From contig MEOF01000001.1 in assembly GCA_001769505.1 (NCBI GenBank), forward strand, positions 1 through 46,015: 46,015 bases of DNA, written 5' to 3'. The notes beneath the pieces are model-generated. The model ran no database searches. It was not told the origin of the DNA and worked only from the letters and a program-made list of their open reading frames with translations. Shown one piece after another: positions 1 to 46,015 of this stretch. The DNA is from Bacteroidetes bacterium GWF2_33_38. GTDB lineage: Bacteria; Bacteroidota; Bacteroidia; Bacteroidales; GWF2-33-38. The position numbers and the translations under genes were made by a program. How positions within the stretch are numbered: position 1 is the stretch's first letter; each line of letters opens with the position of its first letter.

Positions 1-107
1 ATTTTAACAAACCCTATTTGGGGAATAAATTATTGTCTGAATATTTTTATCTCTCGTTAAATCGCCTTATTTTTAGTCAAAAATTAAAACAAATAGGTGG
101 TTTTTAG
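1..107 (+). CDS. C-terminal tail of an unidentified gene (partial)
   Basis: The frame read from base 3 is open from the window edge to a TAG at 105-107, giving about 34 residues that end in KLKQIGGF. It is rich in Leu, Tyr, Lys and Phe, as expected for a real protein tail in this genome. It is too short to assign a family. Its stop lies only 10 bases before the GTTATGGGC motif (118-126) that opens the next unit, so it looks like the gene preceding a cassette-like insertion. A chance open frame is possible. Confidence 0.4.
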   Translation, partial: FNKPYLGNKLLSEYFYLSLNRLIFSQKLKQIGGF

Positions 108-117
108 ACGAACTGAC

Positions 118-127
118 GTTATGGGCA
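118..127 (+). repeat. Left boundary motif of the RloC-like cassette unit
   Basis: GTTATGGGCA here is the exact reverse complement of TGCCCATAAC at 2547-2556, just after the stop codon of the gene between them. The two motifs bracket the 788-codon gene. The right-hand copy is the first arm of a long imperfect palindrome. The motif resembles the short core sites at the ends of integron gene cassettes, but it does not fit the canonical GTTRRRY core. Confidence 0.5.
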
Positions 128-170
128 ATGCTAAAAGACCGCACTTACACACAGAAAATGCTAAATTAAA

Positions 171-2537
171 ATGATAACCAAATTTAAGACAATAAAAAAT
201 TTAGCGGTATTCCAAAATTTCAATTGGGACACGACAATTAGAGATGATGGAAATAATGTCGTTTTATTTAAACCAATTAACATCTTTTACGGCCGAAATT
301 ATTCAGGAAAAACAACACTTTCACGAATAGTTAGAGCATTAGAGACAGGAAAGATTTCTGACAAATACGAAAACCCAGAATTTGAAGTCAGCATTAAAGA
401 CGTTGCAGATAGTACACCAAGCAATTTAACTGCCCATGGAAAAAAGATTAGAGTATTTAATGAAGACTTTGTAAGAGAAAATCTTCGTTTTATTGCAAAT
501 TCAGATGAAAGCATTACACCATTTGCAATAATTGGAGGAAACGCAACCATTGAACTAGAAATACAACAACTAAAAAATGATTTGGGAAGTAATGACGTCG
601 GGAGTGAAAGCGGATTTTTTCTTGAACTCAAAAACGCTTCTACAATAGCAACAACAGCATTGCGAGCATATCATACGGAAAATCATACGCTAAACCAACA
701 ATTATCAACAAAGGCATTAGATAGAAACACAGGAATAAAATACAAGTCAGACAAGTTTGGCGACCAAAACTATACAACTGCAAAACTTTCAACGGATATT
801 GAAACAGTTTTAGCAACTTCATTTCATCCACTAACAGATGACGAGGTAATTAAAAAACTTAATTTGCTTAATGAAAGAGCAAATGCAGATATTCTCCCAA
901 TTGTAAAACCAAATTTGGATTTAAACACGCTGAACACAAAAGCAAAAGTACTTATTACAAAATCAATTAGTAGTTCCAACAAAATCGAACAACTTTTAAA
1001 AGATGCAATTCTAAATCGTTGGGTAAAAGAAGGACGACAACTACACAAAGATAAACTTGAACAATGTTCATTTTGCGGCAATGATATTTCTCAAAAGCGT
1101 TGGAATGAACTTGACAGCCATTTTGACGAAGAATCCGAAAAATTGGAAAAGGAAATTGACACATTAATTTCTGGAATTGAAAATTCAATTCGCAATGTTG
1201 ATACACTACTGCCGATTAATAAAAATGTTTTCTACTCTAAATTTCATCAAGGTTTAGACACTTTAATTTTACAAAGACAACTAGCGATTGACAACCTGAA
1301 ATCTGAATTAAATCGAGTTAAATCAAGTCTTCAAGAACGAAAGGACGACCTATTAAATTCAAAAACGTTTGTTGATATAACTGACAACAGTAAACAACTT
1401 GATGATTGTTGGACAACGTTTGAAAGTTTCCGTACTCAATCAAACGATTTCAGCAAGTCATTAGCAGACGAACAAACCGAAGCAAAAAGATTATTGCGAT
1501 TACGAGAAGTCAGCGACTTTGTAGCAACAATTCAATACACGAATGTAATAGCAAGAATAAAAAATTTAAAAACGACATCTGATACAGAAGCGCAAAACAA
1601 AAAAATGATTGATGATAAAATCAAACAGCAAATCGCACAGATTGAAGATAAAGAACGTTTGATGAAAGACGAAGAAAAAGGAGCGTTAAAAGTAAACGAA
1701 TATTTAAACAACTTTTTTGGACACGACTTTTTAACACTACAAGCGAAGGAAGAAACAGACAAAAAAATACGGTTTGAAATTGTTAGAAACGGAAAGAAAG
1801 CTCACCACTTAAGTGAGGGCGAATGTAGTTTAATCGCGTTCTGCTATTTTATGGCTAAACTTGAAGACGTTGAAACGAAAGGAAGCAAACCAATTATTTG
1901 GATTGACGACCCTATTTCAAGTTTAGATAGCAATCATATTTTTTTCGTTTACAGTCTTATTAACGCTGAAATTATTGCAAAACAAGAGTTTGAACAAATA
2001 TTCATTTCTACTCATAATCTTGATTTTCTGAAATACTTGAAACGTTTACCAAGTGCATTAAACAAAAATCAATGTAGTTATTTTTTGATTTCAAGAGAAA
2101 AAGATAACGGCAGAATTAGGCTAATGCCAAGATATTTAAAAGACTATGTAACAGAGTTTAATTTCCTTTTTCATCAGATTTATATGTGTTCAACTGCCGA
2201 TGCAGATGATGAAAATCAACACAACTTGTTTTACAACTTTGGCAATAATACACGGAAATTTTTAGAAGCATTTCTGTATTATAAATATCCAAATGCTAAT
2301 GACCAAATTGAAAAACTAACAAAATTCTTTGGCAACAATAGACAGGCTTCTACGATGACAGACAGAATTAATAATGAGTTTTCGCATTTAGAAGGCTTGT
2401 TTGAACGAAGTATGACGCCAATTGACATACCAGAAATGAAAAAAACGGCAACATTCATATTGGACAAAATCAAAGAAAAGGATAATGAACAGTATGAAGC
2501 ATTATTATTAAGTATTGGAGTAGAAATATTGACGTAA
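171..2537 (+). CDS. RloC-like AAA_13 ATPase, candidate anticodon nuclease
   Basis: A 788-aa ABC/SMC-type ATPase. Visible motifs are Walker A GRNYSGKT (41-48), a long helical middle with a CSFC zinc-hook-like pair at 299-302, ABC signature LSEGE (547-551), Walker B PIIWIDDP (574-581) and the switch histidine in FISTHN. The C-terminal part has R695-x3-E699 and H739 in a SHLEG context, resembling the Arg-Glu-His triad of the PrrC and RloC anticodon nucleases. RloC proteins combine an ABC ATPase, a zinc hook and this nuclease, and act as phage-exclusion tRNases; all three parts seem present. No hsd restriction genes are in view, although RloC is often linked to type I R-M. The gene sits alone between repeat motifs, which suggests mobility. 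The ATPase call is firm; the tRNase activity is inferred from spacing alone. Many AAA_13 proteins lack a proven nuclease. Confidence 0.8.
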   Translation: MITKFKTIKNLAVFQNFNWDTTIRDDGNNVVLFKPINIFYGRNYSGKTTLSRIVRALETGKISDKYENPEFEVSIKDVADSTPSNLTAHGKKIRVFNEDFVRENLRFIANSDESITPFAIIGGNATIELEIQQLKNDLGSNDVGSESGFFLELKNASTIATTALRAYHTENHTLNQQLSTKALDRNTGIKYKSDKFGDQNYTTAKLSTDIETVLATSFHPLTDDEVIKKLNLLNERANADILPIVKPNLDLNTLNTKAKVLITKSISSSNKIEQLLKDAILNRWVKEGRQLHKDKLEQCSFCGNDISQKRWNELDSHFDEESEKLEKEIDTLISGIENSIRNVDTLLPINKNVFYSKFHQGLDTLILQRQLAIDNLKSELNRVKSSLQERKDDLLNSKTFVDITDNSKQLDDCWTTFESFRTQSNDFSKSLADEQTEAKRLLRLREVSDFVATIQYTNVIARIKNLKTTSDTEAQNKKMIDDKIKQQIAQIEDKERLMKDEEKGALKVNEYLNNFFGHDFLTLQAKEETDKKIRFEIVRNGKKAHHLSEGECSLIAFCYFMAKLEDVETKGSKPIIWIDDPISSLDSNHIFFVYSLINAEIIAKQEFEQIFISTHNLDFLKYLKRLPSALNKNQCSYFLISREKDNGRIRLMPRYLKDYVTEFNFLFHQIYMCSTADADDENQHNLFYNFGNNTRKFLEAFLYYKYPNANDQIEKLTKFFGNNRQASTMTDRINNEFSHLEGLFERSMTPIDIPEMKKTATFILDKIKEKDNEQYEALLLSIGVEILT

Positions 2538-2545
2538 AAAAGCAC

Positions 2546-2680
2546 ATGCCCATAACACACGGTATAGCCAATAAGGGTTTCAGTAGTAAATTCAAGGGTT
2601 GTAGCCCGCTTCAACTTTTGTTTAACTTGACAGGAATGAAGCCCGCAATCCCTTCTGCTACACTCATCGTTATCGTTTAT
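2546..2680 (+). repeat. Imperfect palindromic attC-like repeat, copy 1
   Basis: It starts with GCCCATAACAC nine bases after the upstream stop and ends near CATCGTTATCG. Inner arms pair imperfectly (AATAAGGG with CCCTT; TGTAGCCCGC and AAGCCCGCAATCCC). Read on the plus strand it aligns with the reverse complement of the repeat at 34955-35098: both share AATAAGGGTTTCAGT, TTGTAGCCCGC, TTTTGT, GACAGG and CGCAATCCCTT in the same order and spacing. The third copy at 44701-44834 shares the outer arms and CAACTTGACAGG. An open frame across it (from 2546) is probably incidental. Confidence 0.75.
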
Positions 2681-2768
2681 GACATTGAACAGATGAAATT
2701 TAATTCACAAAGACTAAGTTATTTAAAAACACTATAAATCAACGATTAAATTCCTAAAAGATTTTATT

Positions 2769-2801
2769 TTTGAATAGTTTTAGGAATTTTATTTATCTTT
2801 G
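2769..2801 (+). promoter_or_regulatory. Bacteroidota promoter for the DUF4143 ATPase
   Basis: TTTG at 2769-2772 and TATCTTTG at 2794-2801 are separated by 21 bases, matching the TTTG/TAnnTTTG consensus of Bacteroidota. The ATG at 2806 lies only 4 bases beyond the -7 element, so the transcript would begin at or near the start codon. Confidence 0.7.
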
Positions 2802-2805
2802 CCCT

Positions 2806-4023
2806 ATGCAAACAATAGCACGTAAACGGTACTTAGATACACTTAGTGTACTTAAAGACAAGAATTTAATTAAGGTTGCCACTGGCGTTAGACGTTGTGG
2901 AAAATCAACTTTAATGACACAATTTCAAGACTTGTTGCGAAAAGAAAACGGCAAAGTTTCCATTTTGGCAATCAATATGGATATGCCCGATTTTAGATTT
3001 TTAGCAGAAAAAAATTGGAAGGAGATTTATGATTACATCATTAAGCATCTCAAAAAAAGCGTAACCAATTATGTGTTTATAGACGAAGTGCAAAATGTTC
3101 CCGAATTTGAAAAACTGTTGGAAGGCTTGTATGTTCACCCAAACATAGATTTGTATGTTACAGGTTCAAACGCATTTTTGTTATCAAGCGAATTGGCAAC
3201 TTTGCTCACAGGTAGAGCTTATGAAATAAATGTATTGCCTTTTTCTTTTGCTGAATATTTAGAGTTCACGGGTAAACCCACAAACCCCGATCGTGCTTTT
3301 GCTGAATATGTGCGTACTGGTGGTTTTCCCGAAGCTATAAGACTTTCGGCAGATGGAAATCATTTTGCAAATGAATATTTGCAAATGGTTTTTAAAAACA
3401 TTTACGACAACGATATTTCTAAGCGTTATACTATTTATGCCGAAGAATCCTATCAGGAAGTTGTAAACTTCTTAATAGATTCAGTTGGTTCAAGTGTTTC
3501 AGCAGGGAACATTGCCAAAGTTTTAACAACGAACAAAAAGAAAATTGACAACAAAACCGTGTCAAAGTACGTTGACACGTTGGTTGAAGCCTATTTGTTT
3601 TATAAAGTAAACCGCTACGACATCAAAGGGAAACAACATTTGGCAACTCTTGAAAAATACTATTTGGTGGATTTAGGTTTTCGCAATGCATTAATTGGAA
3701 AAGAATTGGCAAACGATGCAGGACATTTACTTGAAAATATAATTTATCTTGAGCTAAAACGTAGAAACAACCAAGTATGGATAGGAAAAACCAACAATTT
3801 GGAAGTTGATTTTGTTGTTCGCAACAACGAAGGTTTTACACAATACATACAAGTTGCGCAAACAGTACAAAACGCAACAACTTTAGAACGTGAGTTAGCT
3901 CCATTTGATAGTATTGCAGACCATCACGAAAAATTCTTAATCACAATGGACTACGACACAGGGACATATAACGGAATAAAAAAAATAAACGCAATAGATT
4001 GGCTTACAAAGACCGAAAAATAA
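2806..4023 (+). CDS. ATP-binding protein, AAA_14 plus DUF4143
   Basis: A 405-aa protein from the ATG at 2806. An upstream in-frame TTG at 2770 is rejected because it lies inside the promoter. Walker A is TGVRRCGKST (26-35) and Walker B is YVFIDEVQNV (89-98). The C-terminal half has the DUF4143 pattern: a winged-helix segment (KTVSKYVDTLVEAYLFY), then LENIIYLELKRR and NNLEVDFVV, which resemble a PD-(D/E)XK nuclease-like core. Members of this family are abundant in Bacteroidota, often as accessory copies; their physiological role is not established. The gene is monocistronic, has its own promoter and is followed by a hairpin. Nothing ties it functionally to the RloC-like gene. Confidence 0.88.
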   Translation: MQTIARKRYLDTLSVLKDKNLIKVATGVRRCGKSTLMTQFQDLLRKENGKVSILAINMDMPDFRFLAEKNWKEIYDYIIKHLKKSVTNYVFIDEVQNVPEFEKLLEGLYVHPNIDLYVTGSNAFLLSSELATLLTGRAYEINVLPFSFAEYLEFTGKPTNPDRAFAEYVRTGGFPEAIRLSADGNHFANEYLQMVFKNIYDNDISKRYTIYAEESYQEVVNFLIDSVGSSVSAGNIAKVLTTNKKKIDNKTVSKYVDTLVEAYLFYKVNRYDIKGKQHLATLEKYYLVDLGFRNALIGKELANDAGHLLENIIYLELKRRNNQVWIGKTNNLEVDFVVRNNEGFTQYIQVAQTVQNATTLERELAPFDSIADHHEKFLITMDYDTGTYNGIKKINAIDWLTKTEK

Positions 4024-4028
4024 GGGCG

Positions 4029-4072
4029 AACCGATATGCGGCATAAAAAAACATACCGCTAATCCGTTGGTT
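4029..4072 (+). terminator. Hairpin between convergent genes
   Basis: An imperfect inverted repeat begins AACCGAT and ends CCGTTGGTT, with an inner GCGG/CCGC stem around an A-rich loop, followed by TTTTATTT. It lies just after the stop of the DUF4143 gene and before the converging PspC gene. A factor-independent terminator is the simplest reading. Confidence 0.5.
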
Positions 4073-4112
4073 TTATTTAAAAATTGATTCCCCTAAATTT
4101 TAAAATGATATT

Positions 4113-5645
4113 TTAATGGTTAACGATATAAAATTTATCAAGCAAATCGTCAACAAGTATGTTGTTTTCGCTATAATAGTAAGTTTGGTTAAGTAAAAGT
4201 TTAACATTATTTTTAGTAAAGATTGTTTTCCCTTTTGGAACATTTAGAATCAATTTTACGTCTTGTCCTCGCCATTTGCCAGGTTCTTTAATCTTAAAAT
4301 AGTTATCGAATGATATGAGAGAATCATTTATTGTCCAATTGTATTCTATTTTTGAGGCATTATCAAGTGCAATATCTTTATTTTTTCCGTGTGCTTGTTT
4401 TTTTTCCACGAGTTCAAAATAATCTGTTTCGCTTTCCTTAATGATTAAAGTCGGAGACGCTGCAATCCATAGCTTTTCTTCAGAATTTACAATATTAATT
4501 TTTTCGCTTGATAAAATATAATTTTCTTCTTCGAATAAATATTTTTGATTTATATCGATATATAGAGTATCAAATGTTATTTCTGAGAGTTTGTGTTTTG
4601 TTATGACAGACTCTTTATTTGAGAAATTTGCCGATTCATATATAGCTGATGTTGCAAACAAGACAAGACCTAAAAACCAAAAAATAAATAGAGTTAAACC
4701 AATCGCTTTATTTTTTATTTTTATATTAAAAAGCATTTTAATACCACCGTAAATGATTGATAATACAGGGATTCCAACTAATAGGAAGAAACCGATAGAA
4801 CCCATCGTAACGGATGATTTTTCAGCAAAAATAGTCAACAAATCAGGGAGTGATACATTTGCCATTCCCCAGCCATCGAAAACAAATGAGCCTGATAATA
4901 ATAGTAGCAAAGCAAGCCCGATTAAGATAAATACAAAGCCTACGATTCCAACAATAAATTTGAATATATAGTTTACAATTATTCCGAAAGCATTTATGAT
5001 TTGCATAAATACATTTTTTGAGCCTTCATAACTCTTGGTGTTTTTGAAATTTTTAAAATTTTCTTTTACATCATTAAGTTCTTCTCTAATCGATTTTTCG
5101 ATGTTCGAAATCGTTACTTTTTCACCTTTCATCTCAAGTTTTTGAGCCGTAGTTCTTGCCGCAGGAATTGCTACCCAAAGTAAAATATAAACCAACGGGC
5201 CGGCAAAGAAAAACGTAAGAATCATTAATACACGAACAAAAACGGGGTCGATGTCGAAGTAAGCTGCTAATCCAGAGCAGACACCACCAATTACTCGACT
5301 TTCGGTATCGCGGTAGATTCTTTTTTGTTGTTTTTCTTTCGATTTTGTTTGTTTTGTTTTTGGTTCTTCATTTGGCTCGTCATTATCGATAATGGTTTCG
5401 GGACGTCCTAAGGTTTCGATAATATTGTTTATGTCTTCAATAACAATAACCTGTTTAAATTCAGTTATTTTTTCTTTAAATATTTCAGCAATTCTGGATT
5501 CAATATCCGAAAGAATTTCGTCGCCTCCTTCTTCTTTCGAAAAGTGATTTTTCAACGATGTTAAATAACTTTGAAGCTCGTTGTAAGCATCTTCGTCGAT
5601 ATTAAATATCGAGTTATTCAAATTTATAGTTAGTGTACGTTTCAT
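4113..5645 (-). CDS. PspC-domain membrane protein
   Basis: A 510-aa envelope protein. Residues 1-90 form an acidic helical region (GDEILSDIESRIAEIF, then IEDINNIIETLGRPE). The PspC domain spans about 110-161 and carries the GGVCSGLAAYFDIDP motif followed by its transmembrane helix. Further hydrophobic segments lie at about 215-325, and a soluble C-terminal part resembles adhesin-like or DUF4097-type beta domains. PspC domains act in the phage-shock envelope-stress response as membrane partners. In Bacteroidota they are typically encoded after a PadR regulator, as here, with the two genes 19 bp apart. The role is inferred from domain and context; the exact stimulus is not visible. Confidence 0.85.
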   Translation of the reverse strand: MKRTLTINLNNSIFNIDEDAYNELQSYLTSLKNHFSKEEGGDEILSDIESRIAEIFKEKITEFKQVIVIEDINNIIETLGRPETIIDNDEPNEEPKTKQTKSKEKQQKRIYRDTESRVIGGVCSGLAAYFDIDPVFVRVLMILTFFFAGPLVYILLWVAIPAARTTAQKLEMKGEKVTISNIEKSIREELNDVKENFKNFKNTKSYEGSKNVFMQIINAFGIIVNYIFKFIVGIVGFVFILIGLALLLLLSGSFVFDGWGMANVSLPDLLTIFAEKSSVTMGSIGFFLLVGIPVLSIIYGGIKMLFNIKIKNKAIGLTLFIFWFLGLVLFATSAIYESANFSNKESVITKHKLSEITFDTLYIDINQKYLFEEENYILSSEKINIVNSEEKLWIAASPTLIIKESETDYFELVEKKQAHGKNKDIALDNASKIEYNWTINDSLISFDNYFKIKEPGKWRGQDVKLILNVPKGKTIFTKNNVKLLLNQTYYYSENNILVDDLLDKFYIVNH

Positions 5646-5664
5646 ATTATTTTTTTTGATGTTT

Positions 5665-5988
5665 TTACTTTTTAATTTCGTTTATCGTTTCAACAAGTTC
5701 TTCCCAAGTTGCGTTTAATTCGACGAGGAAATTATTCCCTTCGTCGGTTATTTTGTAATATTTTCGGGGTGGTCCTTGGGTCGATTCTTCCCAACGGTAA
5801 GTTAGCAATCCTGCATTTTTCAACCTCGTTAAAAGAGGATAGAGTGTGCCTTCAACGACTATTAATTTTACTTTTTTAAGTTCGTTAATAATGTCAGAAG
5901 CATACATGTCTGTGTTTTTTAGCAGTGCGAGAATGCAGAATTCTAGAATTCCCTTTCTCATTTGCGATTTTGCATTTTCAACATTCAT
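5665..5988 (-). CDS. PadR-family transcriptional regulator
   Basis: A 107-aa winged-helix repressor from the ATG at 5988. The longer frame, which begins upstream at 6051, is rejected because it would run through the promoter. Features of the family are the start MRKGILEFCILALL, the helix around YASDIINELKK, the EGTLYPLLTRLKNAGLL recognition segment (46-62) and the wing GPPRKYYKITDEG (72-84). The C-terminal helix is short, as in the minimal PadR group. It is first in an operon with the PspC gene and probably represses both. Its upstream region has repeated ACTATG/CATAGT inverted motifs overlapping the promoter, which argues for autoregulation. Confidence 0.9.
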   Translation of the reverse strand: MNVENAKSQMRKGILEFCILALLKNTDMYASDIINELKKVKLIVVEGTLYPLLTRLKNAGLLTYRWEESTQGPPRKYYKITDEGNNFLVELNATWEELVETINEIKK

Positions 5989-6002
5989 AGTATAATTTTT
6001 AA

Positions 6003-6063
6003 CATAGTATAATCCTATGCAAAGATATGAAATAAAATTAGTACTATGCAATACATTGTACTA
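6003..6063 (-). promoter_or_regulatory. padR-pspC promoter with candidate operators
   Basis: On the minus strand TATCTTTG (6020-6027) lies 21 bases after ATTG (TTG at 6049-6051), a good Bacteroidota promoter. Two inverted repeats overlap it: TAGTAC...GTACTA at 6039-6063, covering the -33 region, and CATAG...CTATG at 6003-6019, just downstream of the -7 element. A further CATAGTATAAT overlaps the start codon. The array fits binding by the dimeric PadR protein encoded next to it. Confidence 0.65.
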
Positions 6064-6199
6064 TATTTTTTCAAAATAATTTTCAATAAATAATTTAACG
6101 AGAATGTGAAAAGATGTAAATGTTTGACAAGCAGTTAATTGCGACTTGTTGTATTTGTGTTGCTCTGCATTTACGAGAACAAAAGTTCGGTAATATTTT

Positions 6200-6345
6200 A
6201 TACTAATTCTATTTCCATATGACACATATGTGATTTTTTAGATTCCCTTTTTCAAGGGAATGTGCCTCAAAAAATTACCACATGCCCACAAAAGCGGGTA
6301 TCTTATTTTTAAATTGTGTCGGTCACATTGAATCGTAATTGGTAT
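6200..6345. mobile_element. MITE-like element, copy 1
   Basis: A 146-bp element runs from ATACTAATT to AATTGGTAT and is nearly identical to the copy at 11656-11801, differing at only about ten positions by eye. Its termini form imperfect inverted repeats. An internal perfect hairpin (ATTCCCTT ttc AAGGGAAT) is present. No coding capacity is evident. The left end resembles the left end of an IS remnant at 34707 (ATACCAAT...TTTCCATATGAC), so it is probably a non-autonomous derivative of that IS. Its right end touches the comF stop codon. Confidence 0.8.
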
Positions 6346-7034
6346 TATCCTATTGCAGAAGCAAGAACAGCAATGCTAACTTTTGCATTCTTAGCTGTCA
6401 AAATACCATGTGCACAAGCTTCGAGAGTTGCTCCCGTTGTAACTACGTCGTCAACCAAAAGAATGTGTTTGTTTTCGTATTTTTCGGGATTTTTTAATTG
6501 AAAAATATTATCGACATTTTCCCATCTTGCAATTCTCGACTTTTTTGTTTGTGTTTCGGTAGCTTTTGTTCGTATCAAATTGCTTTCGTCGATAGGGATA
6601 TTCATTATTACAGACATTCCATCGGCAATACATTTGCTTTGGTTATAACCTCTTTTTCGCTGTCTTTTGGGGTGAAGAGGGACGGGTACAATTATATCAA
6701 CCGAATCGTAGAATTCCGATTTTCGAAGAGTTTCTCCAAGTAATTTACCTAGTTCAACTCCAATTTCTTTTTTTCCGTTGTACTTTAATTTGTGAATCAG
6801 TTTTTGAAATATGCTGCCTTTTGTAAAATGAAAATACGATGCCGCATGTTCAAGTTCAACTCTCCCCCAAAATAATCGTTCTACTAAATTCTCCTTTTCT
6901 TTGTAGTAATTTGTTTTAGGAATATTGTATAAGCATTCCAAACAGATTACATTTTCTTCGGTAATTAAATTTTTACCGCATGAAGCACAAACTTTCGGAT
7001 AAAATAAGTCAAAAAAATCGGATAAGAATAACAT
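6345..7034 (-). CDS. comF: ComF family phosphoribosyltransferase-like protein
   Basis: A 229-aa protein with the N-terminal zinc-ribbon of ComF (C16, C19, C31, C34), the central VPVPLHPKRQRKRGYNQ motif, and the PRPP-binding loop ILLVDDVVTTGATLEAC near residues 191-207. ComF proteins are needed for natural DNA uptake in competent bacteria; in many others the role is unproven. It is last in a leftward set with a DUF2147 protein (3-bp gap) and a beta-barrel protein. The stop codon comes from the edge of a MITE-like element, but the C-terminus (AVLASAIG) is close to the usual end of the family, so loss of more than a few residues is unlikely. Confidence 0.92.
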   Translation of the reverse strand: MLFLSDFFDLFYPKVCASCGKNLITEENVICLECLYNIPKTNYYKEKENLVERLFWGRVELEHAASYFHFTKGSIFQKLIHKLKYNGKKEIGVELGKLLGETLRKSEFYDSVDIIVPVPLHPKRQRKRGYNQSKCIADGMSVIMNIPIDESNLIRTKATETQTKKSRIARWENVDNIFQLKNPEKYENKHILLVDDVVTTGATLEACAHGILTAKNAKVSIAVLASAIG

Positions 7035-7037
7035 TGC

Positions 7038-7481
7038 TTATTGAAGAGAGCTTTTTGTCCATTCAGTTGTTCTTCCTATTAATGAAAAACCAACATATCC
7101 TCGAATGAATAATGTATTAAAATTGTTATCTTCAAACCACATATAACAGTCGTAAGTAGTTCCATTTTGAGGATCGTAAATAGTTCCATTATCCCATTCT
7201 TTATCATCGGCATCGTAAACAAAATTTTTTAAATTTTCGATTCCGAGAACTGACCTAGTACGAAGCTTAACATCTGGGTTTTCTACGTCTTTTTTAGGTT
7301 CTCCATTAACGTATTTCGAAGGACTAATCCAAACAACTTTCCCGAAATATTTATCGGCTTTTTTATAAATTTCGACTTTCCCAGTTTTTTCTTCACTAAG
7401 CCAAACGCCTAAAACTTTATCGGTTTGACCGTAAGTATTAATTATAAAACTAAAAAATACAATACATAAAATAGTTCTCAT
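7038..7481 (-). CDS. DUF2147 secreted protein
   Basis: A 147-aa protein with a signal peptide (MRTILCIVFFSFIINTYGQ) and a DUF2147 body: GVWLSEEKTGKVEIYKK, then GKVVWISPSK, DNGTIYDPQNGTTYDCYMWF and FIRGYVGFSLIGRTTEW. The family is a lipocalin-like periplasmic or outer-membrane-associated fold of unknown function. One base separates it from the upstream beta-barrel gene and three from comF, so the three are probably co-transcribed. Confidence 0.85.
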   Translation of the reverse strand: MRTILCIVFFSFIINTYGQTDKVLGVWLSEEKTGKVEIYKKADKYFGKVVWISPSKYVNGEPKKDVENPDVKLRTRSVLGIENLKNFVYDADDKEWDNGTIYDPQNGTTYDCYMWFEDNNFNTLFIRGYVGFSLIGRTTEWTKSSLQ

Positions 7482-7482
7482 C

Positions 7483-8178
7483 TTAATAAGGTATTATGGT
7501 TAACCCGATTGACACGGGGGTGATGTTTTGTCCTTTATTTTTTTCAAAAAGACCCGTGAGTGAGTAATATCCATTTATAAAAAATTTCCCATATCCAATT
7601 CTTGCCGTGAATCCGTAACGGTAAGGAGTTAGATTTTTAACATGATAATTTTTATATTTAACGATATTGCCACTTCCATTTAAATCTTCGCCATGATATT
7701 TAGTATGATTTCCTATCAGTACTCCAGCTTTAAAACCAAGACTTACTTTAAAGCTACGTCCGCGTTTATTCGCATTTGACATAAATCGAAACTCAATGGG
7801 TATATCAAGATAAGTTGTTGTGAGTTTGTTGTTTTTATAGTCAATTGAATCGGGAATGAGTGCATAAAAGCTGATGTCGTTAGTGTCGGTTGGATAAGCA
7901 TTGGTCTTTATATTGCTTGCCCCGAATCCTATACCCGAAGCTAAACTTAAGTGCGAGTGTGTTCCTATTAATGGGAACATGAGATAAATATTTGAACTAA
8001 CAGGAAATATTTTAAGTTTAATCTCCTCAGGAACTTCAAGCCAATAATCGTAGTTAATTTCATATACTATTTGGTCTGGGTCGAAGTACTTTTCTGCCTT
8101 TATGGTATCGTTATTTTGTGAGAATAGTTTTAATACCGACAAGTTCAGAAATATGAATATGTAAAAATGTTTTTTCAC
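7483..8178 (-). CDS. Outer-membrane beta-barrel protein (porin-like)
   Basis: A 231-aa protein starting with GTG at 8178, placed there because the signal peptide (KKHFYIFIFLNLSVLKLFSQ) begins immediately. The rest alternates short amphipathic strands, with the TTYLDIPIEFRF motif and a C-terminal pattern (RIGYGKFFINGYYSL, then PVSIGLTIIPY) typical of the Bacteroidota eight-stranded outer-membrane beta-barrel family (PF13568 type, PorT-like). Substrate and role are unknown. It heads the operon with the DUF2147 protein and comF. Confidence 0.75.
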   Translation of the reverse strand: MKKHFYIFIFLNLSVLKLFSQNNDTIKAEKYFDPDQIVYEINYDYWLEVPEEIKLKIFPVSSNIYLMFPLIGTHSHLSLASGIGFGASNIKTNAYPTDTNDISFYALIPDSIDYKNNKLTTTYLDIPIEFRFMSNANKRGRSFKVSLGFKAGVLIGNHTKYHGEDLNGSGNIVKYKNYHVKNLTPYRYGFTARIGYGKFFINGYYSLTGLFEKNKGQNITPVSIGLTIIPY

Positions 8179-8279
8179 AAAATGAATTTTAGTAAAGATA
8201 CAAAGATTCGCTAAAAGTGTAATTTTTGAATTAAATAATTGGTCAAATTTTTTAATTCAAACTCAAACATCTTTGATAT

Positions 8280-8313
8280 TTTGTTTTTGACGTCATTTGA
8301 ATTTGTATTTTTG
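8280..8313 (+). promoter_or_regulatory. Promoter for the MORN-repeat gene
   Basis: TTTG at 8280-8283 and TATTTTTG at 8306-8313, with a 22-base spacer, match the Bacteroidota consensus. They place transcription about 40 bases before the ATG at 8356. Confidence 0.55.
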
Positions 8314-8355
8314 TATATATTTACTCGTCGAACGCACAATAATAAAAATGAATTT

Positions 8356-10119
8356 ATGATGGTCAAAAATCTCGTAGTATTGATTGTTTTATTACTATTT
8401 ACATCTCAAGTTTTTTCGCAAACAACACCGATTACATTTGAAGAAAAATGGATAGATGGAAAAAAATACATAACTGAATATTGGAAAAACGGAAACAAAA
8501 AACGAGAAGGAGCGATGAATCTTGTTGGTAAAGAACATGGAATATGGTCGATTTGGGATAAAGATGGAAAACTGCAACAAACTACGGAATATAGAAATGG
8601 AATTCTACACGGAAAATTAACGTATTTCTACGAAAATGCTCAAAAACAAACCGAAGTTGATTTTGTCGACGGTTTTTTAAATGGGAAATATCTCGAGTGG
8701 TACGATAACGGAAACACAAAAATATCAGGACAATATAAAAATGCGGTTAAAGATAGCGCTTGGACATATTGGTATAAGCATGGGAAAATGCAAAAAGAAG
8801 TTCTCTTTTTCAACAACGATTCAGTCATAATAAATTATTGGGACTTAAAAGGAGATCAAACAGTTGCAAACAAAAACGGGAAAATTGTCGATTTTTATTC
8901 AAATGGAAATTTAAAAGAAAAAGGCGAAATAACGAATGGAAAAGAATCGGGAGAATGGATTTTTCAATATTCAAACGGAAAACTTCTTTCGCAAGGAAAT
9001 TATAAAAACGGACTGCGAACTGGGTATTGGGAATCGTTTTACGACGATGGCGGTAAAAAAAGTCAAATGAATTACGAGAATGGCAAAAACGTAATGTGGT
9101 ATAGAAACGGAAAAAAACAATTTGAAGGAAATATAAAAAATAGTAAAAAAGATGGCGAATGGAAATTTTGGTCAGCCGAAGGAAATCTCAATTTAACCGA
9201 AATGTACAAAGACGATCTGCTAAATGGTATATCCGTTCGATATTTTGCCAATGAAAATAAAGAAGCTGAAATAAATTTTATAGATAATTTGAAAAATGGA
9301 AAAGCAATTTGGTGGCTCGAAAATGGAAAAAAAGACATTGAAGGTAATTTCAAAAACGATATTCAAGACGGTTTATGGACATATTGGAGAACCGATGGAA
9401 AGAAGGGAAACGAAGGCTTGTATAGCAATGGGGAAATGAATGGAAAATGGACTTGGTGGTATGCAAACGGGAAAATATGGAAAGAAGGAAACTACACTTC
9501 GGGGGTTAAGTCTGGATTATGGATTGTATATTACGAAAATGGGCAAAAAGACCACGAAGGAACCTTTATAAATGGAAAAGAAAATGGCTTGTGGACTTCA
9601 TTTTACGAAACAGGCAAAAAGAAAATGGAAGGAAATTTTGTAAATGGAATCATGAATGGAGTTTGGGTTTCGTGGTTTGAAAACGGAAAAAAAGAGTATG
9701 AAATTACCTATAAAAATAATGTAAAAGAAGGCAAATCAACCTATTGGCACGAAAATGGAAATTTGCGATTAATCGAGACGTATAAAGATACATTACGAAA
9801 CGGCGAATATGCTACGTATTTTGATAATGGATTCTTAAATATAAAAGGCGAATATTTAAAAGATAAAAAAACAAATATTTGGGAGTTTTACGATAATCGC
9901 GGAGCGAAATTGCGAACCGAGCAATATTTTAATGGACGTCCTGATGGAAAATGGCAAAGTTGGTATAACATTGGCACAATCGAAAGCGAAATAGATTACA
10001 AAAATGGATTAAAAAATGGCAAAGTAGTTTATTTTTCAAAAAAAGGAGAAATTATTTACGAAGCCACCTATAAAAATAATAAACTCGAAAAAACAATTGT
10101 TGACAATCGAAAAGAATAG
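8356..10119 (+). CDS. Secreted MORN-repeat protein (about 22 repeats)
   Basis: A 587-aa protein from the ATG at 8356; the frame extends upstream to 8239, but the signal peptide (VKNLVVLIVLLLFTSQVFSQ) and the promoter favour 8356 or 8359. After a short leader it is made almost entirely of about 22 units of 23-24 residues with the pattern G-x-W-x-x-W/Y-x-x-N-G-K-x-x-E-G-x-Y-x-x-G, the MORN-2 variant found in YwqK-like proteins. Such repeats form extended beta-meanders; function is usually unknown. The regular units suggest growth by tandem duplication. Its stop codon directly abuts the stop codon of the converging gene at 10120, with no bases between. Confidence 0.85.
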   Translation: MMVKNLVVLIVLLLFTSQVFSQTTPITFEEKWIDGKKYITEYWKNGNKKREGAMNLVGKEHGIWSIWDKDGKLQQTTEYRNGILHGKLTYFYENAQKQTEVDFVDGFLNGKYLEWYDNGNTKISGQYKNAVKDSAWTYWYKHGKMQKEVLFFNNDSVIINYWDLKGDQTVANKNGKIVDFYSNGNLKEKGEITNGKESGEWIFQYSNGKLLSQGNYKNGLRTGYWESFYDDGGKKSQMNYENGKNVMWYRNGKKQFEGNIKNSKKDGEWKFWSAEGNLNLTEMYKDDLLNGISVRYFANENKEAEINFIDNLKNGKAIWWLENGKKDIEGNFKNDIQDGLWTYWRTDGKKGNEGLYSNGEMNGKWTWWYANGKIWKEGNYTSGVKSGLWIVYYENGQKDHEGTFINGKENGLWTSFYETGKKKMEGNFVNGIMNGVWVSWFENGKKEYEITYKNNVKEGKSTYWHENGNLRLIETYKDTLRNGEYATYFDNGFLNIKGEYLKDKKTNIWEFYDNRGAKLRTEQYFNGRPDGKWQSWYNIGTIESEIDYKNGLKNGKVVYFSKKGEIIYEATYKNNKLEKTIVDNRKE

Positions 10120-10875
10120 TTAATCAACATCTATTACAATTTCTTCTCCTCCAATAAAATTTTGATTTTCGTCTTTTAATATAAAAGCTAAAGAGTATTT
10201 TCCTTTTTTTAATTCTTGGTTTAGTCCAAATTCAACAACTCGGTTTGACATTGGCAAAAACTCGGTTGAAATGTTTTTTATTTCAACTTCTTCAAGCGTA
10301 ATCAAATTTGTAGCAACAATCAATATATTGAATCGCTGAAAATATAAATTTGTATTTTCAACTTTTACCGAATACTTTTTGTTTTTGCATTCAATTTTCG
10401 ATAAATTGAAGGAAATCTCATTGTTTTTGGAATTGTTGCAATATAATTTAACGGCTATTTGAGGAAAAATTCTGATTTGACTCGAATCAAGTTTAAGACT
10501 CTCATTGCTTAAAATCGGTTTAACAACTAACATTCCCCAACGCAAAATTGAATCATAATTGTTGTATTGAACCGAAACCGACGCCATTGAATTTGCTTCT
10601 ATATTTATTAAGGCAGGAATGAAACTTATCTCGTCGAAACAAGAGTTTTTGTGTGCATTACTGGGCAAGAAATTCAGCGTTCCAAGCGTATCTTTTTCAT
10701 AATCTTTATAAAAAATTCCGAATTGATTTTTTTTGTCACTTTTGTTATAAATATTAATAATTCCGGTTGTTGTTGTACTATCGAAAAATAATTTCATCGG
10801 CTTAACTTCAAATTCTTGTGAAAATGAATATAGTTGATAAAGCAACAATGAAAAAGCAATCAATAAAACTCTCAT
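10120..10875 (-). CDS. PapD-like periplasmic protein (fimbrial-chaperone fold)
   Basis: A 251-aa protein with a signal peptide (VLLIAFSLLLYQLYSFSQ). The N-terminal domain looks like the first immunoglobulin-like domain of PapD-type chaperones: FEVKPMKLFFD, GIINIYNKS, ALINIEANSMASVSV and WGMLVVKP. A second beta-rich domain follows (YSVKVENTNLYFQRFNILI ... GKYSLAFILKD). It is divergent from a small secreted protein at 10983, a layout common to surface-fibre subunits and their chaperones. Assembly of a pilus-like structure is inferred; no usher is visible nearby. Confidence 0.55.
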   Translation of the reverse strand: MRVLLIAFSLLLYQLYSFSQEFEVKPMKLFFDSTTTTGIINIYNKSDKKNQFGIFYKDYEKDTLGTLNFLPSNAHKNSCFDEISFIPALINIEANSMASVSVQYNNYDSILRWGMLVVKPILSNESLKLDSSQIRIFPQIAVKLYCNNSKNNEISFNLSKIECKNKKYSVKVENTNLYFQRFNILIVATNLITLEEVEIKNISTEFLPMSNRVVEFGLNQELKKGKYSLAFILKDENQNFIGGEEIVIDVD

Positions 10876-10955
10876 TCTTTAATTTTTAATCAAGCAAATA
10901 TCGCTACATAAATTAATTTTACTTGTATATTAAGCAATATATAAATAAAAAATAT

Positions 10956-10963
10956 TATTTTTG
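10956..10963 (+). promoter_or_regulatory. -7 element of the small secreted protein gene
   Basis: TATTTTTG matches the TAnnTTTG consensus 19 bases before the ATG at 10983. No convincing -33 TTG lies at the usual distance, so only the -7 half is supported. Confidence 0.4.
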
Positions 10964-10982
10964 ATTTCCACAAATAAAGATA

Positions 10983-11510
10983 ATGAAAAAAATAATTTAT
11001 ATAATTTCTTTCTTTCTTTTGATGTCAACTCCCATCTTGGCTCAACCACCTCTTCCAAGTCCGTCGGGTAGCATTGTAATCTTGTCGGGCGGAAATGTTG
11101 TTTTTAATTTTACAAGTTTGAACAAATACGTAAACGGGATTACTCTTACCGAATGGACAAAATTGGCAATTAAATACGATTCAGATGGTGGAGGAACTCA
11201 TTGGAGATTAGCAGTTCGGGCAACAACTGCTAATTTTGAAGGCGATGGAGGAAGCCTTATGGACTTAGATGTTTTAGAGCTTACTGCCGTTGATGGTGGT
11301 GGAAATAATAATTTAATTGGATTGTTAGAACCAACGATAGAGTTGGCTTTTATTGATCAAGATTTAGTGTCGGGAGTTACACCTGACGGAACTGCTCTTG
11401 ACGATAATTTGGTTAATATTACTTATGAGTGCGGCATTACAAATCCTGTTATTGACTTTGTGCCAGACTATTACAATGTTGATATAGAAATTACCCTCTA
11501 CGAGGATTAG
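10983..11510 (+). CDS. Small secreted beta-rich protein, possible fibre subunit
   Basis: A 175-aa protein with a clear signal peptide (KKIIYIISFFLLMSTPILA) followed by a proline-rich QPPLPSPSG segment. The mature part is acidic, rich in Gly, Asp, Val and Thr, with alternating beta pattern and almost no Cys (one). It ends YYNVDIEITLYED, a C-terminal strand that could serve as an assembly strand. It shares a 107-bp intergenic region with the PapD-like gene, which suggests a subunit/chaperone pair. I do not recognise the family. Confidence 0.6.
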   Translation: MKKIIYIISFFLLMSTPILAQPPLPSPSGSIVILSGGNVVFNFTSLNKYVNGITLTEWTKLAIKYDSDGGGTHWRLAVRATTANFEGDGGSLMDLDVLELTAVDGGGNNNLIGLLEPTIELAFIDQDLVSGVTPDGTALDDNLVNITYECGITNPVIDFVPDYYNVDIEITLYED

Positions 11511-11655
11511 TTTCTCCACGATTTTAAAGAATATAAGCCTGATCAATCAGTTTAAATTTATATTGCGAATATCCCAAGATTATTTTTAGACATTTATTTT
11601 TGCATCTTGAAGATTTCTTCAAGAATAAAATAACCGAATTTGTTTGGTTTGGATT

Positions 11656-11801
11656 ATACCAATTCTATTTCCATATGACACATATTTGATTTTTTAGATT
11701 CCCTTTTTCAAGGGAATGTGCCTCAAAAAATTACCACATACCAGCAAAAGCGGGGATCTTATTATTAAATTGTGTCGGTCACATTGAATCGTAATTGGTA
11801 T
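11656..11801. mobile_element. MITE-like element, copy 2
   Basis: A 146-bp element with termini ATACCAATT and AATTGGTAT and the same internal hairpin as the copy at 6200-6345. Both copies are flanked by TTA on each side if the element is trimmed by one base, so a short AT target duplication is possible. It fills most of the 358-bp gap 11511-11868, which otherwise holds only a hairpin at 11815-11840. Confidence 0.8.
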
Positions 11802-11814
11802 TAAAGCAAAACAA

Positions 11815-11840
11815 GCATACAGAACGAAGTGAAAGTATGC
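11815..11840 (-). terminator. Hairpin after the TonB operon
   Basis: GCATAC (11815-11820) and GTATGC (11835-11840) form a stem around a 14-base loop, 28 bases beyond the stop of the TonB gene. On the minus strand it is followed by TTGTTTTGC, a weak T-run. It is a candidate terminator of the exbB-exbD-tonB operon. Confidence 0.4.
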
Positions 11841-11868
11841 GACATTTTGATGTTTAATCAGTATTATA

Positions 11869-12666
11869 CTATTGAAGAATAAAATGGTAGGTTATAGTTC
11901 CTTTTTGTTCTTCGGGAGCATCTGCTTTTTTTGTGAATTTTGTTTTCTCTGCGGCTTTTTTGGCGGCAGCCCAAAGAGTTTTATCGGTGGTTGTTGAGCC
12001 TTTAACTCCTGGAATAGCTTTAACAACTACTCCGAACCTGTCAACAGTAACATCAACCACAACTTTACCTTCTTCCTGCGAATTATATTCGGGTTTTGGT
12101 AATGCCTCAGGCTTACGACCTGATAAATTAAACGAAATCCCATTTCCGGTTCCTGCTCCTCCATCTCCTCTATCGTTTCCTCCATTCAAGCTACCTTGAT
12201 TGCCGTTTCCTCCAGTATTTCCATCGCTATTTCCGGCTCCATTTCCGCTATTTCCATTTCCTGTGCCATTACCCGGAAAAAGTGCGTTTGTATTAACCTG
12301 TTGTTCTTTTACAACTTGGGTTTGATTTTGTTTTTCAACATTTGTTGTGGAGTTTGTTTCGTTGGTTTTGTTTTTAATGGAAACAGCGTTTTCAAAATTT
12401 TGAGTTAATGTAGGTGTTTCGCTTCCTGTTTTTTCGTTTGTTGAATTTGCTTCTTGAAACTCTTGCTCCGAGCTTGCTGCTGATTGACCAGTTTCGACCA
12501 ATCCTTGTCCCAATTCTTCGTAGCCAAAATTAATTTCCATTCCTTGTTCTGCCGGTAAAGGAAGAGGAACTGAAAATCCAAAAAATAAAAGCAAGGCAAT
12601 CAATCCTGCGTGAAACAATACGGCTCCAACAATACCACTTACTTTATATTTTGTGTTCGATTCCAT
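11869..12666 (-). CDS. TonB-family energy transducer
   Basis: A 265-aa inner-membrane-anchored protein. One transmembrane helix lies near the N-terminus (GIVGAVLFHAGLIALLLFFG, about 10-29). A long spacer follows, Gln/Asn/Thr-rich and then Gly/Asn-rich (about 130-175) instead of the usual Pro/Lys-rich one. The C-terminal TonB-like domain has GKVVVDVTVDRFGVVVKA and ends GTITYHFILQ. TonB passes the proton-motive energy gathered by ExbB/ExbD to outer-membrane receptors. It is the last gene of an exbB-exbD-tonB operon; its ATG overlaps the exbD stop (TAATG), indicating translational coupling. The low-complexity spacer may vary in length between strains. Confidence 0.85.
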   Translation of the reverse strand: MESNTKYKVSGIVGAVLFHAGLIALLLFFGFSVPLPLPAEQGMEINFGYEELGQGLVETGQSAASSEQEFQEANSTNEKTGSETPTLTQNFENAVSIKNKTNETNSTTNVEKQNQTQVVKEQQVNTNALFPGNGTGNGNSGNGAGNSDGNTGGNGNQGSLNGGNDRGDGGAGTGNGISFNLSGRKPEALPKPEYNSQEEGKVVVDVTVDRFGVVVKAIPGVKGSTTTDKTLWAAAKKAAEKTKFTKKADAPEEQKGTITYHFILQ

Positions 12667-13073
12667 TATTCAGCACTAGTTGCGAGAATCAGTTTATATT
12701 TATTGTTTTTTGCTATATTCATCACTTTCACAACTTCCTCAATCGGAACTGATTTTTCGGCATGAAGCGAAATTGTCGGGGCGTCCTCATCATTGATAAC
12801 TCGTCCTACTTTTTGTTGTAAAAACTGTTCTAAATTATCAAACCCAACAGCTTGTGTTTCTACATAAAATTGTAAATCTTGTGTTATCGAAACAGTTGTA
12901 ATCGGTTTGTTTGCTTGAGTTTGACTATTGCTTTTCGGCAACAGTAGTTTTAATGCGTTTGGAGAAATCAAGGTCGAAGTTATCATGAAAAAAATAAGCA
13001 AAAGAAATACAAGGTCAGACATGGTTGCCGAACTAAATTCAAGACTTATTTTATTTTTTCGCTTAATTGACAT
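12666..13073 (-). CDS. exbD: ExbD/TolR-family biopolymer transport protein
   Basis: A 135-aa protein with a basic N-terminus (MSIKRKNKISLEFSSATM), a single transmembrane helix beginning SDLVFLLLIFFMITST, which carries the conserved Asp of the family (D20), and a periplasmic domain ending KNNKYKLILATSAE. It forms the proton channel with ExbB. It lies 5 bp downstream of exbB and overlaps the TonB start codon by one base. Confidence 0.9.
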   Translation of the reverse strand: MSIKRKNKISLEFSSATMSDLVFLLLIFFMITSTLISPNALKLLLPKSNSQTQANKPITTVSITQDLQFYVETQAVGFDNLEQFLQQKVGRVINDEDAPTISLHAEKSVPIEEVVKVMNIAKNNKYKLILATSAE

Positions 13074-13078
13074 AACGA

Positions 13079-13783
13079 TTATTTTACTGGTTCGTTCAAT
13101 AAATCCATAAATTCGGTTGTTCGTGCTTCTAACATATTTACAATGTGTTCGACTCGTGCAACTAAGTAATTATAAGCCAAATATGCCATAATTCCAACAA
13201 TCAAACCGGCAACGGTTGTAACCATTGCTTCGTAAATTCCACTTGATAATAAGGTTATATCGATGTTGTTTCCGGCACTTGCCATGTTATAAAATGCTCG
13301 AATCATTCCGGTTACTGTTCCCAAAAAACCTAACATTGGTGCTGCTCCAGCTGATGTAGCCAAAAAAGCGAATCCTTTTTCAAGTTTTGCGACTTCAATT
13401 TTACCTACATTTTCGATTGCTGTATTTACGTCGTTTAAAGGTCTGCCTAATCGACGAATTCCTTTTTCAATCATTCTTGCCAAAGGCGTATTTTGTGATT
13501 TGCAAATCGTTAAAGCACTTTCAATTTTTCCGTCAAGAATATATTCTTTTATGTTATTCATAAAATTCGCATCTTCTTTTCGTGCATTTTTAATGGCAAT
13601 TGAGCGTTCAACCAAAATATAAATTGAAATAATAGACAGAAGAATAATGGGAATCATTATCCATCCCCCTTTTATTGCCAAATCCATAAGAGAAAGACTC
13701 ATTTCTTTTGCTGCCTCAGCTTTTTCGGGAGTTGTTACAGCTGATGTGCCCACATTTATTTGTAATAATTGAAATAATAACAT
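13079..13783 (-). CDS. exbB: ExbB/MotA/TolQ-family proton channel protein
   Basis: A 234-aa protein with three transmembrane segments (about 39-59, 130-160 and 180-202). The conserved core is SAGAAPMLGFLGTVTGMIRAF, and GIYEAMVTTVAGLIVGIMAYLAYN forms the last helix. With ExbD it converts proton flow into work for TonB. It is the first gene of the operon. The 216-bp region shared with leuS should hold its promoter; TATCTTCG on the minus strand, about 37 bases before the ATG, is a one-mismatch -7 candidate. Confidence 0.92.
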   Translation of the reverse strand: MLLFQLLQINVGTSAVTTPEKAEAAKEMSLSLMDLAIKGGWIMIPIILLSIISIYILVERSIAIKNARKEDANFMNNIKEYILDGKIESALTICKSQNTPLARMIEKGIRRLGRPLNDVNTAIENVGKIEVAKLEKGFAFLATSAGAAPMLGFLGTVTGMIRAFYNMASAGNNIDITLLSSGIYEAMVTTVAGLIVGIMAYLAYNYLVARVEHIVNMLEARTTEFMDLLNEPVK

Positions 13784-13999
13784 AGCGTTTCGTATTTTTA
13801 TTTAGATAAACGAAGATAGAGCCTATTATATTTTGTTATGAATCAACAAAAGTCTTTTTATCAACAAATTAGTGTTGATGATTTCTTGCATAATTAACAA
13901 CTGGTTTTCAATTCTAATTTCGTTTAAATACGAATTCTAAATCACGGTAATTTTTCTTAATTTCGCATTCTCAAATTTTAAAATCCAATCGTTCAAAAA

Positions 14000-16900
14000 A
14001 TGGAATATAATTTTACCGAAATCGAAAAAAACTGGCAAAAATTCTGGAGTGAAAACAAAACTTTTAAAGCCGAAGTTGACAAAAACAAACCAAAATTCTA
14101 CGTTTTAGATATGTTTCCTTATCCTTCTGGTGCTGGACTTCACGTTGGTCATCCACTTGGATATATTGCATCGGATATTTATTCTCGTTTCAAACGATTG
14201 AATGGTTTTAATGTTTTGCATCCAATGGGTTACGATGCTTTTGGTTTGCCAGCCGAACAATATGCAATCCAAACTGGTCAACATCCAGCAATTACAACCG
14301 ATGTAAACATAAAACGATATCGTCAACAATTAGATAAAATTGGATTTTCATACGATTGGGATCGTGAATTTCGCACTTGTGATGCCGATTATTACAAATG
14401 GACACAATGGGCTTTCACTCAAATGTTTAATCATTATTATGATAACAAAACAAATAAAGCCGAAAGCATTGAAAGTTTGATTTCCGAATTTGAAAAAAAT
14501 GGAAATTCAAATGTAAATGCAGTTTGTAGCGAACCCGAAATTTTTTCTGCATCAGAATGGAAACAAAAATCAGAAAACGAAAAACAAGAAATTTTGTTGA
14601 ATTACCGAATTGCATATTTGGCTGATACAATGGTAAATTGGTGTTCGGCTTTAGGAACAGTTTTGGCAAACGATGAAGTTAAAGATGGTTTGTCGGTTCG
14701 TGGCGGACATCCAGTTGAACAAAAGAAAATGCGTCAATGGAGTTTGCGAATTTCTGCTTATGCCGAAAGACTTTTAAATGGTTTAGATACCGTTGATTGG
14801 ACAGACTCGCTGAAAGAAATGCAAAGAAATTGGATTGGAAAATCGCAAGGAGCGGAAATACATTTTGACCTATCCCCAACCCTTTCCAAAGGAAAGGGAG
14901 CTAGACCCGAATATATGACAACCGACGCTCACACTTGGTTAGGAGTGAAAGAACACGTTGTTGAAAACAGAAAAAATTCAACAGAAGCCGAAGCTTTTTT
15001 ATGGAAAAATTTGAAAGGAAAAAAACTTGGATATAAAATTCGTCGACAACACGCAATTGATAAGTTTATTGCTGATTTTGTTTGTTTAGAAAAGAAAACT
15101 ATAATTGAAATTGATGGAATTTATCACGATTTTCAAAAAGAACAAGATGAACATCGAACTCAAATTTTAACAGAATTAGGATTTTCAGTAATTCGTTTTA
15201 AAAACGAAGAAGTTTTTGCAAATCCCGAAAAAGTTTTAGCAGAAATCAAATCATATTTGGACGCAAAAGTCCTCCCCTTCGGGGAGGATTTAGGTGGGGT
15301 CGGATTTACTATTTTCACAACTCGTCCTGACACAATTTTTGGTTGCACTTTTATGGTTTTAGCTCCTGAAAGTGAATTAGTTGATAAAGTTACAACTACG
15401 GAATATAAATCAGCAATTCAAGAATATATATTAGAAACAAAAAAACGCACCGAACGTGAACGTATGGCGGATGTGAAAAAGGTTTCAGGACAATTTACTG
15501 GAGCGTATGCGATAAATCCATTCACAAAAACCGAAATCCCAATTTACATTAGCGATTATGTTTTGGCTGGTTACGGAACTGGTGCAATTATGGCGGTTCC
15601 TGCTCACGATAGCAGAGATTTCAAATTTGCAAAACATTTTAATTTGCCAATAATTCAAGTTGTTGCAAAAGCTGGCGAAACCGAAACTGATCCTCAAACT
15701 TGGGAAGATTCGTACGACTCGAAAGATGGCGTTATGATAAATTCTGGCGTTATAACTGGAATGACAGTGAAAGATGCTGTTAATCACATTATTGATATTA
15801 TTGAAAACGAAGATTTAGGAACTCGAAAAGTGAATTATCGTTTGCGAGATGCAATTTTCAGCCGTCAAAGATATTGGGGCGAGCCATTTCCTGTTTATTT
15901 TAAAGATGGATTACCACAAGTTTTAGATTTGAAAAATTTGCCTTTAGAATTACCCGAAGTTGATAAATTTTTACCAACCGAAGATGGTCAACCACCACTT
16001 GGACGTGCAAAAAAATGGTCAACCGAAGAAGGTTTTCCGTTTGAATTGAGTACAATGCCTGGTTTTGCTGGTTCATCAGCATATTATTTGCGATATATGG
16101 ATCCAAAAAATGATAAAGAATTGGTTTCAAAAGATGCAAATAATTATTGGCAAGATGTTGATTTATACATTGGTGGAACCGAACACGCAACAGGTCATTT
16201 AATTTATTCACGTTTTTGGAATAAATTTTTGTTCGATTTGGGTTTGGTTTGCAAAGAAGAACCTTTCAAAAAATTGATAAATCAAGGAATGATACAAGGT
16301 CTGTCAGAATTTATTTGTACAATTTCAGGACACAAAATGGGAACTCAAAATATAACAACTTTATTTGATTTTTATTGGCTTAATGGAATTAAAAATATTG
16401 TAGATTGTAACGGAAATAATATTAATGCTGAAGTTTTTTATAGCGCAGAAATAGCAGAGGAAGCGTTTAATAATATTGCTGAAGTTACTGAAAAATGCAA
16501 GTTATTAAAATTTAATATTCCTATTTATTATACATCTAATCATAAATTAGTCGAATTTTCAAAATTTAAATTATGGAGAGATTTAGACTCGCCATCTACT
16601 TCTATTTTTGTATGCAAGAATGGATATTGGATTGTTAAAGGAAATTCTGTAGAATGGATTGGAGACCAAAATATTAAAGGAGATTTTCATACAATTCCCG
16701 TAGTGGAAAAAATGTCAAAATCAAAATATAATGTTGTTTCACCTGATAACAACTATGATAGTGAAGGAAATCTTATTCAAGAAGGAGTAATTGAAAAATA
16801 CGGAGCCGACACATTGCGTTTGTACGAAATGTTTTTAGGTCCATTAGAACAATCAAAACCTTGGGACACTCAAGGAATTGATGGAGTTCACCGATTTTTG

Positions 16901-17428
16901 AAAAAACTATGGCGATTATTTTTCGATAACAATGGAACGTTCCAAGTTTCTGACGAACCTGCAACCAAAGACGAATTAAAAATTCTTCACAAAACAATCA
17001 AAAAAATTAAAGAGGATATTGAGAATTTCTCATTCAACACATCGGTAAGTGCATTTATGATTTGTGTGAACGAACTTTCTGATTTAAAATGCAATAAGCG
17101 TGAAATTTTGAGTGATTTAATCGTTTTAGTTTCCTCGTTTGCACCACATATTTCGGAAGAATTGTGGAACAAATTAGGAAATAAAGAAAGCATTTCGTTT
17201 GCGAAATTCCCTGAATTTAAAGCCGAATATTTGGTTGAAAATTCATTTTTATATCCAATTTCGTTTAACGGAAAAATGCGTTTTTCAATGGATTTTCCAA
17301 TAGATGCAACGATAAAAGAAATTGAAACTGTAGTTTTAAACGACGAACGTTCGCAAAAATGGTTAGAAGGAAAAGCTCCGAAAAAAGTAATTATTGTTCC
17401 GAAAAAAATTATAAATATTGTTTTTTAA
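14000..17428 (+). CDS. leuS: Leucyl-tRNA synthetase with in-frame DUF559 insertion
   Basis: A class I aminoacyl-tRNA synthetase charging tRNA-Leu. HIGH is HVGH (48-51) and KMSKS is at 904-908; editing-domain landmarks TTRPDT (440-445) and AVPAHDSRD (532-540) are intact. At 1142 aa it is roughly 200 residues longer than usual for Bacteroidota (from memory). The excess has two parts. Residues about 292-434 form a DUF559 domain between GAEIHFD and [10 protein letters not shown], at the start of the CP1 editing domain. A second expansion lies before KMSKS (about 768-902), where I recall only about 75 residues in relatives. Both keep the frame. As leuS is essential, the extended protein is presumably active, unless a second leuS exists elsewhere. 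The gene is monocistronic, with a terminator at 17506. Confidence 0.95.
14874..15299 (+). mobile_element. DUF559 element inside leuS, bounded by GC-rich hairpins
   Basis: The outer ends CCCCAACC (14874) and GGTGGGG (15299) are inverted relative to each other. Perfect hairpins lie inside: CCCTTTCC/GGAAAGGG (14880-14898) and CCTCCCC/GGGGAGG (15271-15287), both far more G+C-rich than the surroundings. Between them is a DUF559 domain with its Vsr/PD-(D/E)XK-like signature: E329 and E331 in [21 protein letters not shown] (D359), IIEIDG (E370, D372) and H376. An internal ATG at 14915 could start a free protein, but no stop codon closes it before leuS resumes. Between the CCCC and GGGG ends there are 426 bp, 142 whole codons. 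Exact borders cannot be fixed without an uninterrupted relative. Confidence 0.8.
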
Positions 17429-17505
17429 CAGCAAGTATTTTTCAGTTGATTAACCGTTTAAAAATCGCAAAATTCGAAATTTATTTCTTGATAGATTAAA
17501 AAAAA

Positions 17506-17537
17506 ATGAGCGAAGGTTTATAAAAACTTTCGCTCAT
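17506..17537. terminator. Bidirectional terminator between leuS and the ABC transporter
   Basis: ATGAGCGAAgGTTT and AAACtTTCGCTCAT form a long stem, preceded by a run of A and followed by a run of T. It works on either strand and sits in the 118-bp gap between the converging leuS and ABC transporter genes. Confidence 0.85.
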
Positions 17538-17546
17538 TTTTCTTAC

Positions 17547-20500
17547 TTATTTTTTCTTTTTCGAAAATCGCTCTCCAAGTCTTTCAAACAGATCCATTGC
17601 ACCTTTTAGTGCTTTAAAGTGGAGTGTAATGTACATCAATACCGACATTAACCAAATTACAATAATATTAACCCAAAATGTAGAATAAAATTTACCCAAA
17701 AACATTTTTCGTGGAGCATAAAAATGTGATTTAACAAATTTTTGAGTTGGGTCATGGAAAATGGGGTCAACTTTTTGATACAAATGATTGTTATATTCAA
17801 TTATTCGATCTAAGGAATTAGAATTGGTTACAAATTCGGCTAAATTTTCATTATAGTGATTCTTCTTTAACAGAATAAATTCATCTTTAGCGTCTTGTGT
17901 TTTTTGAAAATTAGCAATGAGATTATCTTTTTCAGAGTTTGCCTTATTATATTTCTTAATAAAATATTTATTTAAAGAACTTAAATATTCTTCAACGGCT
18001 ATTATAATTTCAGGAGTAATCTTTTCTGGATAAAGTTTGTCAAGATATTGAAATTTAACTTTGTCATTTGAGGCAACTTCTTTTGAAATTTCATTTCGCA
18101 ACAACTCTAAATAAGCTTGAACATTCTCTCGTTTTTCTGGTTTGTTGAGTTCTCTTTTAGTTGAAGTTATTTTATTTCGCAGAATTGGTAGCCAATAATC
18201 TTTTTTATAATTTGCTTCGCTTCGAACTTTATCATAAACATAGAACTGTTTTTCGTAATCATTTTCCATAAATTGGTACACCGCAAGGGCTTCGTATGCC
18301 CAACGAGCAGTTATAATTTCACCATACCAAGGGATACTGCTTGGAGATGAAATGTCAGGGTTTAATTTATCATATTTTACAATAATTCCACTTAAAATCA
18401 TTTGTGGAATTACAAGGAATGGGATTAAAATATAAATGGTTACTGCTGTTTTAAAACTGTCGGAAATATTCAACCCCATCATGTTAGCGAAACTAAACGA
18501 GCTAAAAAGAACTAACCAATACTCAAAATACATTCCTGGAATATCCATAATAAAATTTCCAATCATCACGAATGTAAATGCCTGAAAAGCAGAAAGAACT
18601 AGTAATATGGTTACTTTTGATACTAAATAACTGGTCCGGCTTAAGTTTAAGAAAGATTCCCGTTTGAGAATTTTACGATCTTTAATAATCTCTTCAGCAC
18701 TTACTGTTAGTCCTACGAAAATAGCTACAATTACCGACATAAAAATGTAAACTGCCAAGTTGCTGTTTTCACTTAAAGTATAGCCATATTCGTTTGCAAC
18801 ATCAACATTATAATACCGAATAATAAATGACAGCATAAATGCTAATAAAGGAGCTTCGAATAAATTAATTACCAAGTATTGAGTATTGGATATTTTCGAA
18901 AGAACATCACGAATAATAAAAACTTTAAGCTGTTTGAATTTATTGGGGATTTTGAAATTGATAGCCGGAATTTCTTTTGGGACTTCAATCTCTTTGTACA
19001 TTTCTGTTTTTGAAAATTCCGAATAAAATCCAGCCCATTCTTTTGGCGATATTTTGCGAGTATGCGTAACATTACCATATTCGTCAAGTACAGGAGACTC
19101 AACTATATTGAATACTTGCTCTGGATTTACGTTACCACAAACCCGACATTCGCTGTCGTTCCAATCAGCAACATGCGTTCTTGATTTGAAATAAATAATA
19201 GAATCAATAGGATTCCCACAATAAATTAAAAATCCTCCAGTATCAAGAATAATAAGCTTGTCAAACATTTTAAAGATATCTGACGAGGGTTGATGAATTA
19301 CAACAAAAACTAATTTTCCTTTTAAGGCGAGTTCTTTCAAAAGGTCCATAATGTTTTCCGAATCTCTTGATGATAATCCAGATGTTGGCTCGTCAAGGAA
19401 TAGTATTGCTGGCTCGCGTATTAATTCGAGTGCAATATTTAATCGTTTTCTTTGTCCTCCGCTAATTTTTTTGTTCAACGGACTCCCAACAACCATATCT
19501 CTAATCTCGTACAATCCTAAATTGTCAAGAACTTTCAATACTGTTTTTACAAGTTTAGCTTCTGTATAATTATCGAAACAAAGCTTTGCATTATAGTACA
19601 AATTCTGAAAAACGGTAAGTTCTTCAATCAATAAATCGTCTTGAGAAACATAGCCAATAAGTCCCTCTATTTTATCTTTATCGTCGTGAATATTTACGCC
19701 ATTAATTTTTACATATCCCGATGATGGCTTATAAGTACCGTTTAGAACATTTAATAATGTCGATTTTCCGGCACCACTAGCTCCCATTATCCCAACTAAT
19801 TCGCCAGACTCTTCGGTAAAATTAATATTATGAAGTCCGTATTTTCCTCCTTTAAATTTATAATCAAGATATTTGACATCAAATACGGTTCTTATGAAAT
19901 CTTTATCAATGTTAAATGTCGAAATTATATCACTATAATATATCGGCTTTATTTTGGGATTTCGTATAGAAGAACCTGTAGTTAAAACGAAAATTTTATC
20001 TTGACGAACAAGCTGTCCGTTAATGTACAATTCATTTGCTCCGAGGTATCTAAATAAATAAATTTCGCCAACCGAAAGTTGTAGAATTCTTATTTGACCC
20101 TGGAGACCAATTGCTTGTAGGTGTTTGACTTTATCGTGTTCGTATTCTTCTTCTTTGTCGATTAATAATAGTTTTGTGGAATTTGGAATTTCATTAAAAC
20201 TATATATTACAAATGCTTTAATTCTAACATATTCTTCATTTTCGATATGAAATGAATCGGCGACTGTTTCAACAAATTCGTATTCTTGTTCGGAAATTTC
20301 TTCAAAATCAGCTTTAATAAACTCCAAAAGTCTAACCAAAACAACAATCTTTTGTTTTTGAGTAAGTTCTTCGTTAATCGCAGCACAAATCTTCAATACT
20401 TTAACCGAACTTAAAGCAATACTCTTTCTTTTTTTTGTGGTGTCGCCTTGTTTACTTTGGTGAATTGCATAGTATTCGTCGTAAACTTTGAGATACTCTA

Positions 20501-20630
20501 AAACTAATTCTTGATTAAGTTGTTGACGCAAATATGATTCTACAATAGCTCGTCTATCCTCGGGGTTACTGTCAGGACGTGCAATAATTGCAAACAACTG
20601 CATTAAGGCTTTTAATATCCGTTCACTCAT
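17547..20630 (-). CDS. ABCG-type transporter, fused ATPase and permease
   Basis: A 1027-aa membrane protein. The N-terminal helical region (about 1-130) resembles a TerB-like module. A beta-rich, FHA-like stretch follows (about 180-240). The ABC ATPase has Walker A GASGAGKS near 281-288, signature ISGGQRKRLN and Walker B ILFLDEPTSGLSS. After it comes a Cys pair (ECRVCGN) and then an ABC-2 type permease with about six helices. The last two helices are separated by a roughly 200-residue charged, helical loop. The order ATPase-then-permease is that of the ABCG/White group. The substrate is unknown. It stands alone after a terminator and is convergent with leuS. Confidence 0.85.
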   Translation of the reverse strand: MSERILKALMQLFAIIARPDSNPEDRRAIVESYLRQQLNQELVLEYLKVYDEYYAIHQSKQGDTTKKRKSIALSSVKVLKICAAINEELTQKQKIVVLVRLLEFIKADFEEISEQEYEFVETVADSFHIENEEYVRIKAFVIYSFNEIPNSTKLLLIDKEEEYEHDKVKHLQAIGLQGQIRILQLSVGEIYLFRYLGANELYINGQLVRQDKIFVLTTGSSIRNPKIKPIYYSDIISTFNIDKDFIRTVFDVKYLDYKFKGGKYGLHNINFTEESGELVGIMGASGAGKSTLLNVLNGTYKPSSGYVKINGVNIHDDKDKIEGLIGYVSQDDLLIEELTVFQNLYYNAKLCFDNYTEAKLVKTVLKVLDNLGLYEIRDMVVGSPLNKKISGGQRKRLNIALELIREPAILFLDEPTSGLSSRDSENIMDLLKELALKGKLVFVVIHQPSSDIFKMFDKLIILDTGGFLIYCGNPIDSIIYFKSRTHVADWNDSECRVCGNVNPEQVFNIVESPVLDEYGNVTHTRKISPKEWAGFYSEFSKTEMYKEIEVPKEIPAINFKIPNKFKQLKVFIIRDVLSKISNTQYLVINLFEAPLLAFMLSFIIRYYNVDVANEYGYTLSENSNLAVYIFMSVIVAIFVGLTVSAEEIIKDRKILKRESFLNLSRTSYLVSKVTILLVLSAFQAFTFVMIGNFIMDIPGMYFEYWLVLFSSFSFANMMGLNISDSFKTAVTIYILIPFLVIPQMILSGIIVKYDKLNPDISSPSSIPWYGEIITARWAYEALAVYQFMENDYEKQFYVYDKVRSEANYKKDYWLPILRNKITSTKRELNKPEKRENVQAYLELLRNEISKEVASNDKVKFQYLDKLYPEKITPEIIIAVEEYLSSLNKYFIKKYNKANSEKDNLIANFQKTQDAKDEFILLKKNHYNENLAEFVTNSNSLDRIIEYNNHLYQKVDPIFHDPTQKFVKSHFYAPRKMFLGKFYSTFWVNIIVIWLMSVLMYITLHFKALKGAMDLFERLGERFSKKKK

Positions 20631-20661
20631 TTCTAATCAATCTATCTATTAAACAAAAAAA

Positions 20662-20682
20662 GGCATCATTTTAAATAATGCC
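20662..20682 (-). terminator. Terminator after the small secreted protein gene
   Basis: GGCAT and ATGCC enclose a second short stem (ATTT/AAAT). On the minus strand the hairpin is followed by seven T residues (complement of 20655-20661). It lies 43 bases past the stop at 20725. Confidence 0.75.
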
Positions 20683-20724
20683 CAAATATTATATTTTGAT
20701 ACAAGGTATTCAAAAACAATCGAT

Positions 20725-21150
20725 TTATTGCTTAAACCCTATAAGCATCAGAACAAATCCAGAACTCAAACTTTTTGAGTCCAACTCAGCTTCAATAATA
20801 CAATCTATTGTGGAATTAAATTTAAAATCCCAGTAGGGAGCATTTTGATAATCCTTGTTGGTAAACAATAGGTTTCGTTCAATATCGTAAACCGAAAAAG
20901 CTAAGTTTCCAACTGACATTCCGCTGCAACCTACAACTCGGTACAAGCTTCCTCCGTAAAATGTTGCGTGAAATTCGGCAATCTCATCTCCATTTAACAA
21001 GGCTTTGTATTGTTGACCATCAGAGATAAAAGGAGCTTTTAAATACTGAGTACATAAACGAATCAACGTGTCAGATTGTGCTTTTGTTTCGGTTAAGTTT
21101 ACCGCCAATCCCAGTAATATTATCAGGCTAAATTTTATTATTTTTTTCAT
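20725..21150 (-). CDS. Secreted protein of unknown function
   Basis: A 141-aa protein with a signal peptide (KKIIKFSLIILLGLAVNLTETKAQ). The mature domain has three Cys residues and aromatic beta strands (EIAEFHATFYGGSLYRVVGCSG, SVYDIERNLLFTN) and ends with a hydrophobic strand SGFVLMLIGFKQ. The pattern resembles small periplasmic beta-sandwich proteins that modulate lipid- or polymer-binding, but I cannot name a family. It lies 14 bp after a lipoprotein gene and is followed by a terminator, so it ends that operon. Confidence 0.7.
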   Translation of the reverse strand: MKKIIKFSLIILLGLAVNLTETKAQSDTLIRLCTQYLKAPFISDGQQYKALLNGDEIAEFHATFYGGSLYRVVGCSGMSVGNLAFSVYDIERNLLFTNKDYQNAPYWDFKFNSTIDCIIEAELDSKSLSSGFVLMLIGFKQ

Positions 21151-21164
21151 TTGGACAAAATTAT

Positions 21165-22070
21165 TTATTCAATAATATTTTTTCTTATTGAATTCACTTT
21201 ATCAGCTATAACTTTCAATTGTTCATCAGATATTATAATATTTGATTCACTGTTAACAATCGTTAATTTTTGATCGGGCTTTGTTGTTGGTTCTACATAC
21301 TTGTAAACATAATCAACGCCATCAAATTCATAAGCTAAATCAATCAATCCATCTAATAACTCAGTAAACTGATCAGACTGATTGTAATAGGGAGATAAAA
21401 TTTTAATTAAATTATCAAGAGGGTGTTTTTGTTCGCCCAATCGATTAATAACACTACTGTTAGCTTCTTCGCTTTGTGCAATGTTTGTTAATATATGTAA
21501 ACTCTCAATCCAACCTCCAGCAAGAATAAGAACTCCAACATCATTTCTGCTGTTATCTTTTAAGTAAGAGTCTGCTTTTCGGTATGTATTTGACATGATA
21601 AATAGTAAGGAGTCTTTGTTTCCCATATTTGCTTCAATTCTATTGATGGTTGGCTTGTCGAAGGCTCCAGAAATTCCCAATTCTTGCGACATCATTTTTA
21701 AAACAGAGAAATAATTGATAGCATCGGGTGTTTGCTCATATATATTAAGGTATCCCAAATCGGCGCCGTAAATACCAAAATTTAATGCTTTTTGAAAATT
21801 ATCGGTATATTTTCCTGAATTTGTCGATGGATTTAATAAATCTTTATTGTAGTCGATATTCAATTCTCTTATCATTAACGCAATTTGATAAGGTGAAGGA
21901 ACACTAAACAATGTATTATTAAACTTAAAAACTGTAGTTGAAGCTGTGTCAACTTCCACTTCTAAAACATCTTCAACATCTTTTTGATTGTTGTTATCAT
22001 TCCCACATCCCCATAAAATAAAGGTTGATGCAAGTAAAAGAAAACTTATCCGTATGATATTCTTTTTCAT
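21165..22070 (-). CDS. Lipoprotein of unknown function
   Basis: A 301-aa protein with a type II signal peptide ending FILWGCGN, so Cys22 should be lipidated; the following NDNNNQKD is an acidic/polar linker. The body is mostly helical (KALNFGIYGADLGYLNIYEQ, SYLKDNSRNDVGVLILAGGW) and ends with IISDEQLKVIADKVNSIRKNIIE. No enzymatic motif is evident. It is 14 bp from the secreted protein downstream and 146 bp from the SiaB-like kinase upstream. Confidence 0.75.
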   Translation of the reverse strand: MKKNIIRISFLLLASTFILWGCGNDNNNQKDVEDVLEVEVDTASTTVFKFNNTLFSVPSPYQIALMIRELNIDYNKDLLNPSTNSGKYTDNFQKALNFGIYGADLGYLNIYEQTPDAINYFSVLKMMSQELGISGAFDKPTINRIEANMGNKDSLLFIMSNTYRKADSYLKDNSRNDVGVLILAGGWIESLHILTNIAQSEEANSSVINRLGEQKHPLDNLIKILSPYYNQSDQFTELLDGLIDLAYEFDGVDYVYKYVEPTTKPDQKLTIVNSESNIIISDEQLKVIADKVNSIRKNIIE

Positions 22071-22216
22071 TTTTGAGCAGAATATATTTATCTTATTTAA
22101 TTAATAACGCAAGTAAAAAAAAAAATATGAGAACACAAAGTTTATTTTCTTTAATCATATAAAAATGAGTGATTTTCTTGCATTTTTACAAATTAATAAA
22201 AAGAAAAATTAAAAGT

Positions 22217-22783
22217 CTAGTCTATTTTTTTCGCATTAATTTCTACTTCTAGAATAAAGAAAAAATAATTTGCATCGATTTGTAGAAATTGATAGCTCAG
22301 CTTTTCGCCAGTTTTTCTGGCAATATCAATTAAGCCAAGTCCTGCTCCTCCTTTATTTGATATTTTCCCTTCGTTGATTTGCTTTTTATACATTTCTTTA
22401 AGCTCCTCCTTGCTTGCATTGTTAACTTCTTCGAGTGCTTTTTCAAGATTTGGCTTATGTACTTTAGATACCTTATTCGATGTAATTATGTAATATATAT
22501 CGTCTTTTTTTCCAATAATAAATAAGCCGTTTCCTGCTTCTGAATCGATTATTTCGTCGGAGTGTCTGTACAAATTTTGCAGAGTTTCGACCAATACGTG
22601 GAATACTTTTTTCTTTATCGATTTTTCTTCGCTTCGTTTTTCCATATCGCTTTCGGCCATCGAAGTAAACATCAATGTTATATCTTGACTAAATTCACCG
22701 AGGTAAACAATTGAAAATCCATTAGAAACCATCTCTTCATAAATGTTCGAAACAGATTTGATAAATTTAAAGGATAAATTCAT
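22217..22783 (-). CDS. SiaB-family protein kinase (DUF6272)
   Basis: A 188-aa cytosolic protein with a GHKL-type ATPase core: an N-box with E66 and N70 in ETLQNLYRHS, a glycine-rich GNGLFIIGKKDD strand (85-95), and the G-box NKGGAGLGLIDIA (143-155). This is the SiaB/DUF6272 family, anti-sigma-like serine kinases that phosphorylate a SiaC-type partner and are opposed by a PP2C phosphatase. No SiaC (DUF1987) gene is adjacent. A SpoIIE phosphatase is encoded 10.6 kb away at 33382, but a link between them is only a guess. Confidence 0.75.
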   Translation of the reverse strand: MNLSFKFIKSVSNIYEEMVSNGFSIVYLGEFSQDITLMFTSMAESDMEKRSEEKSIKKKVFHVLVETLQNLYRHSDEIIDSEAGNGLFIIGKKDDIYYIITSNKVSKVHKPNLEKALEEVNNASKEELKEMYKKQINEGKISNKGGAGLGLIDIARKTGEKLSYQFLQIDANYFFFILEVEINAKKID

Positions 22784-22883
22784 TTTTTATGTTTGTTTGA
22801 ATAAAAACTTGCACACTTTAATCCATAAAAATAAAAATTAATTAAAATAATCAATGCATAGTCAACATGTTTTTTTACGAGTG

Positions 22884-23786
22884 TCATTCTTTTGTTGGTG
22901 TTTGAACAATTTTTGAGTTCGGAGGGACATTGTCGGTTACCCAAAGATTCCCTCCAATGACGGAATTTTTTCCAATCGTGATGCGACCAAGAATTGTGGC
23001 TCCTGCATAAATAACAACATTATCTTCAACAATCGGGTGACGAGGAATTCCTTTTATTGGATTTCCATTTTCGTCGAGCGGAAAACTTTTTGCCCCCAAT
23101 GTTACACTTTGGTAAAGTTTTACATTGTTACCAATGATACAAGTTTCTCCAATTACAACTCCGGTACCGTGGTCTATTGTAAATGATTCGCCAATTTGAG
23201 CTCCAGGGTGAATGTCAATTCCAGTTTCGGAATGAGCCATTTCGGTTAAAATTCGAGGAATTAACGGAACACTTAAGTTAAGTAATTCGTTCGCAATTCT
23301 ATAATTGGTTAATGCCCGGATAGTTGGATAACAAAAAATAACTTCTCCATAATTTTTTGCAGCAGGGTCGCCGTTGAATGCAGCAACAACGTCTGTCGAT
23401 AGTTTTCTCCTGATTTCTGGAATTCGGTCAATGAATTTTTGTGTTAATTCAATTGCTAAGTTATCGCAATTTTGACAACTCATGTTATCGTCGTTTGAGC
23501 AAGCAAAGCACAGACCTCTCTCGATTTGTGATTTCAATAGTTGTGAAAGTTTGTCGATGTTGACACCGATATAGTATTTCATATTTTCGGGTCGTAGAGC
23601 AGAGTTTCCAAAATAACCAGGAAAAATAATTTCACGTAATAGTTCAATTATTTGTTTAGAATTTTCGGTTGATGGCATTCTCTCGCCATGTTTAGGTATG
23701 TGGTGAACAATTTTATATGAATCAACACGGCATAAGGCATCTATTGTGTTATCTATTTGCTTAGAAATAGTTACATTGTTTTTCAT
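22884..23786 (-). CDS. cysE: Serine O-acetyltransferase
   Basis: A 300-aa enzyme from the ATG at 23786; the longer frame would need a TTG at 23828. It transfers acetyl from acetyl-CoA to serine, the first step of cysteine synthesis. The C-terminal left-handed beta-helix has hexapeptide repeats with the catalytic segment IDHGTGVVIGETCIIG and the substrate loop LGAKSFP. The N-terminal helical domain includes ALTNYRIANELL. Like other Bacteroidota forms of the EpsC/plant-like class it has a Cys cluster (CFAC...SCQNC) that could bind metal. It follows cysK by 49 bp, so the two should form an operon. Confidence 0.93.
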   Translation of the reverse strand: MKNNVTISKQIDNTIDALCRVDSYKIVHHIPKHGERMPSTENSKQIIELLREIIFPGYFGNSALRPENMKYYIGVNIDKLSQLLKSQIERGLCFACSNDDNMSCQNCDNLAIELTQKFIDRIPEIRRKLSTDVVAAFNGDPAAKNYGEVIFCYPTIRALTNYRIANELLNLSVPLIPRILTEMAHSETGIDIHPGAQIGESFTIDHGTGVVIGETCIIGNNVKLYQSVTLGAKSFPLDENGNPIKGIPRHPIVEDNVVIYAGATILGRITIGKNSVIGGNLWVTDNVPPNSKIVQTPTKE

Positions 23787-23835
23787 TTTTGCGGTAAATT
23801 TTACGTTAACATAATCAATTTCAAACAATACAAAA

Positions 23836-24756
23836 CTAAGAAAATAATTCTGTACTCAGATATCTTTCGCCGGTATCGCAAACCATGGCAACAATTGTTT
23901 TTTTTGCATTTTCAGGCTTTTGAGCGAGCTCAACGGCTGCGTGAAAAATTGCTCCCGATGATATTCCACAAAGAATACCTTCGCGTTGAGCTAGATATTT
24001 TGCTTTTGCAAATGCGTCAGTATTTGAAACTTTTATAACGGCATCGTAAATAGTTGTATTTAAAATTGCAGGTATAAATCCAGCCCCAATGCCTTGTATT
24101 TTGTGTGGAGCGGGATTTCCTCCCGACAAAACGGAGGAATCTTCGGGCTCAACAGCATAACATTTAATATCTTTATTTTTTTGCTTTAATACCTCAGATA
24201 CTCCGGTAATTGTACCTCCAGTTCCAACTCCGGATACAAAAATATCGATATTTCCTTCTGTGTCGTGCCAAATTTCTTTTGCAGTGGTAAGTCTGTGGAT
24301 TTGAGGATTTGAAAGATTTTCGAATTGCATGGGGATATACGAATTTTTAAGTTGACTTTTAATTTCTTCTGCCTTTTCGATAGCTCCTTTCATCCCTTTT
24401 TTTGCATCTGTCAACACAACTTCTGCCCCATAAGCTTTTACTAAATTTCTTCGCTCGATACTCATGCTTTCGGGCATTGTCAGTATTAGCTTATATCCTT
24501 TTACGGCACAAACCATTGCCAAGCCAACTCCAGTATTTCCGCTTGTAGGTTCAATTATGGTTGTTGTGGGTGTAATTAATCCACGTTGTTCGGCATCAGA
24601 AATCATTGCATAAGCCAATCGGTCTTTTACGGAGCCTCCCGGATTAAACGACTCTAGCTTTAAAAGAATAGTCGCTTCGTTTTCGAATTTCATTTTTTGT
24701 ATTTGAACCATGGGTGTTTTTCCAATCAATTCTAATATGTTGTTTGCTATTTTCAT
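23836..24756 (-). CDS. cysK: Cysteine synthase A (O-acetylserine sulfhydrylase)
   Basis: A 306-aa PLP enzyme joining O-acetylserine and sulfide to give cysteine. The PLP lysine is K44 in SVKDRLAYAM, the substrate loop is TSGNTG (71-76), and the phosphate-binding loop is GVGTGGTITG. Length and motifs match CysK. It has a good promoter of its own and is followed by cysE, so the two enzymes that form the cysteine synthase complex are made together. Confidence 0.95.
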   Translation of the reverse strand: MKIANNILELIGKTPMVQIQKMKFENEATILLKLESFNPGGSVKDRLAYAMISDAEQRGLITPTTTIIEPTSGNTGVGLAMVCAVKGYKLILTMPESMSIERRNLVKAYGAEVVLTDAKKGMKGAIEKAEEIKSQLKNSYIPMQFENLSNPQIHRLTTAKEIWHDTEGNIDIFVSGVGTGGTITGVSEVLKQKNKDIKCYAVEPEDSSVLSGGNPAPHKIQGIGAGFIPAILNTTIYDAVIKVSNTDAFAKAKYLAQREGILCGISSGAIFHAAVELAQKPENAKKTIVAMVCDTGERYLSTELFS

Positions 24757-24778
24757 CTGTTTATACTCTCTTTTATTA

Positions 24779-24806
24779 CAAATGTAAATATTTTATTAAA
24801 CTTCAA
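24779..24806 (-). promoter_or_regulatory. cysK-cysE promoter
   Basis: On the minus strand TACATTTG (complement of 24779-24786) lies 17 bases after ATTG (TTG at 24804-24806), within the spacing range of Bacteroidota promoters. The -7 element ends about 22 bases before the cysK ATG. Confidence 0.55.
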
Positions 24807-24915
24807 TGCTTTAGGCTTGCTGTAATTTGGATTTAAATTAAGATTAAACATTCATCTCTTGGAATATCTGTTAAATAAAAGCATCTTTGTTTATAAATTT
24901 TTAATGAGGAGCTAA

Positions 24916-25476
24916 ATGAATAAAAATCGTTGCGAATGGGTAGGAGATAATCCGTTGTATGTGAAATATCACGATGAAGAATGGGGTGTGCCAATTCGCG
25001 ACGACGGAAAATTGTTTGAATTTTTAACGCTTGAAACATTTCAAGCGGGATTAAGTTGGATTATAATTTTGAGGAAACGTGAAAATTTTAGAAAAGCATT
25101 TGATAATTTCGACTATAAAAAAATTGCGAAATATAGTAACTCAAAGGTAGAGGAACTGCTCAATAACGAAGGAATTATTCGCAATAGATTAAAGATTTTC
25201 GGAACAATTTCAAATGCGATTGCGTTCATGAAAATTCAAGAAGAGTTCGGTTCTTTTAGCAATTATATTTGGGATTTTGTCGATAATAAACCGATTAAAA
25301 ATAAGTTTAATTCGATTAAAGAACTGCCCGCCAAAACTGAATTGTCAGACAAAATAAGTAAAGATCTTAAAAAACGAGGATTTAAGTTTGTAGGATCAAC
25401 TGTTGTTTATGCACACATGCAAGCAACTGGAATGGTAAACGACCATATCGTAAATTGCTTCAGGTATAATTTGTGA
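24916..25476 (+). CDS. tag: DNA-3-methyladenine glycosylase I
   Basis: A 186-aa base-excision repair enzyme removing 3-methyladenine from alkylated DNA. The zinc snap of Tag is intact: C6, H19, H177 and C181. The HhH-glycosylase body has TLETFQAGLSWIIILRKRENF and KKRGFKFVGSTVVYAHMQATG. A strong Shine-Dalgarno-like AGGAG lies 6 bases before the ATG, unusual for a phylum that rarely uses it. The gene is divergent from cysK; the next gene begins 20 bp downstream, so they may be co-transcribed. Confidence 0.95.
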   Translation: MNKNRCEWVGDNPLYVKYHDEEWGVPIRDDGKLFEFLTLETFQAGLSWIIILRKRENFRKAFDNFDYKKIAKYSNSKVEELLNNEGIIRNRLKIFGTISNAIAFMKIQEEFGSFSNYIWDFVDNKPIKNKFNSIKELPAKTELSDKISKDLKKRGFKFVGSTVVYAHMQATGMVNDHIVNCFRYNL

Positions 25477-25496
25477 AAATTTAAATTTTCATCAAA

Positions 25497-27383
25497 ATGA
25501 AAATATTAAAGTGGTTAATTTTCCCAATAATTATTATAATCATTTCTTTCCTTTTTGATTTTAACCATAAAAGTTACTCAGAGTTAAATTTCAAAATCAT
25601 AGAATTTATTTATTGGACAATCGTTGCCGGATTAATAGTTTTTATAACCTTTTTTATTAAAATTATAACGGATTTTAAATATTATCCATACTTGATTTTT
25701 TTAATCGTATTGCTATATTATTTATATTGGATTCCGTATGGTATCGATATCACTGATCATGGATATGTTTTGTCGCAATCATGGTTTGAAGGCGATGATA
25801 ATTATATAAGTTCTGCATGGCAGGTTAGAAAAGGTTCGTTTGTAATAATTGGTTTTTGGTTACATATATTGAATGCTCCAAGTGTTATATGGGCGAGATT
25901 GGGATATGCGTTGGTTATTAGCGGAATAGCATTATTGTCTTATAAAATAATTACGTTATATATAAAAGAAAATAGGTTTTTGATTTTTGTTTCTATTGTA
26001 GCGACCTCAACGATACCCATTGTTAAATCGTCTCTTACACTGAATTATAACACGATTCCGATTATTATAATATTACTTGCTTTTTACATTTTATTGAGAG
26101 GTGTTTTATATAAAAAACATTTTTATTTCTTTTTGGCAGGCATTTTAATATCAATATCTGTATTTTCTCGCATACCTTATATTCCGTATTTGGGACTTCC
26201 ATTCTTAATATTTATGTACATATATTTCATCGATAGAGTCAAACGAGATTTCGTAAAAAACATTATAGTTTCATATATGGGAATTGTAATGGGGATTTTA
26301 TTGATTGTTTTATATTTGGTATCGGTAAATTCTTTAACGTATTATGTAGGGTTTTTAAAAAATAACGTCTACGATTTTTTAAAAATTGAACATATTGAAA
26401 GCTTTAAAGCATTATGTGTAACAGATACTAGTTCTCATGGTTTTAGCAAATTAATGACTATGTATTTTATGGAATTTGGAGATGTTTTTTTACTCAGTTT
26501 ATTCTTTATTTTTACTTTTTTCTTAATGCCGGGAATATTAAAATTAAAAGGACTACTAAAAATAATTGTTGTAATTTGCTTTGCCTGGCTTTACTTTTAC
26601 TATGCGTATAAAGTTAATTATCTGAACTGGTATTACTCAATTATAGCTCCTATTATAGCTTCCCTAGTAATCTACTTTATATGCAAACCAAAATTAATAA
26701 AAGCACCTTTGATATTGATATTTTTATCGTTGATTTTTACCATTTTATCTTTTGTGGGAACCAATAATGGAATACAAAATATTATTCATTCTGGAGGCAT
26801 AATATTTCCTCTTTCTCTTTCATTAGTTTTGATTAGCGATTTTAAGTTTAAGTTTAAAAAGTTCAATTTTAATTTCAATATATCGTATTTAATATTTGTA
26901 TTTGGAATTATCTATTTTTCTTATGTTGTAAAAAGTGGATTTGTGTATCGAGACAGTAAAAGAGAAAAATTATTATTTATGTCTAATACTCCTGCACTTT
27001 GGGGAATATTTAGTACGAAAGAAAGGGTTAATGCAATTGATAGCCTTGTTCTTGCATTTGATTCTTTAAAAATTCAGGATAAAGAATATCAAACGATAAA
27101 TAAAAATCTTTTATTACCACTCATTACAAATAGAAAACCAGTCTCGATTAGCTGGAGTGTTTCATTTGATAAATTTTTAAAATATGGCTATAAAATCAAA
27201 TTTTTAATAATCTCAAAAAAAAATCCTAGGCATAACGATTGGCCTAAGAATAAAGATTTATACGATAAAAGAGATAAAATAGAGGTTGATAAATTTATAG
27301 AATATGCAAGGGATAACTACATTGTTGTTTATGAAAATAGTATGTTTAAAATTTATAAATTTAAGCCTATTGTTGTCGGGTAA
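25497..27383 (+). CDS. Polytopic membrane protein, glycosyltransferase-like
   Basis: A 628-aa protein with about 11-13 transmembrane helices and a soluble C-terminal domain of about 160 residues. The first periplasmic loop contains GIDITDHGYVLSQSW, an acidic motif of the kind found in GT-C (PMT/ArnT-like) membrane glycosyltransferases, which use polyprenyl-linked sugars. The long hydrophobic array and the C-terminal domain fit that fold. No specific family is recognised and the acceptor is unknown. It follows tag by 20 bp and precedes a large T9SS substrate; a role in surface glycosylation would suit the context but is only inferred. Confidence 0.6.
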   Translation: MKILKWLIFPIIIIIISFLFDFNHKSYSELNFKIIEFIYWTIVAGLIVFITFFIKIITDFKYYPYLIFLIVLLYYLYWIPYGIDITDHGYVLSQSWFEGDDNYISSAWQVRKGSFVIIGFWLHILNAPSVIWARLGYALVISGIALLSYKIITLYIKENRFLIFVSIVATSTIPIVKSSLTLNYNTIPIIIILLAFYILLRGVLYKKHFYFFLAGILISISVFSRIPYIPYLGLPFLIFMYIYFIDRVKRDFVKNIIVSYMGIVMGILLIVLYLVSVNSLTYYVGFLKNNVYDFLKIEHIESFKALCVTDTSSHGFSKLMTMYFMEFGDVFLLSLFFIFTFFLMPGILKLKGLLKIIVVICFAWLYFYYAYKVNYLNWYYSIIAPIIASLVIYFICKPKLIKAPLILIFLSLIFTILSFVGTNNGIQNIIHSGGIIFPLSLSLVLISDFKFKFKKFNFNFNISYLIFVFGIIYFSYVVKSGFVYRDSKREKLLFMSNTPALWGIFSTKERVNAIDSLVLAFDSLKIQDKEYQTINKNLLLPLITNRKPVSISWSVSFDKFLKYGYKIKFLIISKKNPRHNDWPKNKDLYDKRDKIEVDKFIEYARDNYIVVYENSMFKIYKFKPIVVG

Positions 27384-27506
27384 AATGAAAGCAATCTACA
27401 TTTAAAAAAATCGAATATATTCGTCACGCTCTTATTTTAAATCAAATAGATGTTGTTGTTTTAAAATATTTTATTACTTTAGTTAATCATTTCTAACGTA
27501 ATTTTT

Positions 27507-30500
27507 ATGAAAAATAAACTAATTCTCTTTACGATTCTATTTTTGTTTGTTGCTAATGCTTTTGCACAAACATTCTCTTCGGGAAATATATCAGTTGCAA
27601 TTCCAGACGATGGAAACACATATCCGGGCGGTGGAGTTTGTAATTCTGTAGCCGTGTCGGATGTTGGAACAATTGATGGAGATAGTCTTATCGTTTCCTC
27701 AGTTTGTGTTTACATCGACCATACGTACAATGGCGATTTAGATATTTTCATTGTAAGTCCAATTGGCACAGTTGTGTCTCTTTCGTCGGGACGGGGAGGT
27801 AGTGGCGATGACTTTGGAACAAGTATAGGTTCAATGTGTTTCGACATGTATGCTTCGGCTTCAATTACAACAGTTTCGTCTACAGGCCCCATAACTGGAA
27901 GTTACAAACCGGAAGGGAGTTTTACTGACTTTAATTCTGAAAATGCAAATGGAAATTGGCAACTTTGTGTGGGAGACGATTATGCTTCTGATTCAGGTAC
28001 TCTATTAGGATGGTCGATAACTTTTGATTCCGCCCCTGCTCCAACTTGCAGCGATGGAATAATGAATCAAGATGAAACAGGAATTGATTGTGGCGGAACT
28101 TATTGTCCTGAATGTGGACTTGGTGATGATGTTTGTAATCCGATACCATTGACTGTAAACACAGAATGTGTTTTTCAACAATTTTCAAATGTTGGAATGA
28201 CTCAATCTCTTTATCCCGGAAATCCGGGCTGTGCTAGTTTCTCTGGTCCGGATATTTGGTTTGCAGTTACCGTTCCTGCAGGGGGGCATATTATTTTTGA
28301 TCAAAACACAGGAGTTATAACCGATGCAGGAATGGCTGTATATTCAGGAACTGATTGCAATAATTTAACCTTAGTCGATTGTGATGATGATGGCAGTTCC
28401 AATGGTTCAATGTCGTACATCGAATTAACTGAAAGAACAGAAGGCGAAACTCTTTGGGTTCGTGTTTGGGAATATGGCGGAAACATACAAGGAACATTTA
28501 GCATTTGTGCACATGCCCCAATCCCGACGTGTTCTGATGGAATTCAAAATCAAGACGAAACGGGAATTGATTGTGGAGGCATTTCTTGTGCTGCTTGTGC
28601 CGATGGAACTAATTGTCAGAATCCAATGAATATTTCAAACTTACCATATAGTGAATTTAGTACAACATGTGGTTTTATAAACGATTATTCAAGTGCTGAT
28701 GCATGTGGTAGTACTTATATGAATGGTGAAGACGTTGTATATTCTTACACTCCTATAGAAGATGAAACTATTTCTGCAGGTATTTCAAATGCATCTGCTA
28801 TTAAAATGGGGCTTTTTATTTTAGATTCTTGTCCTGATGATACAACAGCTTCTTGTATTGCTTCATCTGAATCAGATACTGGAATTCCAACAATTTGTGC
28901 AACTAATTTAATAGGAGGACAAACCTATTATTTTATTGTAGCAACTCAATCAACAACAGCATGTTCAGATTTTAAATTAATTGTGTCAAAAACCTTAATA
29001 GAGCCAGATACAATATATACTTGTGATACTGTTTTTTACGACTTGGGAGGATTAGCGGGTGATTATTCAGTTTGTGAAAATTATATAAAAACATATTGTT
29101 CTGACAATCCTGCAAATGTAATTCAAGTTACATTTACTGAATTTGATGTAAATAATTCTGATAATCTATTTGTTTATGATGGAATAGATACATCTGCAAC
29201 ATTGTTATACAATTTCAATAATGATAATGCCCCTACACAAGCAATTAAACCATCGTACTTAAATACTTCGGGATGTTTAACTTTCAATTTTCAATCAGAT
29301 GATTCAAATGAGGGTTCGGTAGGCTGGATTGCAAATGTAAATTGCTCAGATCCTTGTCAATCAGTTGAAGCCTACTCAACAGGGGGGGCACTAAACATTG
29401 ATATTTGTCAAGGAGCAACAGTTAATTTTGAAGGTTCGGGAATTTATAGCAACAACGACGAATCATATCATCAAAGCGACTCAACTTCAACATTTGAATG
29501 GCGTATCAACAATGATGTTGTTGCAACAACTCAAAACTTCAACTATGTATTTACTAATCAAGGACTATATGGAATTGATTTGAGAATAACTGATACTAAT
29601 GGTTGTCAAAGTATTAATAGCATTCAACAAAAAGTTCGAGTATCAATTACTCCTTCATTTGCAGGAACTGAAATTAATCCTACATCAACTTGCGTTGGTT
29701 ATCCTATAATTTTAAAAGGAAATGCAACTCCTGAAACCATTATAAGTGAGTTAAATAATATTTATAATGACACAACTCTTATTCCTGATGGAAGTGGAGC
29801 AGAATATACTACATCGATAAATTTCATAAGTTTTAATGCAGGGCAAATAATAAATAGTGCTGATGATATTAAAAATATTTGTATGAATATCGAACATTCG
29901 TATGTTGGTGATTTAGATGTCTTTATTGAATGTCCGAATAGTAGCACAGCAACATTATTTAACTTGTATACAGGTACAGGAAGTACAAACAATGGAGCAT
30001 ATTTAGGAATTCCTTTAGGGGGAGCTGATCATTCAGATTATGATGATACACCTTATACTGATCCTACGGTAAATTTACCTGGCGAAGGTTATGATTATTG
30101 TTTTAATATGAATGGTATAACAAGTATTAATAACGTAGGAACTGGAAGTGGGACAACAGTCCCAAGCGACTCATATCTTCCTGTTGGTGATTTTAATTCC
30201 TTAGTTGGGTGTCCTTTAAATGGCACTTGGGCAATACACATGATTGATAATATTGCTGCTGATAATGGCTATATTTTTAGTTGGGGAATTACATTTGCCG
30301 ATGAGATATATTCTGAAGTTTTTAGTTTCGAAGACGAATTTGCAAGCGAAGGTATTTGGACAGGTCAAGAGCTTTCCGGAACTGTTTCAGATTCAATTTC
30401 AATTACTCCCGATGCAGAAGGATTGTTTGATTATACGTATACAATCATTGATAGTATTGGTTGTGTGTTTGATACAACTCTTACATTAACCGTTCAAAAT

Positions 30501-30983
30501 TTATCTGCAAGCATAATTGGAACTGATAATTTTGATTTAGGCGATAGCATTGCCGTGAACACAACTGGAGGAACTCCACCATATTCTATTTTGTGGAATA
30601 CGGGAGAAGCGTTTCAAGTTATTACTCCTGATTCATCGGGATTATATTATGCTTTTGTAAGCGATGTAAATGGTTGTCAAGCAAACGACTCGGCTAATAT
30701 TATTATCACAAATCTTGTTAAAAATTCGATTCTCGACAAAATTAACATTCATCCAAATCCAAACAACGGTCAATTTAACATTGTTATAAACTCCAAAGAA
30801 AAAGGTAAAATGCAGTTGCGTTTATTTGATTTGAATGGGAAATTAATTTTCACCGAAAGTCTTGAGAAAAACAACGATATTTTGAGAAAACATCTAGAAT
30901 TTAGCTATTTAGCAAAAGGAGTGTATCATTTGCAGGTGTTGAGCGAAAGAGAAATAATAAATCAAAAAATAATAATTGAATAA
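27507..30983 (+). CDS. Large T9SS-secreted multidomain protein with P-domains and CUB
   Basis: A 1158-aa cell-surface protein with a signal peptide (KNKLILFTILFLFVANAFAQ). In order: a proprotein-convertase P-like domain (about 20-175), a Cys motif (CSDGIMNQDETGIDCGG, from 181), a beta domain, a second copy of that motif (from 342), another beta domain, a CUB-like domain (about 505-615), a PKD-like domain, a second P-like domain (about 755-935), a PKD-like segment, and a C-terminal type A sorting domain (from IHPNPNNGQF to KIIIE) recognised by the T9SS. P-domains normally accompany a subtilisin-like protease, but no catalytic triad is visible, so adhesion or matrix binding is more likely. The gene is monocistronic. 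Confidence 0.85.
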   Translation: MKNKLILFTILFLFVANAFAQTFSSGNISVAIPDDGNTYPGGGVCNSVAVSDVGTIDGDSLIVSSVCVYIDHTYNGDLDIFIVSPIGTVVSLSSGRGGSGDDFGTSIGSMCFDMYASASITTVSSTGPITGSYKPEGSFTDFNSENANGNWQLCVGDDYASDSGTLLGWSITFDSAPAPTCSDGIMNQDETGIDCGGTYCPECGLGDDVCNPIPLTVNTECVFQQFSNVGMTQSLYPGNPGCASFSGPDIWFAVTVPAGGHIIFDQNTGVITDAGMAVYSGTDCNNLTLVDCDDDGSSNGSMSYIELTERTEGETLWVRVWEYGGNIQGTFSICAHAPIPTCSDGIQNQDETGIDCGGISCAACADGTNCQNPMNISNLPYSEFSTTCGFINDYSSADACGSTYMNGEDVVYSYTPIEDETISAGISNASAIKMGLFILDSCPDDTTASCIASSESDTGIPTICATNLIGGQTYYFIVATQSTTACSDFKLIVSKTLIEPDTIYTCDTVFYDLGGLAGDYSVCENYIKTYCSDNPANVIQVTFTEFDVNNSDNLFVYDGIDTSATLLYNFNNDNAPTQAIKPSYLNTSGCLTFNFQSDDSNEGSVGWIANVNCSDPCQSVEAYSTGGALNIDICQGATVNFEGSGIYSNNDESYHQSDSTSTFEWRINNDVVATTQNFNYVFTNQGLYGIDLRITDTNGCQSINSIQQKVRVSITPSFAGTEINPTSTCVGYPIILKGNATPETIISELNNIYNDTTLIPDGSGAEYTTSINFISFNAGQIINSADDIKNICMNIEHSYVGDLDVFIECPNSSTATLFNLYTGTGSTNNGAYLGIPLGGADHSDYDDTPYTDPTVNLPGEGYDYCFNMNGITSINNVGTGSGTTVPSDSYLPVGDFNSLVGCPLNGTWAIHMIDNIAADNGYIFSWGITFADEIYSEVFSFEDEFASEGIWTGQELSGTVSDSISITPDAEGLFDYTYTIIDSIGCVFDTTLTLTVQNLSASIIGTDNFDLGDSIAVNTTGGTPPYSILWNTGEAFQVITPDSSGLYYAFVSDVNGCQANDSANIIITNLVKNSILDKINIHPNPNNGQFNIVINSKEKGKMQLRLFDLNGKLIFTESLEKNNDILRKHLEFSYLAKGVYHLQVLSEREIINQKIIIE

Positions 30984-31102
30984 TTAAAATTTTTCATTTA
31001 CACTTTTATATATCGGATTGATTTTGAAATATTTCTACAAAAGGAACGTAGTTTCGAATTATTTTGATTTTGTTTAACATCAATAAAACTAAATTTAATA
31101 CC

Positions 31103-31122
31103 AACAAAGTATTAACTTTGTT
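31103..31122 (+). promoter_or_regulatory. Perfect palindrome over the -7 element of the NifX-like gene
   Basis: AACAAAGTATTAACTTTGTT has perfect 8-base arms with a 4-base centre. Its right arm contains TAACTTTG (31113-31120), a match to the TAnnTTTG element, 24 bases before the ATG at 31144. A regulator bound here would block the promoter, so this is a candidate operator. The regulator is unknown. Confidence 0.55.
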
Positions 31123-31143
31123 ACATATTAAAATTATTTTATT

Positions 31144-31500
31144 ATGTACATTGCAATTCCAACAAGAGAAACAGTAGTTGATGATCATTTTGGTCATTGT
31201 GAATATTTTACCGTTTATAATGTTGACAACAACAATCAAATTGTATCGCATGAAATAGTTCCTTCGTTACAAGGTTGCGGATGTAAATCGAACATTGCCA
31301 GTGTTTTGGCAGACAAAGGAGTTACGTTAATGCTTGCCGGAAATATCGGACAAGGAGCTATTAACGTACTTGCAAATAGAGGAATACAGGTGGTTAGAGG
31401 TTGTTCGGGAAACACACAAAAAGTTGTGGAAGACTATTTAAGCGGAAGTTTATTAGACAGCGGAAAAACATGCAGTAGCCACGAAGGCTGTAATCATTAA
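31144..31500 (+). CDS. NifX/NifB-like (dinitrogenase cofactor-type) protein
   Basis: A 118-aa protein of the dinitrogenase iron-molybdenum cofactor biosynthesis fold. Visible landmarks are the start MYIAIPT, VDDHFGHCEYFTVY, EIVPSLQGCGCKSNIASVLADKGVTLMLAGNIGQGAINVL and the Cys/His-rich tail CSSHEGCNH. Family members bind iron-sulfur or metal clusters; in non-fixing anaerobes they are common and of unknown role, often linked to redox or ATPase maturation proteins. No other nif genes are in view, so nitrogen fixation is not implied. It is 10 bp from the next small gene and likely forms an operon with it, under a palindrome-overlapped promoter. Confidence 0.85.
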   Translation: MYIAIPTRETVVDDHFGHCEYFTVYNVDNNNQIVSHEIVPSLQGCGCKSNIASVLADKGVTLMLAGNIGQGAINVLANRGIQVVRGCSGNTQKVVEDYLSGSLLDSGKTCSSHEGCNH

Positions 31501-31510
31501 ATAATTAATT

Positions 31511-31735
31511 ATGAGACGAGTTGACACCCAAAAGTTATCTGGCGATGAATGTTGGGGAATTCAAATGTATGGACTGAATCATTGCAAAGAAATAAATTGC
31601 AAATGGAGAGGAATATCGGCATGTAATGGTAAAAACATCATTAAAACCGGAAAGAATTCTAAAGGATTTGTAATTGACGACTTTGGCTTATCGTTCGACG
31701 ATAGCACAACAAACAAAAATGATAAAAGAGAATAG
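31511..31735 (+). CDS. Small Cys-rich protein of unknown function
   Basis: A 74-aa soluble protein with four Cys residues, three of them in a cluster (GLNHCKEINCKWRGISAC), and a GKNSKGFVIDDFGLSFD segment. The spacing could bind a metal ion, but no family is recognised. It lies 10 bp downstream of the NifX-like gene and is followed by a hairpin, so the two probably act together. Confidence 0.65.
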   Translation: MRRVDTQKLSGDECWGIQMYGLNHCKEINCKWRGISACNGKNIIKTGKNSKGFVIDDFGLSFDDSTTNKNDKRE

Positions 31736-31763
31736 AACATTGCCTCTTTCTAAAAGAAAATGG

Positions 31764-31783
31764 AAGTTTATTAAACTTTTTTT
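31764..31783 (+). terminator. Short hairpin with T-run
   Basis: AAGTTT and AAACTT enclose a 3-base loop and are followed by a run of T, about 28 bases past the stop at 31735. The stem is weak (AT-rich), but the position fits a terminator for the NifX-like operon. Confidence 0.5.
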
Positions 31784-31872
31784 ATAAAAAAGCACATCTT
31801 TTTTTTTGTCTGATGAAAAAAAACGTATTTTTATTTATTAAATTTTTTTAAAGATTATAAAATAACGAATTT

Positions 31873-32439
31873 ATGGCTACAACAGCTGATATTAAAAATG
31901 GCTTGTGTATTGAATACAATAGCGGATTATATTCAATTGTACAATTTCAACATGTGAAACCAGGCAAAGGTCCTGCCTTTGTTCGAACAAAATTAAAAAA
32001 CTTAACAACTGGAAAGGTTATTGAAAACACTTTCAATTCTGGTGTGAGAATTAATGTTGTACGAATTGAAAGAAGACCTTATCAATATTTGTATAAAGAA
32101 GAAATGGGTTATGTTTTTATGCATACTCAAACATTTGAGCAAATAACTATTGATGAAAAACTTATCGACCATCCTCAAATTATGAAAGAAGGAATTGAAG
32201 TTGAAGTTGTTTTTCATGCCGAAACAGAAACGCCACTAACCTGCGATTTGCCGCCACACGTAATTTTAGAAGTTACGTACAGTGAGCCAGGGCTTAGAGG
32301 CGATACTTCTTCATCAACCGCAATGAAACATGCAACGCTTGAAACCGGATATGTGATAAACGTACCATTATTCATTAATGTTGGAGACAAAATTAAAGTT
32401 GACACTAGAGATTTAACTTACGCTGAAAGAGTAAAGTAA
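31873..32439 (+). CDS. efp: Elongation factor P
   Basis: A 188-aa translation factor that rescues ribosomes stalled at polyproline. It has the KOW-like N-terminal domain with the functional loop KPGKGPAF (29-36), where the tip residue is K32, and the C-terminal OB domains ending [18 protein letters not shown]. Length and motifs match EF-P. The tip lysine is the site modified in some bacteria; no modification gene is visible here. The gene is followed 16 bp later by lpxD, so read-through is likely. Confidence 0.96.
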
Positions 32440-32455
32440 TTATATAAATAAGTAA

Positions 32456-33385
32456 ATGAAACTTAATCCTGCTGTAACTCTTCATGAGTTGGCTTCATAC
32501 ATTGGAGCAACATACGAAGGCAATTCAACCATGTTGGTAACCGGAATCAACGAAATACATCGTGTCGAAAAAGGCGATTTAACCTTTGTTGATCATCCAA
32601 AATACTACGAAAAGGCTTTAAATTCGGAAGCTAGTTTTATATTGATAAATAAAACTGTCGAATGCCCCGAAGGAAAAGGACTGATTTTTTCAAATGACCC
32701 ATTCAGAGATTATAATGCCTTAACTACTAGATTTTTTTCTTTCAAAAAATCGGATAATCGAATTAGCGATTCGGCAAAAATAGGAGAAGGAACCATAATT
32801 CAGCCGGGAGCTTTTGTTGGCAACGATGTCGTTATTGGAAAAAATTGTGTAATTCACTCGAATGTTAGCATATACGATAATTGCGTGATAGGCAATGATG
32901 TTATTATTCATGCAAATACAGTAATTGGAGCCGATGCGTTTTACTACAAACGACGAGCCGATGGATATGACAAACTTAAATCGTGCGGACGAGTTGTAAT
33001 TCACAATAAAGTTGAAATAGGAGCAAATTGCACAATCGACCGAGGAGTTTCGTCAGATACCATTATTGGCGAAGGCACAAAACTCGATAATTTGATTCAG
33101 GTTGGGCACGATACGGTTGTTGGTAAAAACTGTTTATTCATTTCTCAAGTTGGGGTTGCGGGCTGTGTAACGGTAGAAGACGACGTAATTTTGTGGGGTC
33201 AAGTAGGCGTACAAAAAGATTTAACGATAGGCAAAGGAGCGATTGTACTTGGACAATCAGGAATTGGAAAGTCAATCGAAGGAAATAAAGTTTATTTTGG
33301 ATCTCCGGTTCAAGAAGCGAAAAAGAAAATGAAGGAACTTGCCTTAATGAAAAGGCTTCCTGATCTTTTTAAAATTAAAGAATGA
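32456..33385 (+). CDS. lpxD: UDP-3-O-acylglucosamine N-acyltransferase (LpxD-like)
   Basis: A 309-aa acyltransferase of lipid A synthesis that adds the N-linked acyl chain using acyl-ACP. The N-terminal uridine-binding domain ends near FFSFKK. It is followed by a left-handed beta-helix of hexapeptide repeats (from about residue 100) with the catalytic-type histidine in [11 protein letters not shown] (H218) and a final helix [17 protein letters not shown]. It is slightly short for LpxD, and some Bacteroidota carry a second paralogue, so this could be either copy. Its stop overlaps the start of the phosphatase gene (ATGA). Confidence 0.88.
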
Positions 33386-34608
33386 AAAAATCATCTCTCG
33401 AACGATTACGAATAAGTAATTTTAAACTTGAGATTTTACTTGAAATTACTCGTGCGATAAACGAAAATTTATCGACAGGAATTCTCATTCAGCGATACGA
33501 ACAAATTTTAAGAACAGAGTTAAATATAGGAAAAGTACTTATTTTTAACTTTAAGCAAAAATGGGAATGCTTGCTTTGTTCAGGAATGGATTTAGATTTG
33601 ATTACAAAAATTGATGTTAACAGAGACCTTATTGATATAAGTGAAATTCAAATCGTTACACGAAGTGAGCAGGATTGTTTTAAATCAATCGACATAATTA
33701 TTCCGGTATTTCATAAAGAAAAACCATTAGCATACGTTCTTATCGGCGATATTGACGAGGAACAAGAAGGAATGAGTCCGTCGATTAAACATTTACACTT
33801 TATACAAACACTTACAAATATTATAATTGTTGCCATTGAAAATAAACGATTATACAAAGAAAGTTTAAAGCAAGAAGCCTTAAAGAAGGAGTTAGAACTT
33901 GCCTCAAAAATGCAAGAAATGCTTATTCCAAGTACCGAGAGTTTACCCAATAACGACAAACTTTATGTTCATGGATTTTATTTACCACACTATGAAGTTG
34001 GAGGCGATTATTACGATTTTATCGAATTAAACGAAAATGAAGCTGGGTTTTGTATTGCAGATGTTTCAGGAAAAGGAATTTCGGCAGCTATTTTAATGTC
34101 GAATTTTCAAGCAAATCTACGAGCTCTTTTTACTCCTGAAATATCTTTAATCGACCTCATCAGAAAGTTAAACGAAATTGTACTCAGAAATACAAAGGGA
34201 GAGCGTTTTATTACAATATTCATCGCGAAATATAACTATAACACGAAAGAACTTGTTTATATAAATGCAGGACATAATCCTCCAATTTTATACAACACAA
34301 AAAATGCTAATATTTATTACTTGAAAAACGGGTGTGTTGGGCTTGGTATGATTGATGACATTCCTGAAATTAATAAAGGCTTTATAAAAGTCGCTAAGCA
34401 CACCAAACTTTTGTGCTATACCGATGGACTTGTTGAGGTTGAAAACGATAACGACGAAGCATTTGGCTTAGAACATGCTGAAAAAATTATTCCCAAAGAT
34501 GAGCCGATTAATATGATAATTAACGAACTTATCGAAAACCTGAATGTTTTTAGAGGCTCAAAACCATTGTTCGACGATATCTCAATTCTTGGATTGGAGT
34601 TTTTCTAA
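33382..34608 (+). CDS. PP2C (SpoIIE)-type phosphatase with GAF-like sensor
   Basis: A 408-aa cytosolic protein. Residues 1-155 form a GAF-like sensor domain, followed by a short coiled coil ([18 protein letters not shown]). The PP2C/SpoIIE phosphatase has metal-binding motifs [33 protein letters not shown] and the terminal [10 protein letters not shown]. Such enzymes dephosphorylate anti-sigma antagonists or SiaC-like proteins in partner-switching pathways. It overlaps lpxD by 4 bases. A SiaB-type kinase at 22217 could oppose it, but the distance makes this speculative. Confidence 0.88.
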
Positions 34609-34706
34609 TTTTTTTAGAAATAATTTGGCTTCATGAGCTTAAACAAAAATTACTTATGACTATCTTTAATAAAGTCTTCTCGTCGAAAATATATTTTTGA
34701 GAAATG

Positions 34707-34883
34707 ATACCAATAATATTTCCATATGACTGATATATTTTGTATATTTTAGACATGGGAAAATATTCAACAATAACAGTAAAAGAAGAGTTAGAAGAAT
34801 TAAAGACTCTACGTAATCGTGAAAGGAATCACAGTAGAATCCATTTCTGCAAATTTCTTTGCCAAAATAATAATCAAAGCTGA
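34707..34883 (+). pseudogene. IS remnant: left end and truncated transposase start
   Basis: The DNA from 34707 (ATACCAATAATATTTCCATATGAC) matches the left end of the two MITE-like elements. At 34755 an ATG opens a 42-codon frame beginning MGKYSTITVKEELEELKTL, with NRERNHSRIH next, which reads like the N-terminal helix of an IS transposase (IS630-like group suspected). After about residue 30 the frame loses this character and stops at 34883. The rest of the IS is missing, so this is a degraded insertion and the likely parent type of the MITEs. Confidence 0.6.
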
Positions 34884-34954
34884 AAAAACACAATATACCA
34901 ATAAAAAGTATGGTCCAGTAATTTCTTTTATTATTTCAATCATATTACAACGAC

Positions 34955-35098
34955 TCAGCTAACGACTGAGGCTATATGCAGTAAGGGATTGCGGAGCGGA
35001 AACCTGTCCACCTACACAAAATTTAATGCGGGCTACAATGTTTGAATTTTCACTGAAACCCTTATTGCATATAGCCTTTGTTACCAGCTGGCGGTTCT
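34955..35098 (-). repeat. Imperfect palindromic attC-like repeat, copy 2
   Basis: The arms AGGCTATATGCAGTAAGGG and CCCTTATTGCATATAGCC pair over 15 or more bases. Read on the minus strand the sequence aligns along its length with copy 1 at 2546. It is the main content of the 661-bp gap 34609-35269, together with the IS remnant to its left and a promoter to its right. Confidence 0.75.
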
Positions 35099-35108
35099 TG
35101 TCTTTCAT
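34959..35108 (-). CDS. Possible 49-aa ORF reading through the palindromic repeat
   Basis: An ATG at 35108 lies four bases past a consensus TATCTTTG and opens a 50-codon frame (MKDKNRQLVTKAICNKGF...) ending at TAG 34959. The frame runs through the entire repeat, and the equivalent frame of copy 1 is also open (ANKGF in place of CNKGF). It may be a chance frame of the repeat or the remnant of a cassette whose gene was lost. Expression is plausible because of the promoter; function is unknown. Confidence 0.25.
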   Translation of the reverse strand: MKDKNRQLVTKAICNKGFSENSNIVARIKFCVGGQVSAPQSLTAYSLSR

Positions 35109-35112
35109 GTCA

Positions 35113-35145
35113 CAAAGATACTACTATTTCCAGTTTCGCTGTCAA
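35113..35145 (-). promoter_or_regulatory. Promoter facing into palindromic repeat copy 2
   Basis: On the minus strand GTTG (TTG at 35143-35145) and TATCTTTG (35113-35120) are 22 bases apart, a full match to the Bacteroidota consensus. It points at the repeat, with only a short ORF downstream. Confidence 0.6.
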
Positions 35146-35269
35146 CTGTCAAATAGTTTTTGTTCTGGATGGAATGTGTGTCAGCGTTTAAATTTTTACA
35201 GAAGGAAAGGGATTTTTTATTTGTCTGCGAATGTAATATGCACTTAGTTAATGATATTTTCTGTACATA

Positions 35270-36055
35270 TTATTGTGCTATAATTGATATTGTACGAACC
35301 GAACATGCATTAAAATAGCCTAAAGCTCCATTGCTGATGTTGGATGTAGGATTGGAAGGCGATGAAGATTGACCACCATCACGACCTGCAGTGCGAAAAT
35401 ATTCGTAAACATTTTCATCTATCGACTCAAGCCAAACCGTTACATTATCACCCGTTTCTAATTTACTGACATTACCTGCCGACATAAATGAATAACTGAT
35501 AATTTCTCCCTGATTAAGGTTATCATCAGTAACATTAAAGCCTGTCTGCCTCCCGTTGTTAATAAATTCAATCAAATGATAGTAATTACTGATATTTACA
35601 GGGTCGGTGAAATTAACGGATACTATTTTTTCATTACCGAACATATTTTTTTCAAGGTAAATACTGTCAATGTTTACAGGGTTTGGCATTGTTGAACTCG
35701 CAGTATATGTTTTTCCTTTTGATATTACCGTAAGGGTATATGTTCGTCCTGAAACTCCTTGTAAAGCAGAAGTAATATAGCTGCCCGACGATGGTTCGGT
35801 TAATATTTCCGAATTGCCATCATTATCACTAATCTCAACAATAGCACCAGTAACAGGAGAGTAAACATTAGATTCATCGAAATTTACTGTTTGTGATATT
35901 TTAACCAAATATGGACCGGACTGATCGTACACATTTCCTTCAATCACAATTTGCGGTGATGCGGAGTTTAAGTCAAGATTAATTACCTTTTGACAGGATG
36001 AAAAAACTATGATTAATACAAAGAAAGTAATCGCAATGGTTATATTATATTTCAT
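35270..36055 (-). CDS. DUF4249 lipoprotein
   Basis: A 261-aa protein with a lipoprotein signal ending VFSSCQKV, so Cys21 is lipidated. The beta-rich body has VIEGNVYDQSGPYLVKISQT, a carboxypeptidase-like domain with TGAIVEISDNDG, and VSGRTYTLTVISKGKTYTA. This is the DUF4249 family, encoded beside TonB-dependent receptors in Bacteroidota and thought to be an accessory lipoprotein of the receptor, perhaps at the cell surface. It lies 3 bp after the receptor gene. The C-terminus (YFNACSVRTISIIAQ) matches the usual end. Confidence 0.85.
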   Translation of the reverse strand: MKYNITIAITFFVLIIVFSSCQKVINLDLNSASPQIVIEGNVYDQSGPYLVKISQTVNFDESNVYSPVTGAIVEISDNDGNSEILTEPSSGSYITSALQGVSGRTYTLTVISKGKTYTASSTMPNPVNIDSIYLEKNMFGNEKIVSVNFTDPVNISNYYHLIEFINNGRQTGFNVTDDNLNQGEIISYSFMSAGNVSKLETGDNVTVWLESIDENVYEYFRTAGRDGGQSSSPSNPTSNISNGALGYFNACSVRTISIIAQ

Positions 36056-36058
36056 GAT

Positions 36059-38374
36059 TTAAAATTTAAAGTTATAAGTAATCGATGGAACAAATTTAAA
36101 TAAGGTTGTTTGAACGGCTTCGGTTTTAGAAGGATCGGACTTACTATCTCGGAATGTTATGGTATAAGCATTGTTATACCCATAAGCGTTATATAACGAG
36201 AATGTCCAACTAGATTCAAACTTATCCATCTTTTTCCTAATCCATGTAGCTCCTATGTCAAGTCGGTGATAGGCTGGCATGCGGCTGGCATTGCGTTCGG
36301 TATAATAGAATTTAGTTTCCCCATCTATTTGATATTTACCAGCTGGAAAAGTAACTGCACTTCCCGTATTGTAAACCCATGTGGCAGACAATGTCCATCG
36401 CTTACTTATTTCGTATATTCCTACAATGGAAATGTCGTGAGTCCGGTCTTGTTTTGCAGGATAATAATTTCCGTTATTAATTTCATCAAATTTACGTTCG
36501 GTACGAGACAAAGTATAACTAATCCAACCATTGAATTTCCCGTATTTTTTCTTAAACAAAAGTTCTAAGCCATAAGCCCGTCCTTTTCCGAATAGAAGTT
36601 GCGACTCGACATTATCATTAAAATTTAACTCTGCACCATTCTTATAATCAATCTGATTTTGAAGACTTTTGTAGTAAGTCTCTATTGAAAATTCATATTT
36701 ATTGTCGTTAAAATTACGATAGTACCCTAATGAGGTCTGATCGGCTATTTCGGGTTTTACATTATTGCTACTTGGAATCCATAGGTCAGTCGGATTTCCA
36801 GATGTTGAATTGGAAAGTAAATGGAGATTTTGCACATTGCGTGCATACGAGGCTTTTACTGAGCTTTTCTGATTAATGACATAGTTAAAAGTAGCACGAG
36901 GTTCAATATAAATATATGTTTTCACGAATTGACCTGAACTATATTTAGCAGTATCTAATGCGTTCCCTTTATTATCATAAGTATAAAAGTTTCCCGGACC
37001 CAACAAGCTGAATATGGTAACCCGAGAACCATATTCTATGCTGGTTTTACCAGAAAATTTATATTGATGTGAAAGATAGAAAGCATTTTCCCATGCATAC
37101 CTGTTGGTAAGATTCTTCATACTGGTATTATCAGCAGTTGTAATTGCACCCGGAATTATTTTATGGTATGTTGAATTATAACCAAATTTCAATGTGCTTT
37201 TTATTCCGGCATAATACTGAAAATCCTGTTTTATATTGTAGTCTTGTATTTGTGAAATAATATTCATTTCCGATCCCATATTAACATTTATTTTATAATC
37301 GTAATTGCTGAAAATTAGCGATGTATTGGAAAATAAACGATCGGAAAACAAATGGTTCCAGCGAATTGTTCCAGTTGCATTACCCCAATTTATACCAAAT
37401 GAACTTATTCCCAATGCATCTTTCCCAAAGTATCCCGAAAGATAAACCCTGTTTTTGTCGTTAATTCGATAATTTGCTTTTGCATTTACGTCATAGAAAA
37501 AAAGTTTCGCCTGATTCAAAGTAGTATCTTTTAAAAGTTTTAGGAACAAATCAGCATAAGTTCTCCTTGCAGAAACAATAAATGACCCTTTATCTTTAAC
37601 AATGGGCCCCTCAACCGTCAGACGTGAAGAAATAAGTCCTATGCCACCATTTACACTATACTTTTTATCGTTACCATCTTTCATTTTTATATCAATTACA
37701 GACGATAGTCTTCCGCCATATTCTGCCGGTTCATTTCCTTTGTAAACAGACATATCTTTGATAGCATCGGAATTAAATACAGAAAAGAATCCCATGAGGT
37801 GAGAGGCATTATAAACCGTGGCTTCATCTAATAATATCAAATTCTGATCAGAGGCTCCGCCCCGAACATTAAACCCGCTATTGCCTTCGCCTGCTGATTT
37901 GATACCGGGTAATAACTGAATAGTTTTTAACATATCTTTTTCGCCGAATAATACAGGGATGTTATTTATTTCCTTAATATCCATTTTTTGTAAGCCCATT
38001 TGGGTTCGGGTTACATTTTCATCATTTTTTTTGCTTGTGATTACTACTTCTTGTAATTTTTGAGAAGATTCATTGAGGGTAAAATCTAATTTTAAAGATT
38101 TATTCAGAACAATTTGCTTCGATATTGGCTCATAACCCATATACTGAGATTTGACCTCATAGTTGCCGGAAGGCAGTGTTATTGAATAAAAGCCGTAAGC
38201 ATTGGTGGAAACACCTTTCCCCGGTAATTCCTTAATCGAAACCGTTGCCCCGATAAGTTCCTCGCCTGTTTTGGCATCTCTAATAAAACCGCTTATTGTA
38301 TATTGTTGCTGAGCACGTATAGAATCAAAGAAAAGCAGAAATATAAAAATGAAATAAATACTTTTTTTTATCAT
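36059..38374 (-). CDS. TonB-dependent outer-membrane receptor
   Basis: A 771-aa receptor from the ATG at 38374; the longer frame to 38437 adds a leader with no signal peptide. Order: signal peptide (IKKSIYFIFIFLLFFDSIRAQ), a carboxypeptidase-regulatory-like domain (YTISGFIRDAKTGEELIGATV to FTLNES), a plug domain (LPGIKSAGEGNSGFNVRGG, VYKGNEPAEYGGRLSSVIDI), and a 22-strand-type barrel ending with FKFVPSITYNFKF, whose last residue is the usual Phe. With DUF4249 it forms a receptor/lipoprotein pair. The substrate is unknown. It is downstream of an RND efflux operon on the same strand, which suggests import or export linked to the same compound, or simple proximity. Confidence 0.9.
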   Translation of the reverse strand: MIKKSIYFIFIFLLFFDSIRAQQQYTISGFIRDAKTGEELIGATVSIKELPGKGVSTNAYGFYSITLPSGNYEVKSQYMGYEPISKQIVLNKSLKLDFTLNESSQKLQEVVITSKKNDENVTRTQMGLQKMDIKEINNIPVLFGEKDMLKTIQLLPGIKSAGEGNSGFNVRGGASDQNLILLDEATVYNASHLMGFFSVFNSDAIKDMSVYKGNEPAEYGGRLSSVIDIKMKDGNDKKYSVNGGIGLISSRLTVEGPIVKDKGSFIVSARRTYADLFLKLLKDTTLNQAKLFFYDVNAKANYRINDKNRVYLSGYFGKDALGISSFGINWGNATGTIRWNHLFSDRLFSNTSLIFSNYDYKINVNMGSEMNIISQIQDYNIKQDFQYYAGIKSTLKFGYNSTYHKIIPGAITTADNTSMKNLTNRYAWENAFYLSHQYKFSGKTSIEYGSRVTIFSLLGPGNFYTYDNKGNALDTAKYSSGQFVKTYIYIEPRATFNYVINQKSSVKASYARNVQNLHLLSNSTSGNPTDLWIPSSNNVKPEIADQTSLGYYRNFNDNKYEFSIETYYKSLQNQIDYKNGAELNFNDNVESQLLFGKGRAYGLELLFKKKYGKFNGWISYTLSRTERKFDEINNGNYYPAKQDRTHDISIVGIYEISKRWTLSATWVYNTGSAVTFPAGKYQIDGETKFYYTERNASRMPAYHRLDIGATWIRKKMDKFESSWTFSLYNAYGYNNAYTITFRDSKSDPSKTEAVQTTLFKFVPSITYNFKF

Positions 38375-38465
38375 TATGGTTTTATTAATATTATAACAAA
38401 ACCTATAAATCAGAATATTATTGTAAATTAAATGCATCTTATATTAATATATATTCTTATTTTTT

Positions 38466-41400
38466 TCATTCATGACTTTCTACAGCAATAATTTTATTTT
38501 TCCGTGAAAATATTTTTTTAAATTTCTCTTTGTATTTTTCCATACTCATGTATACTGAAGGCACCAAAACTAATGTTAAAAACAAAGAGCTTGTTAGACC
38601 GCCAATAATAACCCATGCTAAACCATTTTTGCTTTCGGCACTTGCACCCGAAGCAAGAGCTATGGGAAGCATACCAAAAATCATTGAAAACGTTGTCATA
38701 AGAATGGGTCTTAATCTTTCTTTACCTGCTTCTATTAAGGCATCTTTGACAGTAAGACCATTTTCCCTGAATTTATTCGCAAAATCAACAATCAATATTG
38801 CATTTTTGCAAACAAGCCCAATTAGCATTATCATTCCCACCATTGAGAAAATAGTTAGAGATTCTCCCGAAAGTGCCAATGCAAACAAAGCTCCTATTAT
38901 TGCCACTGGTATTGAAAACAAAACGACAAAAGGATATAGATAAGAATTGTAAAGTGCAACCATTACTAGATATACAAAAATCAATGCAGCAGCAATAGCC
39001 ATGAACAAACTGCTGAATGCGTCAGCCTGTCTTTCCATTTGACCTTTATAGTCAATGGTAATTTCAGGAGAATGTATTTTTTCTTTTATTGCATTTTTTA
39101 TTTCATCACCAACGGTTCCAACCGGACGACCATAGACCGAACATTTTACTGTAAGAGAGGAGATTCTGTCGAATCTTTCAAGTTTATTTGGCCCCAATGA
39201 CTGAGTAATGGTCGCAAAGTTTTTTAATTCAACGACTTTCCCCTGATTATTTATAAATGTGAGAGAACCTACGTCGTCAATTTTCTTACGGTTGAATTGG
39301 TCGAACCGAACATTGATATCAAAATCATCGTCACCATCGGAATATTGCAGGTCAGTATTTCCTGCTAATGCTAGGCTTAGAGTACTTCCAACCTGTTGAA
39401 CATGAAGGCTCAATTGCTCCATTTTTTCTCTGTCGAGTTTAATTTGCAATTCAGGCTTGCTTTTATCAATGGATAATTTTACATCATTTGTGCCTGGTAT
39501 TTGTTTTATGACATTAATTACACTATCGCCTATCTCAAACAGCTTAATCATATCAGGACCCCTTAATAATATTTGTATAGGTGCATCATCTGCGTTTCCC
39601 ATCATGGAGGAAGGAGTGGCACTGACTTTCAACCCGGGAATTTCCTGAACTTCTTTTTTTATCATAGCCGCAAACTCGCTAACAGAAATAGATCGCTGAT
39701 CTTTCTGTACTAGATTAACTGTAATTTCACTCTTGTTATTTACTCCACTACCTGATCCAAAATCAGAACTTGAATACCCAATGTTCGAATACACTTTAAC
39801 AACCTCTGGTTTTTTAAGCAATAGATTCTCTACTTTTTGTGTTAGCTGTGTTGTCTGGTAGACAGTATTTTGTGGCTCGCCTTCAAGCTTAACAATAAAT
39901 TCACCTTGATCGCCATCATTCATAAATGCAGTACCTACCAAGCCCATTCCAACAAGGGAAAACGAAATTATGATTAATACGGTTACCATTAGATATACGG
40001 CTTTTCTCTTATTTAGAGACCATTGAAGAATTCTTTCGTAATATTTTACAATTTTATTGTATATATATTCCACCCAAATTGAAAACTTTCCGATAATGGA
40101 TTTTTTTGTATTATTTTGTATTTTGCTGAAACGGGAGGCTAATAAAGGTGTAACAGTGAACGAAACTATAAGGCTCATTAAGGTTGCAAATACAATAACC
40201 AGAGAAAACTCCCTTAGCATGTTTCCAATCATACCTGTCACTAAAGATAAGGGTAGGAAAACTACTACATCAACAAGGGTTATTGCTATTGCGGTAAAAC
40301 CAATTTCATTTCTGCCATCAAGAGCTGCTTTTCGTTTATCTTTCCCCATTTCGAGATGACGGTATATATTTTCCAAAACCACAATTGAATCATCAACCAA
40401 AATGCCAATCAGCAAAGATAGAGCCATTAAGGTGAGCATGTTGAGTGAAAAATTAAAAATATACATTGCTATGAAAACCGAAATGATTGAAGCAGGAATA
40501 GAAATTAAAACGATTAATGAGTTTCTAATGCTATGTAGGAAAATAAACATAACAAATGCAACAAGTAATATGGCAAAACCTAAATCTTCAATTACTGCAT
40601 TAGCTGAAGCTAAGGTATATGTCGAGTTGTCGGAGGCAATATCAAACTTTAGTTGATAGTTGGAATACTGATTTTCGATTAACTTTAATTGTTCTTTTAC
40701 CCTTTTACAAACATCAACTGTATTAGCGTCTGTTTGTTTCTGAATAATAATACCAATAGAATTTTTACCATTGATTTTATTCAAATTTGTTTGTTCTGTA
40801 ATACCATCAACAATTTCTGCAATATCTGATAATTTGATACTACTGCCAGAGATAGTTCTTGAAACAGTAATATTTCGTAACTCGTCTAAAGATTTTATTT
40901 TTCCTAATAATCTTACTGTATACTGCTTAACATTGCTTTCGATTTTTCCGGTCGGCATTTCAATGTTTGAATTATAAATTGCCTGATAAATTTGGCTGAT
41001 TGTAATCTTGTATGCGTCAAGTTTTGTTTTATTTATGTTAATTTTAATTTCTCTTTCATTACCTCCAATTAGCGAAACCTGACCTACACCATTAAGTTTT
41101 GAAAGTTGCGACTTGATTTGGTTCTCAGTTAGTAAATACAATTTTGTAGGAGCTATTTTGGCTGTTACCCCAAGTTTAATTACAGGCATTTCATCGGAAG
41201 AGAATTTGTTAATTGATGGAGACTTTACACCTGTTGGAAGATTTGCCACCATTGCATTGATTTTACGTTGGGCATCTTGTACAGCTAAATTAGCGTCAGC
41301 ACTCGATTCCAATTCGATAGAAATAGAGGATAGCCCTTCTTGAGAAGTTGATTGCATACTTTTTACATTCTCTAATGAAGATAGAGCATCTTCTAATTCT

Positions 41401-41594
41401 TTTGTAACAGAACTTTCCACCTCATTTGCTGATGCTCCGGGATAAGTTGTTACGATGCTGAGCGCAGGGAAACTAAGTTTAGGAATTAGTTCGTAGTTTA
41501 ATTTTGTATAACATGTTATTCCAAGAATAGCCAAGACAGTAAAAATAACTACTACCAGCGTTGGTCTTTTTATCGCAATTTCAGTGATTGACAT
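38466..41594 (-). CDS. RND-family efflux permease (HAE1/AcrB-like)
   Basis: A 1042-aa inner-membrane proton antiporter. The N-terminal helix is SITEIAIKRPTLVVVIFTVLA. The proton-relay pair is D401-D402 in LLIGILVDDSIVVLENIYRH, in the usual position. It has two large periplasmic loops and twelve helices in the standard arrangement, ending RKNKIIAVESHE. It exports drugs or other hydrophobic compounds with the adaptor and TolC proteins encoded just upstream. It begins 12 bp after the adaptor gene. Full length; no lesions. Confidence 0.95.
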   Translation of the reverse strand: MSITEIAIKRPTLVVVIFTVLAILGITCYTKLNYELIPKLSFPALSIVTTYPGASANEVESSVTKELEDALSSLENVKSMQSTSQEGLSSISIELESSADANLAVQDAQRKINAMVANLPTGVKSPSINKFSSDEMPVIKLGVTAKIAPTKLYLLTENQIKSQLSKLNGVGQVSLIGGNEREIKININKTKLDAYKITISQIYQAIYNSNIEMPTGKIESNVKQYTVRLLGKIKSLDELRNITVSRTISGSSIKLSDIAEIVDGITEQTNLNKINGKNSIGIIIQKQTDANTVDVCKRVKEQLKLIENQYSNYQLKFDIASDNSTYTLASANAVIEDLGFAILLVAFVMFIFLHSIRNSLIVLISIPASIISVFIAMYIFNFSLNMLTLMALSLLIGILVDDSIVVLENIYRHLEMGKDKRKAALDGRNEIGFTAIAITLVDVVVFLPLSLVTGMIGNMLREFSLVIVFATLMSLIVSFTVTPLLASRFSKIQNNTKKSIIGKFSIWVEYIYNKIVKYYERILQWSLNKRKAVYLMVTVLIIISFSLVGMGLVGTAFMNDGDQGEFIVKLEGEPQNTVYQTTQLTQKVENLLLKKPEVVKVYSNIGYSSSDFGSGSGVNNKSEITVNLVQKDQRSISVSEFAAMIKKEVQEIPGLKVSATPSSMMGNADDAPIQILLRGPDMIKLFEIGDSVINVIKQIPGTNDVKLSIDKSKPELQIKLDREKMEQLSLHVQQVGSTLSLALAGNTDLQYSDGDDDFDINVRFDQFNRKKIDDVGSLTFINNQGKVVELKNFATITQSLGPNKLERFDRISSLTVKCSVYGRPVGTVGDEIKNAIKEKIHSPEITIDYKGQMERQADAFSSLFMAIAAALIFVYLVMVALYNSYLYPFVVLFSIPVAIIGALFALALSGESLTIFSMVGMIMLIGLVCKNAILIVDFANKFRENGLTVKDALIEAGKERLRPILMTTFSMIFGMLPIALASGASAESKNGLAWVIIGGLTSSLFLTLVLVPSVYMSMEKYKEKFKKIFSRKNKIIAVESHE

Positions 41595-41606
41595 AAATGT
41601 TGTTTA

Positions 41607-42659
41607 TTAATTTACAATTTTAATGGCCTTGTTTTCGGATAGATTTATCTGACCAGTTACAATTATTTTTTCGCCTTCCTTTAAACCAGAAATAACCTTT
41701 ATATATTTATCGTTCCCGTTTCCTACAACAATCTTTTTAACTATGGCTTTGTTGTTTTCTGCAACATATACTGAGGCTTCAGTTATACTACCCAATAGAG
41801 ATTCGCGTGGGATGTATAATGCTTCTGCTGTAACAGGAAGTTTAATCATAACATTCGCAAAAGTTCCTGATTTTAAAGGATATTTTGAATTATTCGGAAT
41901 TATAATTTCAACAGGATAATTATGAGAATCGTCACCTTGAGAACTTATAAAACTAATATTACCTTCGAATGTTACTCCGGGATAAACATCTGTTGAAATG
42001 GTTGCTTTGTCATTTAATCTTAGTTGATATACATTGGCTTCGGAAACATTTAATTTGATTTTAAGTCTCGAAATATCAACGATTGTAACAATAGGGCTTC
42101 CAATATTGATAAATTCACCTTCTTCGACCAGTTTCTTGATAATAATGCCACTTATTGGAGATGCAATGGTCGCATAAGAAAGCTGTTTTTCGGCTTGCTC
42201 TAATTGTATCTCAGCATTGTCAAATAAATTTTGAGCTTCATTTAATTGCTGTTCGGTTACAGTACCTCCTTTGTAAAGATTATTATACCTTTCCAAATCT
42301 TTTTTAAGTTTTGCAACACTTATGCTAGCTGTTTGAACAGCAAGCTTTTTTAGTTTATCATCAATGGTTGCAATAATATTCCCTTTTGATTTTTCTTGAC
42401 CAAGTGCAGCATTCATTGAAGTAATTGTCCCCTGTGCTTCCGCGGCAATATCTACTTCAGAATATGCCTCCATATAACCTGTCAATTGCAAACTATCGGT
42501 TATTGACATTTTTAGAACAGGAGAAACATTTACAGACACATAAGCCAAATCGGTGCTTACATCTTTGCTTGCATTTATTTTTTTGTAGTTAATTGACAGT
42601 CTGAATGCTACAAGTGCCACTACAGCCAAAGCAATGACGATGATAATGATTTTTTTCAT
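41607..42659 (-). CDS. RND efflux periplasmic adaptor (HlyD/MFP family)
   Basis: A 350-aa adaptor with an N-terminal membrane anchor (KKIIIIVIALAVVALVAFRL). The lipoyl-type half-motifs are AEAQGTITSMNAALGQ and YATIASPISGIIIKK, separated by a coiled coil (LKKDLERYNNLYKGGTVTEQQ). The beta-barrel and membrane-proximal parts follow, ending LSENKAIKIVN. It bridges the RND pump and the TolC-like protein. It lies 8 bp after the TolC gene and 12 bp before the pump. Confidence 0.94.
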   Translation of the reverse strand: MKKIIIIVIALAVVALVAFRLSINYKKINASKDVSTDLAYVSVNVSPVLKMSITDSLQLTGYMEAYSEVDIAAEAQGTITSMNAALGQEKSKGNIIATIDDKLKKLAVQTASISVAKLKKDLERYNNLYKGGTVTEQQLNEAQNLFDNAEIQLEQAEKQLSYATIASPISGIIIKKLVEEGEFINIGSPIVTIVDISRLKIKLNVSEANVYQLRLNDKATISTDVYPGVTFEGNISFISSQGDDSHNYPVEIIIPNNSKYPLKSGTFANVMIKLPVTAEALYIPRESLLGSITEASVYVAENNKAIVKKIVVGNGNDKYIKVISGLKEGEKIIVTGQINLSENKAIKIVN

Positions 42660-42667
42660 TGTTGTAA

Positions 42668-44032
42668 TTATTTTAAATTATTGATGAAACTCGTTAAAGA
42701 GCCCTTGGCTTTTTCAAGCTCAATAAGCGCAATATACAGGTTAAGAAGTTTATTAAAATATGTGTTTTGGGCGACCATATATGAACTTTCTGACTGAATA
42801 AGGTCGAGTGTAGAACCAGTGCCTTGCTGATATTCCAGTTGTGTGTTTTTATATACGCTTTCGGCTAAATCAAGATTTTCTTTTTCTCTATTAATATTGT
42901 CTAATGCATTTTTATATTGCATTTCATAATTGGAAATATCAACTTTAATTGTCTGCTCTGCAAATAAAAGGTTTTCGTTTGCTATTTTTATGTTAATTTT
43001 TGATTGAGCCAGCCTTGAATTTCGCTGTAAACCATCGAAAATTGGAATAGTAAGCTTAATACCAATACCCGAACTTGGATACCAATCTTTATCAGCATCA
43101 AAAAAAGTAAATTCCTGACGCATTGCATTAAAGTTGTAATTTCCAAAGAAAGACAGAGAAGGCATAAATGCTGAGACCTTTGTTCTCTTATCCATTTGCA
43201 TTAAAGATAGGTTTGCCTTTTTTAATTGATAATCAAAAACATTATCTATCTGGAATTTAGTTAAAGTATCCGATATAAAAATATCCCAGCTTTCATCAAT
43301 TGTTGTGTCGGTTAAAACTATAGTGCTATCCATTGGCATTCCCATATTGTATTTAAGTGTATTTAAAGACTGGGAATAACTTAATTCTGCTTGTTCTAAT
43401 TGAGATGTCGTATTGTTATAGCTTACCCTGATTTTATCTACATCAATTTTTTTTGCCATTCCATTATGATATTTTAATTCAATAGAATTTAATGATTTTT
43501 CAGAGGCAAGAAGGGTTGACTTTAGTACATTAATCTGCATTTGAATAATTAAAGCTTGATAATAAACCAAACTGATATTATATGCAGTGTGTTCGCTTGT
43601 TTTTTGTTGGTTGAGTTCTGAAATATTATTGTTGATTTTTGCAGTTTTTATCATTAAAAGACTGGTGGGATCATATAGTTTTTGTGTTAATTGAACTCCT
43701 CCCGACATGCTGTATTTGTTCCCAAATTTTACAGGAAAGTATGTCCCAGGAGTTCCTCCCATCATTTCGGCTGGCATAAGCTGAGTTGTAAGTTTTAAAT
43801 TGTCATCTAACTCACCAGACACATTGATTTGAGGAAGATAATTCCCTAGTTGCTCGGTAATCTTTTTCTGAGAAATATCTACATTGTAATTGGCAATTTT
43901 AATATTGCTATTGTTAGACAGAGAATAACTAATACACTCTTTGAGTGTTAGTGGCTTTTGGGCAAAGGCGGAAACATCTGCCAGTAAAAATGACAGAATA
44001 AACATTCCTACCAATTTCTTTTTTAATTTCAT
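42668..44032 (-). CDS. TolC-family outer-membrane efflux protein
   Basis: A 454-aa protein from the ATG at 44032; the frame extends to 44050 only by a TTG. A signal peptide (KLKKKLVGMFILSFLLADVSAFAQ) is followed by the duplicated helical OEP repeats of TolC, with SSLNSIELKYHNGMAKKIDV-type and YKNTQLEYQQGTGSTLDLIQ helices visible. It forms the outer-membrane exit duct for the RND pump. It is second in the marR-tolC-adaptor-pump operon, 53 bp after the regulator. Confidence 0.92.
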   Translation of the reverse strand: MKLKKKLVGMFILSFLLADVSAFAQKPLTLKECISYSLSNNSNIKIANYNVDISQKKITEQLGNYLPQINVSGELDDNLKLTTQLMPAEMMGGTPGTYFPVKFGNKYSMSGGVQLTQKLYDPTSLLMIKTAKINNNISELNQQKTSEHTAYNISLVYYQALIIQMQINVLKSTLLASEKSLNSIELKYHNGMAKKIDVDKIRVSYNNTTSQLEQAELSYSQSLNTLKYNMGMPMDSTIVLTDTTIDESWDIFISDTLTKFQIDNVFDYQLKKANLSLMQMDKRTKVSAFMPSLSFFGNYNFNAMRQEFTFFDADKDWYPSSGIGIKLTIPIFDGLQRNSRLAQSKINIKIANENLLFAEQTIKVDISNYEMQYKNALDNINREKENLDLAESVYKNTQLEYQQGTGSTLDLIQSESSYMVAQNTYFNKLLNLYIALIELEKAKGSLTSFINNLK

Positions 44033-44085
44033 AATCGTATTGTTTATCAATTATTGACTATATCAACTATCTGTTTAAAAAAATA

Positions 44086-44526
44086 TTACAATTTTTCGGC
44101 CCTGCTCCTAATATGATTAATTACTTTGTAAAAGGTATCTAAATCAGATTTAGAAAGCCCTTGTTGCAGTTCTTCCATCAATTCAAATTCTATTTTCAGG
44201 CATTGTTCTAAAACTTTTTCTCCTTTTTTTGTTACCATTAGAAAATTCTTTCTCCTGTCATTAGTGTCAACAACTCTTCTGACCAATTCTTTTTCTTCCA
44301 ATGTGTCAATTATTCTCAATATGGCAGATTTATCTTTTCCCATCATTTCGGCCATGTCTTTTTGTATTACATCTTCTTCTTTCATACTTATAGCATGAAG
44401 CAGCCCAAATTGCTCAATAGTAAGTTTGACATCCGCTTGCTCACCAGTACGTTTTTTTAGCACACGGAACATCATGTGCATCATTCTTCCTACTATCATT
44501 CCAATAGGTAAACTCTGCTTTTCCAT
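44086..44526 (-). CDS. MarR-family transcriptional regulator
   Basis: A 146-aa winged-helix regulator from the ATG at 44526; the upstream frame to 44580 runs through the promoter. The DNA-binding helix is in QKDMAEMMGKDKSAILRIIDTLEEKELV and the wing carries the conserved DTNDRRKNFLMVTKKGE. MarR proteins repress efflux genes until a ligand binds. It is first in the operon of the RND pump and is probably autoregulated through a palindrome in its promoter. Confidence 0.92.
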   Translation of the reverse strand: MEKQSLPIGMIVGRMMHMMFRVLKKRTGEQADVKLTIEQFGLLHAISMKEEDVIQKDMAEMMGKDKSAILRIIDTLEEKELVRRVVDTNDRRKNFLMVTKKGEKVLEQCLKIEFELMEELQQGLSKSDLDTFYKVINHIRSRAEKL

Positions 44527-44548
44527 TTTATAAAAATTTAAGACGGCA

Positions 44549-44580
44549 CAAAGATAAAAACAATTAATTGATATATGCAA
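44549..44580 (-). promoter_or_regulatory. marR-efflux operon promoter with possible operator
   Basis: On the minus strand TTG (44578-44580), a 21-base spacer and TATCTTTG (44549-44556) give a full consensus match. The spacer contains the palindrome CAATTAATTG (44561-44570), a plausible half of a MarR site. Confidence 0.65.
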
Positions 44581-44647
44581 CTATTATTTGAAAAATATTT
44601 TTTCGGTGTCTGTATACTCTGGAGCGGTGGGAAATTGCAGCTCTTTT

Positions 44648-44686
44648 GCAAGCCTTTGGTTTGAGTGTTGGCTTGGGCGGGCTTGC
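44648..44686. repeat. GCAAGCC/GGCTTGC inverted repeat
   Basis: GCAAGCC (44648-44654) and GGCTTGC (44680-44686) form arms around a GT-rich loop, 14 bases before palindromic repeat copy 3. It is part of the gene-free stretch 44581-44826, in which I see only this inverted repeat and the palindrome. Confidence 0.4.
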
Positions 44687-44700
44687 AAATGTGCTGCTGG

Positions 44701-44834
44701 TGGCTAACGATTCAGTGCAGAACTAGTAGGGCGAATGAAACTTCCCGACCTGTCAAGTTGAACTGCGATTTCAAAGTTTTCATAAGTGTCAAAGAGTGCC
44801 CGACGCCCTATTAGTTTTGAACGGTGTTAGCCAC
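44701..44834 (-). repeat. Imperfect palindromic attC-like repeat, copy 3
   Basis: It is bounded by TGGCTAACG and GTGTTAGCCA, which pair as outer arms. Inner arms (AGTAGGGCG with CGCCCTATTAGT) pair imperfectly. On the minus strand it shares TTCAACTTGACAGG and the closing ATCGTTA with copy 1, and TCGTTAGC with copy 2. It is more divergent than the other two. The stop codon of the broken gene to its right (TAA at 44827) lies inside its outer arm. Confidence 0.65.
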
Positions 44835-45071
44835 AGTTTATTTTTCTGTCTGTATACCAAGTACGTGTCCTAATAATAAATTCGGAAATAATTTCTTTGT
44901 TTTTTGTAATATCATTTTCTGCCAACCATTTTGTCCAAGTAGTTGATAGTATTTCAAATAATTCATTGTCTTTTGACTTTAAAAACTCAAAATGAGTCTC
45001 TATTTCGTTGTCAAATAAACCACTTCTACAGTCGACACTAGAAAAATAAGTTGATATAAAATATGAAATAC
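44827..45071 (-). pseudogene. C-terminal gene fragment cut by the IS982-family insertion
   Basis: On the minus strand an open frame runs leftward from the IS edge (near 45071) to TAA at 44827, about 80 residues. It includes ISYFISTYFSSVDCRSGLF, NELFEILSTTWTKWLAEND and RTRTWYTDRKINCG, and has the amino-acid mix of a real protein. No start codon for it lies in the window. Its 5' part was presumably separated by the IS. The exact right border is uncertain by 30 bases or so. The family is not recognised. Confidence 0.55.
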
Positions 45072-46015
45072 CGTCATTCGGAACTCCTATATTATTAATG
45101 CGAATTAAGGGTTAAAAATTAAACCAATAAAAGCAGCTGAAATTTTAGCATACACATGAACTAAGAGACCATTAGTAGACCGAACCTTGCTAGCTCTTTG
45201 AATATCTGTTTTTTGAATAATCCAATTAAAAAAAGACTCAACAGGTTGCCTAATAGCAGAAACGGCTTTAGAATAAAGTTCATTATATGCAAAATCCCTT
45301 TGATTTTGTTCTATGCTATGTCCTTTAATACTTTTTATAGGAGTCATCATCTCTGAATTTTGAGCTTCTTTAAGCTTTTTAAAGTACGGAGTGTCAATAT
45401 ATATTTTATCGCCAAAAAAAACTCTATTTTCTAGACTTCCCCATGATTCCTTGAATACATTTAAATCATTTTCAGAAGCCTTTGTTATTACAATATCTTC
45501 TGGATAAGGCAGTTTTGATGGTCTGCAAAATCCTAAAAAATGTAATTTTAGTCCATAATACCACATATTTTTAGTTGAACTATACGTTTTATCTGTTATT
45601 TCTCTTGCAACTTTACTTGAACGTTTGCCTGAGCATGTGATAATAGGAACAGAATCTAACACGCTTTTTGTTAAATCACAATCTTGGGGTAGATTGCTAT
45701 GCAAAATATTAGAGGCTAACATTCGAAATGCTTCTGGCATGCGGTTTAAACGAGTAATAAAGGCTGTGTATGTTCCAAGTTTTGGAAACCACGAACGTAA
45801 ATATTCATTCGCAAATCTGTGTATTTGGGTTAACACGAATTTTTGTTCTTGATTTGTTACAAATAAATAAATTGTCATTATTTCTTGGTCTGTAAATTCT
45901 GGTTCATCATTATTACTAAATCGCTGACAAAAAAATTGTAAATTTTCTTCATAAACTTTACATACATAAAAGTAAATTTCTATTAACTTTAACGCCTTAG
46001 CCTCTGGAATCATAT
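45070..46015 (-). mobile_element. IS982-family insertion sequence (right part beyond the window)
   Basis: It carries a transposase on the minus strand. The inner end appears to lie near 45070, where ACCGTCATTCGGAAC starts a terminal-repeat-like sequence. The outer end is beyond the window, so neither target duplications nor the opposite repeat can be checked. Confidence 0.7.
45105..46013 (-). CDS. IS982-family transposase
   Basis: A 302-aa DDE transposase. It has the IS982 N-terminal helical region (EFTDQEIMTIYLFVTNQEQKF), the first Asp in SVLDSVPIITC, the second in RVFFGDKIYIDTPYF, and the Glu in AIRQPVESFFNWI. The KIYIDTPYFKKL and RASKVRSTNGLLVHV segments are typical. Length is near the family norm, so the ATG at 46013 may be the true start, but only two bases lie beyond it and a longer start cannot be excluded. 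It appears intact. Confidence 0.88.
   Translation of the reverse strand: MIPEAKALKLIEIYFYVCKVYEENLQFFCQRFSNNDEPEFTDQEIMTIYLFVTNQEQKFVLTQIHRFANEYLRSWFPKLGTYTAFITRLNRMPEAFRMLASNILHSNLPQDCDLTKSVLDSVPIITCSGKRSSKVAREITDKTYSSTKNMWYYGLKLHFLGFCRPSKLPYPEDIVITKASENDLNVFKESWGSLENRVFFGDKIYIDTPYFKKLKEAQNSEMMTPIKSIKGHSIEQNQRDFAYNELYSKAVSAIRQPVESFFNWIIQKTDIQRASKVRSTNGLLVHVYAKISAAFIGLIFNP

Follow-up and report, generated by a model that had tools for sequence, protein, structure and literature searches.

The leucyl-tRNA synthetase gene (leuS) of Bacteroidetes bacterium GWF2_33_38 contains a DUF559 nuclease domain that lies in the reading frame of the gene, between two inverted hairpin ends. We take this insert, with a probability of roughly 0.78, to be a mobile element that encodes a nuclease, has triplex-forming ends and is kept within its host protein as a translated and tolerated domain. 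The window is the whole stretch of 46,015 nucleotides that was analysed, and the insert within it appears, from sequence comparison, to be one case of a widespread family. Comparison among genomes shows the family, its ends, its many hosts, its presence and absence at given sites, apparently recent spread and the signature of purifying selection.

The insert in leuS

The frame at 14000-17428 matched TIGR00396 (leuS_bact) with 892 bits against a cut-off of 548 in an NCBIfam profile search. It contains LHVGHPLGY, which we take to be the HIGH-type motif of LeuRS, KMSKS, taken likewise by motif name, and the editing domain. PF04480 (DUF559) was placed at aa 322-420 by Pfam (E 1.9e-31, 108.6 bits against a curated cut-off of 20.6), after the motif GAEIHFD and ahead of the start of the CP1 editing domain. 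A preliminary description had reported an in-frame DUF559 insert at the start of CP1 with hairpins at both ends, and the single frame of 1142 aa agrees with it. Of the bounds given there (14874-15299) the right edge stands, whereas the left edge was about 5-7 bp short (tips 14867/14869). The features are as follows.

14000-17428, + strand: host gene leuS (leucyl-tRNA synthetase), a single open frame of 1142 codons with the element inside
14867-15301, + strand: whole element with symmetric GACC...GGTC tips, no stop in the leuS frame; edges as seen against LeuRS sites of other genomes, both filled and empty
14869-14898, - strand: left end, an outward-reading triplex motif with GGAAAGGG as stem and GGGGATAGG as outer arm; 8/8 triplets
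14912-14962, + strand: N-terminal module, like the [YFW]xTA[DN]xxx[YW]xxL of most in-frame copies (pattern by eye)
14963-15259, + strand: predicted DUF559 (Vsr/EDxHD-like PD-(D/E)XK) nuclease domain, aa 322-420, from the Pfam match, the AlphaFold model and structure matches
15074-15115, + strand: putative catalytic residues D359 (15074-15076), E370 (15107-15109) and D372 (15113-15115), invariant in three alignments
15270-15299, + strand: right end, a triplex motif with TCCTCCCC ttc GGGGAGGA as stem and AGGTGGGG as outer arm; 8/8 triplets
15302-15340, + strand: host sequence again, start of the CP1 editing domain, from frame reading and comparison with other LeuRS sites

By the triplex rule the element measures 431 bp between its tips (14869-15299). 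On the left the outer arm CCTATCCCC (14869-14877) is followed by a perfect 8-bp hairpin at 14880-14898; on the right a perfect 8-bp hairpin at 15270-15288 is followed by AGGTGGGG at 15292-15299.

In its own genome (3.93 Mb, 99.1% complete) this leuS is the only frame above the TIGR00396 cut-off, the remaining matches being pieces, below the cut-off, of three frames of 884, 681 and 1204 aa; a second intact leuS, which had been named as a possible refutation, was thus not found above the cut-off. Further hairpin-DUF559 units had also been hoped for in this genome, and here the expectation failed: apart from a single strong DUF559 copy the profile search gave one weak match, and the right-end pattern occurs at one place.

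The AlphaFold model of the insert alone is a compact nuclease fold with a pLDDT of 82, in which the low-confidence ends correspond to the translated hairpins; the model of full-length LeuRS was poor (pLDDT 54). The solved structures closest to the insert model were 3hrl (Z 15.4), I-Bth0305I (PDB 3r3p, Z 12.0) and Vsr (1cw0, Z 9.7), although Foldseek on its own gave only a weak match to Vsr (E 0.13). The insert is thus a predicted PD-(D/E)XK nuclease with a Vsr-like fold. Three acidic residues, D, E and D, were invariant in alignments of 30, 16 and 76 rows, and the corresponding D359, E370 and D372 are presumably catalytic. At least one acidic residue has been lost, with the frame kept, in L119 (LeuRS site A) and in L280 and L281 (a third LeuRS site).

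The DUF559 part was compared in 18 pairs of in-frame copies, with some copies used in more than one pair. In 16 of them dN/dS was finite and ranged from 0.04 to 0.148; in the other two dS was saturated and pN/pS was 0.13 and 0.19. These values indicate that the domain is under purifying selection, and, together with the open frames, suggest that the insert may be translated as part of LeuRS.

Removal of the segment as an intein after translation, or as an intron before it, is suggested by its position in a conserved gene and by its homing-type nuclease fold. No intein family was found among the Pfam and NCBIfam matches of the leuS frame, however, and no splicing domain; the insert consists of hairpin linkers and DUF559 only. 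An Rfam search of 13900-17500 at E up to 1 yielded no intron; its single match was a sub-threshold mir-84. As the frame is also open through the insert, we consider splicing of either kind extremely improbable, in agreement with the earlier proposal that the element is distinct from inteins and introns.

Ends of the element

The left flank of a DUF559 locus was an inverted repeat of the right one in 91 of 119 cases, compared with 11 of 363 control windows, and strong hairpins stood on both sides in 54 of 120 loci, against 1 of 360 controls. In 206 locus rows, 228 perfect hairpins could be scored for a third strand, and 8/8 triplets were found on the outer side of 174 and on the inner side of 23; with shuffled flanks the average was 31.5 of 228 and the maximum 42. 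This excess, with the 8/8 triplets at both ends of the leuS insert, is more than chance would give. A perfect 8-bp purine hairpin was absent nearby in 78 of the 206 rows, and an end with seven perfect triplets was missing from 41 of the 169 rows that are in frame and from 21 of the 37 with short frames.

The sequence of the outer arm follows that of the stem. It repeats the stem arm with A replacing T in 55 of 79 distinct strings (shuffled mean 19.7, maximum 37), which is the rule of a purine-motif triplex. A control rule that exchanged A for C was obeyed by 7 of 79 strings (16.4 in shuffled sequence); a swapped-base control was obeyed by 28 of 79 against 18.8, and 23 of 5000 shuffles reached 28. 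Scored in a register that was too strict, the covariation held in 38 of 126 cases against 10.1 when shuffled. At the element ends a third strand next to the hairpin corresponds to its purine strand (G*GC, A/T*AT), as in BoxC/PIT/TM repeats. By these comparisons we identify the ends as predicted outward-pointing purine-motif triplex motifs of the BoxC/PIT/TM type. The triplex (BoxC-type) nature of the hairpins was absent from the preliminary description.

Junctions were analysed in 85 elements. The two outermost bases past the triplex arms pair as inverted repeats in 41 of the 85 (11.6 shuffled, maximum 21), and none of the models considered here accounts for this match. Target-site duplications were sought in the same elements: direct repeats of 4 nt occurred in 7 of 85, against 5.4 when shuffled, and repeats of 6 nt in 0 of 85. 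The triplex scoring and the junction and duplication analysis left out L003, L123 and L127-L129, which are copies, and L122, which is from E. coli; the apparent doubles L163/L084, L166/L093, L168/L074, L187/L087 and L219/L098 were kept in the counts.

Hosts, filled and empty sites, and spread

In an order-level sample of 99 genomes (its own, two of its family and the rest of its order) DUF559 was present in 36, and by hand count 11 of the 49 places with E <1e-15 were in frames of at least 300 aa. Among 395 Bacteroidia genomes, 81 of the 150 highest-scoring places listed were in such frames (hand count; one of 308 aa, in G228, is included by listing alone). A profile built from 30 in-frame copies, and hence a biased query, found at least 576 relatives in named genomes; the best 80 were kept, and 74 of these were in frames of at least 300 aa. 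Hairpin-bounded copies in other genes are plentiful in relatives. In two cultured carriers, Cellulophaga baltica DSM 24729 and Gillisia mitskevichiae DSM 19839, the sole DUF559 match falls in a leuS frame, of 1150 aa and 1082 aa respectively.

Frame reading of the Bacteroidia loci placed DUF559 inside many unrelated enzymes. By NCBIfam, 17 host families have the domain inside, mostly in Bacteroidota: LeuRS, IleRS, ValRS, MetH, AcsA, RecG, RecJ, MutS, TsaD, IcmF, a SiaA-type phosphatase, a RecB-like helicase, WecB, a MazG-type pyrophosphohydrolase, PaaZ, HsdM and HsdR. Thirteen of them were above the curated cut-off; MetH (its frame cut by the locus), the SiaA-type, the RecB-like and HsdM were below it. 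Excluded from the 17 were HisF (L090/L110), an RluA-type protein (L062) and Gmk (L232) (N-terminal DUF559, read-through from a neighbour possible). Chance read-through of a neighbouring gene was rejected for LeuRS, since leuS is single-copy with host motifs flanking the insert, and the comparison covered filled as well as empty sites.

LeuRS has two clear sites, A, which is that of the window, and B, before TMPGWAGSSWY; the domains at the third site (L280, L281) are degenerate and DUF559-like. L279, L282 and L283 were set aside as other weak DUF559-like domains. One LeuRS with an insert is recorded as Candidatus Paceibacterota, from a 0.8-Mb metagenome-assembled genome, and the host gene is itself of a distant type: it is 43-50% identical to the others among the pairs listed, and its insert up to 59%.

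A family of nuclease fusions, in which LeuRS and other hosts recruited the domain for defence or a stress response, could be proposed from the purifying selection and from weak PADLOC matches of the insert to Nhi (E 2.2e-5) and AbiO (E 4e-4); PHROGs gave weak matches only. The hosts are unrelated, however, the DNA ends are conserved, presence is patchy within a genus, and some degenerate copies no longer have a complete set of catalytic-type residues, so that we regard such recruitment as very unlikely.

The MetH linker was compared within one genus, of which 36 genomes were covered. Nine carried a full element that matches the query along its entire length (L123-L131), L134 (G498) had a remnant with an internal deletion, L138, L145 and L152 had hairpin-only relics, and others had plain linkers. 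The nine elements fell into two clades (SH-aLRT 97 and 99, in a quick tree of few columns), which suggests independent hits. At LeuRS site A in the same genus 30 loci were fetched and 28 read: 4 were filled (G161, G490, G500, G508), 4 had single hairpin units (L240, L243, L249, L261), 16 had plain loops of 19-22 residues and 4 were of other kinds. By its match coordinates G494 also looks filled at this site. The filled alleles were without roughly eight host loop residues that are present in the empty ones, and insertion was therefore not a clean addition there. An alignment of leuS with relatives had been expected to define an empty site and a target duplication; the empty sites exist, and no duplication was seen.

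Two paralogous phosphatase genes in G105 carry elements that are 93.6% identical over 471 bp, and outside the element the hosts are about 35% identical; the second contig begins within the element, so that only the right junction is visible. Near-identical elements in such divergent hosts point to recent spread. An AcsA pair had an element dS of 0.39 against 0.97 for the host. In several close pairs, two of LeuRS among them, element and host dS were equal: the element dS was 0.55 in L022/L024 (host 0.61 and 0.54) and 0.17 in L072/L077 (host 0.23 and 0.25). Equal values point to plain co-descent there. Across LeuRS site A the identities of host and insert were correlated at 0.44 (1274 pairs from 51 rows, L024 and L119 skipped), and in L154/L226 the LeuRS hosts are 79% and the inserts 43% identical. 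We therefore reject vertical inheritance alone as a general account, since it is contradicted by the tree, the filled and empty sites and this correlation, while some pairs have co-descended. Presence and absence at homologous sites, the many hosts and the recent spread show by comparison that the family is, by all appearances, mobile. The preliminary description's claim that the element moves finds its support in the same LeuRS site being filled and empty within one genus; the pattern it had named as contrary, with all relatives filled, a vertical phylogeny and no copies elsewhere, did not appear.

How the element enters its sites can be explained in more than one way. DUF559 could be a homing-endonuclease-like gene that does without splicing, cutting the empty allele so that break repair copies the insert, with the hairpins incidental or aids to repair. 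The set for LeuRS site A has 53 rows, the Paceibacterota LeuRS included (its own end not measurable); of the 36 rows that could be measured, 31 have the left junction 12-20 nt from the conserved motif, and ValRS is occupied at the matching CP1 start (L214, L225). For RecJ, the pair L074/L087 has a dS of 0.36 in the element and of 1.46 in the host, and after 3hrl the nearest solved structures are a homing endonuclease, I-Bth0305I, and Vsr. Homing has to contend, however, with related elements in 17 host families that have ends of the same kind, and site-specific homing alone needs neither the outward triplex rule, which exceeds chance, nor the solo ends; we regard it as possible but doubtful. 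The element may actively choose its landing sites, as was proposed earlier, but hits near one codon could also be survivorship at a few tolerated sites.

The DUF559 tree, from which L119, L031 and L032 were also left out, bears on a different account. One side of it holds most of the in-frame copies (9 state changes against 27.1 when shuffled), which points to a specialised in-frame lineage; on the free-standing side 13 of 42 rows are themselves in long frames, so that more than one lineage resides in frame. A short N-terminal stretch, roughly [YFW]xTA[DN]xxx[YW]xxL by eye, precedes DUF559 in most in-frame copies, though not in some such as L025 and L117, and is absent from most free-standing copies but present in the short L198 and L216. 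Free-standing copies are bracketed by inverted hairpin repeats too. A gene so bracketed, the solo repeats in genomes, the lack of a target duplication and the in-frame copies on both sides of the tree would all suit transposition of the RAYT/REP kind, with folded single-stranded ends recognised, single-strand transfer, and coding copies as survivors of random insertion. The fold, however, is PD-(D/E)XK and not that of a tyrosine/HUH nuclease, and we know of no RAYT/REP-type strand transfer for it; the concentration of in-frame copies on one side of the tree also speaks against random insertion. This account is rather unlikely in our view.

Beyond Bacteroidota, 13 plasmid DUF559 loci were chosen from 37 records, two genera being represented more than once: 6 from Cyanobacteriota, 6 from Pseudomonadota and 1 from Deinococcota. 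Left-right inverted repeats scored at least 24 at 10 of the 13 genes; of the far-flank controls 2 of 13 did so. When flanks of different loci were paired, 38 of 156 reached the same score, because the repeats of different plasmid loci resemble each other. In Pseudanabaena galeata DUF559 is inside a 4.9-kb coding sequence that we take, by motif, to be DNA methyltransferase-like.

Triplex repeats and the presence of DUF559 were only loosely associated. At least two copies of the triplex-type pattern were counted by hand in 12 of the 36 order-level genomes with DUF559 and in 7 of the 63 without it, and many copies occur in genomes without DUF559 (28 in G076, 20 in G048). Downstream of ycjD, the DUF559 gene of E. 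coli K-12, a triplex motif lies at a distance of about 165 bp. Another motif there looks degenerate, and no two are paired in inverted orientation. Places like this motif have a median of 18 per E. coli genome, and as a link to DUF559 it is suggestive only.

Proposed mechanism and relation to known systems

The reading that we prefer is that of a mobile element of about 0.43-0.7 kb, in which a predicted DUF559 nuclease lies between two inverted, outward-pointing intrastrand-triplex motifs. The in-frame copies have no stop from end to end in the nuclease frame, so that they would be read as an extra domain of the host, joined to it by the translated hairpins as Pro/Gly-rich linkers. The insertion sites are loops and domain junctions that would tolerate an insert, and an element in a single-copy essential gene would be hard to lose except by in-frame decay. 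DUF559 may nick or cut DNA at the structured ends, at the empty site, or both, and the element would then be copied in by repair or single-strand transfer. The host protein would be made at full length and still function, and the solo hairpins in genomes may be non-autonomous copies or relics of the element.

The closest parallel to the ends is in BoxC/PIT/TM repeats. In the available text of Holder et al. 2015 (PMC4666352) these triplex repeats are described in more than 260 genomes and as always intergenic in E. coli K-12; remnants of transposases or integrases are there stated never to have been found at them in that strain, and an E. coli BoxC-type sequence is stated to form a triplex in vitro. 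So far as that text goes, the likeness lies in a hairpin with a third-strand arm, GC-richness, the purine-motif triplex rule and wide occurrence in bacteria. The difference, on the same text, is that here the ends are inverted and outward around a DUF559 gene and occur also inside coding genes; both ends in the window sit within an open frame and so are not intergenic.

RAYT/REP systems, as far as described in the available part of Nunvar et al. 2010 (PMC2817692), are similar in having the gene of a DNA-cutting enzyme between a pair of inverted hairpin repeats, which also occur singly in genomes, but RAYTs are tyrosine transposases. The element of leuS has the flanking inverted hairpins, but no Y1 tyrosine (HUH) transposase was found in the insert and DUF559 is its sole domain; unlike the RAYT/REP type so described, the family has a PD-(D/E)XK nuclease, triplex-type ends and many in-frame copies in host proteins. 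Rickettsia palindromic elements are also palindromic and in frame in unrelated protein genes; in the accessible text of a review (PMC10969869) they are about 150 bp long and have a conserved peptide, with no nuclease mentioned there, whereas the present element is 431 bp long with a nuclease domain. No transposase family was matched in the leuS frame by Pfam or NCBIfam, and target duplications were no commoner than in shuffled sequence, so that the element does not resemble a classical DDE insertion sequence. The element lacks a defining feature of each of these three classes, as it does of inteins and introns.

Known EDxHD homing endonucleases operate from introns, inteins or free-standing genes. 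The element resembles those of the EDxHD/Vsr-like type (I-Bth0305I) in its nuclease fold and in the repeated occupation of conserved sites, and differs in being in frame and apparently unspliced in the host protein, with structured DNA ends. In mitochondrial rps3, homing-endonuclease genes are fused in frame; these are fungal LAGLIDADG enzymes that are not known to have triplex ends. Their likeness to the present case is that a host protein tolerates an in-frame nuclease. DUF559 proteins themselves have been noted before, to judge from the available portions of the papers: a cyanobacterial gene has been assigned to the EDxHD homing endonuclease family (PMC9403480), YcjD is already listed as a putative relative of the PD-(D/E)XK/Vsr type (PMC1189080), and the Caulobacter protein VsrA is required for the DNA-damage response in methyltransferase-lacking cells (PMC12907096). 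No description of hairpin-bounded or in-frame DUF559 elements was found in the available text of the open-access literature that mentions DUF559.

We lean, with some reserve, towards a wider proposal, that DUF559 proteins are the missing mobility enzymes of BoxC/PIT/TM repeats and that together they form a mobile class with triplex ends, one lineage of which lives unspliced in essential proteins. Such a class, if true, would have triplex-forming ends in place of classical transposon ends, and the BoxC/PIT/TM repeats, for which the available text of PMC4666352 reports no mobility gene beside them in E. coli, would gain a candidate enzyme. On the reading preferred here, nuclease-encoding mobile DNA would reside within the reading frames of essential genes that many bacteria have in single copy. 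This would bear on the origin of insert domains in tRNA synthetases and other enzymes and on genome annotation, and the occupied sites may serve as natural maps of the protein positions that accept foreign domains.

Outermost bases of the element ends

Beyond the triplex arms, the outermost bases vary from element to element in the set of 85, and within one element they match as an inverted repeat in 41 of the 85, vs 11.6 when shuffled. Two examples are as follows.
Locus L111: GCGGCC/GGCCGC
Locus L114: GCAGCC/GGCTGC

Other DUF559-like sequences

At 16300-16720 of the window, by eye, the stretch of LeuRS that lies between NQGMIQG and EKMSKS differs from the relatives compared, and additional residues are present in the loop that follows. 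Genomes G082 and G037 carry a degenerate DUF559-like domain at the matching LeuRS region. A second, weak DUF559-like match (20.9 bits) lies in the window's own genome (L002, G000:C53:54438-54605), inside a frame of 429 aa.

On a Sphingomonas parapaucimobilis plasmid (L268), a DUF559 gene with inverted hairpins is located between sufB and sufC in an Fe-S assembly operon, and on cyanobacterial plasmids (L263, L265, L271, L272 and L275) DUF559 genes are adjoined by, or contained in, DUF1156, PglX or methyltransferase-like genes.

Short repeats in protein linkers

The MetH linker, which tolerates the DUF559 element, also holds further short in-frame repeats (L133, L135, L141, L143 and L150), and other short repeats are in frame at LeuRS site A, the window's insertion site (L236, L251 and L257). 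Examples of the repeats at the MetH and LeuRS loci are listed below.
VTLSGVEGQ-type hairpins
CCAGCAACCAGC runs
CCGAACTCCCGACTC runs

Linkers within proteins appear to serve small repeats generally as landing sites.
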